From Acidobacteriota bacterium (GTDB lineage: Bacteria; Acidobacteriota; Vicinamibacteria; Vicinamibacterales; UBA2999): 54,830 nt of DNA. Shown piece after piece: positions 1-54,830 of the stretch (the first letter of the stretch is position 1; every line of letters starts with the position of its first letter). The DNA is taken from NCBI GenBank assembly GCA_027622905.1, contig JAQBVV010000004.1, positions 1 to 54,830 on the forward strand, written 5' to 3'. A model generated the notes under the pieces. That model was not told the DNA's origin. It searched no databases and was given only the letters and a program-made list of their open reading frames with translations. Both the position numbers and the translations under genes were made by a program.

Positions 1-1120
<1,120 letters not shown>

Positions 1121-1423
1121 TTATTTTTTACCCTTCGAATCCATGACCGCGAGCACTTCGTCCTCGCGCATGATGAGGTACTCCTCACCATCGATCTTGA
1201 TCTCCTGCCCCGAGTATTTCCCGAAGAGGATCGTGTCGCCGGTCTTGACATCGAGCGGCTGGCGCTCACCGTCGTCCTTGAACTTGCCATCGCCCACGGC
1301 GAAGACCTTGCCCTGCTGCGGCTTCTCCTTGGCGGTGTCGGGAATGATGATCCCGCCGACTTTCTGCTCGCCCTCGTCGAGGCGCTGGACGATGATGCGG
1401 TCGTGTAGTGGTCTGACTTTCAT
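1121..1423 (-). CDS. groES: 10-kDa co-chaperonin GroES
   Basis: Heptameric lid of the GroEL folding chamber, acting in the cytoplasm. The 100-residue product is of normal family length. It opens with [15 protein letters not shown] and has the mobile-loop region around residues 17-34 ([19 protein letters not shown]), followed by [23 protein letters not shown]. It is first in a two-gene operon with groEL 51 bp downstream. Heat-shock control by HrcA is indicated by the CIRCE element between the promoter and this gene. Confidence 0.98.
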
Positions 1424-1547
1424 GTGCGTTCTGCTCCAGACTGTGTCTGTAGGAAGCGGGTACGGACCCGCCAGTTAAACCCTCGGCTCGCCGGGCGTCC
1501 AGCCCGGCTTGGCACCCCTGAAACGAGGGGAGCGAGCCATCGGCTGG

Positions 1548-1574
1548 TTAGCACTCAGCCTATACAACTGCTAA
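1548..1574. promoter_or_regulatory. CIRCE operator (HrcA site) of groESL
   Basis: The sequence reads TTAGCACTC, a 9-bp spacer, then AACTGCTAA. The first arm matches the CIRCE consensus exactly; the second matches GAGTGCTAA at 7 of 9 positions. The spacer is the canonical 9 bp. It lies about 125 bp upstream of groES and touches the -10 element of the minus-strand promoter at 1574-1602, so bound HrcA would cover the transcription start. Confidence 0.88.
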
Positions 1575-1602
1575 GTGTAGCGGGCCGCTACAGGGCTGTC
1601 AA
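1574..1602 (-). promoter_or_regulatory. Sigma-70 promoter of groESL
   Basis: On the minus strand a perfect -35 TTGACA (1602-1597) is followed by a 17-bp spacer and a -10 TACACT (1579-1574, 4 of 6 matches). The predicted start point falls inside the adjacent CIRCE element. The leader to the groES ATG is about 140 nt. This is the clearest promoter in the window. Confidence 0.8.
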
Positions 1603-1643
1603 GAACGGCGCCGAGAGGAGCTGAGAGGAAGCGGGCCATCCCG

Positions 1644-1672
1644 TAGGCCGCGAAAGCGCTTTCGGAAGCCTA
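1644..1672. other. Palindromic hairpin between the fis-like gene and the groESL promoter
   Basis: A 14-bp perfect palindrome CGAAAGCGCTTTCG (1651-1664) sits inside a wider inverted repeat TAGGC (1644-1648) / GCCTA (1668-1672). The outer arm includes the stop codon of the Fis-like gene. As RNA it could fold at the 3' end of the purC-fis transcript and insulate it from groESL. There is no T-run on either strand, so it is not a canonical intrinsic terminator. It could equally be a protein-binding palindrome. Confidence 0.4.
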
Positions 1673-1885
1673 GGGGTGTCGGCGCAGCCGATACTCGGAG
1701 ACCTTGCGGCTCAGGGTATTGCGGTGCATCCCCAGGAGCCCGGCGGCTTTGCCGAGATTCCCTCCGGTTCCCGCCAGCGCGCGCGCGATGTAGCGCTTTT
1801 CGAACTCCCTGTGCGCGTCGTCGTAGCGAACGCCCTTGGTGACCATGGTGTCGATCAGGCGTTCGAGGTCCTCACGCAGCGCCAT
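1670..1885 (-). CDS. Small Fis-type HTH DNA-binding protein
   Basis: A 71-residue protein that is essentially a single Fis-family helix-turn-helix (HTH_8). The C-terminal half (YIARALAGTGGNLGKAAGLLGMHRNTLSRKVSEY) matches the DNA-binding tail of NtrC-type activators and of Fis. There is no receiver or AAA+ domain, so it should be a small nucleoid-associated or accessory regulator. Its ATG overlaps the purC stop by one base (TGATG), implying translational coupling. The target genes cannot be read from the sequence. True E. coli-type Fis is somewhat longer, so orthology to fis is not claimed. Confidence 0.82.
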   Translation of the reverse strand: MALREDLERLIDTMVTKGVRYDDAHREFEKRYIARALAGTGGNLGKAAGLLGMHRNTLSRKVSEYRLRRHP

Positions 1886-2784
1886 CAGTCCAGGTCCCTG
1901 CCGGTCAAGCGGCGGAAGGCCTCGATGTACTTCTCTCGTGTGCGTGTCACGACATCATCCGGGAGCGATGGTACGGGCGGCTGCTTGTTCCAGTGGATCT
2001 GTTCCAGATAGTCGCGGACGAACTGCTTGTCGAAGCTGGGTTGCGGCTGACCGGGGCAGTAGGCGTCCTTTGGCCAGTAGCGCGAGGAATCCGGTGTCAT
2101 GACTTCGTCGATGAGGAGGATCTCGTCGTCGGACGTGAGACCAAACTCGAACTTCGTGTCGGCGAGGATGATCCCGCACGCGTCGGCGTGCTCCACCCCG
2201 CGCTCATATAGCGCCATGGTGAACGTTCGAAGCTTGGCAAGCAGCGACGTGCCGATGAGGTTCGCGGCCTCTGCCTCGCTGATGTTCATGTCATGGCCAC
2301 TGGTCGCCTTGCTGGCCGGGGTGAAGATCGGTTCAGGAAGCCGGTCGGACTGCCGCAGTCCAGCCGGAAACTGGACGCCGCAGACCGAACCCGTTGCTGT
2401 GTAGTCAGCCCACCCGGACCCGGACAGGTAGCCTCGCGCAACGCACTCCACGGGAACCGGTGTCGTCTTGCGTACCAACATTGAGCGGCCGGCCAGCACG
2501 GTCGCGTGTCGTGCCAGGTCCGCAGGGTAGCGGTGGACATCGGTTTCGAGGACGTGGTTCGGCAGGATGTCGCGCGTTCGGTCGAACCAGAACGCCGACA
2601 GCTGTGTCAGGACCTTGCCCTTGTCAGGAATACCCGAGCCGAGAACGCAGTCGAACGCGGAGATACGGTCGGTGGCGACCATGAGGAGTCCGTTGTCGAC
2701 CTCATACACATCCCGGACCTTACCCTGGCGATGCAGCGTGAGTCCGCTCAATCGAGCTTCAAGAAGAGGAGGGGCGGGCGGCAC
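1885..2784 (-). CDS. purC: SAICAR synthase (phosphoribosylaminoimidazole-succinocarboxamide synthase)
   Basis: Purine biosynthesis enzyme that joins CAIR and aspartate with ATP to give SAICAR. Motifs near the N-terminus are HRQGKVRDVYEV and the phosphate-binding TDRISAFDCVL. Further along are VRKTTPVPVECVARGYLSGSG, FTPASKATSGHDMN, LADTKFEFG and LIDEVMTPDSSRYW, as in the roughly 300-residue yeast-type PurC. I chose the GTG at 2784 (299 aa). The reading frame stays open to 2859, but those 25 residues are unlike PurC and a weak promoter-like pair (TTGCAG, 17 bp, TAAGAT with the -10 at 2828-2823) lies inside them. It is followed by the Fis-like gene with a one-base overlap. Confidence 0.93.
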   Translation of the reverse strand: MPPAPPLLEARLSGLTLHRQGKVRDVYEVDNGLLMVATDRISAFDCVLGSGIPDKGKVLTQLSAFWFDRTRDILPNHVLETDVHRYPADLARHATVLAGRSMLVRKTTPVPVECVARGYLSGSGWADYTATGSVCGVQFPAGLRQSDRLPEPIFTPASKATSGHDMNISEAEAANLIGTSLLAKLRTFTMALYERGVEHADACGIILADTKFEFGLTSDDEILLIDEVMTPDSSRYWPKDAYCPGQPQPSFDKQFVRDYLEQIHWNKQPPVPSLPDDVVTRTREKYIEAFRRLTGRDLD

Positions 2785-2949
2785 GTGTTCGGTTCTGGGA
2801 AGGCCCTTGTCAGGAAGCGCGCATCTTACAGGCACCGCGCCACTCCTGCAACAGTACACAAGACTACCGGTCAGTGCGGACGGGGGGCCTGATATATTGT
2901 GTTACCGCGTGTCGGGGTTCTGGCAGCGTAGCTGAAGTGTGAAGGGTTC

Positions 2950-3981
2950 GTGGTGCGAAAACGTACGGTGCTCGTGTCGGTGCTGGCTGTGGCCCTCATG
3001 GGCTGGTTCCTGCGAGGTACCGACCTGGAGGATGTGTGGACGCAGGTGCGCGCAGCGCGGCTGGACCTGCTCGTGGTGGGCTTCGTGCTGGTCGTGGTGA
3101 CGTTCGTGATTCGCGCGCACCGATGGCAGTACCTCTTGAGACCGATCGGACCCACGCGGTTCAGGACCGCGTTTCGCACAACGGTCATCGGCGCCGCCGC
3201 CTTGGCCGTCCTGCCGGCGCGAGCAGGGGATGTGTTGCGGCCCTACCTGCTGGCTCGGCAGGAAGGCTTGAGCACGTCGGCGACGCTCGCGACCATCGTG
3301 ATGGAGCGAGTCCTGGACTTGATTGCGATGTTGGCGCTGCTGGCGTTGTACGTCTGGGGTACCGCCGATCCATCGCGGCTGCCCGTGCCACTGCGTCACG
3401 CCATCGAAGCGTCGGCCGGTCTCGCGAGCGGTGTCGCACTTCTGCTCGTTGCACTCACCTGGGTGATGGCGACGCACCCTGAGCGCATCGGCCGCATGGT
3501 GTTCGGCGCGGCGAGTGTCTTTTCCCACAGGATCGCGGAGCGCCTGGCCGGGTATGCCACGACCTTCAGCTCCGGTTTCGCCGTGGCGCGCGAGCCGCAG
3601 GCGCTGGCCATGGCGCTGTTCTGGTCTTTTTCACTCTGGGTGGTGATTGCCGGCGAGGCGTGGTTGATCGCGCTGGCCTTCGGCATCTGCATGCCCTTTG
3701 CGGGATCGTTCCTGTTGCAGGCGCTTCTCACGATCGGAGTGGCCGTGCCGACGCCGGGCGGCGTCGGTAGCTATCATGAGGCCTACCGGGTCGGCGTGAC
3801 GACGTTCTTCGGGGCAGCCAACGATGCCGCGGTGGCTGCGGCCATCGTGACGCACGTCATTTCCTACGTCCCGGTGGTGCTGGCGGGCGCCGTCTTCATG
3901 GCGCAGGATGGCATCGGCTTCGGGGGCCTTCCGAGACTGTCGCCGACGCCGCAGGAAAAGGAGATTCCCTCGGGGCCATGA
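2950..3981 (+). CDS. Lysylphosphatidylglycerol synthase TM-region family protein (flippase-like, UPF0104)
   Basis: A 343-residue polytopic inner-membrane protein resembling the transmembrane flippase-like half of MprF/AglD-type proteins. Family features seen are the segment [14 protein letters not shown], the loop [15 protein letters not shown] and the [16 protein letters not shown] helix, with about seven or eight further hydrophobic segments. The soluble lysyl-transferase domain of MprF is absent, so a lipid or lipid-linked substrate is inferred but not identified. The start is one of two adjacent GTG codons (2950 or 2953). Its last codons overlap nrdR by 4 bp (ATGA), so the two are co-transcribed. 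Confidence 0.85.
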
Positions 3982-4436
3982 AGTGTCCATTCTGTGGTCA
4001 GCTTGGCGACAAGGTTGTCGATTCGCGGGAGAGCAAGGAAGGCGAAGTCATTCGTCGCCGGCGCGAGTGTCTCGACTGCCGGCGCCGCTTCACCAGTTAT
4101 GAGCGGATCGACGAGATCCCGTACATGGTGGTCAAGAAGGATGGCACGCGCGAGCGTTTTGAGCGCCAGAAACTCATTGCCGGGTTGCTCAAGGCGTGCG
4201 AGAAGCGTCCCGTGAGCGTGTCCGCAGTTGAAGGGGTGGCCGACCGGGTCGAAGCCGCCGTGCAGGAGCGCCCGGAGAAGGAAATGAGCACCGAGGAGGT
4301 CGGCGCGCTCGTCATGGAGGAGCTCAAGCGACTCGACAAGGTCGCCTACGTGCGATTCGCGTCCGTCTACCGCCATTTTCGCGACATCGGCGAGTTCATG
4401 ACGGAGCTCACCGATCTACTGAACGTGAAGGAGTAG
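3978..4436 (+). CDS. nrdR: Transcriptional repressor NrdR
   Basis: Zinc-ribbon/ATP-cone repressor of ribonucleotide reductase genes that senses dATP/ATP. The 152-residue length is typical. Zinc ligands are C3-x2-C6 (KCPFCG) and C31-x2-C34 (ECLDC). The ATP-cone begins at about residue 49 ([24 protein letters not shown]) and ends with [16 protein letters not shown]. The ATG overlaps the stop of the upstream membrane-protein gene. No nrd gene or NrdR box was recognised in the window, so its targets lie elsewhere. Confidence 0.97.
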
Positions 4437-4481
4437 GGAAGCCTGCCGACGTCGGCGGCGGTCTGAGCCGCGAAGAAGACG

Positions 4482-6779
4482 ATGGCCATATCACTCCCTG
4501 AGTCCCGGGTGGAGGAAGGTCCGGCGGTGCCGCCGCGGGGGTCTCGGACCGTGCCCGTTCGCGCGCGACCGCTGCGCGACAATACCGGGCTCCTCCTGGC
4601 TGGCGGCGGAGTGCTGCTCGCCGTGCTGGTCGGTCTGCTGGCGCTCGCGAGTCGCTCGGCCACGCTTGCACCAGACTTTCTGACCGAGGTGGTGCTCTAC
4701 GCGTTGTCCGCGACGAATCTGACGATTCTCGTCGCCCTCGCGTTCGTGCTCGCGCGGAATATCGTCAAGATGCTCGTCGAGAAGCGTCGGGGCCTGCCGT
4801 TCGCGCACTTCCGCGCCAAGCTCGTGGCGGTCCTCCTCGGGATGACCCTCATCCCGGCGCTGCTGGTCCTGCTCGTGGGCAGTGGCCTGATTCGCAACAG
4901 CATCGATCGCTGGTTCAACGCGCCGATGGACGATGTCCTGTCTTCGGCGAACGCCATCGCCGGGGATCACTATCAGGAGCGGCAGCGTCTGGTCGAGGCG
5001 CAGGCAGGGCAATTGGCCCGCGCACTGGCCTCCGTCGATCTGTCCGCATCGTCCGAGGCGTCGGTGCGGGCGATCGTCGAGCCGGACGTGCTGCGGGGAC
5101 GGGTCAGCTTGGTTGAAGTGTATCGGGTTGACCCGGCTGGCACCGCGGAGGTGCCGGCGCTGGTTCGGGTTGTCGATATCGGCGGTGCGTCGCTGGCGAG
5201 CCCGGCGGCACCCGGGTCGGCCGAGCGGCTCGCCGCGGGCGCGGCTGCCGTGGCGTTGGCCGCGCCGGTCGTCGAGCGCCTGGCTGATGGCGGCGATCTG
5301 ATCCGCAGCGCCATGCCGATCCGTGTGTCAGCCGGAGCGCCGTTGCAAGGCGTCGTGATCGCGAGCGAGTACGTCACCGGGCAGTTTGCCGCGCGTGCCA
5401 GACGCATGACCGAGGCCTACGAGGACTACCAGCAATTGCGGGTGCTCCAACGGCCGCTGGCGGGTGTGTACTTGTCGTTCTTCTTCATGCTGACGCTCAT
5501 GATTCTGGTCGGCTCGACGTGGATGGGGCTGTACCTGGCGAAGCGGATCACCCGCCCGGTGCAGATGCTGGCAGTCGCGGCGAACGAGATCGGCGCGGGG
5601 CATTTTGACCACCGCGTTGAGGCCGAGACGCGCGACGAGTTTGGATCGCTGATCGACGCGTTCAATCGGATGGCCTCGGATCTGTCGGCAAGCCGCCGGC
5701 GTCTCGAACGTTCTGCGATCGATCTCGAGCAGAAGCATCAGGACGTCGAGGGACGGCGGCGGTACGTCGAAACGGTCCTGCAGCGTATTGCCACGGGTGT
5801 TGTCTCGGTCGACGCGGCTGGCAATGTTCGGACGATCAATGCCGCAGCCTCACGGTTGCTCGGTTTGAGCAACAGCGCGGCGGGTCAGCCAGCCGCCACC
5901 GTGTTCGGCACGCCTGAGCTGCGCCCACTGGCTGCGGTCATGGACGAGGCATCTCCGGATCGCACGGAGGCCTTGCCGCAGGAGGTGTCGATCACGCGCG
6001 ACGGTCGCGATCTCCATCTGGCGGTCATGACCACGCGGTTACGGCGGGAGGACGGCGTCTCGGACGGCATCGTACTCGTGCTCGAAGACGTCACACCGTT
6101 GATCCGCGCGCAGCGCGTCGCCGCGTGGCGCGAAGTGGCGCGCAGTCTGGCCCACGAGATCAAGAATCCGCTCACGCCGATTCAGTTGTGCGCCGAGCGG
6201 ATGCAGCGGCACTTCGCGGGCGCACCCGAGCCAACCCGGGCGCTGGTCGACGAGTGCGCCACGACGATCGTCGGAGAAGTGGAATCGCTGAAAGGGCTTG
6301 TGGATGAGTTCTCGCAGTTCGCTCGGATGCCGGCACCACGGACCGAGCCGACCGATATCCATGCACTCCTGACGGATGTATTCGCTCTCTATCGCGGCAT
6401 CTTCACTGCCGTCGATGTGCACCCCAGGTTCGCGGAGACACTCCCGCAGGTGTCGGTCGATCCCGAGCAGATCCGACGCGTCGTGATCAACCTGATCGAC
6501 AACGCCGTCGAGGCGATGGCGCAACGAGGGACGATCGACGTCGAGACGCACTATGCGCCGGCCGACGATGTGATTCGCATCGTGGTGGCCGACAACGGTC
6601 CCGGCATTCCGCCAGAAGAACGGGAGAAGCTGTTTCTACCGCACTATTCGACTAAGCAGCGAGGGAGTGGGCTCGGCCTCGCGATCGTGCGCCGAATCGT
6701 GACCGAGCATGGCGGGAGTGTTACTGTCACCGAGAACGTGCCGCACGGGACGCGGTTCGCGATCGAGCTTCCCTGCTGA
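4482..6779 (+). CDS. ntrY: NtrY-like membrane sensor histidine kinase
   Basis: A 765-residue sensor kinase. Three transmembrane helices lie near residues 37-57, 70-93 and 113-135. A periplasmic region follows to a fourth helix near 331-355, then a HAMP linker (ITRPVQMLAVAANEIGAGHFD), a PAS domain (about 425-540) and a HisKA domain with the phosphorylated His in SLAHEIKNPLTPIQL (about H558). The C-terminal ATPase has N-box NLIDNAVEAM, G1 DNGPGIPPEER and G2 GSGLGLAIV. This is the NtrY architecture, associated in other bacteria with nitrogen or redox responses; the signal here is unknown. It is followed after 3 bp by its cognate regulator. Confidence 0.93.
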   Translation: MAISLPESRVEEGPAVPPRGSRTVPVRARPLRDNTGLLLAGGGVLLAVLVGLLALASRSATLAPDFLTEVVLYALSATNLTILVALAFVLARNIVKMLVEKRRGLPFAHFRAKLVAVLLGMTLIPALLVLLVGSGLIRNSIDRWFNAPMDDVLSSANAIAGDHYQERQRLVEAQAGQLARALASVDLSASSEASVRAIVEPDVLRGRVSLVEVYRVDPAGTAEVPALVRVVDIGGASLASPAAPGSAERLAAGAAAVALAAPVVERLADGGDLIRSAMPIRVSAGAPLQGVVIASEYVTGQFAARARRMTEAYEDYQQLRVLQRPLAGVYLSFFFMLTLMILVGSTWMGLYLAKRITRPVQMLAVAANEIGAGHFDHRVEAETRDEFGSLIDAFNRMASDLSASRRRLERSAIDLEQKHQDVEGRRRYVETVLQRIATGVVSVDAAGNVRTINAAASRLLGLSNSAAGQPAATVFGTPELRPLAAVMDEASPDRTEALPQEVSITRDGRDLHLAVMTTRLRREDGVSDGIVLVLEDVTPLIRAQRVAAWREVARSLAHEIKNPLTPIQLCAERMQRHFAGAPEPTRALVDECATTIVGEVESLKGLVDEFSQFARMPAPRTEPTDIHALLTDVFALYRGIFTAVDVHPRFAETLPQVSVDPEQIRRVVINLIDNAVEAMAQRGTIDVETHYAPADDVIRIVVADNGPGIPPEEREKLFLPHYSTKQRGSGLGLAIVRRIVTEHGGSVTVTENVPHGTRFAIELPC

Positions 6780-6782
6780 GCC

Positions 6783-8180
6783 ATGCCTTCGATTCTGATT
6801 GTTGACGATGAACCCGGCGTCCGCAGTTCGCTTGCGGCCGTGCTGCGCGACGAGGGGTACGAGGTGGACGCCGTCGACAGCGGGGAAGCGTGTCTCGAGC
6901 GGTTGGCGCGTCAGGCCTACGACGTGGTGCTGCTGGACATCTGGCTGCCCGGGATGGACGGGTTGGCCACGCTGGCACGCATGCGTGAACGCGAGATCGA
7001 TGTGCAGGTGGTCATCATTTCCGGGCATGGCAACATCGAGTCTGCGGTCCGCGCCATCAAGATGGGCGCGTTCGACTTTGTCGAGAAACCGCTCTCGCTG
7101 GAGAAGACGATGCTCGTTGTGCGAAACGCCTTTCGGCAGCGGCGGCTGGAGGCGGAGAACCGGGCGCTCCGGGCGAAGGTCGGTGCACGCCACGTCATGG
7201 TGGGTGAGAGCTATGCCATGACGAAGCTGCGCGAGCAGGTGGCGATGGCAGCGCCCACCAACGGCCGCGTACTCATTCTTGGCGAGAACGGCACTGGCAA
7301 GGAACTCGTCGCCAGAAATGTGCACCAGTTGAGTCGTCGGCGCACGGGCCCGTTCGTGGAGGTGAACTGTGCGGCGATACCTGAAGAGCTCATCGAGAGT
7401 GAGCTGTTCGGGCACGTCCGCGGCGCGTTTACCGGCGCCGTGTCGGACCGCCGAGGCAAGTTCGAGGCTGCGCACGGGGGGACGATCTTCCTCGACGAGA
7501 TCGCTGACATGAGCCTGAAGACGCAGGCCAAGGTGTTACGCGTGCTGCAGGAGCAAGTTACGGAGGCCGTGGGTGGTTCGTCCCGGATTGCCGTGGACGC
7601 GCGTGTGCTCGCCGCAACCAACAAGGATCTGCCTGCGGAGATACGGGCGGGGAGATTCCGGGAAGACCTGTACTTTCGCCTGAACGTCGTCCCGATTCTC
7701 GTCCCGCCGTTGCGCGAGCGTCAGGAGGACATTGCGCTGCTGGCGGACCATTTCATGGCGATGCTGGCGCGTGAGTACGGGCGGCGTGCCAAGACGTTCG
7801 AGCCAGACGCGATCGTGGCACTCCGAGAGTACGAGTGGCCCGGGAACGTTCGCGAACTCCACAATGTCGTCGAGCGACTGATGATCATGGTGCCCGGCGA
7901 TCGGATCTCGTCGCGCGAGCTCTCGTTCCTCGATCAGGGCCTCAGCGCAGGGAGCGGCGGGGCGCCGGAGGATGTTGACACCCTGGTGGCGGCCACGCTT
8001 CACGAGGCGCGCGGCCGGTTCGAGGCTGACTACATCCGGCGGGCACTGCTGGAGCAGCAGGGCAATATTTCCCGCACCGCGGATCTGCTGGGCATCGAGC
8101 GGAGCAACCTCTACCGCAAGATGCGCGGATTCGGTATCACGCCGTCGCGTCGATCCGAGGATGAGCCGCGTGAGCGATAG
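6783..8180 (+). CDS. ntrX: NtrC/NtrX-family sigma-54-dependent response regulator
   Basis: A 465-residue activator. The receiver domain has acidic residues D8/D9 and phospho-acceptor D52 ([13 protein letters not shown]), with the conserved Lys in EKPLS. The AAA+ domain has Walker A GENGTGKE, the sigma-54 contact loop GAFTGA and Walker B TIFLDEI. A Fis-type HTH closes the protein ([20 protein letters not shown]). An intact GAFTGA loop implies real sigma-54 activation. It lies 3 bp after the NtrY-like kinase. The name ntrX rests on the NtrY partner; generic NtrC-family is the safer label. The 3' end overlaps the next gene by 20 bp. Confidence 0.92.
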
Positions 8181-9333
8181 CGCGCGGGTGCAGGAGACGG
8201 CGCCGCGGAGTGTGCGTGGCGTACGGGACGTCGGCCGAATCCCCACTCCGGCGCTCGTGATCGATATCGCCGCAATGGATCGCAACATTCAGAGGATGGC
8301 CACGTTTTTTGCCGACGGCCCCTGCCGGCTCCGCCCGCATTTCAAGGCGCACAAGACGCCTGACATCGCCAGGCGCCAGCTCGCAGGCGGGTCGTGTACA
8401 GGATTGACGTGCGCGACGGTATCGGAGGCGGAAGTGGCGACACTCGCGTTGGGCGAACTGCTTGCAGACGTGTCGGGTGACATCCTGATTGCCAACGAGC
8501 CCGTGGGCCCGGGAAAGTGTGCGCGGGTGGCCACCCTTGCCCGACGCGTGCCCGTGACGGTGGCGGCCGACTCGGTCGCCGGCCTGGAGGCGCTGGACCG
8601 CGCCGCGACCGAAGCAGGGGTCACCATCGGGGTGCTCGTCGATCTGGATGTCGGGATGGCGCGATGCGGCGTCCCACCTGGCGGCGCTGCCGTGAGTCTC
8701 GGCCGCAGGGTCGTGGCAGCCAGGGGACTGCGTCTGCGGGGGGTGATGGGCTACGAGGGTCACCTGGTCGGTCTCGCTGACCGAGATGAGCGCGATGCAC
8801 GTACGCGTCAGGCGATGGCCGGGCTTGTGGAGACGGCTGAACGGTTCCGGGCGGAGGGGCTTCCCTGTGATGTCGTATCGGCCGGCGGGACCGGCACGTA
8901 TGACATCAGCGGACGCGTCGATGGCGTCACGGAGATCCAGGCGGGTTCCTACGTACTGATGGACAGCGACTACGCGCGGCTCGACCTTCCGTTCGAGCAA
9001 GCCCTCTGGGTGCTGGGCACGGTCATCAGCCGCCCGACACCGGCGCGGTGCGTGCTCGATTGCGGGCACAAGTCGATGTCCAAGGACCATGGCTACCCGT
9101 CAGTGCGCGACGTTGCCGGCGCAGCCGTGCTGGCGCTGAACGACGAACATGCGACGATGAGCGTGCCGTCGGACTGCCTCCTCGGTATTGGCGATCGCGT
9201 CCATGTCCAGCCGTCGCACATCGATCCGACCATCAATCTGCACGACGTGTTCTACGTGCTCGAAGGCGACCGCGTCGTCGGTGTCTGGCCGATTGCTGCC
9301 AGAGGCTATCAGGAGCATCGCGAGATCGCGTAG
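8161..9333 (+). CDS. D-threonine aldolase-like PLP enzyme (fold-III, DSD1 family)
   Basis: A 390-residue enzyme with an alanine-racemase-type N-terminal barrel and a C-terminal D-serine-dehydratase-like domain. The PLP lysine is probably K62 in [11 protein letters not shown]. Other landmarks are [19 protein letters not shown] and SAGGTGTYD. The metal site near the C-terminus reads [11 protein letters not shown]. His-x-Asp is the pattern reported for D-threonine aldolases, while eukaryotic D-serine dehydratases use His-x-Cys, so aldolase activity is favoured. The ATG at 8161 (or GTG at 8170) overlaps the regulator gene by up to 20 bp, suggesting co-transcription with ntrYX. Confidence 0.86.
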
Positions 9334-9414
9334 TCACAGCGCTGTCGCGCTGGTGGTAGAGGCGTGGCACAATTTCGACGCCGCAATGGCGCGGCGAAAC
9401 GCGGCAGGTGATCC

Positions 9415-9951
9415 GTGCGAGGCGGGAGCCAGTCCGCGATGAGTAGCCTGATGCATCCAGATTCTCGTTCGTCGAGGGGGGCCAGTCTGCGGGGCTGCGT
9501 CCGATACGCCGTGATGGTCGCGATGGTGGTCGGGTTGGCGTGTCCGCTCGGCGCGCAGAACAGCGCCCCGTCGCTGACCGGCGACGACTACGCGGACATT
9601 CTTCAGTTGTACTTCCGCTACCCGGTGGCGCTCGACAGCGGCGACGCGGAGGGCTACGCGAACCTGTTCACGGACGATGGGTCGTTCGGCGATCGCGTGG
9701 GCCGGCAGGCGTTGCTGGAGTTTGTTCTGGGGCGTGCAGCGTCAACAGTGCGACACGCCCCGTTGACGCCCGTGATCACCGCTACTGCCGACGGCGCGAC
9801 CGGCATGGTGCTCAATCTGTTCGTGGACGTGGCGCAGAGCCCTGCCGTCATTACTCGCGTCAGCCAGTACACGGACACCCTGGTCAAGACACCGGCGGGA
9901 TGGCGCTTCAAGACCCGCGTGAACGGGTCAGCGGATCTCAGCGGCCGGTAG
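9415..9951 (+). CDS. Secreted SnoaL-like (NTF2 fold) protein
   Basis: A protein of up to 178 residues with a signal peptide (hydrophobic core AVMVAMVVGLACPLGA, likely cleaved before QN) and one SnoaL/NTF2-like domain. The domain begins DDYADILQLYFRYPVALDSGDAEGYANLF and ends with the strand AGWRFKTRVNG. This fold includes ketosteroid-isomerase-like proteins and polyketide cyclases. Catalytic residues cannot be assigned here, so the activity is unknown. Possible starts in frame are GTG 9415, ATG 9439 and ATG 9451; all keep the signal peptide. It is followed by a convergent gene, and the roughly 85-bp gap holds nothing I recognise. Confidence 0.75.
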   Translation: MRGGSQSAMSSLMHPDSRSSRGASLRGCVRYAVMVAMVVGLACPLGAQNSAPSLTGDDYADILQLYFRYPVALDSGDAEGYANLFTDDGSFGDRVGRQALLEFVLGRAASTVRHAPLTPVITATADGATGMVLNLFVDVAQSPAVITRVSQYTDTLVKTPAGWRFKTRVNGSADLSGR

Positions 9952-10037
9952 CGCGGATTCCACGTGTACCTGTTCGCCCGATCGTCGTTCTCCGGGTAGG
10001 AGAAGACGACCTCAGAAACGAAATCCGCGCTGAGCGG

Positions 10038-12974
10038 CTACTCCCCGCCCTTGTCGCTTGGGACCAGGAGCGAGCGCAGCAGCACCGCCGGATGCATGGC
10101 ATCGACGCCGGTGAAATCGTGGATCTGATGGCGGCACGACGTACCCGCGGCCGCCACGACCGTGCCCGGTTTCCGGTCCCGGACCGCCGGAAACAGCACG
10201 CGCTCGCCGATGGCGCGTGACACATCGAAATGCTCACGCGCGTATCCCCAGGACCCGGCCATGCCACAGCAGCCTGAGTCCAGGTCGGTCACCGACGCTC
10301 CAGGGATCTTCGACAGGAGTGACTTCGCCGGCCGGACCAGCCCCATCGATTTCTGATGGCAGTGTCCGTGGAGCAGGATGTGCTCCGGTCCCGCGGCCAG
10401 CGTCAGTCGTGGGAGCAGCGTTTCCGCGAACTCCTCGAACAGGACCGCGGCCTTCGCGACCGCCTCCGCGCGCTTTCGGCTTTCGCCTTTGAGCAGTGCC
10501 GGACAGTCCTCGCGTATCGCTGACAGGCAGCTTGGCTCGCAGAAGACGATCGGTCGGCCGGCGACCGCGTGGGGGTAGAGGGCGTCGGCGTTGTGTGCCG
10601 CCAGCTGCGCCGCTTCGCTGAGCAGTCCCTTGGAGATCTGCGGGCGACCGCAGCACCCATGCTGCGCCAATCCCGCGCGAAGTCCTGCCGCCGCCATGAC
10701 GTCGAGTGCTGCGGTGCCGATGAGCGGCTCGTAGTAGTTGGTGAAAGTGTCGTTGAACAGCACGGCGTCCGAACGGTCGTCGGCGGCCGGAGCGCGCTCG
10801 GCGAGCGTGCGACGCTCGAACCGTGGGAGCGTTCGTCGACGATCGATCCCGAGCACAACCTCGTTCAGATAGCGTACCGGCGCACTGTCGGCCAGCCAGT
10901 TCGATATCGGCGAAAGGCGGCTGCCCCAGGTGGCGACGGTGCGAACGCCTCCGAGCAAACGGGCATGCAGCGCGGTCCCGTTTCGTGCCCAGTAGTCGGC
11001 CAGGAACTCGCTCTTGAAGCGAGCCATGTCAACGCCCACCGGGCACTCAGCCTTGCAGGCCCGACATTCGAGGCACAGATCGAGGGTCTCGTACACGCCC
11101 TGATCGCCGAGCCCCGACTCACCCAATCGACCCACCATCGCCATGCGCAACACGTTGGCGCGTCCCCGGGTCGAGTGCGCCTCCTCGAGGGTGGCCATGT
11201 AGGACGGACACATCGTGCCCGAGAGCTTCTTGCGGCATGCCCCGAGGCCGCTGCACATCTCGACCGCGCCACCGAAGCCGCCATACTCCGAATAGTCGAA
11301 GTGTGTCTCGGGATCGGGCGTGACATAGCCCGCACCGTATCGGAGGTTCTTCGTGAGCGGAGGCGCATCGACGATCTTGCCGGGGTTGAAGATGGCGTCC
11401 GGATCGAACGTGCGCTTGATCGTGCGGAAGGCGTCGTACAACGTCGCGCCGTACATCTTGCGCATGAACGGACTGCGCACCAGTCCGTCACCATGCTCTC
11501 CGGACAGTGCACCGCCGTACTCGAGCACGAGATCCGACACCTCGGTGGCGATCGATTCGAACATGCGGACGCCGGCATCGGTCTTCATGTTGACCACTGG
11601 ACGCACGTGCAGGCATCCGACGGACGCGTGCGCGTAGACGCCGGCTGAGGTGCCGTGCCGTTCGATGATCGCCATGAACTTCTCGATGTAGTCGTGAAGC
11701 TTTTCTGGCGATACCGCCGTGTCCTCGACGAACGACAGCGATTTGGCATCGGACTTCATGGCCATCGACAGTCCGAGCGCGGCTTCCCGGAGGCGCCAGA
11801 TGCGCGCCTGCCCGGGCAGCTCGGTCTCCCGGTGGTAGCGGTACCCGAGTTTCCGCTCACGGAGATCGCGCTCGACCGCGTCCAGCCTCGGCGGCAGGTC
11901 TGCGTCACGATCCGCATAGAACTCGACGCAGAGCAGCGCACCCGGCTCACCGTCGATGAACCCCTGCCGGAGCGCCTCGAGCTCGGGGCTCTGACGCGTG
12001 TGGCTCAGGATGAAGCCGTCCATGACCTCGACCGCTGAGGGGCCGTGCGTCAGGATGACCGGCGTTGCGGCCAGCGCTTCGAGCAGGTCGGCGAACTGGA
12101 TCGCCATCACGGCCTTCGCCTTCGGCAGCGGCACGAGGTTCAGCGTCGCGTTCAGCACCACGCCCAGCGTGCCCTCGGACCCGACCATCAATTTCGTCAT
12201 GTCGAAGGGTTGTCCTGGACGGACAAACTCGTCGAGGCTGTATCCACCCACGCGTCGGACGACCTTGGGAAAGCGTCGGTCGATTTCTTCGGCCTGCGTG
12301 GCCGCGATGTCGCGCACGACGCGGTAGCACTGGGCGGCCAGACTCGGCCCGGTGCTGGCGGTCTCCAGCTCGGCCGGAGAGAGCGGCCCGAACTCAACAA
12401 TCGAGCCGTCAGAGAGCACGACTTCCTGTTTCAGAACGTGATCGATCGTCTTGCCGTACAGCACAGACCGCGCGCCGCTCGAGTTGTTGGCCATCATGCC
12501 GCCGATCGTGGCGCGACTGGCGGTCGAAATATCCGGTGCGAAGCGGAGGCCGTGCGGCTGCAGATGCGCATTCAACTGATCGAGTACGACGCCGGGCTCG
12601 ACGCGTACCCAGCGTTCCTCGAGGTTCAGCTCAAGGATGCGGTGAAGGCACTTCGAGGTATCGGCGACCAGGCCGCCGCCGATCGCCTGCCCCGCCTGCG
12701 AGGTGCCGCCGCCACGCATCGTCAGCGGGCATCGATACTTCGCACAGATGCGAACAAGCTCGACGAGGTCCTCGCGCGAGCGCGGCACGACGACGCCGAG
12801 CGGCTGGATCTGATACACGCTTGCGTCAGTGGAGTAGAGCGCGCGCGAGATCGTGTCGAAGCGAACCTCGCCCTCGATGCGCTCCCGCAGCTCTGCCTGA
12901 AGTGCCTGGCTGTCGATGGCGCTCGTATCCGTGGTCCGGTCGGCGACGGCGGAATCAGTTGGGGGTGCGATCAT
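10038..12974 (-). CDS. YdiJ-like FAD/Fe-S D-2-hydroxyacid dehydrogenase (GlcD + GlpC-type fusion)
   Basis: About 978 residues. It contains an FAD-binding PCMH domain (about 45-230; VVVPRSREDLVELVRICAKY, RGGGTSQAGQAIGGGL), an FAD-oxidase C-terminal domain (to about 540; SGEHGDGLVRSPFMRKMYG), an Fe-S region with CSGLGACRK and GTMCPSY (about 577) and CLECRACKAECPVGVD (about 635), and two cysteine-rich CCG motifs (CCGRPQ about 775, CCGMAGSWGY about 908). This is the layout of E. coli YdiJ, a quinone-linked D-2-hydroxyglutarate dehydrogenase. The exact hydroxyacid substrate is not readable. I prefer the ATG at 12974 over an in-frame TTG at 12986. It lies downstream of ftcD on the same strand after 150 bp. 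Confidence 0.9.
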   Translation of the reverse strand: MIAPPTDSAVADRTTDTSAIDSQALQAELRERIEGEVRFDTISRALYSTDASVYQIQPLGVVVPRSREDLVELVRICAKYRCPLTMRGGGTSQAGQAIGGGLVADTSKCLHRILELNLEERWVRVEPGVVLDQLNAHLQPHGLRFAPDISTASRATIGGMMANNSSGARSVLYGKTIDHVLKQEVVLSDGSIVEFGPLSPAELETASTGPSLAAQCYRVVRDIAATQAEEIDRRFPKVVRRVGGYSLDEFVRPGQPFDMTKLMVGSEGTLGVVLNATLNLVPLPKAKAVMAIQFADLLEALAATPVILTHGPSAVEVMDGFILSHTRQSPELEALRQGFIDGEPGALLCVEFYADRDADLPPRLDAVERDLRERKLGYRYHRETELPGQARIWRLREAALGLSMAMKSDAKSLSFVEDTAVSPEKLHDYIEKFMAIIERHGTSAGVYAHASVGCLHVRPVVNMKTDAGVRMFESIATEVSDLVLEYGGALSGEHGDGLVRSPFMRKMYGATLYDAFRTIKRTFDPDAIFNPGKIVDAPPLTKNLRYGAGYVTPDPETHFDYSEYGGFGGAVEMCSGLGACRKKLSGTMCPSYMATLEEAHSTRGRANVLRMAMVGRLGESGLGDQGVYETLDLCLECRACKAECPVGVDMARFKSEFLADYWARNGTALHARLLGGVRTVATWGSRLSPISNWLADSAPVRYLNEVVLGIDRRRTLPRFERRTLAERAPAADDRSDAVLFNDTFTNYYEPLIGTAALDVMAAAGLRAGLAQHGCCGRPQISKGLLSEAAQLAAHNADALYPHAVAGRPIVFCEPSCLSAIREDCPALLKGESRKRAEAVAKAAVLFEEFAETLLPRLTLAAGPEHILLHGHCHQKSMGLVRPAKSLLSKIPGASVTDLDSGCCGMAGSWGYAREHFDVSRAIGERVLFPAVRDRKPGTVVAAAGTSCRHQIHDFTGVDAMHPAVLLRSLLVPSDKGGE

Positions 12975-13127
12975 TGCCGGGAACAATACAGGAAGAGAGC
13001 GCGCCCGGGTCGGCAGGGGGCAGGTGTCACCGGCGGCGCTACAGGGGAAAGCAGAGACATCACGCGGGAGAATGGTAACCCCGAATCGGAGAATGACATA
13101 AAGCGGAGGTGCGCAGGGTGGACTGGC

Positions 13128-14033
13128 CTATCCCTCGCTGGTTTGTTGAAGCCTCGTTTCCAGGATCTGGTTCTCTCTGATGACCCCGAGCTGGTGAAAG
13201 GCTTCAGACAGCCCGGCGAGCGCCGCCCGCGGTATCAGCCCGATCAGCTCGTGTTCGACCGGCTCCACGCCGTGGCGCCGTGCTTCCCGACAGACTGCCT
13301 CGAAGACTCGCATGATGGGTGTGGACTGATAGTTGGTCAGGTTCATCGAGACCTGGACGACGCCGCGGTCCCGGAGCGCGACGCCGATCGCCTTGACGTG
13401 AGGGAGGCCGCCCCCGCTGTGGCGCACGGTTGCCGCGATGCGCCGCGCCACGTCGAGTCGATCGGTCGCCAGGTTGATGTTGTACGCGATGAGCGGCATA
13501 CGTGCCCCGACCACCGAGGCACCAGCGCGCGGATGGGGCGTGCGCGGCCCAAAGTCAGGCGCCCAGCCCGGGCGCAACATGTGTGTCGCGAGCGCCTCGA
13601 ACTGGCCCCGACGGATGTCTTCCAGCTTCCTGCGGGCCGGATCGCTGGCTGCCGCCTCGTAGAGGTAGACCGGCACCCGGAAACGCCGTGCCATCTCCGC
13701 GCCGGTCGCGCGGGCGAGCGCGACGCACTCCGCGAGCGTCGTGGTCTCGATCGGCACGAACGGCACGACATCGACGGCCCCGATCCGGGGATGCGCACCC
13801 GTCTGGGTCCGCATGTCGATGGCAGCGATGGCGTGGTCGCACAGCGACAGCACGGCATCCTGGAGCGGCCTCGCTTCCCCGACGATGGTGAACACCGATC
13901 GATTGTGCTCCCGGTCCGCCGAGTGGTCGAGCAGGCGCACGCCTCGGATGTCGCGAACGCATTGCGCCAGCCTCTCGACAACTTCCGGGCGTCGCCCCTC
14001 GCTCACGTTGGGCACGCACTCGATCAGCGCCAT
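13128..14033 (-). CDS. ftcD: Glutamate formimidoyltransferase (FTCD N-terminal type)
   Basis: Transfers the formimino group of N-formimino-L-glutamate to tetrahydrofolate, the last step of one histidine degradation route. The 301-residue protein carries only the transferase part, not the cyclodeaminase. Motifs are the start MALIECVPNVSEGRR, DHSADREHNRSVFT, TGAHPRIGAVDVVPF and GVALRDRGVVQVSMNLTNY. No hut genes are adjacent, so its metabolic partners must be elsewhere. The next gene downstream on the same strand is the YdiJ-like dehydrogenase. The 164 bp upstream of its start carry the divergent promoter of the TPR gene. Confidence 0.94.
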   Translation of the reverse strand: MALIECVPNVSEGRRPEVVERLAQCVRDIRGVRLLDHSADREHNRSVFTIVGEARPLQDAVLSLCDHAIAAIDMRTQTGAHPRIGAVDVVPFVPIETTTLAECVALARATGAEMARRFRVPVYLYEAAASDPARRKLEDIRRGQFEALATHMLRPGWAPDFGPRTPHPRAGASVVGARMPLIAYNINLATDRLDVARRIAATVRHSGGGLPHVKAIGVALRDRGVVQVSMNLTNYQSTPIMRVFEAVCREARRHGVEPVEHELIGLIPRAALAGLSEAFHQLGVIRENQILETRLQQTSEG

Positions 14034-14142
14034 GCGTCGCCTTGTACCACAACCTGAGGATCGGTCGCGTCGGAGGCCCGGCGCGGCTGAGTTCCCGTGG
14101 TGTCAGGGGGCAGGACGATTGCTCTCGAATGACTGTAATTCG

Positions 14143-14171
14143 TTGACCGGTGGAGGGTTTTGGTCGATAAT
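14143..14171 (+). promoter_or_regulatory. Sigma-70 promoter of the TPR/RDD gene pair
   Basis: TTGACC (14143-14148) is separated by exactly 17 bp from GATAAT (14166-14171). Each box matches the consensus at 5 of 6 positions. The predicted start point is about 20 nt before the ATG at 14198. The sequence around the boxes is less GC-rich than its surroundings. Confidence 0.72.
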
Positions 14172-14197
14172 CACACCCACGAAGCCCCCCAACTACT

Positions 14198-15046
14198 ATG
14201 CCGAATTCGCAGTCGACGCATCCGGTCCGGTCCGCTGAACCGCGAGACGACGCGGACCGGAACGCGCGCATCGAACAGCTCCTGCTCACGGGGCTCGACC
14301 ACTACTTCGCCGGCCAGTACGAGCGCGCGATCGGCGTGTGGACACGCGTGATTTTCCTTGACCGACACCATGATCGGGCGCGTGCCTACATCGATCGCGC
14401 GCGGAGTGCGCAGGCGGAGCGTCAGCGCGAGTCGGAAGAACTGCTGCATGTTGGCGTGTCCGCGTATAACGCCGGTGACGTGGATCGGGCGCGCAGGCTG
14501 TTGACGCAGGCCGTGGAGCACGGTAGTGACTCGGCTGACGTGTTTCTCGATCGACTGAACCGGGCCGACATATCCGGACCTGGAACGGGCGTTCATGGTC
14601 GTGACGAGCCGCGGCCGGCAGGCTCGCTCGTGCGGCGCCATCGCGCCGCGCCTCCGACGGCCCGTCAGGGATGGATCGCTGCCGCGCTTGTCGCCATGGT
14701 TGTTGGCGCGGTCATGTTGGTGGGGGGGCTTCCGATCGGCGCGTGGTTGCCTGATCTCGAGACGTCGGCATTCCAGGCGCCCACGTCGGCACCGTCGGCC
14801 GAATACGCGGGTGCGGAGGCGCTGCCGATCGTGCGTGCTTCGGACATCAGTGTCGATCGCGCGCGGGCGCTGTACGCCGACGGACGTCTGCTCGAGGCCC
14901 TGCGCGCGCTTGATGGCATTGGGATCGCGGATCCTAACCGGGTGGAGGCGGAGGCATTGCGAGCTGATGTGCAGCGCGCTCTATTTGCCGACGCCGGGCT
15001 GGACCTGTCGATCTCGGCTTCGGCCCTGTCGGGTGGCGCCCGGTGA
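14198..15046 (+). CDS. TPR protein with a single membrane anchor
   Basis: A 282-residue protein. The N-terminal cytoplasmic part has two TPR-like hairpins ([25 protein letters not shown] and [21 protein letters not shown]). A Pro/Arg-rich stretch and one transmembrane helix follow (about 165-185, [23 protein letters not shown]). The C-terminal part has one more TPR-like unit ([21 protein letters not shown]). TPRs mediate protein-protein contacts; no enzymatic motif is present. It overlaps the next gene by 4 bp (GTGA), so the two products are probably made together. No specific family was recognised. Confidence 0.78.
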
Positions 15047-16152
15047 AGTGTCCGAAATGCAACTATCTGGGATTCGACACGAGCGATCGCTGTAAGAACT
15101 GCGGATACGATTTCTCGCTCGTGTCGGCCGGTCACGATCAGGACCACGGGGAGCACGACCTGTCCATACGTCCTGCCGACGACCTGATGACCGATGTGCG
15201 CTGGGACGACACATTCGATCAGGCGATGACGGCTCTGGCGTCCCTTGCTGATCTTTCAGCTTCGACTCCGCCGACACCCGATCCGGCTGTTTTCAAGCCA
15301 GAACCAGAGCCAGAGCCAGAGCCAGAGCCAGAACCGGAGCCCGATCCTGAGCCGGAGCCTGAGGCCGAGCCAGAACCGGAGCCGGAGCCCGCAGCGCGCG
15401 AGCCAGCGCCGGAACCGGAGCGACGTGCGACCGAAACGCCGCAGACCGGTGCGGGGCTAGACCTTTTCGCAGGGACGTTTGACGATTTCGGCGAAGAGCC
15501 GCTCATCAAGGTGCCGGCGGCGCCTCGACCCCCGCTGGCCGTGCGTCGCACGCCGCGCACGCCGAGCTTGCGGGTCGTTCCGAATTCTCCGCGCTCTGCG
15601 GCGACTGCGGCAGCGCCGGAGATGGAACTATGGGATACGGCGGAGACCGCGCCACTCTCCGGGATGGCGGCGCCCACGACCCCGCTGGGCGTGGGGAAAG
15701 CCGTGGTGGCACCGCAGTCGCGTTCTGATGAGGGAGCCGACGTGAGCGGGGCCGTCCGTCGGCTTGCAGCGGTCGCACTCGACCACGCGCTGTTGGTCGC
15801 GATTGACGCGTTGGTCGTGTACTTCACGCTGCGCATGGTCGGACTGCCGATGGCGGAGTGGAGGACGCTCCCGCTCGCGCCATTGGCGGCGTTTCTGCTG
15901 CTCGTGAAACTGTCGTACTTCTGGACCTTCACGGCGGTTGGAGGGCAGACGATTGGCAAGATGGCCGCGCGCATTCGGGTGGTCACGATGGACGATGCTC
16001 CTGTTGACGGGGGTCGTGCGCTGACACGCGCGCTCGCCGGAACCGTGTCGGCAGCGGTCTTCGGCCTGGGCTATCTGCCGGCGCTCGCCGGTCCAAGGCA
16101 TCTCGCGTTTCACGACTATGTGGCGCGTACCCGCGTCATCGTGCTTCCCTGA
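15043..16152 (+). CDS. Zinc-ribbon / Glu-Pro repeat / RDD-family membrane protein
   Basis: A 369-residue protein in three parts. First is a zinc ribbon ([23 protein letters not shown], with C-x2-C twice). Next is a long low-complexity spacer with about 20 Glu-Pro dipeptides (residues 87-128) plus further Pro/Ala-rich sequence. Last is an RDD domain from about 234 ([42 protein letters not shown]) with three membrane segments. RDD proteins are integral membrane proteins of varied function, some linked to ion or small-molecule transport. The (EP)n tract should be an extended rigid spacer separating ribbon and membrane. The start is the GTG at 15043 in a GTGA overlap with the TPR gene. Confidence 0.82.
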
Positions 16153-16180
16153 CCAGTCCTGATCGCCCCGTGTTTACCAG

Positions 16181-16645
16181 ATGACCCGGCTCGGACTCAT
16201 CATTGCAACGTGCGCAGGTGTTGGATATGCGCCAGTGGCGCCTGGCACCTTCGGTTCTGCACTTGGTCTATTGGTGTTCTACGCCGTGCGCGCGACCGGC
16301 TCCACCAGTGTCGAGCTGGCGACCATTGTCATCGTGTTCGTGGTCGGCGTCTGGAGTGCGACCGTGGCGGAACGGCATCTGGGCGACGTCGATCCCGCGC
16401 CGGTGGTCGTCGACGAGGTTGCGGGCATGCTGATCACTTTGGCCCTGCTGCCGGTCAATCTGACCGGCGCGGTGGTCGGGTTCCTGATCTTTCGCGTGCT
16501 GGACGTCGTCAAGCCCTGGCCGTCATCGCGATTCGAACGGTTGCCGCACGGCTGGGGCATCATGGCGGACGACGGCATGGCGGCCATCTACGGTCAGGTG
16601 ATCATGCGGGGGCTGATCGCGCTGGCGCCCGGATGGCTCACGTGA
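16181..16645 (+). CDS. pgpA: Phosphatidylglycerophosphatase A
   Basis: Dephosphorylates phosphatidylglycerophosphate to phosphatidylglycerol at the inner membrane. The 154-residue protein has the family landmarks GYAPVAPGTFGS near the N-terminus, VVVDEVAGMLI in the middle and FRVLDVVKPWP followed by GWGIMADDGMAAIYG. Hydrophobic helices lie between these acidic motifs. It is followed by cinA with a 4-bp GTGA overlap, a common bacterial pgpA-cinA arrangement, and is near plsY and gpsA, which act earlier in phospholipid synthesis. Confidence 0.95.
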   Translation: MTRLGLIIATCAGVGYAPVAPGTFGSALGLLVFYAVRATGSTSVELATIVIVFVVGVWSATVAERHLGDVDPAPVVVDEVAGMLITLALLPVNLTGAVVGFLIFRVLDVVKPWPSSRFERLPHGWGIMADDGMAAIYGQVIMRGLIALAPGWLT

Positions 16646-17931
16646 CCGCGACACCAGCGTCGTCGGGTACGGGGGCCGTCTGGCCCCGCGCCGCGATCAT
16701 TGCCGTCGGCAGCGAGTTGCTCGGCACGTCTCGGCTGGATACCAACTCGCTGCTGATTACCGAGCGGCTCAACGCGCTGGGCATCGAGGTTGCCTACAAG
16801 AGTGTCGTGGGCGACGATCGTGCGCAGCTGACGTCCGCTGTGCGCTTCGCGCTTGACACGGTCGGACTCGTCATCTGCTGCGGTGGGCTCGGGCCGACCG
16901 ATGATGACCTGACGCGTGCCGTCGTCGCGGGGGTGCTGTCGCTGCCGCTGGTCGAGGACGAGAGCATTACCGAGCGGATCCGCGAGCTGTTTGCGTCGCG
17001 TCGGATGGAGATGCCTGCGATCAATCGTCGCCAGGCGATGGTGCCTGCCGGTGCCAGGGTTCTTGACAATCCGCGCGGCACCGCACCCGGGTTGTGGATC
17101 GAGGACGGCGACCGTGCGGTGTTGCTGTTGCCTGGACCGCCGCGAGAACTCACACCGATGCTGGCGGCTGCGGCAGAAGACCTGTTGCGCGAGCGGTCTC
17201 CGGATCGGTCGATGGTGACCCGCGTGGTCCGGATCACGGGGCGTACCGAGTCGCACACCGAGGAAGCCGTGCAGCCGCTCTACGCCGAGTGGGCGCGGGC
17301 CGACGTGCCGGTGTCTCCAACGATCCTCGCGTCGCTTGGCCAGATCGAGCTGCATCTGACGGCGCAAGCCGCGTCGACGGACCGCGCGGCCGCCGCGGCA
17401 GAGGCGGCGGCAGCGCAGGTCGTCGAGGTGCTGGGCCCGGACGTGTACAGCGTAGACGGTCGTCCGTTGGAGCAGGTTGTCGGTGAACGCCTCGCGGAGC
17501 GCCGGTGGCGCATCGCGCTCGCCGAGTCGTGCACGGGGGGATTGCTGACGTCGCGATTGACCGACGTGCCAGGGAGTTCGCGCTACGTGGAGACAGCGGT
17601 GGTCGCGTATGCCAACAGCGCCAAGGTGTCACTCCTCGGGGTGCCCCAGGCGTTGCTCGACGAACACGGCGCGGTGAGCGAACCGGTGGCCATCGCCATG
17701 GCCGACGGTGTGCGGACCAGCGCTGGCGCGGACATCGGCGTCGGAGTGACCGGGATCGCGGGTCCGGACGGGGGGTCTGCGCACAAGCCGGTCGGCACCG
17801 TCGCGATCGCCGTCGCATTTCCCGGATCGAGTTGCTCGCGGATGTTCCGATTCATCGGCGGTCGAGAGCAGGTGAAGTTTCAGGCTTCCCAGGCGGCTCT
17901 CGACATGGTCAGGCGACAGCTGGCCCGCTGA
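16642..17931 (+). CDS. cinA: CinA: competence/damage-inducible protein with nicotinamide-nucleotide amidase domain
   Basis: A 429-residue two-domain protein. The N-terminal MoCF-like domain starts RAAIIAVGSELLGTSRLDTNS and includes CCGGLGPTDDDLTR and LLPGPPREL. The C-terminal NMN deamidase domain contains the catalytic-Ser motif ESCTGGLLTSRLTDVPGSS, and GVTGIAGPDGGS. It is involved in pyridine nucleotide salvage and possibly competence. I chose the GTG at 16642, which overlaps the pgpA stop (GTGA); an in-frame ATG at 16633 is the alternative. The frame is also open further upstream but overlaps pgpA entirely. Confidence 0.94.
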   Translation: MTATPASSGTGAVWPRAAIIAVGSELLGTSRLDTNSLLITERLNALGIEVAYKSVVGDDRAQLTSAVRFALDTVGLVICCGGLGPTDDDLTRAVVAGVLSLPLVEDESITERIRELFASRRMEMPAINRRQAMVPAGARVLDNPRGTAPGLWIEDGDRAVLLLPGPPRELTPMLAAAAEDLLRERSPDRSMVTRVVRITGRTESHTEEAVQPLYAEWARADVPVSPTILASLGQIELHLTAQAASTDRAAAAAEAAAAQVVEVLGPDVYSVDGRPLEQVVGERLAERRWRIALAESCTGGLLTSRLTDVPGSSRYVETAVVAYANSAKVSLLGVPQALLDEHGAVSEPVAIAMADGVRTSAGADIGVGVTGIAGPDGGSAHKPVGTVAIAVAFPGSSCSRMFRFIGGREQVKFQASQAALDMVRRQLAR

Positions 17932-18026
17932 CCCGGGTCCCGATGGCGTTTACTGGGGAGCGACGCGCGCATGAAATCGGCGCGGGTCGCGATTACACTG
18001 GTTGAACGGCGACGCTCTGCCTGCCC

Positions 18027-18617
18027 ATGGAAGAAGTTCTTGCGGTGACTATCGGGTATCTTGTCGGCTCCGTGCCCTTTGCGTTCCTGCTGGTACGGCG
18101 CCGTGGGGTCGATCTGCGCCTGACCGGGAGTGGTAACGTCGGGGCGGCCAATGTGCTCAGAACCAGCGGTGCCGCGACAGCCGTGGCAGCGATGTCCCTG
18201 GACGTGGCGAAAGGCGCGGTCGCCGTGTGTGTGGCCCGGCAGCTGTTCGGCGGTCAGGCCACGCCGGTGGCAGCCGGACTGGCCGCCATCATCGGACATG
18301 TGTACCCCGTCTGGCTCGGCTTTCGGGGAGGCAAAGGGGTCGCCACCGCAGCCGGCGTCTTCCTGATCTTCACACCGGTCGCGGTAGCGATTGCGGCCGG
18401 CGCGTTCGCGATGGCCACATGGATGACGCGGTACGTATCAGTCGGGTCGCTGTCAGCGGCGGTGACACTTGTGGCGGTGACAGCCGTCACCAACGCGCCA
18501 GCTGCCGTGACGGTGGGTGCGGCCGTAGCGGCCGTGGTCATCGTGCATCGCCATCGTGGCAATCTCGGCAGGATCCTGGCTGGCACCGAGCGCCGGGTTG
18601 GCGAGCGATCGCCCTAG
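18027..18617 (+). CDS. plsY: Glycerol-3-phosphate acyltransferase PlsY
   Basis: Inner-membrane acyl-phosphate:glycerol-3-phosphate acyltransferase, the first committed step of phospholipid synthesis. The 196-residue protein has the three conserved loops: GSVPFAFLLVRRRGVDLRLTGSGNVGAANVLRTSG, GHVYPVWLGFRGGKGVATAAG, and a basic C-terminal loop HRHRGNLGRILAGTERR, with about five hydrophobic helices. Its stop codon TAG is part of the Shine-Dalgarno of gpsA (CCTAGGAGG), so termination here and initiation of gpsA are tightly linked. Confidence 0.96.
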   Translation: MEEVLAVTIGYLVGSVPFAFLLVRRRGVDLRLTGSGNVGAANVLRTSGAATAVAAMSLDVAKGAVAVCVARQLFGGQATPVAAGLAAIIGHVYPVWLGFRGGKGVATAAGVFLIFTPVAVAIAAGAFAMATWMTRYVSVGSLSAAVTLVAVTAVTNAPAAVTVGAAVAAVVIVHRHRGNLGRILAGTERRVGERSP

Positions 18618-18629
18618 GAGGATCCCATT
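18616..18629 (+). promoter_or_regulatory. Strong Shine-Dalgarno followed by an ATT start codon (gpsA)
   Basis: AGGAGG (18616-18621), a 5-nt spacer ATCCC and then ATT (18627-18629). The only in-frame codons between the plsY stop (TAG, 18615-18617, also in this frame) and ATT are GAG, GAT and CCC, none of which can start. The next usable start is the GTG at 18678, already inside the Rossmann dinucleotide-binding fold. The spacing and the perfect SD mark ATT as the real initiation codon. Confidence 0.8.
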
Positions 18630-19625
18630 CGTCAGGTAGCAGTTCTCGGTGGAGGTGGCTGGGGCACGGCGCTGGCTGTGCATCTGGCGCGTGCGGGTCA
18701 CGAGGCCTGTCTGTGGGCGCGTGATCCGGCGCTTGTCGCCGACATGTCGGCGCGGAGGGCAAACGCTGTCTATCTCCCGGATATCCGGTTTCCAGAGCAG
18801 CTTCGTGTCACTGGGGACCTGGAAGACGCGCTGCGCGAGGCCGAGCTTGTTGTCGCCGCTGTGCCTTCCCACGGCACCCGGGCGATCGTGAAGCGGGCCG
18901 CGCCACTGATTCGCCCTGGCGCGACGGTGGTGAGCGCCACGAAGGGGCTGGAACGCGAGACCTTGTTCCGCATGTCGGAAGTGATCGCGCAGGAACTCGG
19001 TGGTGACGCGCATGTGGCTGTGCTGTCCGGTCCGAGCTTCGCCGTCGAGCTTGCCCGGCAGCTCCCGACGGCGGTGTCAGTCGCGTCGGTGGATCGATCC
19101 TGTGCCGAACGTGTGCAAGCTGACTTTGGGACGGGATACTTTCGACTCTACGGCACCACGGATGTGATCGGCGTGGAGATCGGCGGGGCGCTGAAGAACA
19201 TCATCGCAATCGCTGCCGGGGTGACCGAGGGACTCGCGCTTGGACACAATGCGATGGCCGGTCTCATCACGCGAGGGCTCGCGGAGATTACCCGCCTGGC
19301 GTGCGCAGCCGGCGCCCAGCGAGATACGCTGGCCGGACTCGCCGGCCTCGGGGACCTCGTGCTGACCTGCACCGGGGCGCTGAGCAGGAACCGGCACGTG
19401 GGTATCGAGCTGGCGCGAGGCCGTTCGGTCGAGGATGTGCTCTCGGGCATGAAGATGGTGGCCGAGGGCGTCGGGTCAACGACCGTCGCACTCGCGCTCG
19501 GCGCGCGTCTAGGCGTCGAATTGCCGATCACGTCCCAGGTGGCGGAACTCCTGGCCGGCAGGAAGGATGCGCGCACGGCCCTCTACGACTTGATGTTGCG
19601 GCCGCAGCGCTCCGAGGCGGAGTAG
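18627..19625 (+). CDS. gpsA: NAD(P)-dependent glycerol-3-phosphate dehydrogenase
   Basis: Makes sn-glycerol-3-phosphate from dihydroxyacetone phosphate for phospholipid synthesis. Starting at the unusual ATT codon the product is 332 residues, the normal GpsA length. It begins RQVAVLGGGGWGTALA, holding the GxGxxG dinucleotide motif at residues 8-13. Further motifs are ATKGLERET, VLSGPSFAVELA, GVEIGGALKNIIAIAAGVTEGL and LAGLGDLVLTCTG. Starting instead at the GTG at 18678 would remove the NAD-binding loop. It follows plsY, which uses its product. Confidence 0.95.
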   Translation: MRQVAVLGGGGWGTALAVHLARAGHEACLWARDPALVADMSARRANAVYLPDIRFPEQLRVTGDLEDALREAELVVAAVPSHGTRAIVKRAAPLIRPGATVVSATKGLERETLFRMSEVIAQELGGDAHVAVLSGPSFAVELARQLPTAVSVASVDRSCAERVQADFGTGYFRLYGTTDVIGVEIGGALKNIIAIAAGVTEGLALGHNAMAGLITRGLAEITRLACAAGAQRDTLAGLAGLGDLVLTCTGALSRNRHVGIELARGRSVEDVLSGMKMVAEGVGSTTVALALGARLGVELPITSQVAELLAGRKDARTALYDLMLRPQRSEAE

Positions 19626-19637
19626 GAAACAGACACC

Positions 19638-20609
19638 ATGGGACACGTGCCGATACTGGATCGATTACGCGACGGCCTGACGCGCACCAAGCGGCGTCTC
19701 GTCGACCGGTTTGACGAGATCGTTCGGCGCGCCGATGGGCAGACGTCCGGTGGCGACGCGATCGACGTCGATACAGTCGAGGCCCTTGAAGAACTCTTGC
19801 TGTCGGCCGACGTCGGCGTGGCCGCCACCGGGCGGATCGTGTCGGCGGTGGCGGGTCGCGCGCGCCATGGTGAGAGCCTGCGCGATCTTGTGAAGGGAGA
19901 AATCCTCGAGATCTTCGGCGCGGTGGCCCCGGTCGCGCCAGGGGTGGGCGGACGTGAAGGGGAGGACCCGCGTCAGTCGAACGGACCCCCGTCGCGCGTT
20001 GTGCTGGTGGTTGGTGTCAACGGGACAGGCAAGACGACCACCGTCGGTAAGTTGGCGAACCTGCTGAAGGCCTCCGGGAAGCGACCGCTTGTTTGCGCGG
20101 CCGACACCTTCCGTGCCGCCGCCGTCGAGCAACTCGCGATATGGGCTGAGCGAGCCGACGTCGAGATCATTCGATCGGGAGATGGGGCGGACCCCGCGGC
20201 GGTCGTCTTCGACGCGATCCAGGCAGGGCAGGCGCGCGGCTGCGATCCGATCCTGATCGACACCGCCGGACGACTGCACACGCGAGCGAACCTGATGAGT
20301 GAACTCGACAAGATTCGCCGTGTGGCCTGGCGTGCCTCCGAGGGTGCGCCGCATGAGGTCCTCCTCGTGCTGGACGCCACCGTGGGACAGAACGGGCTGA
20401 CGCAGGCACGTGAGTTCACCAGCGCGGCCGGCGTCACCGGTGTCGTGCTCACCAAGCTTGACGGCACGGCGAAGGGCGGCGTCGCCGTGGCGATTGCCCA
20501 CGATCTCAAGCTGCCGATTCGCTACGTCGGCATCGGTGAAGGCATGGAAGACCTGATCCCCTTCTCGCCGCAGGAATACGTCGACGCCCTCTTTCAGCAG
20601 CAGTGGTAG
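19638..20609 (+). CDS. ftsY: Signal recognition particle receptor FtsY
   Basis: SRP-family GTPase that docks ribosome-SRP complexes at the inner membrane. The 323-residue protein has a short N-terminal helix (about 1-40) instead of the long acidic A domain of E. coli FtsY, then the four-helix N domain and the G domain: P-loop GVNGTGKTTT (126-135), DTFRAAAVEQL, DTAGRLHTRANLM and TKLDGTAKGG. The C-terminal VGIGEGMEDLIPFSPQEYVDALF is typical of FtsY rather than Ffh. It ends 7 bp inside ribD. Its partner Ffh is encoded at 26136-27563. Confidence 0.96.
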   Translation: MGHVPILDRLRDGLTRTKRRLVDRFDEIVRRADGQTSGGDAIDVDTVEALEELLLSADVGVAATGRIVSAVAGRARHGESLRDLVKGEILEIFGAVAPVAPGVGGREGEDPRQSNGPPSRVVLVVGVNGTGKTTTVGKLANLLKASGKRPLVCAADTFRAAAVEQLAIWAERADVEIIRSGDGADPAAVVFDAIQAGQARGCDPILIDTAGRLHTRANLMSELDKIRRVAWRASEGAPHEVLLVLDATVGQNGLTQAREFTSAAGVTGVVLTKLDGTAKGGVAVAIAHDLKLPIRYVGIGEGMEDLIPFSPQEYVDALFQQQW

Positions 20610-21691
20610 ACGACGCGAAATGGATGCGGCGGGCGCTTGACCACGCACGGAGGGGGCTCGGCCGCACGGCGCCGAATCCCGTGGTGGGTGCCTGCGTCGT
20701 GACCAATGACGGTGTCGCGGTCGGCGACGGTTGTCACGAAGGCGCCGGAGGCCCGCATGCGGAGGTCGTGGCGCTCGAGGAGGCTGGCGCGCGAGCGCGA
20801 GGCGCGACGCTCTACTGCACCCTTGAGCCGTGCGTACATACGGGCCGAACCGGACCGTGTACAGCGCGCATCGTCGTCGCTGGCATCACGCGGGTCGTGG
20901 CGGCAATGGAGGATCCGTTTCCGCTCGTTCGCGGACGGGGGTTCGCAGCGCTCCGCGAGCAGGGCGTTACGGTTGAGGTCGGCGTCGCACGCGACGACGC
21001 GGCCCGGCTCAATCAGCCGTTTCTCACGAGCGTTCGCGAGCAGCGACCGTTCGTGATACTCAAGGCCGCGACCAGTCTCGACGGGCGTCTCGCGGCGATG
21101 CCCGGTGTGCGCACCAGTCTGACGTCGGCGGGTGCGCAGCGGCACGCGCATTATCAACGTGCACAGGTGGACGCGATTGCCGTCGGGTCCGGCACGCTCC
21201 TCGTTGATGATCCGCTGCTCACAGTGCGCCACGTGTATCGGGAGCGCCCGTTGACGCGGGTCATCTTTGACAGGAGACTGCGCGCCGTCCCAGGGGCGCG
21301 TGTGTTTTCGACGCTCGCCGATGGGCCGGTCGTGGTGCTCACGTCGTGCGACGCGGTGAGCCGGAACCGCGATCGGGCACGGGTGCTGGAGGAGAAAGGG
21401 GTCACGCTGTTGGCCGTCGATTCGTCGGACATCGCGGTTGCCGTGCGCGCACTGGGCCGGCGTGGCGTGCAGAGTCTCCTCGTTGAGGGAGGTGCCGCGC
21501 TGCATCAGGCCATCTGGGATGCCGGTATCGTCGATTACGTGCAGCTCTATGTGGCGCCGACGTCGCTCGGCTCGGATGGGCCGGCGTTGCTTCCGGGGAG
21601 CACGTTCGGACCTGCGTCGCTGTTTGACCGACAGGTCCGGCAGCTTGGGCCCGACGTGTTGATTGAAGGCTATGTTCACCGGCCTGATTGA
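20603..21691 (+). CDS. ribD: Bifunctional riboflavin biosynthesis deaminase/reductase
   Basis: Second and third steps of riboflavin synthesis: deamination of the pyrimidine intermediate, then NADPH-dependent reduction of the ribosyl side chain. The 362-residue protein has the CDA-type zinc site H52-x-E54 (PHAEVVAL) with C77 and C86 (EPCVHTGRTGPC), then the reductase from about 150 (PFVILKAATSLDGRLA, AVGSGTLLVDDPLLTVR, LLVEGGAALHQAIW). The GTG start at 20603 overlaps ftsY by 7 bp. The gene in turn overlaps ribE. There is no leader where an FMN riboswitch could lie. Confidence 0.95.
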   Translation: MVDDAKWMRRALDHARRGLGRTAPNPVVGACVVTNDGVAVGDGCHEGAGGPHAEVVALEEAGARARGATLYCTLEPCVHTGRTGPCTARIVVAGITRVVAAMEDPFPLVRGRGFAALREQGVTVEVGVARDDAARLNQPFLTSVREQRPFVILKAATSLDGRLAAMPGVRTSLTSAGAQRHAHYQRAQVDAIAVGSGTLLVDDPLLTVRHVYRERPLTRVIFDRRLRAVPGARVFSTLADGPVVVLTSCDAVSRNRDRARVLEEKGVTLLAVDSSDIAVAVRALGRRGVQSLLVEGGAALHQAIWDAGIVDYVQLYVAPTSLGSDGPALLPGSTFGPASLFDRQVRQLGPDVLIEGYVHRPD

Positions 21692-22271
21692 GACCGTCGG
21701 TCGCGTCGAGGACGCGACGGGTGGCGACGCTGGCATGCGGTTGCATGTGCGAACCGCACTGGCCGATGAGATGCGCCCGGGCGAGAGCCTCGCGGTCAAT
21801 GGGGTGTGCCTGACGGTTGTGACGGCCGAGGCCGGCACGGTGCGTGCGGATCTCGGGCCTGAGACGGTGCGTCGGACCACGCTTGGCAGCCTGCGGGCCG
21901 GTCATCCGGTGAATCTGGAGCGCGCGCTCCGGGCGGACGGTCGTGTCGGTGGGCACTTCGTGCAGGGACACGTGGACGGCACGACCGAGTTGAGGCGCAT
22001 TCGCGCCGAAGGCGATGCCCGCTGGCTGACGTTCCGTCTTGATGAGACGCTCGCTGCCTATGTCATCGTGAAGGGCTCGATCGCGGTGGACGGTGTCAGC
22101 CTGACGGTCGCAGCGCTGCGGGACGACGAATTCGACGTCATGATCGTGCCGTTTACCTGGACCGGGACCAATCTGCGCCTGACGCAACCGGGTGACCGGG
22201 TGAACGTCGAATGCGATATGGTGGGAAAGTACGTCGCACGAGCCGCTGAGATCGCCCAGGTAGAGAAATGA
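21672..22271 (+). CDS. ribE: Riboflavin synthase alpha subunit
   Basis: Dismutates two 6,7-dimethyl-8-ribityllumazine molecules to riboflavin. The 199-residue protein shows the internal duplication of the family: two lumazine-binding repeats beginning [14 protein letters not shown] and, near residue 95, [14 protein letters not shown], with [13 protein letters not shown] in the first barrel matched by [11 protein letters not shown] in the second. The ATG at 21672 lies 20 bp inside ribD. The stop overlaps ribBA (ATGA). Confidence 0.95.
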
Positions 22272-23512
22272 CCACAAAGAAGTCGAAGATGCGGATAGCA
22301 AGGCGCAAGGGTCCGTTTGCGCCGATCGAGGAGGCCATCGAGGCTGTTCGAGAGGGTCGCATGATCATCGTGGTCGACGACGAAGACCGCGAGAACGAGG
22401 GCGACCTGACCATTGCGGCGGAGAAGATCACGCCAGAGGCCATCAATTTCATGGCCAGGCTCGGGCGTGGCCTCATCTGCATGCCGATGACAGCCGAGCG
22501 CCTGGACCAGCTTGAGCTGCCGCTGATGGTCAGCCAGAACACCACGGCCCTCAAGACCGCGTTCTGCGTGACCATCGAGGCCAAGCACGCGGTCAGCACC
22601 GGTATCTCAGCCTCCGATCGGGCGGCGACCGTGCGCGCGGCGATCGACCCGAAGACCCAGCCATCCGACCTCGCGCGACCGGGACATATGTTTCCGTTGC
22701 GGGCGCGCGATGGCGGCGTGATGGTCCGGGCAGGCCAGACGGAGGCGGCGGTCGATCTGGCGAGAATCTCTGGTCTCTACCCGGCGGCGGTCATCTGCGA
22801 AATCATGAACGAGGACGGCACCATGTCGCGCGTGCCGGAGCTGACGAAGTTCGCGAAAAAGCACGGCCTGCTCATGATCACGATCGCGGATCTGATCAAG
22901 TACAGGATGCGGACCGAGCGGCTGGTGAAGCGCGCCGCGTCGGCCGAACTGCCCACCGAGCATGGTCCGTTTGAAATCTTGGCATACGAAAACCAGGTGG
23001 ATGAGGAGACGCACGTTGCGCTCGTGCGGGGCGAGATCGGCGATGGCAAGGACGTGCTGGTCCGGGTTCATTCGAAATGTCTCACGGGGGATGTCTTTCA
23101 CTCGGGCCGGTGCGATTGTGGCGCCCAGCTCGAGAAGGCGCTGGCCCGGATCGGTCAGGAGGGGCGTGGCGTGTTGCTCTACCTGAATCAGGAGGGGCGC
23201 GGGATCGGCCTCGCGAACAAGATCCGCGCCTACGCGCTCCAGGACCAGGGGCTCGATACCGTCGAGGCCAACGAGCAACTGGGATTCAAGGCCGACCAGC
23301 GCGACTACGGCATCGGCGCGCAGATTCTCAACGACCTTGGCGTCAAGACGATGCGACTGCTGACGAATAATCCCCGGAAGTTCGTCGGGCTGCAGGGCTA
23401 CGGCCTGGCGATTTCAGAGGCCGTTCCGCTGGAGATCCCGGCCTCCGACTCGACTCGCCGCTATCTGAAGACCAAGAAGGACAAGCTGGGACACCGGCTG
23501 TCGTCGGTGTAG
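22268..23512 (+). CDS. ribBA: Bifunctional DHBP synthase / GTP cyclohydrolase II
   Basis: Supplies both riboflavin precursors. The N-terminal 3,4-dihydroxy-2-butanone 4-phosphate synthase domain has [17 protein letters not shown] and [11 protein letters not shown]. The C-terminal GTP cyclohydrolase II domain has the zinc-binding [18 protein letters not shown] and [21 protein letters not shown]. Length 414 is usual for the fusion. The start codon overlaps ribE by 4 bp. No ribH (lumazine synthase) follows, although many bacteria place it here, so that step must be encoded elsewhere. Confidence 0.96.
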
Positions 23513-23568
23513 CACAGCCGGCTGTCGCCAGGTCGAACCGGACTGGTCGGGCAGCGACAGAGAGACGG

Positions 23569-25926
23569 ATGACTCATCGCATGGACGGTTCGTCGTGTAC
23601 CGGAAGGATTCCGGCGCGCCTCCTCGCAACGGCGGTGCTGCTGGGCACGCTGGCGCTCTCGGGTACGCCGATCCGGGCTCACGACGAAACCCCGGAGGTG
23701 ATCGAAGGCTACCTGCATGGCCTGGTCGATGACGGCGCCATCACGGAGACGCAGCACCACCATATCGACCGGCTCTACTTTGCCGGTCGCCTTCCGCAGC
23801 TACACGCCTGGGTGGAGGCGCAGGAGATTGCTGGGCGGATCACGGGGGATACGCATCTCTATCTCGACTCGCTCCTCGATCTGAGCGAACCTGACCCGAC
23901 GGCACCCGCCGCGGCGGCTTCCAACTACACCGGCAACGGTAACGTCACCCTGCTGGGCAGGAGCGACGTGCAGCCGCCCAGCCCCTACTATGGCGATAGC
24001 CCCTCGACGGGCACGCTCTACAACGGCATCTGGGGCTACGCTGCCGGCTCAAGAGAGTACGCGCTGCAGACCAACAGCTCCGGCCTGCACATCATCGACG
24101 TGACAGACCCGGCTGCGTCCTTTCGGGTCCAGTTCATCGCGATGTCCGGCGGCCGCATCTGGCGGGACGTGGACACGTACACCGACTCGGGTGGGACAAC
24201 CTACGCCTACGTCGGTGCCCAGGCCGGCGGGAACTTCTGGGTCGTGAACCTGTCGTACCTGTCCGACGCGCTGCCCGACGGGGTTGATTCCAACCCGATC
24301 CCGCCCGCCGGCATCGCCGACCGGGGTCGCACCAACTACGGTCACACCATCTCCGTGAATCGAGAACTCGGCCTGCTGTTCCTGAACACGGCGAACAGCG
24401 GGTCCACGCTTGGCTGCCAGATTCTCGATCTGGAGCAGAACCCTTTCGATCCGCCGGTCATCGGGGGGTGGAGCGGCAGCGGGCACGACTGCCACGATAG
24501 CTTCTCGCGGGGCGACGTGCCGGGAACCGGCGGCAAGGATCTGCTCTACTCGGCGGATGGCTACTCGACGCGCTACCGCGTTGTCGACATCACCAGCATC
24601 CGCCTCGGCGGGGCGCCCACGCTGCTGGGAGAATCGGTTCCCGTGTCTGGCATCTACGCCCACAGCAACTCGCTGGACGACGACTCCCGGTATCTGTACG
24701 CGTTCGAGGAGTTCAACGTTCGCGATATCGGCGTCTACGACGTGTCGGACCCGGCGACTCCGACACTCGTGACGACGTTCCAGTACTCGGGTGACGCGAC
24801 GGGCAACGCGCGCGTTCACAACGGCCAGGTGCGAGGGAAGTATCTGCTGGCCGCGTACTACGACGCCGGCCTTCGCGTGTTCGACATCTCGAATCCCGCC
24901 AATCCGGTGGAGGTCGGGAAGTACGAGACGTGGCGCGATCCCGACGGAGACGGCACGTTCAACCAGGCGATTTCCGGCGGGTACAACGGCGCGTGGAACG
25001 TCCACGCGTTTCTCCCCTCCGGCAACGTCCTCGTGTCTGACATGAAGTCGGGCACGTTCATCGTCCAGATCGACCCGGTGGCGGAACCGGGTGCCGCAAG
25101 TGGCCTGTCGGCGACGCCAGGCGATGGGCAGGCTGCGCTCATCTGGGCGGCGGCAGACGGGGCCACCGGCTACTCCGTTCACCGCGGGACGACGAGCGGT
25201 GGTCCCTACGCCATCGTCGCGAGTAGCGTTGTCGGGACGAGCTTTGTCGACACCGGCCTCGCCAACGGGACAACCTACTTCTACGTCGTGACCGCGACCA
25301 ACGCCGAAGGCGAGGGCGCGACCTCGAACGAGGTGGCCGTGAATCCACCGGCGCTCGAGCTCGATACGGTCACGCCCGCCGCCGGCCTTTCGTCGGGAGG
25401 ACAGGAGATCACGTTGACCGGTGCGTTCGCCACGCTCTCCGCCGTGACCGTCGGTGGCGCGTCCGTCCCGTGGAGTTACAGCGGCGGCACCAGCGCCATC
25501 ACGTTCACGACGCCGCCGCATGCGGCGGGCGCTGTCGACATCGGTCTGTCCCCGACGACCGGAGGGACGCTGGTGAAGGCCAACGCCTTCGCCTTTCTGC
25601 CGACGACGTTCACCGATGACGTGCTCGTGGCCGGTGTCACGCCTGTCAGGTCGCAGCACGTGATCGAACTGCGCGAGGCGATCGATGCGTTGCGCGCGAT
25701 CGCCGGCATGGGATCCGCGTCGTGGACCGACCCGGCGCTCACCGCGTCGTCCTCGCCGATCAGGGCCGTGCACCTCCTCGAGCTGCGAACGTACCTGGAG
25801 GGTGCCGCCAGCGTCCTCGGCTACCCGGCCGCGACATACTCAGACCCGTCGCTGGGCGCAGGCTTTCTCATCAGGCGAGTGCACGTCGAGGAACTGCGTC
25901 AGCGGATTCGCGACATCGCCGACTGA
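23569..25926 (+). CDS. Secreted choice-of-anchor B family protein with FN3, IPT/TIG and C-terminal 38-aa repeats
   Basis: A 785-residue exported protein. A signal peptide (core LLATAVLLGTLALSG) is followed by a short helical region. A beta-propeller-like choice-of-anchor B module spans roughly 115-500 with LVIVD-style strands (LHIIDVTDPAASFRVQF, IGVYDVSDPATPTLVTTF, LRVFDISNPANPVEVGKYE). A fibronectin type III domain lies at about 505-595, then an IPT/TIG-like domain at about 600-675 (TPAAGLSSGGQEITLTG). Residues 681-785 hold three tandem repeats of about 38 residues. No catalytic motif was seen; a surface, adhesive or envelope role is inferred. It follows ribBA by 56 bp but looks functionally unrelated. 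Confidence 0.82.
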   Translation: MTHRMDGSSCTGRIPARLLATAVLLGTLALSGTPIRAHDETPEVIEGYLHGLVDDGAITETQHHHIDRLYFAGRLPQLHAWVEAQEIAGRITGDTHLYLDSLLDLSEPDPTAPAAAASNYTGNGNVTLLGRSDVQPPSPYYGDSPSTGTLYNGIWGYAAGSREYALQTNSSGLHIIDVTDPAASFRVQFIAMSGGRIWRDVDTYTDSGGTTYAYVGAQAGGNFWVVNLSYLSDALPDGVDSNPIPPAGIADRGRTNYGHTISVNRELGLLFLNTANSGSTLGCQILDLEQNPFDPPVIGGWSGSGHDCHDSFSRGDVPGTGGKDLLYSADGYSTRYRVVDITSIRLGGAPTLLGESVPVSGIYAHSNSLDDDSRYLYAFEEFNVRDIGVYDVSDPATPTLVTTFQYSGDATGNARVHNGQVRGKYLLAAYYDAGLRVFDISNPANPVEVGKYETWRDPDGDGTFNQAISGGYNGAWNVHAFLPSGNVLVSDMKSGTFIVQIDPVAEPGAASGLSATPGDGQAALIWAAADGATGYSVHRGTTSGGPYAIVASSVVGTSFVDTGLANGTTYFYVVTATNAEGEGATSNEVAVNPPALELDTVTPAAGLSSGGQEITLTGAFATLSAVTVGGASVPWSYSGGTSAITFTTPPHAAGAVDIGLSPTTGGTLVKANAFAFLPTTFTDDVLVAGVTPVRSQHVIELREAIDALRAIAGMGSASWTDPALTASSSPIRAVHLLELRTYLEGAASVLGYPAATYSDPSLGAGFLIRRVHVEELRQRIRDIAD
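25609..25923 (+). repeat. Three tandem 38-residue C-terminal repeats
   Basis: The last 105 residues of the secreted protein split into copies at residues 681-718, 719-756 and 757-785 (the last is truncated by the protein end). Each begins aromatic-[ST]-D-[DP]-x-L, then about six residues later [VI]-R-x-x-H-x-x-E-L-R and a helix. Copies 1 and 2 are exactly 38 residues long; copy 3 lacks one residue in the turn. It lacks the calcium loops of dockerins and any LPxTG, PEP-CTERM or Por-type sorting signature. Confidence 0.75.
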
Positions 25927-26035
25927 AGCGTTCGGACGGCCGTTTCCGGCCACGCACCATGACGATCCGCACCGTACGTAACCGGCACTGCGACCGGGCA
26001 CGATCAGCGCGGGAGCGCGACAGGCGGCGTTTCGC

Positions 26036-26065
26036 TTGCCACGACGCCCAGGCCTCAACTAAAGT
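26036..26065 (+). promoter_or_regulatory. Candidate promoter of the ffh-rpsP-rimM-trmD-rplS operon
   Basis: TTGCCA (26036-26041, 5 of 6) is separated by 18 bp from TAAAGT (26060-26065, 4 of 6), about 65 bp before the ffh ATG. The segment from 26055 to 26095 is visibly less GC-rich than its surroundings. The 209-bp spacer upstream of ffh otherwise holds only a weak GGCCG/CGGCC hairpin just after the secreted-protein gene. Confidence 0.4.
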
Positions 26066-26135
26066 AAGGGTTTGCGCTAGTTAGAGTTAGCGTCGCAGAG
26101 GATTGGCGGCCCGGCAGGACCGCAGCCCCATTTTC

Positions 26136-27563
26136 ATGTTCGAATCGCTCAGTACCCGTATCCAGGGCGCCTTCAAGACGCTGCGCGGTGAAGTTCGGCT
26201 CACGCCCGACCATGTTGAGGCGGCGCTGCGCGAGATCCGGTTGGCGCTGCTTGAAGCCGACGTCAACTTCAAGGTCGTCAAGGCGTTCATCGATCGGGTC
26301 CGGGATCGCGCGATGGACCAGGCGGTCCTGCGTAGCCTGACGCCAGGGCAGCAGGTCATCAAGCTCGTCCGCGACGAGCTATTGGCGCTGTTCGGTGACA
26401 CCGAGGGCGGCCTGACGAAGGATGCGCCGACGCCGCGCGTGGTGCTACTGCTTGGTTTGCAGGGGGCGGGCAAGACCACGACATCCGGGAAGCTCGCCAA
26501 GTGGCTCGTGCGCCAGGGCCGGCATCCGCTGATGGTGTCGACCGACGTGCGTCGACCGGCGGCAGTCGAGCAGCTCTCCGTGCTTGGCCGCAAGGCGGAT
26601 ATTCGGGTTCACGCCCCGGAGACGATGGATCCGGTGGCGCGTGCGAGCGGTGCCCTTGCCGAGGCGAAGGCCATGGGCTTCGACACGGTGATCGTCGACA
26701 CGGCAGGCCGGCTGCATATCGATGACGACCTGATGGGCGAGTTGCAGGCTATTTCGGATGCCGTGCACCCGTCGGATCTCTTGTACGTCGCCGACGCGAT
26801 GACGGGGCAGGACGCGATCAAGAGCGCGGGTGAGTTTCACCGGCGCGTTGGCGTGACCGGTGTCGTGCTGACCAAGCTCGATGGCGATGCACGAGGGGGC
26901 GCAGCCCTGTCGGTGGTGTCGGTCGTCGGCGTCCCGATCGCGTTTGTCGGCAGCGGAGAGCAGCTCGAGGACCTCGAGCTGTTTCATCCGGACCGGATCG
27001 TCTCGCGAATGCTGGGAATGGGCGACATGCTGTCGCTCATCGAAAAGGCCGAGCAGGCGATCGACAAGGATGAGGCTGCGCAGCTTGAAGAGAAGCTGAG
27101 GAAGAATGAGTTTACGCTCGACGATTTTCGCAGTCAGCTGAAGGCGCTGAAGCGAATGGGGCCGCTGGAAAGCGTCCTCGGTATGATCCCGGGTCTCGGC
27201 GACCTGAAGCAGGCAGCCGAGCACAAGCCGGACGAGAAGCAGCTGGGTCGCGTCGAGGCGATTCTCTCGTCGATGACGGCGGACGAGCGGCGCGATCACA
27301 GCGTCATGAACGGGAGTCGTCGCAAGCGGATCGCGGCCGGGAGCGGCACATCGGTCGAAGACGTCAATCGTCTCCTGAAGCAGTTCACGGAGATGCGTCG
27401 CATGCTGCAGACGATGGGACGGGGCGGCATGCCGGGCGCCGGTGCGGGGATGAAGCTGCCGAAGATGGCTCATGGCCTTCGGCCCGGCTCGGCGCCGAGG
27501 GGGGCCGGATCCGGAAAGAAGCGCAAGAAGGGCGGGCCATGGGGCCTGATGAGGACGCGGTGA
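26136..27563 (+). CDS. ffh: Signal recognition particle protein Ffh (SRP54)
   Basis: GTPase that binds signal sequences and SRP RNA and delivers nascent membrane proteins to FtsY. 475 residues: N domain (MFESLSTRIQGAFKTLRGEV), G domain with P-loop GLQGAGKTTT (107-116), DVRRPAAVEQL, DTAGRLHIDDDLM and TKLDGDARGG, and the methionine-rich M domain (RMGPLESVLGMIPGLGDL, MTADERRDHSVMNGSRRKRIAAGSG, then MRRMLQTMGRGGMPG). The ATG at 26136 is preferred; the frame extends 11 codons upstream without family similarity. It heads a run of ribosome-maturation genes. Confidence 0.97.
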   Translation: MFESLSTRIQGAFKTLRGEVRLTPDHVEAALREIRLALLEADVNFKVVKAFIDRVRDRAMDQAVLRSLTPGQQVIKLVRDELLALFGDTEGGLTKDAPTPRVVLLLGLQGAGKTTTSGKLAKWLVRQGRHPLMVSTDVRRPAAVEQLSVLGRKADIRVHAPETMDPVARASGALAEAKAMGFDTVIVDTAGRLHIDDDLMGELQAISDAVHPSDLLYVADAMTGQDAIKSAGEFHRRVGVTGVVLTKLDGDARGGAALSVVSVVGVPIAFVGSGEQLEDLELFHPDRIVSRMLGMGDMLSLIEKAEQAIDKDEAAQLEEKLRKNEFTLDDFRSQLKALKRMGPLESVLGMIPGLGDLKQAAEHKPDEKQLGRVEAILSSMTADERRDHSVMNGSRRKRIAAGSGTSVEDVNRLLKQFTEMRRMLQTMGRGGMPGAGAGMKLPKMAHGLRPGSAPRGAGSGKKRKKGGPWGLMRTR

Positions 27564-27574
27564 CAGGAGGTTAG

Positions 27575-27850
27575 ATGCTAACGATTCGAATGACGCGGAT
27601 GGGGTCGAAGAAGAAGCCCTTTTTCCGTGTGGTGCTGGCCGAAGCACGGTCGGGGCTGCTGGGGGATGTCGTCGAGAACCTGGGCACGTACAATCCCAGG
27701 GCCACGCCGGCGCAGGTCAATATAAACAAGGAGCGGGTCGAGCACTGGATCAAGCAGGGCGCTCGACCGTCCAACTCGGTGCGGACGCTGCTGAGCAAGC
27801 ACCTGACGACCGATCTCGGCGCCAAGGCCGACGCGGCCGTGACTGAGTGA
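27575..27850 (+). CDS. rpsP: 30S ribosomal protein S16
   Basis: Small-subunit assembly protein. The 91-residue product begins MLTIRMTRMGSKKKPFFRVVLAEAR and contains ENLGTYNPRA and the conserved ERVEHWIKQGARPSNSVRTLL. A strong AGGAGG lies 5 bp before the ATG. It sits 11 bp after ffh and overlaps the KH-domain gene, the standard order ffh-rpsP-khpA-rimM-trmD-rplS. Confidence 0.97.
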   Translation: MLTIRMTRMGSKKKPFFRVVLAEARSGLLGDVVENLGTYNPRATPAQVNINKERVEHWIKQGARPSNSVRTLLSKHLTTDLGAKADAAVTE

Positions 27851-28119
27851 TGGACGACGCGGGCGTTGACCAGGGCGGCGTCAGTCCAGTCCGGCAGGTG
27901 ATCGAAGTCGTGGTGCGCGCGCTGGTCGATCAGCCGGAGGCGGTGCGCGTCACCGAGACCGAGCGGCGGGGTCTGAGCGTGCTGGAGTTGCGAACGGCGC
28001 CGGGCGACATGGGCAAGATCATCGGCCGGCAGGGGCGTACCGCGTCGGCCCTCCGGACGCTGGTGGCGGTGACGGCCGAGAAGCACGGGACCCGGGCGCA
28101 GCTCGACATCAAGGACTAG
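27847..28119 (+). CDS. khpA: KH-domain RNA-binding protein KhpA (YlqC family)
   Basis: A 90-residue single KH domain protein that in other bacteria partners with KhpB/EloR and binds many RNAs. The RNA-binding GxxG loop is in APGDMGKIIGRQGRTASALRTL, preceded by RQVIEVVVRALVDQPEAVRV. The start may be GTG 27847, overlapping the rpsP stop, or ATG 27850. Its stop codon TAG lies in the first arm of the structured spacer at 28116-28250. Confidence 0.92.
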   Translation: MMDDAGVDQGGVSPVRQVIEVVVRALVDQPEAVRVTETERRGLSVLELRTAPGDMGKIIGRQGRTASALRTLVAVTAEKHGTRAQLDIKD

Positions 28120-28250
28120 CGAGGCTGCGCCTCAGACCGCCGAGCATGTGGCTCCGCCTCGCTAGTGGCAGTATCTTTTTGCCCCGCTCCGCGGGGCGAG
28201 AAGACTTGATTCAATTGGTTAGAAATCCGGCGGTCAAGTTTTCTAGCGAG
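28116..28250. repeat. Highly structured khpA-rimM spacer with three inverted repeats and flanking 8-bp direct repeats
   Basis: This 142-bp gap inside an otherwise tight operon holds three inverted repeats. The first is CTAGCGAGGC (28116-28125) / GCCTCGCTAG (28156-28165). The second is GCCCCGC-TCC-GCGGGGC (28181-28197). The third is AGAAGACTTGA (28199-28209) / TCAAGTTTTCT (28234-28244), 10 of 11 paired. CTAGCGAG recurs directly at 28243-28250, so the whole block is bounded by 8-bp direct repeats. A T5 run (28176-28180) precedes the second hairpin rather than following it. It could be an inserted non-autonomous element or a folded mRNA segment. Confidence 0.6.
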
Positions 28251-28261
28251 TCAGGCGGCCG

Positions 28262-28846
28262 ATGGTGGACTGGGACAACATGGTGGTGGTTGGGCGTGTC
28301 GCCAGGCCACACGGACTTCGGGGGCAGGTCGTCGTCTCGCCGGAGACGGACTTCGTGACTGAGCGCTTTCGGCCGGGAGCGACGCTGTGGGCGCGTTCGG
28401 CCGGACAAGAAGAGATGTTGACGGTCGCCTCTTCGAGAGTCCACAACGGCCGGCCGGTGGTGGCGTTCGAGGGGTTGGATCGTATCGAGGCGGTGGAGCG
28501 GCTCGCAGGTACGGAGTTGCGGATCCCTGAAACAGCACTGCAGCCACTTGAGCCGGGTCGGTACTATGAGCATCAACTCGTTGGCTGCACGGTCGAGACG
28601 GTAGATGGGCGCACCGTCGGAACGGTCGGCAGAGTGGACAGCGGTCCTGGCGGGAGCCATCTGGTGGTCCCTGGAGACCGCGGTGAGATTCTGGTGCCCT
28701 TCGTGCCGCAGATTTGCGTGAGCGTCGACATCGACGGAAAGGGCGTGCGAATCGACCCGCCCGAGGGGTTGCTCGAACTGAATGAGACGAAGCGTGTGGT
28801 GCTGCGGGCTGCTGGCACGTCTGAGGCGGGCACGACACGACCGTGA
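28262..28846 (+). CDS. rimM: Ribosome maturation factor RimM
   Basis: Binds S19 and assists 30S head maturation. The 194-residue protein has the N-terminal RimM beta-barrel (VVVGRVARPHGLRGQVVVSPETDF) and a C-terminal PRC barrel (YYEHQLVGCTVETVDGRTVGTV ... ILVPFVPQICVSVDIDGKGVRIDPPEGLLEL). It is preceded by the structured 142-bp spacer rather than the usual short gap, so its expression may be uncoupled from rpsP-khpA. trmD follows after 27 bp. Confidence 0.95.
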   Translation: MVDWDNMVVVGRVARPHGLRGQVVVSPETDFVTERFRPGATLWARSAGQEEMLTVASSRVHNGRPVVAFEGLDRIEAVERLAGTELRIPETALQPLEPGRYYEHQLVGCTVETVDGRTVGTVGRVDSGPGGSHLVVPGDRGEILVPFVPQICVSVDIDGKGVRIDPPEGLLELNETKRVVLRAAGTSEAGTTRP

Positions 28847-28873
28847 GCGCGCAGGCGATGTCGGCCGACTGAT

Positions 28874-29617
28874 ATGAAATTCGACATCGTCACGATCTTT
28901 CCCCGGATGGTGGAGGCTGGACTCGCCGAGGGTGTGGTGAGTCGAGGTATCGAGTGCGGGGTGCTGGATGTGCGGGTCCATGACCTGCGAGGGTTCGCCG
29001 TGGACCGGCACCGCAGCGTGGACGATGAGCCCTACGGCGGCGGTCCGGGCATGGTGATGAAGCCCGAGCCGTTGGTGCGAGCCGTCGAGGACATTCGGCG
29101 CCGGCGAGGCAAGGCCGATGCCGTCGTGTTGTTGTCGCCACAGGGGCGGATGTTCACGCAAGCGGAGGCGGTCAGGCTGGGAGCACTCGGGCATGTGGTG
29201 CTCCTGTGCGGCCGATACGAGGGCATCGATGATCGGGTTCGGGCGCTGGTGGCGACCGACGAGCTCTCGATCGGCGACTACGTGCTGAGTGGCGGTGAGT
29301 TGCCGGCGCTGGTGATCGTCGATGCCATCAGTCGGCTGGTGCCGGGCGTCGTGGGTGATAGCCGATCGGTCGAAGAGGATTCGTTTTCGCGGGGCGTGCT
29401 CGACTACCCGCACTATACGCGCCCCTCCGAGTTCGGGGGGTGTAGAGTGCCAGAGGTGCTTTTGTCGGGCCATCACGAAGACGTGCGTCGGTGGCGCAGG
29501 AAGACTGCGCTTCTGCGAACGCTTGAGCATCGGCCCGCGCTGCTGGACACGGCAGAACTGGACGACGAGCAACGGGCGATGCTCGACGAACTACGGAAGG
29601 AACGCGGTCTCTCGTAA
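28874..29617 (+). CDS. trmD: tRNA (guanine-N1)-methyltransferase TrmD
   Basis: SAM-dependent SPOUT methyltransferase that modifies G37 of tRNAs reading CNN codons. 247 residues: N-terminal [29 protein letters not shown]; the trefoil knot SAM site [26 protein letters not shown] and [16 protein letters not shown]; and the C-terminal domain ending [23 protein letters not shown]. It lies between rimM and rplS as in most bacteria. Confidence 0.97.
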
Positions 29618-29676
29618 CGAGGGGGCCGCAGACGGATGGCAGGTGTGCGACCTGCCTGTGAACAGGAGAGAGAACA

Positions 29677-30024
29677 ATGACTGCGATCGAACTGGTGGAG
29701 CAAGGGCAGTTGACGACCCGACCGGACATGAAAGCCGGCGATACGGTTCGCGTGCACGTCAAGATCCGCGAGGGCGAGAAAGAACGGATCCAGATCTTCG
29801 AAGGCATCGTCATCGGCATTCACCGCGGTGGGTCGCGCGCCTCGTTCACGGTGCGCAAGGTGTCATTCGGGCAGGGCGTTGAGCGTATCTTCCCGTTGCA
29901 TTCCCCGACGATTGCCAAGATCGATGTGGTTCGATCGGCCCGCGTGCGGCGAGCCAAGCTGTACTATCTGCGCGAGTTGCGCGGCAAGGCTGCCAGGATG
30001 AAGGAAACAAAGCGAGCGCAGTGA
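29677..30024 (+). CDS. rplS: 50S ribosomal protein L19
   Basis: Large-subunit protein at the subunit interface. The 115-residue product contains [37 protein letters not shown] and ends with [24 protein letters not shown], both family hallmarks. An AGGAGAGAG Shine-Dalgarno precedes the ATG. The 59-bp gap from trmD and 70-bp gap to rnhB show no further genes. Confidence 0.97.
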
Positions 30025-30094
30025 CGTTGCAGGTTCGGCGACGGCAACCTCGGTCGACTGTCGTCGCGCCTTTCACCGGGGACTAGGGGCTCCG

Positions 30095-30763
30095 ATGGTT
30101 CGAACGCGTGCGATGCGCACCCTGGAGAACGCCATGCGGCGGTGGGGCTTCTACCGGGTGGCCGGATGCGACGAAGTGGGGCGCGGCTGTCTGGCCGGTC
30201 CCGTGGTCGCCGCGGCGGTCGTCCTCGATCCGGGGCGATCGATCCCGGGCGTGCGGGATTCGAAGATGACGACGGCGCCCGAACGGGAGCGGCTCTTCGA
30301 GGCGATCACGCGAAAGGCGCTCGCCTGGGCCGTCGCGTCAGCATCGGCCGGCGAAATCGACGACATCAATATTCACCAGGCCTCACTGCTCGCGATGCGC
30401 CGAGCGGTGATGACCATTGCGCCGCTGCCCGATCTGGTGCTCGTGGACGCCTTTCAGATTCCAGCCTTGCCGATACCACAGCGCGCCGTGCCACACGGGG
30501 ACCGGCGATGCAGCGCTATCGCGGCTGCGTCGATCGTCGCGAAGGTGACGCGCGATCGGGAGATGCAGCGGCATCACACGAGCGATCCCCGCTACGGCTA
30601 CGATCGTCACAAGGGGTATGCGACGCCGGTACACCTGGCGGCGCTGGCGCGTCATGGCTACTCGCCGATTCACCGGCGTTCATTCAGGCCGTCATCGCTG
30701 TTTGATACGATGGACGGCACGCGCCAGCCTGGGCGAGCACCCGCCGGCTCTCGCGATGAATAA
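30095..30763 (+). CDS. rnhB: Ribonuclease HII
   Basis: Removes ribonucleotides and RNA of RNA/DNA hybrids. 222 residues. The catalytic start motif reads GCDEVGRGCLAGPVVAAAVVL (consensus GxDEAGRGxLAGPV), followed by DSKMTTAPERERL, a third acidic residue in LVLVDAFQIP, and the C-terminal SIVAKVTRDREM and YGYDRHKGYATPVH. The A-to-V change in the DEAGRG motif leaves the acidic residues in place, so activity is expected. It closes the ffh operon. Confidence 0.94.
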   Translation: MVRTRAMRTLENAMRRWGFYRVAGCDEVGRGCLAGPVVAAAVVLDPGRSIPGVRDSKMTTAPERERLFEAITRKALAWAVASASAGEIDDINIHQASLLAMRRAVMTIAPLPDLVLVDAFQIPALPIPQRAVPHGDRRCSAIAAASIVAKVTRDREMQRHHTSDPRYGYDRHKGYATPVHLAALARHGYSPIHRRSFRPSSLFDTMDGTRQPGRAPAGSRDE

Positions 30764-30785
30764 CCTCATGCACCCTGGGTGACCT

Positions 30786-32503
30786 GTGCCGATAGATCGC
30801 GACGCCGCGCTGAACGAGGCGGAGAAGTTGCTTCGCCAGGGGAAACTGGACGGAGCCATCGAAGCGTACGTGCGCCTGGTCGAGGATCGGCCGTCGGACT
30901 GGAGTTCCATCAACACCCTTGGCGACCTCTGCCTGCGCGCTGGCGATGTCGAGCGCGCCATCGAGCAGTTCACCCGCGTCGCGGATCAGTTTTTTTCGGA
31001 TGGTTCGCTTCACAAGGCAGCGGCACTCTACAAGAAAGCGCTCCGGGCGCAGGAGGATCATGAGCCGGCGCTGCAACAGCTCGGCGAGATCGCCGTGCGG
31101 CAGGGACTCCAGGCGGATGCCGAGCTGTACCTCATACGGCTGGCAGAACAGCGCCAGCAGCGAGGCGACGAACAGGGCGCGGCGGAATCGCTTGCGCGGC
31201 TGAACGAACTGAAGGAAGCGCAGGCTCGGTCGCGGGGAGTCGCTCCCGCGGAGGAGTCGGACGTCGCCGACGCGCAGCCTGACATTGCCCTCTCGGAGGC
31301 GGCGACTGGCCGGGGTGTGGTTGAGGGCAGGAAGACCATTGCTTTCCAGACGACTGCTGCCGAGCCTGGCGCTGCCGACTTCGGCATCGTCGAGCGTGAT
31401 GCTACCGAGGCTGGCGCTGCCGACTTCAATATCGCCGAGCTTGATGCTGCCGAGCCTGACGCCCCTGAGGCTCACACAACCGAGGTTGACGTTTCAGTCG
31501 ACGCGATCGAGGTTGATATCTCCGATTTCAACCTTGCCGAGACAGGCCCTGCGGAGTCCAACATCGCCGAGCCTGATGCTGCCAAGCCTGACGCCGCCGA
31601 GGCTCACACAACCGAGGTTGATCTTTCCGATTTCAACATCGACGAGCCTGATGCTGCCGAGGTTGAGGCTGCTGAGATGGAGGGTGCTGCAGTAGGCCCT
31701 CCTGCGTTCGATGCCATCGAGACCAGTGACACCGAGTCCAGTATTCTCGACGCCCGTACTTCCGAGGCAGACAATTCGGAGAGAGGCACCCCCGAGGATA
31801 TCGTTGTTGATGATGCCGTCACCGCTCCGACCTCCCGCAGGCTAGCTGTCACCAGCGAATCCTCTGACGGGTCGACGGAAGAGGATTCCGAAGATCCGCT
31901 CCGCGAGGACACGCCTGTCGGGGTGCGGGCATGGCACGAGATCGAGGTGTCACTCGACCTTGGCGCGTCAAAGGGGGGGGGGCGCCAGAGGTCGAGCTTG
32001 GCGATGCACTGGACGAGATCACGCTCGGGCCGGCCGACACGGCTGATGTGCCGGTCGCGTCACCTCCCGATCGGGAATCGGACCTGGGGGACAGTGCCGA
32101 GGATCGGGCCGAGGGCCGTGGAGAGGATCGCGGAGAGGGCACCCTGGCCGGCGCAGTCAAAAGCGGTGCCGGGGACATCGATGTCGAGGCGTTGGAGCTG
32201 GCTGCGCGGGACCCCGGCACTCGATTCTCGGCGGCTGCGGCGCTTGGTCGACACTACGTCCGTTGCGGCGACCCGCGCACCGGGGCCCGGTGGCTGGAGC
32301 GGGCGCTCTCGGCAACGCCGGCGCGCCGCGAGGACGGCTTCGCGGTGAAGCACGAGCTGGCGGACGCCCTCGAGAGCCTTGGCGAGCCGGCTCATGCGCT
32401 CGCCGTGCTGATCGACCTCGATCTCGACTCCGGTGGGTATCAGGATGGGCGCGCCCGCATCGACAGGCTGATGGCGGCGCAGATGAGGAGCGCGGACTCG
32501 TGA
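30786..32503 (+). CDS. TPR protein with acidic repeat linker, split by a frameshift at a 10-G tract
   Basis: The first frame (from GTG 30786) encodes an N-terminal TPR array (about 1-140: AALNEAEKLLRQGKLDGAIEAYVRLVEDRPSDW, LGDLCLRAGDVERAIEQFTRVADQF, HKAAALYKKALRAQ). A very acidic linker of roughly 230 residues follows, built from imperfect repeats such as AEPDAAEPDAPEAHTTEVD. At G10 (31973-31982) the frame turns into Arg-rich shadow sequence. The -1 frame continues as APEVELGDALDEITLG and ends in another TPR-like region (AAALGRHYVRCGDPRTGARWLERAL) stopping at 32503. One added G (or two fewer) restores a single 572-residue protein. Sequencing error, slippage or phase variation are all possible. 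The stop overlaps the next gene (GTGA). Confidence 0.72.
31973..31982 (+). repeat. G10 homopolymer at the frame switch
   Basis: Ten consecutive Gs follow AAA and precede CGCC. This is the point where the coding frame of the TPR protein moves by -1, and no other base change is needed to join the two halves. The run is the longest homopolymer I noticed in the window. Confidence 0.85.
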
Positions 32504-32754
32504 GACGCCTGCTCCTGATCGTGTTCTTCTTTGAGGTTGGTCTCGTGCTGGTCGTGATTCCGTGGTTGGCATTCTGGGATCGCAACTACTTCTGGGAGCT
32601 CGTACCACCGCTGGGAGCGTTCATGACCAACAACTTCGTGCGAGGCGCGGTGTCTGGACTGGGACTGATCAACATCACCGCTGGTTGCCTTGAACTGGTC
32701 TCGGTGCTGTGGGCGCGCTCCGAGGGGCGTCAGGCGTCCATCACGTCGCCCTAA
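32500..32754 (+). CDS. Small two-helix membrane protein, unknown function
   Basis: An 84-residue protein starting at a GTG that overlaps the stop of the TPR gene (GTGA). It has two hydrophobic segments, RLLLIVFFFEVGLVLVVIPWLAFW at the N-terminus and VRGAVSGLGLINITAGCLELVSVLW near the C-terminus, joined by a short loop with DRNYFWELVPPLG. No family was recognised. Tight coupling to the TPR gene suggests the two products act together at the inner membrane. The MITE-like element starts 5 bp after its stop. Confidence 0.72.
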   Translation: MRRLLLIVFFFEVGLVLVVIPWLAFWDRNYFWELVPPLGAFMTNNFVRGAVSGLGLINITAGCLELVSVLWARSEGRQASITSP

Positions 32755-32758
32755 TGTC

Positions 32759-32909
32759 CCGCCTCAGAAGTTCGCCGACATATTCCGGGCGGGGCATCCC
32801 GTCTGGCGGCGTTGCTCCTTCCTCGAATATTCTCGATATTCTCGGTCGTCGCGCCTGGCCAATCCGGGCGCCGCGCTCCGGAATATTCGTCACCGAACTT
32901 CTGAGACGG
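32759..32909. mobile_element. MITE-like element A (151 bp, about 30-bp imperfect terminal inverted repeats)
   Basis: The left end reads CCGCCTCAGAAGTTCGCCGAC followed by ATATTCCGG. The right end, read on the minus strand, is CCGTCTCAGAAGTTCG then GTGACGAATATTCCGG. The two match over about 30 bp with a few substitutions and a 2-bp gap. The interior is not coding on the plus strand. Bases 32830-32898 reappear exactly, inverted, at 54762-54830. No convincing target-site duplication was found. It sits between the small membrane-protein gene and thiE. Confidence 0.75.
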
Positions 32910-33016
32910 CACACTCGCATTCGCGACACGAGGGTCCGGTATGTCAGCGATACGTCCCGCAGGATCCGGTCACGGTCGCATGCACGCGTGCGCGCTGAAA
33001 GACGCAGCATGACGAC

Positions 33017-33664
33017 GTGCATCCGGTAGTCTGCCTGATCACGCCGTCGGCGTCTGGTGACACCAGCGGCGAGGACGCGCTCGTCGAGCGGGTGGCGCTT
33101 GCGGCGCGTGCCGGGGTGCAGTTGATCCAGATCAGGCAGCCCGCGCGTGACGCTCGCTCGCTGCAGCGCGCTGTCGCACGCACGCTTCAGTCGGTGATCG
33201 GCACGCCTGCGCGGGTTCTGGTCAACGAGCGCCTGGATGTGGCGCTTGCCGCCGGGGCGCACGGTGTGCATCTGCGAAGCGATTCCATGCCCGCTGGTCG
33301 TGTGAGGGCGGTTGCGCCATCCGGATTCCTGATCGGGCGCTCGGTCCATTCAGCGGACGAGAGTGAGCGAGTCGTACGGGAAGGGGGGCTCGATTACCTG
33401 CTCTTCGGCACCGTGTTCACCACGCCATCAAAACCGGGGATTGTTGGCGTCGGGGCTGGTGCCTTGGCTGCGGCGTGCTCGCGCGTTTCGCTTCCAGTCA
33501 TTGCCGTCGGTGGTATGGAGCCTCGCCACCTCGGCTCCGTGTGTCGTTCGGGGGCGGCAGGCTGGGCGGCGATCCGGCTTTTCGCTGATCCCGCGCCCGA
33601 GGCGCTTGAGGCGGTGGTCTCAAACGCGCGCTCGGCGTTTGACTCACTCGGGGGGCTCCCCTAA
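33017..33664 (+). CDS. thiE: Thiamine phosphate synthase (ThiE/TenI family)
   Basis: A 215-residue TIM-barrel protein of the ThiE/TenI family, which in ThiE couples HMP-pyrophosphate and thiazole phosphate to thiamine phosphate. Landmarks are AARAGVQLIQIRQ (ThiE usually has QLRDK here), VLVNERLDVALAAGAHGVHLRSDSMP, GRSVHSADE, LLFGTVFTTPSKPG and LPVIAVGGM. The variant second motif leaves open the thiazole tautomerase TenI rather than true ThiE. The start is a GTG at 33017, since an ATG just upstream is out of frame. No TPP riboswitch or other thi gene is adjacent; the 107 bp between element A and the start hold nothing else recognised. Confidence 0.8.
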   Translation: MHPVVCLITPSASGDTSGEDALVERVALAARAGVQLIQIRQPARDARSLQRAVARTLQSVIGTPARVLVNERLDVALAAGAHGVHLRSDSMPAGRVRAVAPSGFLIGRSVHSADESERVVREGGLDYLLFGTVFTTPSKPGIVGVGAGALAAACSRVSLPVIAVGGMEPRHLGSVCRSGAAGWAAIRLFADPAPEALEAVVSNARSAFDSLGGLP

Positions 33665-33677
33665 AATGAGGGCGCGC

Positions 33678-34076
33678 ATGGCGACCAATGAGCAGGCTAC
33701 GCCTGATTTTGGAGTAAGGATGAGGCACCTGCGCGAGGAGCGTGGTGTTACGCTCCGGCAGATCGCCGACGTGACCAGAATTTCGATCAGCGCGCTCGAG
33801 GCGCTCGAACGAAACGACATTTCGCGATTGCCAGGCGGGATCTTCAGTCGCGCATTCGTACGCTCCTACGCCATAGAGGTCGGCCTCGATCCCGAGGAGA
33901 CGGTCCTGGCCTTCCTGGCCCAGTTTCCCCATGACACGGTGATCGCCGGTAGTCCGCATGCTGCCGAACTGCAAGGCGCGCCCAGCGCTGCCCGACGCGG
34001 GCGCTCCTTCTGGATCGTCGTCATCCTCCTTGTGCTTGGTGGCATCGTACTCATCGCGCTGGGCGCCCTCCGGTAG
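33678..34076 (+). CDS. RodZ-like HTH membrane protein
   Basis: A 132-residue protein with an N-terminal Cro/C1-type HTH of the RodZ class (residues 10-75: FGVRMRHLREERGVTLRQIADVTRISISALEALERND, then GGIFSRAFVRSYAIEVGLD). A linker and one C-terminal transmembrane helix (SFWIVVILLVLGGIVLIALGAL) end the protein. RodZ links MreB to the cell wall synthesis machinery; here the periplasmic domain is missing entirely. I prefer ATG 33678, which has GAGGG upstream, over ATG 33666. It lies 13 bp after thiE and may share its transcript. Confidence 0.82.
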   Translation: MATNEQATPDFGVRMRHLREERGVTLRQIADVTRISISALEALERNDISRLPGGIFSRAFVRSYAIEVGLDPEETVLAFLAQFPHDTVIAGSPHAAELQGAPSAARRGRSFWIVVILLVLGGIVLIALGALR

Positions 34077-34092
34077 ACGGACGGGCCTCGCG

Positions 34093-34196
34093 TAGAGCGT
34101 TTATCGATTCGGTGGAGACCGAAGAACGCGGGAAAGCGCTTGTCGAAAAGGCCTGGCCCCTGCGAGAAGCCCTGGACCGAAACGAAGGGCGCTCCA
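34093..34196 (+). mobile_element. MITE-like element B, copy 1
   Basis: A 104-bp element with terminal inverted repeats related to TAGAGCG...TTCGATTCGGT at the left and, inverted, at the right (GGACCGAAACGAAGGGCGCTC). It is about 87% identical by eye to copy 2 at 50289-50392, collinear end to end. It fills most of the gap between the RodZ-like gene and the convergent small gene at 34216. It carries no gene of its own. Confidence 0.75.
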
Positions 34197-34215
34197 GTCG
34201 ACCGCGCTGAATCGG

Positions 34216-34551
34216 TCACGTCTGATTCCCACGTGCCCAGTCTCGTCTCATCTGGGCGAGTCCGTCCATGTAGACCGTGGCCTTCTCCCGGGCGTCCTCC
34301 GACGGAAGACTCTTGAGCAGTTCGATCGCATGAGCCAGATCGGCGTCGATCGTTCGCTTGGTCGTGTTGAAATACAACGTTCGGATCTGTTCGAAGGCCG
34401 TCGCGGGATCAGGCGAGCCCTGTGTCAGCGTCGTGAGCGGGACGAAGCCGGAGACAGCCTTCGCCGTCTGCTTCATCGTGTCCGAGCCTCGCGCGCTTCG
34501 CCTCGTGCCACCCTTGCGTGGCCGCCTGGCCGACGACGGTTGCGGTCTCAT
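34216..34551 (-). CDS. Conserved-looking small protein, unknown function, coupled to the GHMP kinase
   Basis: A 111-residue product beginning at ATG 34551, which overlaps the GHMP kinase stop (ATGA). The first 25 residues are Arg/Ser/Pro-rich. The remaining 86 look like a folded, mainly helical domain (DPATAFEQIRTLYFNTTKRTIDADLAHAIELLKSLPSEDAREKATVYMDGLAQMRRDW). A second ATG at 34476 would give just that domain. It has no signal peptide or membrane segment. I did not recognise the family. Coupling suggests a partner or modulator of the kinase. Confidence 0.65.
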   Translation of the reverse strand: MRPQPSSARRPRKGGTRRSARGSDTMKQTAKAVSGFVPLTTLTQGSPDPATAFEQIRTLYFNTTKRTIDADLAHAIELLKSLPSEDAREKATVYMDGLAQMRRDWARGNQT

Positions 34552-35537
34552 CCGCGCGTGAGACCCTGCTGATCGATTCGAAAATCGAGAATGCGGGCAC
34601 CGCCGGCAACCAGCGCCTCGCGGATCGCGTCCTGGTGCTCGGGAGGGCCGTAGCAGAACAGACAGCCGCCACCGCCGGCGCCGCACACCTTGGCAGCCGA
34701 TGCACCGGCGCGCACCCCCCTGGCAATCAGTCCATCGATGGCCGGCGTCGATACGCCTGGAGCCAGACGCTTCCGGTGTTCCCATTCACGGCCGATGGCC
34801 TGGCCCACGTTGTCCCAATCGCGTCGATTGATCGCCTCGCGCATCGCCACGGCGGTGTCGCGAATGGCCTCGAAGCAGTCGAACACGTGCCGATCTCCGT
34901 CGATGTGCCGCTTCATGATGTCCCAGTTGTTCGTTCCTGATTCGCGTGGCTGGCCCGTATAGCACAGGACCAGGCGGCGCTCCAGCTCAGCAGGGTCGAC
35001 GTCCAGTGGGACGCGACGCACGTCGTCGGTGTCGAGCTCGAGTGCGGTAAGCCCCCCGTAGAGGGCGGGGCGGTAGTCCTGCAGTCCGGTCGGGACACCG
35101 ATGGCCTGCGCTTCCACGTTCAGTGCGACGCGCAGCAGGGCCTCAGGTTCGTAACTGGCGCCGCTCCACTCGGCCAGCGCGGCGCACACGGCCACGTTGA
35201 GCGCGGACGACCCGGCGATGCCAGCGCCGGCGGGAGAGGTACACGCTGTCGTCAGCGTGATGCCACGCGCGCGAAAGAAGTGGGCGAGCAACGATAGCAG
35301 ACGGAGTTCTTGCCGGTCGCGAAGCTCGCGCCAGTCTTCTGCCTCGACCGTCACGCCGGTGTCTTCGGAGCGCAGTACGACCCGGTGGTCCGATCGTGTG
35401 TCGATCGTCGCGTGTGCCCGCAACGTGATGGCAGCGTTGATCGTCTGCGCGCCAGGGTGAAACAAATAGAGGGGCCAGATGTCCAGTGTTCCACCCGCAA
35501 GGTCGATGCGGGTGGGGGCGGAGGTCTCAATACGCAC
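34548..35537 (-). CDS. GHMP-family sugar kinase (heptose-phosphate kinase / galactokinase-like)
   Basis: A 329-residue small-molecule kinase. The N-terminus RIETSAPTRIDLAGGTLDIWPLY matches sugar kinases of the HddA/galactokinase branch. The ATP-binding motif 2 is PAGAGIAGSSALNVAVCAAL (about 101-120). Motif 3 is AAKVCGAGGGGCLFCYG near the C-terminus. HddA phosphorylates D-glycero-alpha-D-manno-heptose 7-phosphate; FucK- or GalK-like substrates are also possible. No other heptose gene is adjacent. The start is GTG 35537 with a TATAAT box only 5 bp upstream, so the mRNA may be leaderless. Confidence 0.85.
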   Translation of the reverse strand: MRIETSAPTRIDLAGGTLDIWPLYLFHPGAQTINAAITLRAHATIDTRSDHRVVLRSEDTGVTVEAEDWRELRDRQELRLLSLLAHFFRARGITLTTACTSPAGAGIAGSSALNVAVCAALAEWSGASYEPEALLRVALNVEAQAIGVPTGLQDYRPALYGGLTALELDTDDVRRVPLDVDPAELERRLVLCYTGQPRESGTNNWDIMKRHIDGDRHVFDCFEAIRDTAVAMREAINRRDWDNVGQAIGREWEHRKRLAPGVSTPAIDGLIARGVRAGASAAKVCGAGGGGCLFCYGPPEHQDAIREALVAGGARILDFRIDQQGLTRG

Positions 35538-35542
35538 ACGGC

Positions 35543-35548
35543 ATTATA
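35543..35548 (-). promoter_or_regulatory. Perfect -10 box immediately upstream of the GHMP kinase start
   Basis: On the minus strand TATAAT (35548-35543) is followed by 5 nt (GCCGT) and then the GTG start codon. Transcription from this box would begin at or next to the GTG, giving a leaderless mRNA. No good -35 hexamer was found at 16-18 bp. The 82-bp divergent spacer should also hold the nagZ promoter, which I could not identify. Confidence 0.45.
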
Positions 35549-35619
35549 GATACTGTCCTCGCGCGACTGCGCCGGGCAGAGACGCAGTTGCATGTCGACG
35601 TCGCCCATATAATTGTCGG

Positions 35620-36744
35620 GTGCCGTTGAGTATCCGCCGCCACATTGGCCAGTTACTCATCGGCAGCCTGCCAGGCACGACGATCCCCGGCGAGCTCCGA
35701 GCGCTCGCACGAGAGTTCCAGCTCGGGGGCATCATCCTGTTCGCGCGCAACATCGAGGCTCCCGAGCAGGTCGCTGAACTCTCGCACGATGTGCAGGTGC
35801 TCGCATCCGAGATTCCGCTCTGGGTCAGCGTCGACCAGGAAGGTGGCCGGGTGGCCCGGTTGGGACCACCGTTTACCGAGTGGCCGCCGATGGCGACGCT
35901 CGGGCGATCCGGCGATGTGGGGCTGGCGTCGCGGTTTGCGGCCGCGCTCGGCGCGGAACTGAAGGTGGCAGGCATCACGCTCGACTACGCGCCGGTCCTC
36001 GACATCCACACGAACCCGGACAATCCGGTCATCGGTGACCGTGCACTGAGTGACGACGCGGCGATGGTCGGGCTTCTGGGTTCCGCGGTCGTGGGCGGGC
36101 TGCAGGGCGAGGGCGTCGCCGCCTGCGGCAAGCACTTTCCGGGCCACGGCGATACGGCGGCTGATTCGCACGACGAACTGCCGCTCGTCGAACACGGGCC
36201 CGATCGCATCCGACGGGTCGAGTGCGTGCCGTTCCGCGACGCCATTCGCGCCGGCGTGGCGTTCATGATGACGGCGCACGTCCTGGTGCCGGCCCTGGAC
36301 GAGGACTCGCCGGCGACCCTATCGAGGTGCATCGTGAACGGGATGCTTCGAGAGGAACTCGGTTTCGAGGGTGTCATCCTCAGCGACGATCTCGAGATGG
36401 AAGCACTCGCCGGCACTCACACGGCCCCGGAGGCCGCCGTCCAGGCGATCGCCGCAGGCTGTGACGGCGTGCTCGTCTGTCGAGCGCGGGTGCAGGACCG
36501 AAGCCGTGATGTCGAGGTGCTCGCGGCGGTGCTCGAGGCGCTCGTCCACGCGGTTGAGGACGGTCGTATTCCCTACAAGCGGATCGAGGACGCGTTGACG
36601 CGACATCGTCGAGCGAAGGAGCGGTTTCTGGCGGACGGGAGATGTGATCGTGCGGCCCGACCGGCGCAGAGGCGTCAGCTCGCCGAGGTCCTTGGCTGTG
36701 ACGCCCATCGGCGCGTCGCTGAAGAAATGGCGCGGTACGTGTGA
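35620..36744 (+). CDS. nagZ: Beta-N-acetylhexosaminidase NagZ
   Basis: Cytoplasmic family-3 glycoside hydrolase that removes GlcNAc from anhydro-muropeptides during murein recycling. 374 residues from GTG 35620. Landmarks are GGIILFARNIEAPEQV, WVSVDQEGGRVARL, DYAPVLDIHTNPDNPVIGDRA, the histidine loop ACGKHFPGHGDTAADSHDELP and the nucleophile Asp in GVILSDDLEMEAL. The extra C-terminal roughly 40 residues are Arg-rich. It overlaps ldcA by 4 bp and leads the murein cluster. Confidence 0.95.
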   Translation: MPLSIRRHIGQLLIGSLPGTTIPGELRALAREFQLGGIILFARNIEAPEQVAELSHDVQVLASEIPLWVSVDQEGGRVARLGPPFTEWPPMATLGRSGDVGLASRFAAALGAELKVAGITLDYAPVLDIHTNPDNPVIGDRALSDDAAMVGLLGSAVVGGLQGEGVAACGKHFPGHGDTAADSHDELPLVEHGPDRIRRVECVPFRDAIRAGVAFMMTAHVLVPALDEDSPATLSRCIVNGMLREELGFEGVILSDDLEMEALAGTHTAPEAAVQAIAAGCDGVLVCRARVQDRSRDVEVLAAVLEALVHAVEDGRIPYKRIEDALTRHRRAKERFLADGRCDRAARPAQRRQLAEVLGCDAHRRVAEEMARYV

Positions 36745-37664
36745 TCAAGCCTCCGGCCCTCAGGTCCGGCGATCGCATCGCCCTTGTGTCACCGGCGAGT
36801 CCGTTTTCGCGCGAGGCCTTCGAACAGGGAGTGGCCGAGATACATCGCCTCGGGTACGAGCCGGTCTACGACGAGTCGGTGTTCGAACGGGCGATGTTTA
36901 CCTCCGGCTCCGATGCTGTGCGGGCCGAGGCGTTCACGCGCGCGTGGCTGGATCCGCGCGTGGCGGCGCTGATGGCGGTGCGGGGAGGCTACGGCAGCGT
37001 GCAACTCCTGCCGAGCCTGCCTGCGGCGCGCTTGCGCGCGGTGCCGAAGCTGTTCATCGGCTACAGCGACAATACCTCCGTGTTGTCCTGGCTGACCTGC
37101 CAGTGCGGCATCACGGCGCTCCACGGTCCGATGATCGAGGGTGGCCTGGCCCGCGGTGCCGAGGGATACGACGAGCCATCCTTGCTGACGCTCGTCTCGG
37201 GCGGTGGAGCCGAACTGGAGTTGCGGCCGGACGGGCTCTCGGTCGTGAAGGCGGGGACGGCTGTGGGGAGATTGTTTGGAGGCACGTTGTGTTTGCTGGC
37301 CGCGTCGCTGGGTACGCCGTTCGCGTTCGATCCACCGCCCGGGAGCGTTCTGTTTCTCGAGGACGTGGACGAGCGGCCGTACCGCATCGACCGGTTGATG
37401 ACCCAGTTGCGGTTGAGCGGAGTGCTGGCACGCGCCAGCGGGTTGGTCTTCGGAGAAATGCGAGGGTGCGACGAAGCGTCCGGTGCGCCGACCGCGCGCG
37501 AGTTGATCGAAGCGCTCACATCGGATTTTGATGGACCGGTGTTGATCGGGTTTCCCGCGGGTCACACCCGTGGTCCGGCATGGACGCTTCCGCTCGGGGT
37601 TCGCGTCCGCGTCGAGGCGTCGCCCCGGCCCCGTGTTGTTGTTGAGGAATCGCCCGTTGCGTGA
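36741..37664 (+). CDS. ldcA: LD-carboxypeptidase (S66 family)
   Basis: Cuts the terminal D-Ala from tetrapeptides of recycled murein. 307 residues from GTG 36741 (GTGA overlap with nagZ). S66 features are an N-terminal GDRIALVSPASPFS, RGGYGSVQLLPSL, the nucleophile Ser in FIGYSDNTSVLSWL, the catalytic Glu in VFGEMRGC and the His in GFPAGHTRG. There is no signal peptide, consistent with the cytoplasmic recycling enzyme. The product feeds Mpl, encoded next. Confidence 0.93.
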   Translation: MIKPPALRSGDRIALVSPASPFSREAFEQGVAEIHRLGYEPVYDESVFERAMFTSGSDAVRAEAFTRAWLDPRVAALMAVRGGYGSVQLLPSLPAARLRAVPKLFIGYSDNTSVLSWLTCQCGITALHGPMIEGGLARGAEGYDEPSLLTLVSGGGAELELRPDGLSVVKAGTAVGRLFGGTLCLLAASLGTPFAFDPPPGSVLFLEDVDERPYRIDRLMTQLRLSGVLARASGLVFGEMRGCDEASGAPTARELIEALTSDFDGPVLIGFPAGHTRGPAWTLPLGVRVRVEASPRPRVVVEESPVA

Positions 37665-39066
37665 CCGGCAGCGAATCCATTTCATCGGCGTGTGCGGCAC
37701 GGCCATGGCGACGGTGGCGGCCCTGCTGAAGAGGCGGGGACACGACGTGCGCGGGTCCGACCAGCATGTTTATCCGCCGATGAGTGATTTTCTCGTGGGC
37801 GAGGGAATCCAGGCGATGGCCGGGTTCTCGGCAGCCCATGTCGGTCCTGACGTCGATCTCGTTGTCGTCGGCAACGCGATCTCCAGAGGCAACGTTGAAC
37901 TCGAGTCGGTGCTGGAACGGAAGATCCGGTACTGCTCCCTGCCCGAGGTCATTCGGGATCATTTCCTCTGGGACTCACGTTCCATCGTACTGGCCGGTAC
38001 GCACGGCAAGACCACCACCACGTCGTTGACCGGCTGGCTGTTGACCCAGGCCGAGCGCGATCCCACCGTGCTGGTGGGCGGCATCGCGCTGAACTTCGGT
38101 GACGGCGGCTCCAGCTACCGCCTGGGTACAGGTGGGGACTTCGTGATCGAAGGGGACGAATACGACAGTGCCTACTTCGACAAGACCGCGAAATTTCTCA
38201 AGTATCTGCCCGAGATCGCGGTGATCGGGAACATCGAGTTCGACCATGCTGACATCTACGCCGACATCGACGCCGTCCGTCTGGCGTTTCGGCGCCTGGT
38301 CAACCTGGTCCCTCGAAACGGGCTGCTGCTGCTGGGAGCAGACAGCCCACACGCCGCCGCGCTGTCGGCCGATGCCGTCAGTCCGGTCGACACGTTTGGC
38401 ACGTCGGTCGGAGCCACGTGGCGGGCTCAAGGCATCGAACATGGCGGGGGCGTTACGCGATTCGCGGTACATCGGCGCGGCGAGCCGTTTGGCCAGTTCG
38501 AGTCGCCGATGCTCGGTCTCCATAACGTGAGGAATGCCCTGGCGGCTATCGCCGTTGGCGGTTATCTCGGAGTTGACCCGGTGCAGCTGGCGGACGGTTT
38601 ACGCACGTTCAAGGGCATCCGGCGGCGGCTGGAGATCGTCGGCGTCGTTCGCGGCGTGACCGTGATCGATGATTTCGCGCATCATCCGACGGCAGTTCGC
38701 GAGACGCTCGCGGCACTGCGAACCGGGTATCCGTCACGCCGATTGTGGGCCGTGTTCGAGCCGCGGTCGGCGTCGTCGTGTCGCAGGGTGTTTCAGCATG
38801 AGTTCGCGGCGGCGTTCGGCGCGGCCGACGAGGTGGTGATCGCCGGGATCTTTCGATCGTCCCTGCCGGAGTCGGAGCGCCTGTCCGTTGAGACTCTGGT
38901 CGACGATCTGCGCACGCAGGACCAGCGTGCTCGACACATTCCCGGCGTGCAGGACATTGTCCAGACGATCGTGGACGAGCATCGAGACGGCGACGTCGTC
39001 GTCCTGATGTCCAACGGCGGATTCGACGGCATTCACCAGAAAGTCCTCCAGGCCCTTGACGGGTGA
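37657..39066 (+). CDS. mpl: UDP-MurNAc:L-Ala-gamma-D-Glu-meso-DAP ligase Mpl
   Basis: Reattaches recycled murein tripeptide to UDP-MurNAc. 469 residues, Mur ligase fold: N-terminal RIHFIGVCGTAMATVAALLKRRGHDVRGSD, ATP loop LAGTHGKTTTTSL, EGDEYDSAYFDKTAKF, NIEFDHADIYADI and VIDDFAHHPTAVRETL. The combination EYD..YFDK..KF with HHP distinguishes Mpl from MurC. The start is TTG 37657 with GAGGAA about 10 nt upstream, inside the ldcA 3' end; other in-frame starts further upstream lack family similarity. Confidence 0.95.
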   Translation: MRDRQRIHFIGVCGTAMATVAALLKRRGHDVRGSDQHVYPPMSDFLVGEGIQAMAGFSAAHVGPDVDLVVVGNAISRGNVELESVLERKIRYCSLPEVIRDHFLWDSRSIVLAGTHGKTTTTSLTGWLLTQAERDPTVLVGGIALNFGDGGSSYRLGTGGDFVIEGDEYDSAYFDKTAKFLKYLPEIAVIGNIEFDHADIYADIDAVRLAFRRLVNLVPRNGLLLLGADSPHAAALSADAVSPVDTFGTSVGATWRAQGIEHGGGVTRFAVHRRGEPFGQFESPMLGLHNVRNALAAIAVGGYLGVDPVQLADGLRTFKGIRRRLEIVGVVRGVTVIDDFAHHPTAVRETLAALRTGYPSRRLWAVFEPRSASSCRRVFQHEFAAAFGAADEVVIAGIFRSSLPESERLSVETLVDDLRTQDQRARHIPGVQDIVQTIVDEHRDGDVVVLMSNGGFDGIHQKVLQALDG

Positions 39067-40798
39067 GCACGGGGTGACCGGGCCAGGCGGGCGAATCGTC
39101 GAAGCGGGCGATTCCGCCCTTGTGTGCGAGATCGGGCACGCGACGGGAACTGGCGTCGGCGTCGATGCTGACGTCAATGCGTGTGCCGTGGCGATTGCCG
39201 CCGCGGTCCGAAAACTGGCGATCCCGGGGGTTCGTGACGTCGTGCCCGCGTTCCATTCGGTGACGGTGTTCTTCGAGTCGCTGGGAACGGACGTGCCTGC
39301 AGTGGTCGCGGCACTCGACGAGGCCATGACCGCGCCGCCGTCGGGCTCACCAGGCAAGGCGATCGACGTGCCGGTGGTCTACGGCGGCAAGGCGGGGCCT
39401 GACCTTGCGGAGGTCGCGGCCTTCGCGGGGTGCAGTCCTGACGAGGTCATCGAGCGCCATGCGGCGACGACCTACCGGGTGTGCATGCTGGGCTTTCTGC
39501 CCGGGTTTGCCTACATGGCGTCGGTGGACACGACGATCGCGGCGCCCAGGCACGCGACCCCGCGGTTGCGCGTCCCCGCCGGTTCCGTCGGGATCGCCGG
39601 TCTTCAGACGGGGATCTATCCCAGGGAGTCGCCCGGGGGCTGGCAGATCATCGGACGTACTGCCCTCGATTTGTTCGACCCCGACCGCACACCACCGGCG
39701 TTGTTCGCACCGGGCGATCGTGTTCGATTCATTCCCACCGATGGCGCCGATGAGGAAGCCCCCGTCCAGGCTGAGACTGGCTCCGGTTCACAGGCGGCCC
39801 TGGGAGCCGGCCGCCGCACGGTGACGGTGCTGCAGCCGGGGTTGCTGACGACGGTTCAGGACGCGGGCCGGTGGGGGCATCAGCACGACGGTGTGTCGGT
39901 GGCCGGGCCAATGGACGTGGGCGCGTACCGGCTCGCGAATGCCCTCGTGGGTAATCGGGTGGACGCGGCAGCGCTTGAAGCAACCTGGCTCGGGCCAGAG
40001 CTGCGGATGGAGCAGGACACGCGAGTCGCGGTGACCGGCGCGGACCTCCAGGCGACGCTCGATGGTGCCGACGTGCCCCTGGGCGTGGCAGTGCGGTGCG
40101 GCGCGGGGAGCGTGCTGCGCTTCGGTGCCCGGCAGGGTGGGGTGCGCGCCTATGTCGCGTTTGATGGGGGTGTCGCCGTGCCGGATGTGCTCGGGAGTCG
40201 TGCCACCCATCTGCCCAGTGGCCTTGGCGGAGTCGAGGGACGGCAGCTGATTGAGGGCGATCGTGTGCCGCTTGGCGAACCACCGCAGGGCCTGGCGACT
40301 GACGTGGGCCGGGCCGGGGGCAACGTCGGCGCAGCAGGCCTGGACGCTCTGGCCAGTGCCGGGGGTGCGGCACGCCGGGTCCGCGCAGCAGGTGGAGCGC
40401 GTCTTCGCGTGTTGCCGGGTCCACAGGCGTCCGAGTGTGGGCCGGCTGTGCTGGAGGCACTTCAGCGGGCCAGGTATACGGTGTCGCCCGAGTCGAACCG
40501 GATGGGGTATCGCCTGATGGGCGGTGCGCAGATCCAGGGTGTGTCGGGCGGCGAGATGATCTCCGCGTCCACGTTCGTTGGCGGTGTCCAGCTTCCGCCA
40601 TCCGGAGACCCGATTCTCTTGATGGGTGACCGGCAGACGACCGGTGGCTACCCGCAGATTGCCGTCGTCATCACGGCCGATCTGCCGCTGGCCGGACAGC
40701 TGGGCCCTGGTGACTGGATCGAGTTCGTGGCATGCACGCGCGACGACGCCGTCGCAGCGCTTCGCGATCCCGATGGGACGTCCGGTGTCGCGGGCTGA
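39056..40798 (+). CDS. Fused 5-oxoprolinase subunits PxpB-PxpC (KipI-KipA)
   Basis: A 580-residue fusion. The N-terminal half (about 10-230) is PxpB/KipI: CMLGFLPGFAYMASVD, TPRLRVPAGSVGIAG, QTGIYPRESPGGWQIIGRT. The C-terminal half (about 255-560) is PxpC/KipA: VLQPGLLTTVQDAGRWGHQHDGVSVAGPMDVGAYRLANALVGN, SNRMGYRLMGG and LMGDRQTTGGYPQIA. Together with PxpA these subunits hydrolyse 5-oxoproline to glutamate with ATP. PxpA is not in the window. The start is TTG 39056 or GTG 39074; both are close to the mpl stop. The linker around 230-255 is Ala/Glu/Gly-rich. Confidence 0.9.
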   Translation: MTGEHGVTGPGGRIVEAGDSALVCEIGHATGTGVGVDADVNACAVAIAAAVRKLAIPGVRDVVPAFHSVTVFFESLGTDVPAVVAALDEAMTAPPSGSPGKAIDVPVVYGGKAGPDLAEVAAFAGCSPDEVIERHAATTYRVCMLGFLPGFAYMASVDTTIAAPRHATPRLRVPAGSVGIAGLQTGIYPRESPGGWQIIGRTALDLFDPDRTPPALFAPGDRVRFIPTDGADEEAPVQAETGSGSQAALGAGRRTVTVLQPGLLTTVQDAGRWGHQHDGVSVAGPMDVGAYRLANALVGNRVDAAALEATWLGPELRMEQDTRVAVTGADLQATLDGADVPLGVAVRCGAGSVLRFGARQGGVRAYVAFDGGVAVPDVLGSRATHLPSGLGGVEGRQLIEGDRVPLGEPPQGLATDVGRAGGNVGAAGLDALASAGGAARRVRAAGGARLRVLPGPQASECGPAVLEALQRARYTVSPESNRMGYRLMGGAQIQGVSGGEMISASTFVGGVQLPPSGDPILLMGDRQTTGGYPQIAVVITADLPLAGQLGPGDWIEFVACTRDDAVAALRDPDGTSGVAG

Positions 40799-41885
40799 CG
40801 GGCGGTTCAGGCCGGCGGTGAGCGTGCCGATGGCGCCACTGACGTCGCTCCACGTGGGTGGACCCGCGCGGTGGTTTGCCCAGGCCGCCACGACCGAAGA
40901 TGTCGCGGCCGCGTGTCGGTGGTGTGCGGACGCCGATGTGCCCTTGTGCGTACTCGGTGGCGGCACCAACATGGTGGTCGCTGACCGGGGCGCAGACGCC
41001 CTGGTCTTGCAGGTGGCCATTCGCGGCGTGGACTTCGGCCCGCGAGGCTCCTCGACTTCGCTCCGGCTGGGCGCTGGCGAGCCGTGGGATGATGCGGTGT
41101 CGGCTGCGGTGTCGCGAGACCTGGCTGGTCTCGAGTGCCTCTCGGGGATTCCCGGTAGTGCGGGGGGGACTCCGGTACAGAATGTCGGTGCCTACGGGCA
41201 GGACGTTGCGCAGACGATCGTCGGGGTGACCGCGTTCGACCGCGCGTCGGGCGAGATCGTCATGCTCAATGCCAGCGACTGTCAGTTCGGCTATCGAACC
41301 AGTCGATTCAAGAGCAAGGATCAGGGACGATTCATTGTCTGCGAGGTGCTGTTCGAGTTGCGCGTGGGTCCGCCGACGGTGACGTATCCCGATGTGGCCG
41401 ATCATCTGGCGCAGTCCAAGGTCGCGACACCGGTCCTCCAGGACGTCCGGAACGCGGTACTGGCCATCCGGAAAGGCAAGGGCATGGTGATCGACCCTGA
41501 GGATCCGGACACTCGAAGCGTCGGATCGTTTTTCCTTAACCCCGTGGTCGATTCGGCACGCCACGCCGAACTTGGCCAGGTGGTCGAAGGGACGGCACCC
41601 GGGTTCGTGCTGCCGACCGGTCAGGTGAAGGTTCCGGCTGCGTGGCTCATCGAGCAGTCTGGCTTCGGGCGAGGTTACCAGGCCGGTGCCGTCGGACTCT
41701 CGGCGAAGCATCCGCTGGCGATCGTCAATCGGGGCGCCGGCACCGCTCGAGAGATCGTGGCCCTGGCCCGAACGATCAAGCAGCGCGTGATCGATCGTTT
41801 CGGGATCTGGCTGCGCGCGGAGCCGGTATTCGTCGGGTTCGGCGACGACCCCGACGTGGCATTTGTGAAGGAGGCTCGCTCGTAA
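40785..41885 (+). CDS. murB: UDP-N-acetylenolpyruvoylglucosamine reductase MurB
   Basis: FAD/NADPH enzyme completing UDP-MurNAc synthesis. About 366 residues. Motifs are PLTSLHVGGPARWF, VLGGGTNMVV, GIPGSAGGTPVQNVGAYGQD, DCQFGYRTSRFK, the catalytic Ser in RSVGSFFLNPVV, and C-terminal AAWLIEQSGFGRG with FGIWLRAEPVFVG. This is the E. coli-like type I pattern. The start is uncertain: GTG 40785 (used), GTG 40818 or ATG 40830 all keep the FAD domain. It overlaps the pxpBC 3' end and is followed by murA after 15 bp. Confidence 0.94.
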   Translation: MSRADGRFRPAVSVPMAPLTSLHVGGPARWFAQAATTEDVAAACRWCADADVPLCVLGGGTNMVVADRGADALVLQVAIRGVDFGPRGSSTSLRLGAGEPWDDAVSAAVSRDLAGLECLSGIPGSAGGTPVQNVGAYGQDVAQTIVGVTAFDRASGEIVMLNASDCQFGYRTSRFKSKDQGRFIVCEVLFELRVGPPTVTYPDVADHLAQSKVATPVLQDVRNAVLAIRKGKGMVIDPEDPDTRSVGSFFLNPVVDSARHAELGQVVEGTAPGFVLPTGQVKVPAAWLIEQSGFGRGYQAGAVGLSAKHPLAIVNRGAGTAREIVALARTIKQRVIDRFGIWLRAEPVFVGFGDDPDVAFVKEARS

Positions 41886-41900
41886 GAGCGAATCAAGTAC

Positions 41901-43160
41901 ATGTCGACACTGTTGATTGAAGGCGGACATCGCTTGCAGGGCCGGGTGGCCGTGGAGGGGAACAAGAATGCCGCATTGCCACTGCTGGCCGCGTGTCTGC
42001 TGACCGAGGACGAGTGCGTGCTGACGAACGTGCCTCGCATCGGTGATGTGGAGGTCATGGCGCGGCTGCTCGTGGACCTGGGGGCCGAGGTTGATGGCAT
42101 TGGCACGACGACGCTTCGCGTGAGGGCTGCGGGTGTCCGTGGTCACGTGCCGGACCGCGCCCTTGTCGGCAGGCTGCGGGGCTCAGTGCTACTGATTGGT
42201 CCGCTGCTGGCCCGGGTGGGACGCGCGCATCTGGCTCCGCCGGGCGGCGACTTTCCGGCCCGCCGGTCGATCTCAACCCATCTGGATGCTCTCGCCGCGA
42301 TGGGCGCGGTGCGCAGTCCTGGCGATGGCTACGTGCTGGAGGCTCCGGACGGGTTGAAGGGGGCCTCGATGTACTTGTTCGAGGCGTCGGTCACCGGAAC
42401 CGAAACGGCGCTGCTGGCGGCGGCAGGCGCCGAAGGCGTGACCGAGATCCGCCATGCGGCGACCGAGCCGCATGTGGTGGAGCTCTGCGAGTTTCTCAAG
42501 AAGATGGGCGCCGGCGTCACGGGAATCGGCAGCTCGAAGATTCGCGTCGAGGGGGTGCCGCGGTTGGGCGGTGCCGAGCATCAACTCTGCGGCGACTACA
42601 TCGAGGCCGGCAGCTGGGCCGTGGTCGGCGCCATCACGGGTGGCGAAATCGATATTGAAGGCGCGCGTGAGGAGGACATCGAGGTCGTCGCCGCCGTGCT
42701 CAAGCGGATGCAGGTGCGCTGCGGCATGCGAGATGGCGTGTTCGAGGTGAAACCCTCGAAGCCGCGGGCGATACGCCGTATCGCGACGGGGCTATGGCCG
42801 TCCTTTCCCAGCGATCTTGTCAGCCTTGTCACGGTGCTGGCGACTCAGGCCGAGGGGAGAACGCTGGTGCACGACTGGATGTATGAGCTGCGGCTGTTTG
42901 CCTTGGAGCAGCTCAGTGGGATGGGCGCCGACCTGTTTCTTGCTGATGCGCACCGGATCATCGTGACAGGACCGACGCAGCTGCGTGCGGGACGAGTGCT
43001 GGATAGCCGCGATCTGCGGTCAGGGATGTCGCTGATTGCCGCCGGTCTTGCGGCAGACGGTGAGACCCGCGTCCAGCCGCTCGAGACCGTCGAGCGTGGA
43101 TACAGCCTGCTCGTCGATCGGCTGGTGGGGCTTGGTGCCCGCGTGGAGCGTGAGGCGTAG
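41901..43160 (+). CDS. murA: UDP-N-acetylglucosamine 1-carboxyvinyltransferase MurA, Asp variant
   Basis: First committed step of peptidoglycan synthesis, adding enolpyruvate from PEP to UDP-GlcNAc. 419 residues. K22 lies in EGNKNAALPLLAACLL; the general base Asp is in PSFPSDLVSLVTVLATQAEG; the C-terminal arginine is in DSRDLRSGMSLIAAGLAADG. The loop normally holding the Cys alkylated by fosfomycin (PGGC in E. coli, C115) reads APPGGDFPARRS, with D117 instead. Asp variants elsewhere (for example mycobacteria) are active and fosfomycin-insensitive. The flanking sequence also departs from the usual AIGxRP. It directly follows murB. Confidence 0.93.
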   Translation: MSTLLIEGGHRLQGRVAVEGNKNAALPLLAACLLTEDECVLTNVPRIGDVEVMARLLVDLGAEVDGIGTTTLRVRAAGVRGHVPDRALVGRLRGSVLLIGPLLARVGRAHLAPPGGDFPARRSISTHLDALAAMGAVRSPGDGYVLEAPDGLKGASMYLFEASVTGTETALLAAAGAEGVTEIRHAATEPHVVELCEFLKKMGAGVTGIGSSKIRVEGVPRLGGAEHQLCGDYIEAGSWAVVGAITGGEIDIEGAREEDIEVVAAVLKRMQVRCGMRDGVFEVKPSKPRAIRRIATGLWPSFPSDLVSLVTVLATQAEGRTLVHDWMYELRLFALEQLSGMGADLFLADAHRIIVTGPTQLRAGRVLDSRDLRSGMSLIAAGLAADGETRVQPLETVERGYSLLVDRLVGLGARVEREA

Positions 43161-43199
43161 AGGGGCGTAGAGAGGCGCAGAAAGGGAGAGAGGCGTAGA
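43154..43199 (+). repeat. Short imperfect GGCGTAGA repeats at the murA stop
   Basis: GGCG[TC]AGA occurs at 43154, 43164, 43174 and 43192 (spacings 10, 10 and 18 bp). The first copy contains the murA stop codon. The block fills most of the 64-bp gap between convergent murA and the secretin gene. A GCGCCGC (43206-43212) / GCGGCGC (43233-43239) inverted repeat follows at the secretin stop and may form a weak bidirectional terminator, though no T-run is present. Confidence 0.5.
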
Positions 43200-43224
43200 C
43201 ACGTGCGCCGCGCCGGCTCGTCAG

Positions 43225-45006
43225 CTATTCTTGCGGCGCCTCGATCGGCAGGGCCGAGCCCGACGGGTTGACCGGCGCCGGCGCGGCTGGCGGCGCGGCT
43301 GGCGGTTGTTCATCGAGGATGGGGAGGTCAATGATCCCGCTCGAGGCTGTTCCCGCGCGACCGACGCGGAAGGGCCGCAGATCCTCTTCGTTCAGGTCGA
43401 GCACCCTCACGATTCGCGGCGTCAGCGTCAGCACGATGTCTGATTCCTGCGTCTGACGGCGCGTGTGCCCGAACAGCCGTCCCACCAGCGGGATGTCGCT
43501 GAGTCCTGGGATGCCTTCAAGCACATCGCGCTCATCGTCCCGGATCAGGCCGGCGAGGAGGTTCGTTTCCCCATCCTGAAGACGGATCACCGTGTTGATT
43601 TCCCGATTGCCGAAGGTTGGCAGCCCGCCGAATCCGGTGCCCGAGATGCTGCTGACCAGGATGCTCAGTGCGAGCGACACCTGCCCGTCATGGTGGGTGC
43701 GCGGCGTGATGTCGATGTTCACCCCGATGTTTTCGTAGTTGTACGACGTGATCGGTTGCTGAGCAACGCCGCCAGTGGCGAAGGGCGTGAAGGTCGTGAC
43801 AGGCACCGGGACCCGCTCACCGAATCTCGCCTGTGCCGAGATGCCTTCCGATGTTCGCAACTGTGTATTGGCCAGCGTACGCGTGTTGCTGTCGGTCTTG
43901 AGCAGGCGATAGAAGAGGTTCGGGAGACTCGTGAGGAAGACGTCGGACGTCGTCAGATCGCCCAGGTCCCGCAGCGTCAGGCCTTCCCGGTTCACGCTCG
44001 CCGTACCGTCGATCCCGGCGGAACCGGCCGACGCCAGCTTCAGCCCGTATTCCTGCAGCCGCGTGCGATCGAACTCGAGCAACTCGACGTCGATGACGAC
44101 CTCCGGCCGCGCCTTGTCGATGGCTGAGATCAGGTTCGCCGCGGCGGCGACGCGCTCTGGCGTGTCCTTGATCGAGAGGGCATTGGTGGCGGTGATCGGG
44201 GCGAGGCGCCGATTGTCGATCACGATCCGCAGCAGGTCGAGTGTCTCGCTGACGTCGGCATTGCTCAGGTAAAACGTGCGCACGATCTCGTCCTGGTATT
44301 CCGTGCGCTTTGCCGGCGTGTCAGGAATCACCGTGATCGTGCGCTGCGCCGTGACCTGGTAGAAGCTGCGAGTGGCCGTTGACAGCGAGGCCAGCGCGCT
44401 CTCGAGCGTGGCGTTTCGCAGGTCGATCGTCACTGGCTGCGGGTTGAACTGCGGATCGAACACGACGTTCACGTTGGCCATTCTGGCCAGTGCGGTGTAG
44501 ACGTCCCGGCTGCTGGCGTCGCGGAATGTCAGCGTGGTGGGAAGCGTGATGCCTGACGGCAGGTCGAGCCCAGCCGGCCGCAGCGTTTGCGAGCGTTCGA
44601 TCAGGGCTTCCAGGTCGGTTTGTCCCGTGCGGGCGGACTCGGTGCCGGCGCGCAGTTGCGCCTGGACGCTGTCGAGCAGTTGAAGCACGTTCGTGTCGTC
44701 CGGGTTGAGCTCCTCGGCGAGCTGCAACTCGAGCATGGCCTCGCGCAGCATGCCGTCGGCGTAGAGTCGCCGTCCGCGTGCGAAGTGATTCTGGGCGCTT
44801 CGCAGCCGGGCACGCTCGAGCCCTTGCTGCGCGTTGGCATTCGACGCGTCCGCCTGCAGGACCCTGGTGTACTCCATGACGGCCCGGTCGTAGTCTCGGT
44901 CGAGCTCAGCCTGCTCGCCTGACCGAAGCGCCGCGGTCGTCGCACACCCCGACACGGCGAGTGCCAGCAGGACGAGCAGTGACCACTGACTAATTCGATG
45001 CGTCAT
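43225..45006 (-). CDS. Secretin lipoprotein (GspD/PilQ-type outer-membrane channel)
   Basis: 593 residues. A lipoprotein signal with lipobox LAVSGC (acylated C21) is followed by TPR-like repeats (about 30-110: DYDRAVMEYTRVLQADASNANAQQGLERA). N0/STN-like and N1 domains come next (about 155-300; VTIDLRNATLESALASLSTATRSFYQV, RTFYLSNADVSETLDLLRIVI). The secretin domain (about 305-545) has the signature INTVIRLQDGETNLLAGLIRDDERDVLEGIPGLSDIPLVGRLF and ends DIVLTLTPRIVR. A Pro/Ala-rich tail closes it. The TPR-plus-secretin lipoprotein layout is unusual for T2SS GspD. It overlaps lolA by 17 bp. It may serve the type IV pilus, since pilM/N lie 9 kb away, or a T2SS. Confidence 0.88.
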   Translation of the reverse strand: MTHRISQWSLLVLLALAVSGCATTAALRSGEQAELDRDYDRAVMEYTRVLQADASNANAQQGLERARLRSAQNHFARGRRLYADGMLREAMLELQLAEELNPDDTNVLQLLDSVQAQLRAGTESARTGQTDLEALIERSQTLRPAGLDLPSGITLPTTLTFRDASSRDVYTALARMANVNVVFDPQFNPQPVTIDLRNATLESALASLSTATRSFYQVTAQRTITVIPDTPAKRTEYQDEIVRTFYLSNADVSETLDLLRIVIDNRRLAPITATNALSIKDTPERVAAAANLISAIDKARPEVVIDVELLEFDRTRLQEYGLKLASAGSAGIDGTASVNREGLTLRDLGDLTTSDVFLTSLPNLFYRLLKTDSNTRTLANTQLRTSEGISAQARFGERVPVPVTTFTPFATGGVAQQPITSYNYENIGVNIDITPRTHHDGQVSLALSILVSSISGTGFGGLPTFGNREINTVIRLQDGETNLLAGLIRDDERDVLEGIPGLSDIPLVGRLFGHTRRQTQESDIVLTLTPRIVRVLDLNEEDLRPFRVGRAGTASSGIIDLPILDEQPPAAPPAAPAPVNPSGSALPIEAPQE

Positions 45007-45730
45007 TGGTGATGATGTCGACGCCTCGCGGTATACGGAACACGAATTCCTTATCGGCCACTCCCTGGTTCTCCTTCAGGTTCGTGAAGGAGAGCGTCGA
45101 GTCGCCGCCCTGACGGTCGCGTGTGCTGAGCGCGAGAATCCGCAGCGTGGACGGATCCACGGTCACGACCAGATATTCGTACTCTGGCTGGGACTGGTGC
45201 GGCGTCAACCTCAGGGCCGTGCCGCCTGGTGACGACGGCTCATCGAACGCGGCGACGAAATCCCGCTCGATGTCGCCATGGCCGGCAAGAAACGCCGCGC
45301 CAGTGGTCGCGTTTTCGCCCGGTGTCAGTGCCGTGACCATGACCTGGCGGTCCTCCGGGATGTAGGCGTACATCGTGAGGCCATCGGAGACGAATTCCTT
45401 TCGCTCCGGGGCGGTGTAGATCCATCGCATCTGGCCAGGCTTCTTGACGACGACGGTGCCTCGCTCGACCGTCTGCGTGCGAAGGATGCCGCCCCGGTAC
45501 GTGTGGACGAAGTCCGCCGAAAAATCACGAATGCCCTGATATCGCTCCTGAAGGGTGCGCGCGACGTGCGCGGGCGTCCCCGAACCCTCGCGCAGCCCTT
45601 GAGGCTGACTCTGTGCGTCCTGCGCCCGTGGAGCAGCCGGGAGCATGCACACCACCGCGATGCCCGCGATGGCGGTGCAGATCACGGGGGGCGCGGTCAT
45701 TCTGAACATTCTGAACATAGGCGGCAGCAA
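44990..45730 (-). CDS. lolA: Outer-membrane lipoprotein carrier protein LolA
   Basis: Periplasmic chaperone moving lipoproteins from the LolCDE complex to the outer membrane. Up to 246 residues: signal peptide (core VICTAIAGIAVVCMLPAAPRA), then the LolA fold (RTLQERYQGIRDFSADFVHTYRGGILRTQTVERGTVVVKKPGQMRWIYTAPERKEFVSDGLTMYAYIPEDRQV, ending with NLKENQGVADKEFVFRIPRGVDII). Several in-frame Met codons near the start (45730, 45718, 45709 and 45700) leave the exact N-terminus open. The gene ends inside the secretin start; LolA may sort the secretin lipoprotein. The 151 bp upstream hold no recognised feature. Confidence 0.9.
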   Translation of the reverse strand: MLPPMFRMFRMTAPPVICTAIAGIAVVCMLPAAPRAQDAQSQPQGLREGSGTPAHVARTLQERYQGIRDFSADFVHTYRGGILRTQTVERGTVVVKKPGQMRWIYTAPERKEFVSDGLTMYAYIPEDRQVMVTALTPGENATTGAAFLAGHGDIERDFVAAFDEPSSPGGTALRLTPHQSQPEYEYLVVTVDPSTLRILALSTRDRQGGDSTLSFTNLKENQGVADKEFVFRIPRGVDIITNDASN

Positions 45731-45881
45731 CTGGCACAGGTCCTCTTCAAGCTTCGGGCCAATCCTCGCCTACGATTCTAGGCCACAAGACGCCGTTTGC
45801 CCCCGTTCCTCCGGTTTCGGCTGTGTCGTATCGACCCCATTACGTGGCGTCCATTCGCCCAGGACCGGGCCCGGCGGGCCA

Positions 45882-47168
45882 CTATCGAGGCGCGCGCTTA
45901 CGTTCCACGAATGCACGGATCTCGTCAGCTCCACCCGTATTCAGGACCTGCTCCCGCCCGATCCAGCCTCGGCGGGCCGTCCCGACGCCGAACTCCATCT
46001 GAATGCCGAGTCTCTCGACGCGGTGGCAATCGCTGTCGATGACAATCGTGACTCCGGCCGCCGCCGCGCGACGGGCAACGGTGCCGTCCATATCGAGGTG
46101 ACCAGGCGCACCATCCACCTCCATGGCTGTGCCGGTCTCCGCCGCTGCCGCAAAGAGACGATCGAGATCCAGCGGGTAGCCGTCGAACCGTCCCGGCACG
46201 CGGTTCGTCGGGTGGGTGATGACGTTGACCAGCGGGTGACGGATGGCTCTGAGATAGCGCTCGGTCAATCGCGCGCGCGCATCGCCGCGGCCATCGTGCA
46301 GCGATGCCAGCACGATGTCGAACTGTTCAAGCAGGTCGTCGTCGAAGTCGAGGCTCCCGTCCGACATGATGTCCACCTCGACGCCATGGAGGATGTTGAT
46401 ATGCGGCATCGCGTGGCGCAGTGCGTCGATCTCCTGACGTTGTTTCGACACGTCGCGTGCCTGCAGTGTGCGGGACGCGGGCGCTCGCTCGGAATGATCC
46501 GTGATGGCCACGTACTCGTAGCCGAGGTCGACGGCGGCCCCGACCATGTCGGCGACCGCGTGTCGGCCGTCGCTCCAGTTGCTGTGCGTGTGCAGGTCGC
46601 CGCGGATATCCCGCTCGGAGACCAGTGCGGGCAGGTGTCCTCGCTCGGCGGCCTCGATCTCCCCGCTGCCGTTGCGAAGTTCAGGGGCGATGAAGGGGAG
46701 TCCGAGCATCGCATACAGCGCGTGTTCCGATTCGCACGCGAGTTCGGGACTCGTGACTCCTCGTACCGTGGCCGCGGTGAACTGCAGTCCCATGCTGCCA
46801 GCGCGGACGCGGAGATGATCGACGTGCGCAGATGAGCCCGTGTGCCAGACGAGCGCCGCCCCGAGCTGCCCGGGCACCGAGAGGTGCAACGTGACTGGCC
46901 CATGCGTGGTCTCGACCGTCATGCTGGATCGGCGTGCCGGCCTGGACCGTCGGACCATCGGCAGACGAGCGAAGGCCGTCTGGACCGATGCGTGGTCCGC
47001 TTCCCGTGCGACCCCGAGCAGCGCCACCTCGTCGACCACGGGGGCGAACCTGCGCAGGCCTCCGACCGCCACGATCGTATCCAGGCCGATGCCCGCGTAT
47101 TCTGCGTCGGCGATCATCGAGGAGGCAATCGCATGCGCCCGCCCGAGAGAGATACGGGGGCCGCTCAT
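45882..47168 (-). CDS. PolX-derived protein: degenerate polymerase palm plus intact PHP phosphoesterase domain
   Basis: 428 residues. The first 150 align by eye with the polymerase-beta part of bacterial PolX (RISLGRAHAIASSMI, VAVGGLRRFAPVVDEVALLG, LHLSVPGQLGAALVWHTGSSAHVDHLR). The whole N-terminal HhH region is missing. The catalytic pair of VGDLDIL is reduced to VVDEVAL, and the third Asp is replaced (VTLHLSV). From residue 170 the PolX-PHP linker and PHP domain are intact: RGDLHTHSNWSDG (H193, H195), YVAITDHSER, LHGVEVDI, LASLHDG, THPTNR and IVIDSDCHR. PHP nuclease or phosphatase activity is expected; nucleotidyl transfer is not. Confidence 0.85.
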   Translation of the reverse strand: MSGPRISLGRAHAIASSMIADAEYAGIGLDTIVAVGGLRRFAPVVDEVALLGVAREADHASVQTAFARLPMVRRSRPARRSSMTVETTHGPVTLHLSVPGQLGAALVWHTGSSAHVDHLRVRAGSMGLQFTAATVRGVTSPELACESEHALYAMLGLPFIAPELRNGSGEIEAAERGHLPALVSERDIRGDLHTHSNWSDGRHAVADMVGAAVDLGYEYVAITDHSERAPASRTLQARDVSKQRQEIDALRHAMPHINILHGVEVDIMSDGSLDFDDDLLEQFDIVLASLHDGRGDARARLTERYLRAIRHPLVNVITHPTNRVPGRFDGYPLDLDRLFAAAAETGTAMEVDGAPGHLDMDGTVARRAAAAGVTIVIDSDCHRVERLGIQMEFGVGTARRGWIGREQVLNTGGADEIRAFVERKRAPR

Positions 47169-47208
47169 GGGAGGAGTCCCGCGATGTCGCGGACGGGGAG
47201 TGGAATGC

Positions 47209-47255
47209 GGTGGACGGCAGGGGGATCGACGCCGCGACCTCTGTCTTGCGAACGC
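47209..47255 (-). other. tRNA-Ala 3'-half fragment (tRNA relic or att-like repeat)
   Basis: 47 bp matching the 3' half of the tRNA-Ala gene at 48706-48781, in the same orientation. Twenty-one bases from CC of the CCA end through the acceptor and T arm are identical, then GACCTCTG and TTGCGAACGC; overall 41 of 47. The two mismatch clusters fall on the 5' strand of the T stem and one side of the anticodon stem, so it cannot be a functional tRNA. It lies 1.45 kb downstream of the intact tRNA, with the amidohydrolase gene between. Confidence 0.8.
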
Positions 47256-47299
47256 GAGGCGACACCGGCGCGCGGGCCCGCCATCAGTAGGCGCAACGC

Positions 47300-48487
47300 C
47301 TATGCCCGCGGGATCGGCCTGCCGCCAAGCACCGCGCCACGCGGGAACAGCCGCTGCTGGCCCGGTATCGTGTTTCCGTAGTTGTCGAGGAATTCGAAGT
47401 TTCCTTCACGCAATTCCAGGAGCGCAATATCGGCCACCGCACCCACATTCAGGGTGCCTCGGTCGCGAAACACCTCGAAGGTACGGGAGGCGTTGACGGT
47501 CGCGCGGGTCACTGCTTGCGGCACCGTCATGCCGTAGCCCAGTAGTTTCGACATGCAATTGGGGAAGTCGACCACTCCCGTCGACGGACTCTCGACGTTC
47601 CAATCGGTGGAGAACGTGTCTGGCCAGAAGCCAGCCTGCATGACGCGCTCCACGATGTCCCACCTCATGTGACCGTTCCGCCCGTTGCCGACGTCGAACC
47701 AGACGCCGCGGCGGCGCGCGGCCAGTACCTCCGGAAGGATACGGCCGTTGTCGTCGATGATGCTATTGGGCGGCGGTGCGAACATGTGGGTGACGATGTC
47801 GCCGGGCTTGAGCTGATCCACCAGCCGGGGCAGTGGCGAACGCGACTGCCCCATGTGGATCATCAGGGGCATGTCGAACGAGGTGGCCACCTCCTGCGCG
47901 CGCCGCAGCACCTCGGCGTCGTTGTCGCCCGCCACCGATCCCGACAGCCTCGCCTTGACCCCGACGACCACGTCGCGGTGTGTCGCGATCGCGTCACGCA
48001 GCGCGCCCGTATCAGCGCGGGCGAGATCCATGGTGTCGCCATCGGGCAGAATACCGGCGCGTCCGATATTGACGAGCACGCGGCCTGGCTGTGGCGACGC
48101 CCCGGCCACGGCGGCGATCTCGCCGATGCGGTCAGCCCCTTGCGAGCCCGCATCGATCCACCCGGTCACGCCGTCCAGTAGCACGAGCCCGGGCCCTTCA
48201 CTGGTCCGGGCGGCGTGCGTGTGGATGTCGATCAGCCCCGGCACGACGAGCATCCCGCGCGCGTCGATCGTGTCCGTGGCATCGCCGGCAATGCTGGAGT
48301 CGACGGCCGCGATGCGGCCCCGCGCGATCGCGATATCTCGGATCGCATCGAGCTTCGACGAGGGATCGATGACGCGTCCCCCTCTGATGATCAGATCGTA
48401 CGTCGCGCCCTGGGCGAATGCGTTCGGAATACCGGACACCAGCGTCGCCCCTGCGGCAGCCGTGCGGAGAAACCGACGCCGATTCAT
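47300..48487 (-). CDS. Tat-exported amidohydrolase/deacetylase metallohydrolase
   Basis: About 395 residues from ATG 48487. The twin-arginine signal is NRRRFLRTAAAGATLVSGIPNAFAQ. The amidohydrolase domain follows: YDLIIRGGRVIDPSSKLDAIRDIAI, metal His pair in IDIHTHA, likely carboxylated Lys in VVVGVKARLSG, metal His residues in LMIHMGQ and IVTHMF, and Asp in FSTDWN. It resembles the amidohydrolase/deacetylase family close to dihydroorotase and D-aminoacylase; substrate unknown. The frame extends upstream to 48562, but the Tat motif argues for 48487. It lies alone between tRNA-Ala and the tRNA fragment. Confidence 0.87.
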   Translation of the reverse strand: MNRRRFLRTAAAGATLVSGIPNAFAQGATYDLIIRGGRVIDPSSKLDAIRDIAIARGRIAAVDSSIAGDATDTIDARGMLVVPGLIDIHTHAARTSEGPGLVLLDGVTGWIDAGSQGADRIGEIAAVAGASPQPGRVLVNIGRAGILPDGDTMDLARADTGALRDAIATHRDVVVGVKARLSGSVAGDNDAEVLRRAQEVATSFDMPLMIHMGQSRSPLPRLVDQLKPGDIVTHMFAPPPNSIIDDNGRILPEVLAARRRGVWFDVGNGRNGHMRWDIVERVMQAGFWPDTFSTDWNVESPSTGVVDFPNCMSKLLGYGMTVPQAVTRATVNASRTFEVFRDRGTLNVGAVADIALLELREGNFEFLDNYGNTIPGQQRLFPRGAVLGGRPIPRA

Positions 48488-48705
48488 CACGGTCAATGTT
48501 CGTCCCCTTTCCAGCCCAGATGTCATGAGCGCGTCGCGACCCAGTGCCAGCGCAGGTGACATTTGCGTCAGTGCACAGGATAGTGAGCCGTGCGACGTGG
48601 CCTGTCAACAGCAGGATCGAGACGCATGCGCCGAGCGGCTGCGGGCGAGAGCCTCGGAGGAGCCCACTCACCGATTCCGAACGCTCTGAGTTTGTTAACG
48701 AAAGT

Positions 48706-48781
48706 TGGTGGACGGCAGGGGGATCGAACCCCTGACCTCTGCATTGCGAACGCAGCGCTCTCCCATCTGAGCTAGCCGCCC
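48706..48781 (-). tRNA. tRNA-Ala (anticodon CGC)
   Basis: 76 nt folding into a complete cloverleaf. The acceptor GGGCGGC pairs with GCCGTCC and includes the G3-U70 pair diagnostic for alanine. The D arm is GCTC/GAGC. The anticodon stem CTGCG/TGCAG has loop TTCGCAA (anticodon CGC, reading GCG codons). The T arm is AGGGG-TTCGATC-CCCCT, discriminator A73, and CCA is encoded. A partial copy of its 3' half lies at 47209-47255. The roughly 220 bp between it and the amidohydrolase start hold no other recognised feature. Confidence 0.97.
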
Positions 48782-48852
48782 GTGTACGTCGAGAGGGAAG
48801 GATCGCCAGTGTAGCATGTGCGCCTGCGCGATACTTCGTCGGTCGTCGGTCG

Positions 48853-49422
48853 TCAGTGTACCAGCAGCTCTTCGTCCTTCTTTTTTTGCAGGTCGTCGAT
48901 CATCTTGACGTGCTCGTCGGTGATCGTCTGGATGTGATCGAGACCCTTGTGCTCGTCGTCTTCGGAGATCTCGTGACCCTTGAGCAATTTCTTGAGGCGG
49001 TCGTTGGCATCGCGCCTGACCTGTCGCACGACGTTCCGGCCCTCTTCGGCGAGCTTGTGGACGTGGCGTGACAGCTCCTTCCGACGTTCATCGGTGAGGG
49101 AGGGAATCGGAATCCGCACGACCTTGCCGTCGTTGGACGGGTTCAGGCCCAGTTCGGCCGAGCCGATCGCCTTCTCGATCGCTTTCAGCAGCGACGGATC
49201 GAACGGCTGCGCCATGAGCATGGCGGGTTCAGGGACCGACAACGACGCGATCTGGTTGAGCGGCACCCGCGAACCGTACGCGTCAACGTGGACGCCGTCC
49301 AGAAGCGTGACCGCGGCACGGCCCGTGCGAACGCCCGCCATGTCGCGCCGCACGCGGTCGATGGCCGCGTCCATGCGCGTCTTCACTTCCGAGAACATCC
49401 CGCTCAAATCACTGAAGTCCAT
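48853..49422 (-). CDS. frr: Ribosome recycling factor
   Basis: Splits post-termination ribosomes together with EF-G. 189 residues from ATG 49422, preceded by GGAGG about 10 nt upstream. Landmarks are RMDAAIDRVRRDMAGVRTGRAAVTLLDGVHVDAYGSRVPLNQIASLSVPEP, the hinge region IPIPSLTDERRKEL and the coiled-coil RRDANDRLKKLLKGHEISEDDEHK. The frame runs about 78 codons further upstream but there it only shadows pyrH. It is the last gene of the rplM-rpsI-rpsB-tsf-pyrH-frr run. Confidence 0.97.
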   Translation of the reverse strand: MDFSDLSGMFSEVKTRMDAAIDRVRRDMAGVRTGRAAVTLLDGVHVDAYGSRVPLNQIASLSVPEPAMLMAQPFDPSLLKAIEKAIGSAELGLNPSNDGKVVRIPIPSLTDERRKELSRHVHKLAEEGRNVVRQVRRDANDRLKKLLKGHEISEDDEHKGLDHIQTITDEHVKMIDDLQKKKDEELLVH

Positions 49423-49429
49423 TTGATTG

Positions 49430-50161
49430 CTAACCTCCGACTCGTGTGCCGACCGACTCGCCGAGCGCGACGCGTCGGATGTTGCCCGGTTCGAGCAGAT
49501 TGAAGACGACGATCGGCAGGTCATTGTCCATGCAGAGGGAGATTGCCGTCGCGTCCATGACCTTGAGCTGTTTCTCCAGGACCTGCAGGTAGGAGATCGA
49601 GGCGTATTTCGTCGCGGTTGGATCCAGCACGGGATCGGCGGAGTACACCCCGTCAACCTTCGTGCCTTTCAGGATCACCTCGGCCTTGATCTCCATCGCG
49701 CGCAGCGCTGCGGCGGTATCGGTCGTGAAGTAGGGGTTGCCGGTGCCGGCGGCGAAAATGACGACGCGGCCCTTCTCCAGATGCCGGATGGCACGACGGC
49801 GGATGAATGGCTCGGCCACCGCGCGCATCTCGATGGCGGTCACCACCCGGGTCAGGATGTTCTGCCGCTCCAGTGCGTCCTGGAGCGCCAGTCCGTTGAT
49901 GACTGTTGCCAGCATGCCCATGTAGTCGGCGGTTGCGCGGTCCATGCCGCGCACGCTGGCGGCAAGACCACGAAAGATGTTGCCTCCACCGATCACGATG
50001 GCGGTCTGCACACCCAGCCCCTGAATCTCGCCGACGTCGCGGGCGATTCGTTCCGTCATGGCAGGGTCGACGCCAAACTGCTGGGTGCCCATCAGGGCTT
50101 CGCCCGACAGCTTCAGCAGAACGCGCGTGTACAGAGGTTTCGTAGGCGAGGGCGCAGACAT
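49430..50161 (-). CDS. pyrH: UMP kinase
   Basis: Hexameric bacterial UMP kinase, first step of UTP/CTP synthesis from UMP. 243 residues. Motifs are [65 protein letters not shown] and the C-terminal [20 protein letters not shown]. It lies 7 bp upstream of frr. Element B copy 2 lies between it and tsf, in a gap of about 230 bp. Confidence 0.97.
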
Positions 50162-50288
50162 CGATCGCGATTATATCGGTTCGGACGACTCAGCGCGTGT
50201 CGCCTTGTCCGTTGCAGTTGGTGCCACGGGCTGCGCTGGCGGAGGTGCCACACACAATTCGTTGCCATGAAGAACTCGAACACGCGTC

Positions 50289-50392
50289 TAGAGCGTGTTT
50301 CGATTCGGTGGAGACCAAAACACGCGGGAAAGCGCTTTTCGAAGAGGCCCGGCCCCTGCGAGAATCCCCGGACCGAAACGAAAAGCGCTCTA
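50289..50392 (+). mobile_element. MITE-like element B, copy 2 (at the 3' end of tsf)
   Basis: 104 bp with the best preserved ends of the family: TAGAGCGTGTTTCGATTCGG on the left and CCGAAACGAAAAGCGCTCTA on the right, inverted copies of each other apart from three positions. Both ends sit in CTAG, consistent with a TA-type target site. The right end supplies the TAG stop codon of tsf on the minus strand. The rest of the tsf-pyrH gap (50162-50288) shows nothing recognised. Confidence 0.8.
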
Positions 50393-50995
50393 GTCGTTTC
50401 CGGCGCCGACAAGATAGCGGGTAAATCGACCCACCGTGATGTTTTCGCCGGTCTTGGCCGATGTCTCCGCCACGAGCTGGGCGATGGTGACGCTGGGATC
50501 GCGAATCGACGGTTGATCCAGGAGCACGGCCTGCGAGTAGAAGCTGTTCAGCTTGCCTTCGACGATCTTGTCGATCACGTTCGCGGGCTTGCCGGAGCTT
50601 TCCATCTGCGCTCGATAGATGCTGCGCTCCTTGTCGATCGCGTCTGGCGGCACATCTTCCCGGCGGACCCATTTGGGATCGGCCGCGGCGATGTGCATCC
50701 CCACCTCTTTGACGAGGTCCTGGAACGCGTCGGTGCGTGCCACGAAGTCTGACTCGCAGTTCACTTCCAGCAGGACACCGATCCGGCCGCCCAGATGGAT
50801 GTAGCTGCTGATGACCCCCTGTGCCGTGGCACGCCCGGCCCGTTTAGCCGCCAGGGCCAGGCCCCGCTTGCGAAGGAGCGTCACCGCGTCGTCCATGTTG
50901 CCGTTCGCTTCCGTGAGTGCGGCCTTGCATTCCATCATGCCCGCGCCCGTCTTATCGCGGAGCTGCTTCACCTGAGCTGCGCTGATTGTTGCCAT
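50390..50995 (-). CDS. tsf: Elongation factor Ts (short form)
   Basis: Nucleotide exchange factor for EF-Tu. 201 residues, the short Thermus-like form rather than the roughly 280 of E. coli. The N-terminal UBA-like domain is AAQVKQLRDKTGAGMMECKAALTEANGNMDDAVTLLRKRG, then the core EVNCESDFVARTDAFQDLVKEVGMHIAA and the C-terminal KTGENITVGRFTRYLVG. ATG 50995 fits the family; the open frame further upstream runs through element B copy 3 and is spurious. Its TAG stop is contributed by element B copy 2. Confidence 0.96.
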   Translation of the reverse strand: MATISAAQVKQLRDKTGAGMMECKAALTEANGNMDDAVTLLRKRGLALAAKRAGRATAQGVISSYIHLGGRIGVLLEVNCESDFVARTDAFQDLVKEVGMHIAAADPKWVRREDVPPDAIDKERSIYRAQMESSGKPANVIDKIVEGKLNSFYSQAVLLDQPSIRDPSVTIAQLVAETSAKTGENITVGRFTRYLVGAGND

Positions 50996-51106
50996 TGAAA
51001 TCTCTGCCTCTGCCCCCTGTGGGCTCTCGCGCGTGTCCTCTCGCCTTCGGGGCCTCGTCCAGGACCCACGGCTGACAACGAAAGGCCAACTGTGTTGTAC
51101 AGACAA

Positions 51107-51129
51107 CGCGCCGGCTGACGGCCGGCGCG
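51107..51129 (-). terminator. Strong GC hairpin in the rpsB-tsf spacer (attenuator candidate)
   Basis: A perfect 9-bp stem CGCGCCGGC / GCCGGCGCG with a 5-nt loop. On the minus strand it is followed by TTGTCTGT, moderately T-rich. It lies between rpsB and tsf, a position where partial terminators are known in some bacteria. The rest of this 360-bp spacer holds element B copy 3 (51136-51237) and about 110 bp upstream of tsf with no recognised signal. Confidence 0.45.
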
Positions 51130-51135
51130 GTCGCT

Positions 51136-51237
51136 TATGGTGCTTTTCGTTTCGGTCTAGGGCATTTTGAGGTGGCCAGACCTTTTCGAAAAGCACTTTC
51201 CGCGTTTCTCGGTGCCCACCGAATCGAAAAACGCTCG
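51136..51237 (-). mobile_element. MITE-like element B, copy 3 (between rpsB and tsf)
   Basis: About 102 bp, inverted relative to copies 1 and 2 and more diverged. Conserved blocks are TGCTTTTCGTTTCGGTC at one end and CACCGAATCGAAAAACGCTC at the other, with CCTTTTCGAAAAGCACTTTC in the middle. Copies 2 and 3 flank tsf in opposite orientation. Confidence 0.72.
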
Positions 51238-51355
51238 AGGTGTCCCGATCGGCTCGCGCGGATTTCATGAGCGCATCGCTCTCTAGCCATCGCCCTCAGT
51301 GGCCTCCTGCCCACGGGAGCATCGCGACCGACTGCTGGTAGAAATGAAATCCGCG

Positions 51356-52165
51356 CTACACGCCGGCGGGGGTAACTTCCGTGCTGCGCTGCGGCCGCGT
51401 CGCACGCGTCAGTCGGGCGGCGTCATCAGCCGCGGCGGCCTCTTCAGCCTGAGCACTTGCTTCTTCCGCGAGACGCGATTCACGGAGGCCTCGACCACCG
51501 AGCACGGCGTCGGCGATCTTCGACGCGAACAGCCGGATCGCGCGCAGGGCGTCGTCGTTGCCAGGAATCACGTAGTCAATTTCGTCTGGGTCGCAGTTGG
51601 TGTCGACCACCCCGACCACGGGAATTTTCAGCTTGCGCGCCTCATCGACGGCGATCTTCTCCTTACGCGTGTCCACGACGAAGATCGCGTCCGGCAGCTT
51701 CGACATGTGTCGAATCCCCTCAAGGTTCTTGAGAAGTTTCCGCTTCTCTTTTTCGCTTCGCGCGATTTCCTTCTTCGAGAGGGTGTCGTACCGGCCGTCG
51801 GTGACCATGGCTTCAAGGTCCCGCAGGCGACCCAGGCTCCGCTGAATCGTGGTGAAGTTCGTGAGGAGGCCGCCGAGCCAGCGCTGGTTGATGTAGAACA
51901 TCCCGCAGCGCTGCGCTTCTTCAGAGATCACGTCCTGGGCCTGTCGTTTGGTACCCACGAAAAGGATCGTCCTGCCGTCTGTTGCCAGGCCTGTCAGGAA
52001 TGCCTCGGCGTCGCGGAACTTTCTCACCGTCTTGTTCAGATCGATGATGTAGATGCCGTTCCGCTCTCCAAAAATGAACTCCTTCATCTTTGGATTCCAC
52101 CGTTTCGTCTGGTGGCCGAAGTGCACTCCGGCTTCCAGCAGTTCCTTGATTGCAATCCCGGGCAA
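51356..52165 (-). CDS. rpsB: 30S ribosomal protein S2
   Basis: 269 residues from a TTG start at 52165, preceded by GGGAGG at good spacing. The product begins [26 protein letters not shown] and contains [45 protein letters not shown] and [26 protein letters not shown] 40-residue Ala/Glu/Thr-rich tail follows the conserved part. Upstream in-frame codons lack similarity to S2 and run into the rpsI end. Confidence 0.97.
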
Positions 52166-52181
52166 GCGTCCTCCCTCGTCT

Positions 52182-52574
52182 CTAACGTTTACTGAACTGG
52201 AACCGTTTGCGGGCGCCAGCAAGACCGTATTTCTTGCGTTCCTTGATGCGCGAATCCGACGTCAGCAGGCCATCCTTCTTCAGCTGTCGTCGGAACTCCC
52301 CATCGGCCGCCACCAGCGCTCGAGCAATGCCCAGTCGCATGGCGCCGGCCTGGCCGTTCACGCCGCCGCCCCTGACTGTCGCCAGGATGTCAAACTTCTC
52401 GACTGTCTCGGTCAGGGTAAGGGGACGACGGACCTGCATGCGCATGGCGCCGGTCGGGAAGAACTCTTCGAACTCTCTCTTGTTTACCGTGATGGTGCCG
52501 GTGCCCGGCCGAAGAAAGACGCGGGCGGCGGACGTCTTGCGGCGTCCTGTTGCGTAGTATTCGATGCTGTCCAA
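52182..52574 (-). CDS. rpsI: 30S ribosomal protein S9
   Basis: 130 residues. It begins with a TTG start at 52574 immediately after the rplM stop (TAATTG); the first residues are [20 protein letters not shown]. The C-terminus is the typical basic [22 protein letters not shown] that reaches the ribosomal P site. No ATG is available nearby, and GAGGT lies 6 nt upstream. It is coupled to rplM, as L13-S9 is in most bacteria. Confidence 0.97.
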
Positions 52575-53006
52575 TTATGCGACCTCGAACTTGGTGGGCT
52601 GCTGAGCGACGTGGGGATGATCCGGCCCTGCATAGACCTTCAGTTTCCGATACATGGCGTTTCCCATCTTGGTCTTCGGCAGCATCCCGCGGATCGCCTG
52701 TTCAACCATCCGGGTCGGCTGCCGCTGGCGGACGATCGCGACCCGTTCCTCGCGGAGGCCACCCTCGTAGCCGCTGTGTCGTCGATACAGCTTCTGCGCG
52801 TCCTTGTTGCCAGTCAGTTTGACTTTGGCAGCGTTGACGACGACGACGTGATCCCCCGTGTCGATAAACGGGGTGTAGACTGCCTTGTGCTTGCCCTGGA
52901 GCAATTTGGCCGCATGGGTCGCTATTCGTCCAAGGACTTGATCGCCGGCATCGATGACATGCCACCGGCTCTCTGCGCTCTTCGCGCTCGCTACAAACGT
53001 ACGCAT
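52575..53006 (-). CDS. rplM: 50S ribosomal protein L13
   Basis: 143 residues, an early-assembling 50S protein. Landmarks are WHVIDAGDQVLGRIATHAAKLLQGKHK, YTPFIDTGDHVVVVNAAKVKLTG, YRRHSGYEGGL and RGMLPKTKMGNAMYRKLKVY. It is the first gene of the minus-strand rplM-rpsI-rpsB-tsf-pyrH-frr run. A promoter and a leader hairpin lie upstream. Confidence 0.97.
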   Translation of the reverse strand: MRTFVASAKSAESRWHVIDAGDQVLGRIATHAAKLLQGKHKAVYTPFIDTGDHVVVVNAAKVKLTGNKDAQKLYRRHSGYEGGLREERVAIVRQRQPTRMVEQAIRGMLPKTKMGNAMYRKLKVYAGPDHPHVAQQPTKFEVA

Positions 53007-53037
53007 AACTTAAGGGAATCCTTCGCGGACCGGTCCC

Positions 53038-53057
53038 GGTCGGGTGACATCCCGACC
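53038..53057 (-). promoter_or_regulatory. Leader hairpin upstream of rplM
   Basis: A perfect 7-bp stem GGTCGGG / CCCGACC with a 6-nt loop lies about 30 nt before the rplM start, inside the predicted 5' leader. In some bacteria L13 represses its own operon through the leader RNA. Whether this hairpin does that here is inference from position only. Confidence 0.45.
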
Positions 53058-53089
53058 TGTACGCACAAGACCTATAACCGCAAACCCCA

Positions 53090-53118
53090 ATGCTACCGAG
53101 GGTTGTCGCCACTGTCAA
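53090..53118 (-). promoter_or_regulatory. Sigma-70 promoter of the rplM-rpsI operon
   Basis: Minus-strand TTGACA (53118-53113, perfect) is separated by 17 bp from TAGCAT (53095-53090, 4 of 6). The predicted start is near 53083, giving a leader of about 77 nt that contains the hairpin at 53038-53057. A second TTGACA occurs 14 bp further upstream (53132-53127). Confidence 0.7.
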
Positions 53119-53150
53119 GCTGCCTCTGTCAATGTCGCTGCCGCTGCGCC

Positions 53151-53180
53151 GTCACGTCGCCGTCACGTCTTTGTCACGTC
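53151..53180. repeat. Three direct repeats of GTCACGTC with an 11-bp period
   Basis: GTCACGTC occurs at 53151-53158, 53162-53169 and 53173-53180. The 3-bp spacers differ (GCC, TTT), so the 8-mers rather than the spacers are conserved. On the minus strand they read GACGTGAC and lie 33-62 bp upstream of the -35 of the rplM promoter. The period places them on one face of the helix. The remainder of the 485-bp rplM-pilM spacer (53181-53491) should contain the pilM promoter, which I could not identify. Confidence 0.65.
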
Positions 53181-53390
53181 GCTGTGAGGCTTCCAGGGGG
53201 TTTTTGACGAGTCCGCGAACAACTCCTCAGGGCGCTATGCTGGCTCTGGTCTCGGCTGGCGCGGGTCGCGCGGCGTTTACTTGCATCCCTGCCGGGTACG
53301 GTACGCAGGAAATGGACGTCAGTTCCTCGGAAGCTGTCGCTGCTGTCTGGTGTTGGTTTAGCTGTGGCGTCCGATAAACAGATTCGACGT

Positions 53391-53410
53391 GTCTATTTAG
53401 TTTAATAGAC
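53391..53410. promoter_or_regulatory. AT-rich inverted repeat upstream of pilM
   Basis: GTCTATT-TAGTTT-AATAGAC, a perfect 7-bp inverted repeat with a 6-bp loop, about 80 bp before the pilM start. It is strikingly AT-rich for this genome, which suggests an operator or part of a promoter region. No regulator can be named. Confidence 0.45.
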
Positions 53411-53491
53411 TGATGTCGTGGTGGTCGGCACTTACATAAATCGTAAGCGACGCACTGGAACGGTCTTTGCTCGGGTGGCCATGGGGGAGTC

Positions 53492-54550
53492 GTGTTTCGA
53501 AAGTCGAGAGCGCTGGTAGGTCTTGACATCGGGTCGAGCGTGGTCAAAGCCGTCGAGCTGAAGGCCGTCGGGAAGGGGTTCCGCGTGACCGCCTTTGGTA
53601 CCGAACCTGTCCCTCCGGACTCGATCGTCGACGGCGCGATCATCGATGCCGGCGCCGTCGCCGAGGCGATTCGCCAGATCTTCGAGGGGAACGAGGCCTT
53701 CACCACGAAGGATGTGTGTGCGTCTCTGTCGGGCAGCGCCGTCATCGTGAAGAAGATCTCGCTGCCGGTGATGACCGCGTCAGAGTTGGACGAATCGATC
53801 TACTGGGAAGCCGAGCAGTACATCCCGTTCGAGATCCACGACGTGAACCTCGATTACCAGATACTCGACGCTGGCACCGGACCGGAATCGAGCGGCACCA
53901 TGGACGTCTTGCTCGTCGCCGTCAAGAAAGAGAAGATCGGGGACTATAGCGGGGTGATCGCGATGGCGGGGAGGACGCCGGTCATTGTCGACGTCGACGC
54001 GTTCGCGCTGCAAAACGCCTACGAAGTGAACTATGGCCTGGAGTTGGGAAAGAGCGTCGTGCTCCTGAACGTTGGTGCAAGCGCGATAAACGTCAACATT
54101 GTCCAGGGGGACCAGTCGGTCTTCACGCGTGACATTCCGACGGGTGGCAACGCCTACACCGAGGCGATACAGAAGGACCTGGATCTGGCCTTTGACGCTG
54201 CCGATGCGCTGAAGCGAGGCGTGCCGATCGACGGGGCGACGTTTGAAGAGGCGCAACCGGTGATCCGTGCCGTGACCGAGAGCGTGTTGCTCGAGATTCA
54301 AAAGACCTTCGACTTTTTCTCGGCGGCGTCGCTGAACCAGTTCGACCGGATCGTACTCAGCGGTGGCGCCTCGCGCATCGACGGTTTCAAGGAGATGCTC
54401 GAGGCGCGATTTGGCGTGGCGGTGGAAGAGTTCGACCCGTTCCGCACGGTGACGTGGGATGTGAAAGCGATGGACGTCGATCCGATCGAGATAGGCTCGT
54501 CGGCGGCAGTGGCCATCGGGCTCGCGCTCAGGAGGGTTGGCGACCGATGA
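53492..54550 (+). CDS. pilM: Type IV pilus assembly protein PilM
   Basis: Cytoplasmic actin-like (FtsA-like) ATPase that docks to PilN at the inner membrane. 352 residues from GTG 53492. Landmarks are ALVGLDIGSSVVKAVELK (phosphate 1), FTTKDVCASLSGSAVIVKKISLPVM, EAEQYIPFEIHDVNLDYQIL, LLNVGASAINVNIVQG (phosphate 2), DIPTGGNAYTEAIQKDL and RIVLSGGASRIDGFKEML. Its stop overlaps the pilN start (ATGA), as in other pilMNOPQ operons. The start codon is close behind a GGGGGAG. Confidence 0.96.
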   Translation: MFRKSRALVGLDIGSSVVKAVELKAVGKGFRVTAFGTEPVPPDSIVDGAIIDAGAVAEAIRQIFEGNEAFTTKDVCASLSGSAVIVKKISLPVMTASELDESIYWEAEQYIPFEIHDVNLDYQILDAGTGPESSGTMDVLLVAVKKEKIGDYSGVIAMAGRTPVIVDVDAFALQNAYEVNYGLELGKSVVLLNVGASAINVNIVQGDQSVFTRDIPTGGNAYTEAIQKDLDLAFDAADALKRGVPIDGATFEEAQPVIRAVTESVLLEIQKTFDFFSAASLNQFDRIVLSGGASRIDGFKEMLEARFGVAVEEFDPFRTVTWDVKAMDVDPIEIGSSAAVAIGLALRRVGDR

Positions 54551-54830
54551 TTCGTATCAACCTGCTTGGCGTCGAGAAACGAAGCACCAAGACGGCGACG
54601 TTCGATTTCGATGTCGGTCAGATGGTGACCGTCGCCTGTAGCCTGGTGATGGTGGTGACCGTGGTGGTCCTCGGCTGGTGGTACTGGTCGCTTCGAAACG
54701 AATCGCTGCAGCTGGATGATGAGCTGGCCGCCGGACGACAGGAGGTCACCCGCCTGCAGGCGTTCGGTGACGAATATTCCGGAGCGCGGCGCCCGGATTG
54801 GCCAGGCGCGACGACCGAGAATATCGAGAA
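54547..54830 (+). CDS. pilN: Type IV pilus assembly protein PilN, 5' part, running into a repeat at the window edge
   Basis: Inner-membrane PilM partner. About 94 codons are visible. MIRINLLGVEKR is the PilN start that binds PilM, followed by one transmembrane helix (VTVACSLVMVVTVVVLGWWYW, about 28-48) and the start of the periplasmic coiled coil (RNESLQLDDELAAGRQEVTRLQ). From residue 72 the coiled-coil pattern stops and the sequence is identical to half of element A (54762-54830), read in frame as FGDEYSGARRPDWPGA without a stop. Either the element has inserted in pilN or the window end is chimeric. Confidence 0.85.
   Translation, partial: MIRINLLGVEKRSTKTATFDFDVGQMVTVACSLVMVVTVVVLGWWYWSLRNESLQLDDELAAGRQEVTRLQAFGDEYSGARRPDWPGATTENIE
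54762..54830 (-). mobile_element. Partial copy of MITE-like element A at the window edge
   Basis: 69 bp exactly matching the reverse complement of 32830-32898. It begins with GTTCGGTGACGAATATTCC, lacks the outermost 11 bp of the terminal repeat, and continues to the last base of the window. It occupies the pilN reading frame. Confidence 0.85.

Follow-up and report, generated by a model that had tools for sequence, protein, structure and literature searches.

Different Transposon Ends around One Conserved Hairpin Core: A Candidate Superfamily of MITEs in Acidobacteriota and Other Bacterial Phyla

Introduction

The short gene-less palindrome lying upstream of a thiE gene in an acidobacterial contig raises a simple question: What is this element, and how did it come to be repeated? 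The window considered here is the whole contig of 54,830 bp (G000:C39:1-54830). A first-pass annotation had described a block with imperfect terminal inverted repeats (TIRs) upstream of thiE, had found part of it again at the end of the window, and had envisaged either a MITE mobilized in trans or a REPIN-like origin. The answer that we develop below starts from the limits of the element and its copies, continues with the folded core that all copies have in common, and then turns to the ends surrounding this core, which belong to different transposon families.

Results

The Element upstream of thiE

Alignment with intact relatives places the window element, a degenerate MITE-like sequence with putatively IS630-type ends, at positions 32754-32914, that is, 161 bp between flanking TA dinucleotides, with the minus strand as the strand of the folded core; the block originally delimited at 32759-32909 does contain an element, but its limits had to be moved outward. 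The imperfect inverted repeats reported upstream of thiE are present over 25 nt with 84% identity (32755-32779 / 32889-32913), the TIRs proper lying at 32755-32774 on the plus strand and at 32894-32913 on the minus strand. Both TIRs (TGTCCCGCCTCAGAAGTTCG and TGTGCCGTCTCAGAAGTTCG) agree with the ends of insertion sequences (ISs) of the IS630 family in other genomes, for example that of locus L343, CTAGTGTCCCGTCTCAGAA. The left flanking dinucleotide (32752-32753) is the TA of the target, which falls also within the stop codon TAA of the ORF at 32263-32754, and the right one (32915-32916) has decayed from TA to TC, as judged by comparison with intact copies. The gene downstream encodes ThiE (TMP-TENI, 137 bits).

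The fold of the 162-nt stretch far exceeds that of dinucleotide shuffles, with z values of -8.5 on the plus strand and -10.2 on the minus strand. Within it, at 32805-32862 on the minus strand, lies the conserved core, a hairpin with three tandem G.A/A.G modules that matches our core model R2 with 77.5 bits (E 2.9e-19). Searches of Rfam gave no match for the window element up to an E value of 10, and no relevant match for the five loci that were submitted.

The window contains other repeats as well. A second palindromic family of approximately 105 bp, with ends CTAGAGCG...CGCTCTAG, is found at 34094-34200, 50289-50392, and 51142-51239, and a further copy of it adjoins a core element in locus L017. 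Two direct repeats of 47 nt (47209-47255 and 48707-48753), 87% identical and 1.5 kb apart, resemble the end of a tRNA gene and possibly represent an att-like duplication. Moreover, an in-frame degenerate repeat array, with a spacing of mostly 45 nt, runs within the gene for a TPR protein at 31314-31721.

The Second Copy at the Contig End

The inverted match previously noted between 32830-32898 and 54762-54830 is exact (69 nt, 100% identity), and its arms can be extended to 74 nt at 97% identity (32830-32903 / 54757-54830). Since the window is the whole contig, this second copy occupies its final 69 bases. The copy lies on the plus strand, gives a partial R2 match at 54798-54830 (E 2e-6), and is incomplete: it starts approximately 20 bp into the terminal repeat and follows immediately on in-frame codons of a pilN-like coding sequence, with neither outer TIR nor TA. 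Other contig ends of this genome lying in the family have an intact TIR and a target site at their start. When the continuation of pilN was sought with a PilO search, only a separate pilus/secretion cluster was found. The second copy may be either a truncated copy or partial insertion, or an assembly tip. Because it is a contig tip devoid of the outer TIR, its 69-bp identity is weak evidence of recent spread. Of the two alternatives formerly drawn from this identity, the high-copy family stands, while recent spread does not follow from it and finds its support in another class of elements.

Copy Number and Distribution

BLAST searches of this genome with the window element return approximately 24 matches, which have a middle part of about 97 bp in common and differ in their outer parts, and a covariance model of this middle gives 38 matches (about 40 core matches in all); both searches, considered at E<=1e-5 for BLAST and E<1e-5 for the model, bear out the expectation of a high-copy family. 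An initial core model, R1, had poor structure and served for searching only. The core is present in 31 of 59 relatives, some of which have more than 60 copies, and in 70 of 396 Acidobacteriota when stricter filters were applied and at most 14 matches were scored per genome. Among the matches listed for named genomes in a pattern scan, it occurs in at least six further bacterial phyla, namely Thermodesulfobacteriota, Bacteroidota, Myxococcota, Elusimicrobia, Nitrospinota, and Pseudomonadota, the latter with a Massilia isolate; the listed matches include also single MAGs labelled Oscillospiraceae and Lokiarchaeota, which are possibly mis-binned. The cores of these genomes score between 55 and 76 bits with R2, some of them being among the sequences from which this model was built. 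Viral contigs showed no match to two core patterns, plasmids none to the window element or the Massilia element, and phages none to the Massilia element.

Complete elements measure approximately 160 bp (about 156-170 bp) and have no transposase gene, their interior being the folded core. Most complete copies have TIRs of 18-40 nt, which start with TAG or TAA. Of the 20 R2 loci that were fetched, nearly all have TIRs, and there is no fixed gene among them. In several genomes (loci L416, L395, L070, L011, and L022), the left arm of the element contains a GC-rich insert of about 35 nt, for instance CCACCCCAACGCGGGTGCCACGTCGGGGGCCCCGG, which is similar from locus to locus.

Structure of the Core

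The structure was studied in an alignment of 77 diverse cores taken on the minus strand (60 columns), with less than 85% identity over the core plus 35 flanking bases. The core spans approximately 58 nt, is common to all end classes, and has 15 pairs with strong covariation; 14 of these 15 hand-derived pairs were also predicted by RNAalifold with no structure supplied. Against shuffles, which disregard relatedness among the core sequences, paired cells amount to 95.3% versus 77.3% and the covariation score to 0.452 versus 0.156. Slid versions reach at most 0.094, a control that somewhat favors the hand-derived structure because this was derived from those very sequences. Two-sided exchanges, such as C-G to G-C or A-U to C-G, are seen at pairs 15-47, 18-44, 19-43, 24-39, 27-36, and 28-35. 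Between pairs lie three conserved 5'-GA/3'-AG mismatch modules, at columns 13-14/48-49, 16-17/45-46, and 20-21/41-42, and the core includes invariant non-canonical positions such as AAGGCGC...GAGCAACG. Pair 23-40 has G.U in 46 sequences, G-C in 24, and A-U in 5; the opposite strand would give an A.C mismatch in place of G.U, so that the position pairs on the minus strand only, which identifies this as the folded strand.

End Classes and Their Possible Partners

Among the TIRs surrounding this core, several classes without relation to one another can be distinguished: A (TAGTGTCCCGTCTCAGAAG, the class of the window element), B (TAGTCCCCTGGAACCGTG), C (TAGTGGTCTGG), D (TAGTGGCCTGTCC), G (TAGCAGCCCGTGGTGAAAGTCC), and H (TAAGGACCCGGGCAGGAATAA), with others found elsewhere and called X, V, and M. 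An intact IS of 1.47 kb in this genome, at locus L306, is bordered on either side by the G-class end CTAGCAGCCCGTGGTGAAA, with a match of 19 bp at each end. Its transposase of 465 aa has DUF772 and DDE_Tnp_1 domains, and its best match in NCBIfam is IS1182 (NF033551) with 184.6 bits, which lies below the cut-off of 270; for this reason we call it IS1182-like only. These ends recur in relatives of this IS from other genomes. Classes A, B, and D, in turn, have 12-19 bp of their ends in common with IS630-family ISs of the same order (e.g., L350, CTAGTCCCCTGGAACC), and genome G078 possesses a neighboring IS with A-class ends whose IS630 transposase (L318) scores 262 bits in NCBIfam versus a cut-off of 100. 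No IS630 relative was found in the genome of the window at E<=1e-20, and the partner of the window's own class A is consequently known only from relatives. Autonomous transposons with the same ends, as foreseen for a repeat moved in trans, hence exist in this genome for class G and in related genomes for class A.

Apart from one truncated neighbor, no cores were found inside these ISs. The pattern of the class B TIR, searched in three genomes, gave matches nearly all in short pairs and no long IS. For the H/TWA class, neither TIR pairs in the fetched loci, nor a TIR pattern search, nor DUF4096 led to a transposase.

The target sites were compared after orienting the elements by their core, and duplications were indeed recognized, of 3 bp in the TWA classes and of 4 bp in class G. 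The triplets immediately outside elements of classes H, X, and V read TAA/TAA in 30 cases, TTA/TTA in 13, and mixed in 2 (Fisher p 2.6e-9). The four outer bases of class G agree in 15 of 30 elements versus 8.5 in shuffles (p 0.00035), with examples such as TTAG/TTAG, CTAA/CTAA, and TTGA/TTGA. For classes A and B, the four outer bases agree about as often as in shuffles, and the conserved TA alone is in common; a TA without further duplication is weakly in line with what is expected for IS630. These three target patterns (TA; 4 bp; TWA) imply three kinds of transposase chemistry, two of which would have partners among the ISs described above, none having been found for the TWA type.

In this genome, the H-class end is present approximately 40 times. 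Of the contig ends that carry it, 23 were fetched, 12 of them in the left arm and 11 in the right, and every one stops 30-128 bases inside near-identical copies. This implies some twelve recent insertions, if not more, and accounts for part of the fragmentation of the assembly. One class of the family has been recently active; in practical terms, active copies are the site of no fewer than 23 contig ends in this genome.

Probable Exchange of Ends among Core Lineages

A maximum-likelihood tree was obtained from 75 inner regions with the ends excluded, its 98 columns being few and limiting the argument. The three end types require 8 changes on this tree, the least possible being 2 and the value for shuffled labels 35.6, and elements of IS630 type and V type appear as sisters with support of 99/92. 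In genome G051, elements of X type and G type are 92% identical in their inner region, and the same genome has a chimera (L229:1391-1506) with a left end of IS630 type and a right end that is IS1182-like. Such sequence relationships indicate that the ends follow the core lineages and yet have been exchanged several times.

Other combinations are found, too. Elements of Desulfobacteraceae type with H-type ends (L111:2982-3166, L163:2668-2851, and L208:13-197) have a different hairpin core, CGCAAAATCCTCGAAATAGC..GCTATTCCTGYGGTTTTGCTC, and palindromes of 44-75 bp, with little beyond two terminal repeats and no core (L218:1480-1523, L200:270-345, and L396:466-530), represent either internal deletions or empty forms. 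MITEs exist, therefore, that have the same ends and yet enclose a different core or no core at all, so that the core of the family is favored, not obligatory.

Discussion

In evolutionary terms, the family poses a puzzle: How can one and the same core be enclosed by the ends of different transposon families? The best answer, for which we estimate a probability of about 0.78, is that the repeat is a non-autonomous MITE, with ends that evolve separately from a conserved hairpin core and with mobilization in trans by ISs. That the family consists of MITEs is well supported by its TIRs, its many dispersed copies, the target duplications, and the ends matching those of ISs, in agreement with one of the two origins initially considered likely for the window element. 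A DDE transposase provided in trans would recognize the outer 20 bp or so at each end, with subfamilies bearing the ends of IS630 (TA), of IS1182-like elements (4-bp duplication), and of a third type (3-bp TWA), and with ISs of matching ends presumably acting as mobilizers. The core may have been retained because its folded form aids the spread of the element or makes its insertions tolerable. It seems to have changed mobilizing enzyme several times during its spread across bacterial phyla. Such exchanges presumably arise when elements that differ in their ends recombine within their common core, which would explain the L229 chimera; a second possible route, which we mention as a lead only, is inverted-repeat replacement by a transposase of IS1182 type (cf. 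IS1272, PMC5678879). With somewhat less assurance, we favor the broader proposal that an undescribed structured nucleic-acid domain, in which three tandem G.A modules follow one another within a hairpin, lies at the heart of a MITE superfamily that has repeatedly swapped transposase families, that is, a transposon parasite defined by its core rather than its ends that has crossed phyla.

The fold itself is open to other readings. It could be a property of DNA, namely a cruciform or a lagging-strand hairpin that aids transposition or shields the palindrome from cleavage, with no role as RNA. Whole elements are long palindromes, and tandem G.A pairs are stable in DNA too; the structure, however, is strand-specific, pair 23-40 being G.U on one strand versus A.C on the other, and the inner arms have a conserved asymmetry. 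A one-strand DNA hairpin could still give strand specificity via G.T pairs, and a DNA fold retains a minor share of our credence. The folded form of the core would most likely be RNA, a single-stranded DNA hairpin being less likely, and we regard the core, which covaries clearly and has no entry in Rfam, as a candidate structured RNA whose function is directly testable. More doubtful is the idea that the core is the selected unit, benefiting the host as a structured non-coding RNA or as a hairpin that binds protein, and that MITEs are its carriers. The conservation of structure and sequence in at least seven bacterial phyla while the ends differ would suit such a role, as would the invariant non-canonical positions. 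Against it stands the patchy presence among both the 59 relatives and the 396 Acidobacteriota, with copy numbers from 1 to more than 60 within a family, and the fetched R2 loci, with their TIRs and lack of fixed genes, resemble a selfish element.

Two further explanations concern the repeat as a whole. Palindromic form and high copy number would fit the REPIN-like element, moved by a RAYT (REP-associated tyrosine transposase), that the first-pass annotation had considered, but TIRs, target duplications of DDE kind, and end matches of 13-19 bp to DDE-type ISs are absent from REP/RAYT elements, rendering this origin very improbable. We give even less credit to the notion that only the two copies in the window exist, the second being an artificial join from the 32.8-kb locus. 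Its position at the contig end, with no outer TIR, makes a join conceivable, and yet the family would be unaffected by it, given the approximately 40 further core matches in the genome.

A MITE is defined, and assigned to its class, by its ends, and its interior is usually taken as filler; in the present family, it is the interior that is conserved and the ends that are exchangeable. If the non-autonomous MITE with separately evolving ends is the correct reading, a MITE can persist beyond the lifetime of its transposase by turning to a different one, and this would help to explain how such elements endure and cross phyla. A literature search with words of the core retrieved, from titles and abstracts, primer-like sequences and other apparent chance matches, and the literature searched, which covered few subscription journals, gave no account of a MITE interior common to different end families and phyla.

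Among known systems, REP and REPIN sequences are palindromes tagged by GTAG and CGTC, with REPs of 20-40 bp (PMC3733652). The family described here is likewise palindromic and present in many copies, but its elements measure 160 bp and have TIRs and target duplications. The ISs of the IS630 family have the end sequences and TA flanks of classes A, B, and D, whereas our elements have no transposase and contain the shared core as their interior. Similarly, class G shares with the IS1182-like IS of locus L306 the 19 bp at both ends and a CTAG-type target, without its transposase. IS1272, a member of the IS1182 family, is reported to replace inverted-repeat targets without duplications (PMC5678879), in contrast to the 4-bp duplications of class G. 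There is also a likeness to the bacterial MITEs Correia/NEMIS, RUP, and ERIC, among others, which are shorter than 200 bp and mostly gene-less, have TIRs and TA ends, and give long stem-loop transcripts, IS630-Spn1 having been proposed as the mover of RUP (PMC2229807). Our elements resemble them in their small size, lack of genes, TIRs, and TA at the ends. Each of the MITE families considered in that review, however, is found in one or few genera (PMC2229807), whereas here a single covarying core is distributed over several phyla and is surrounded by ends that belong to no fewer than two transposase families.
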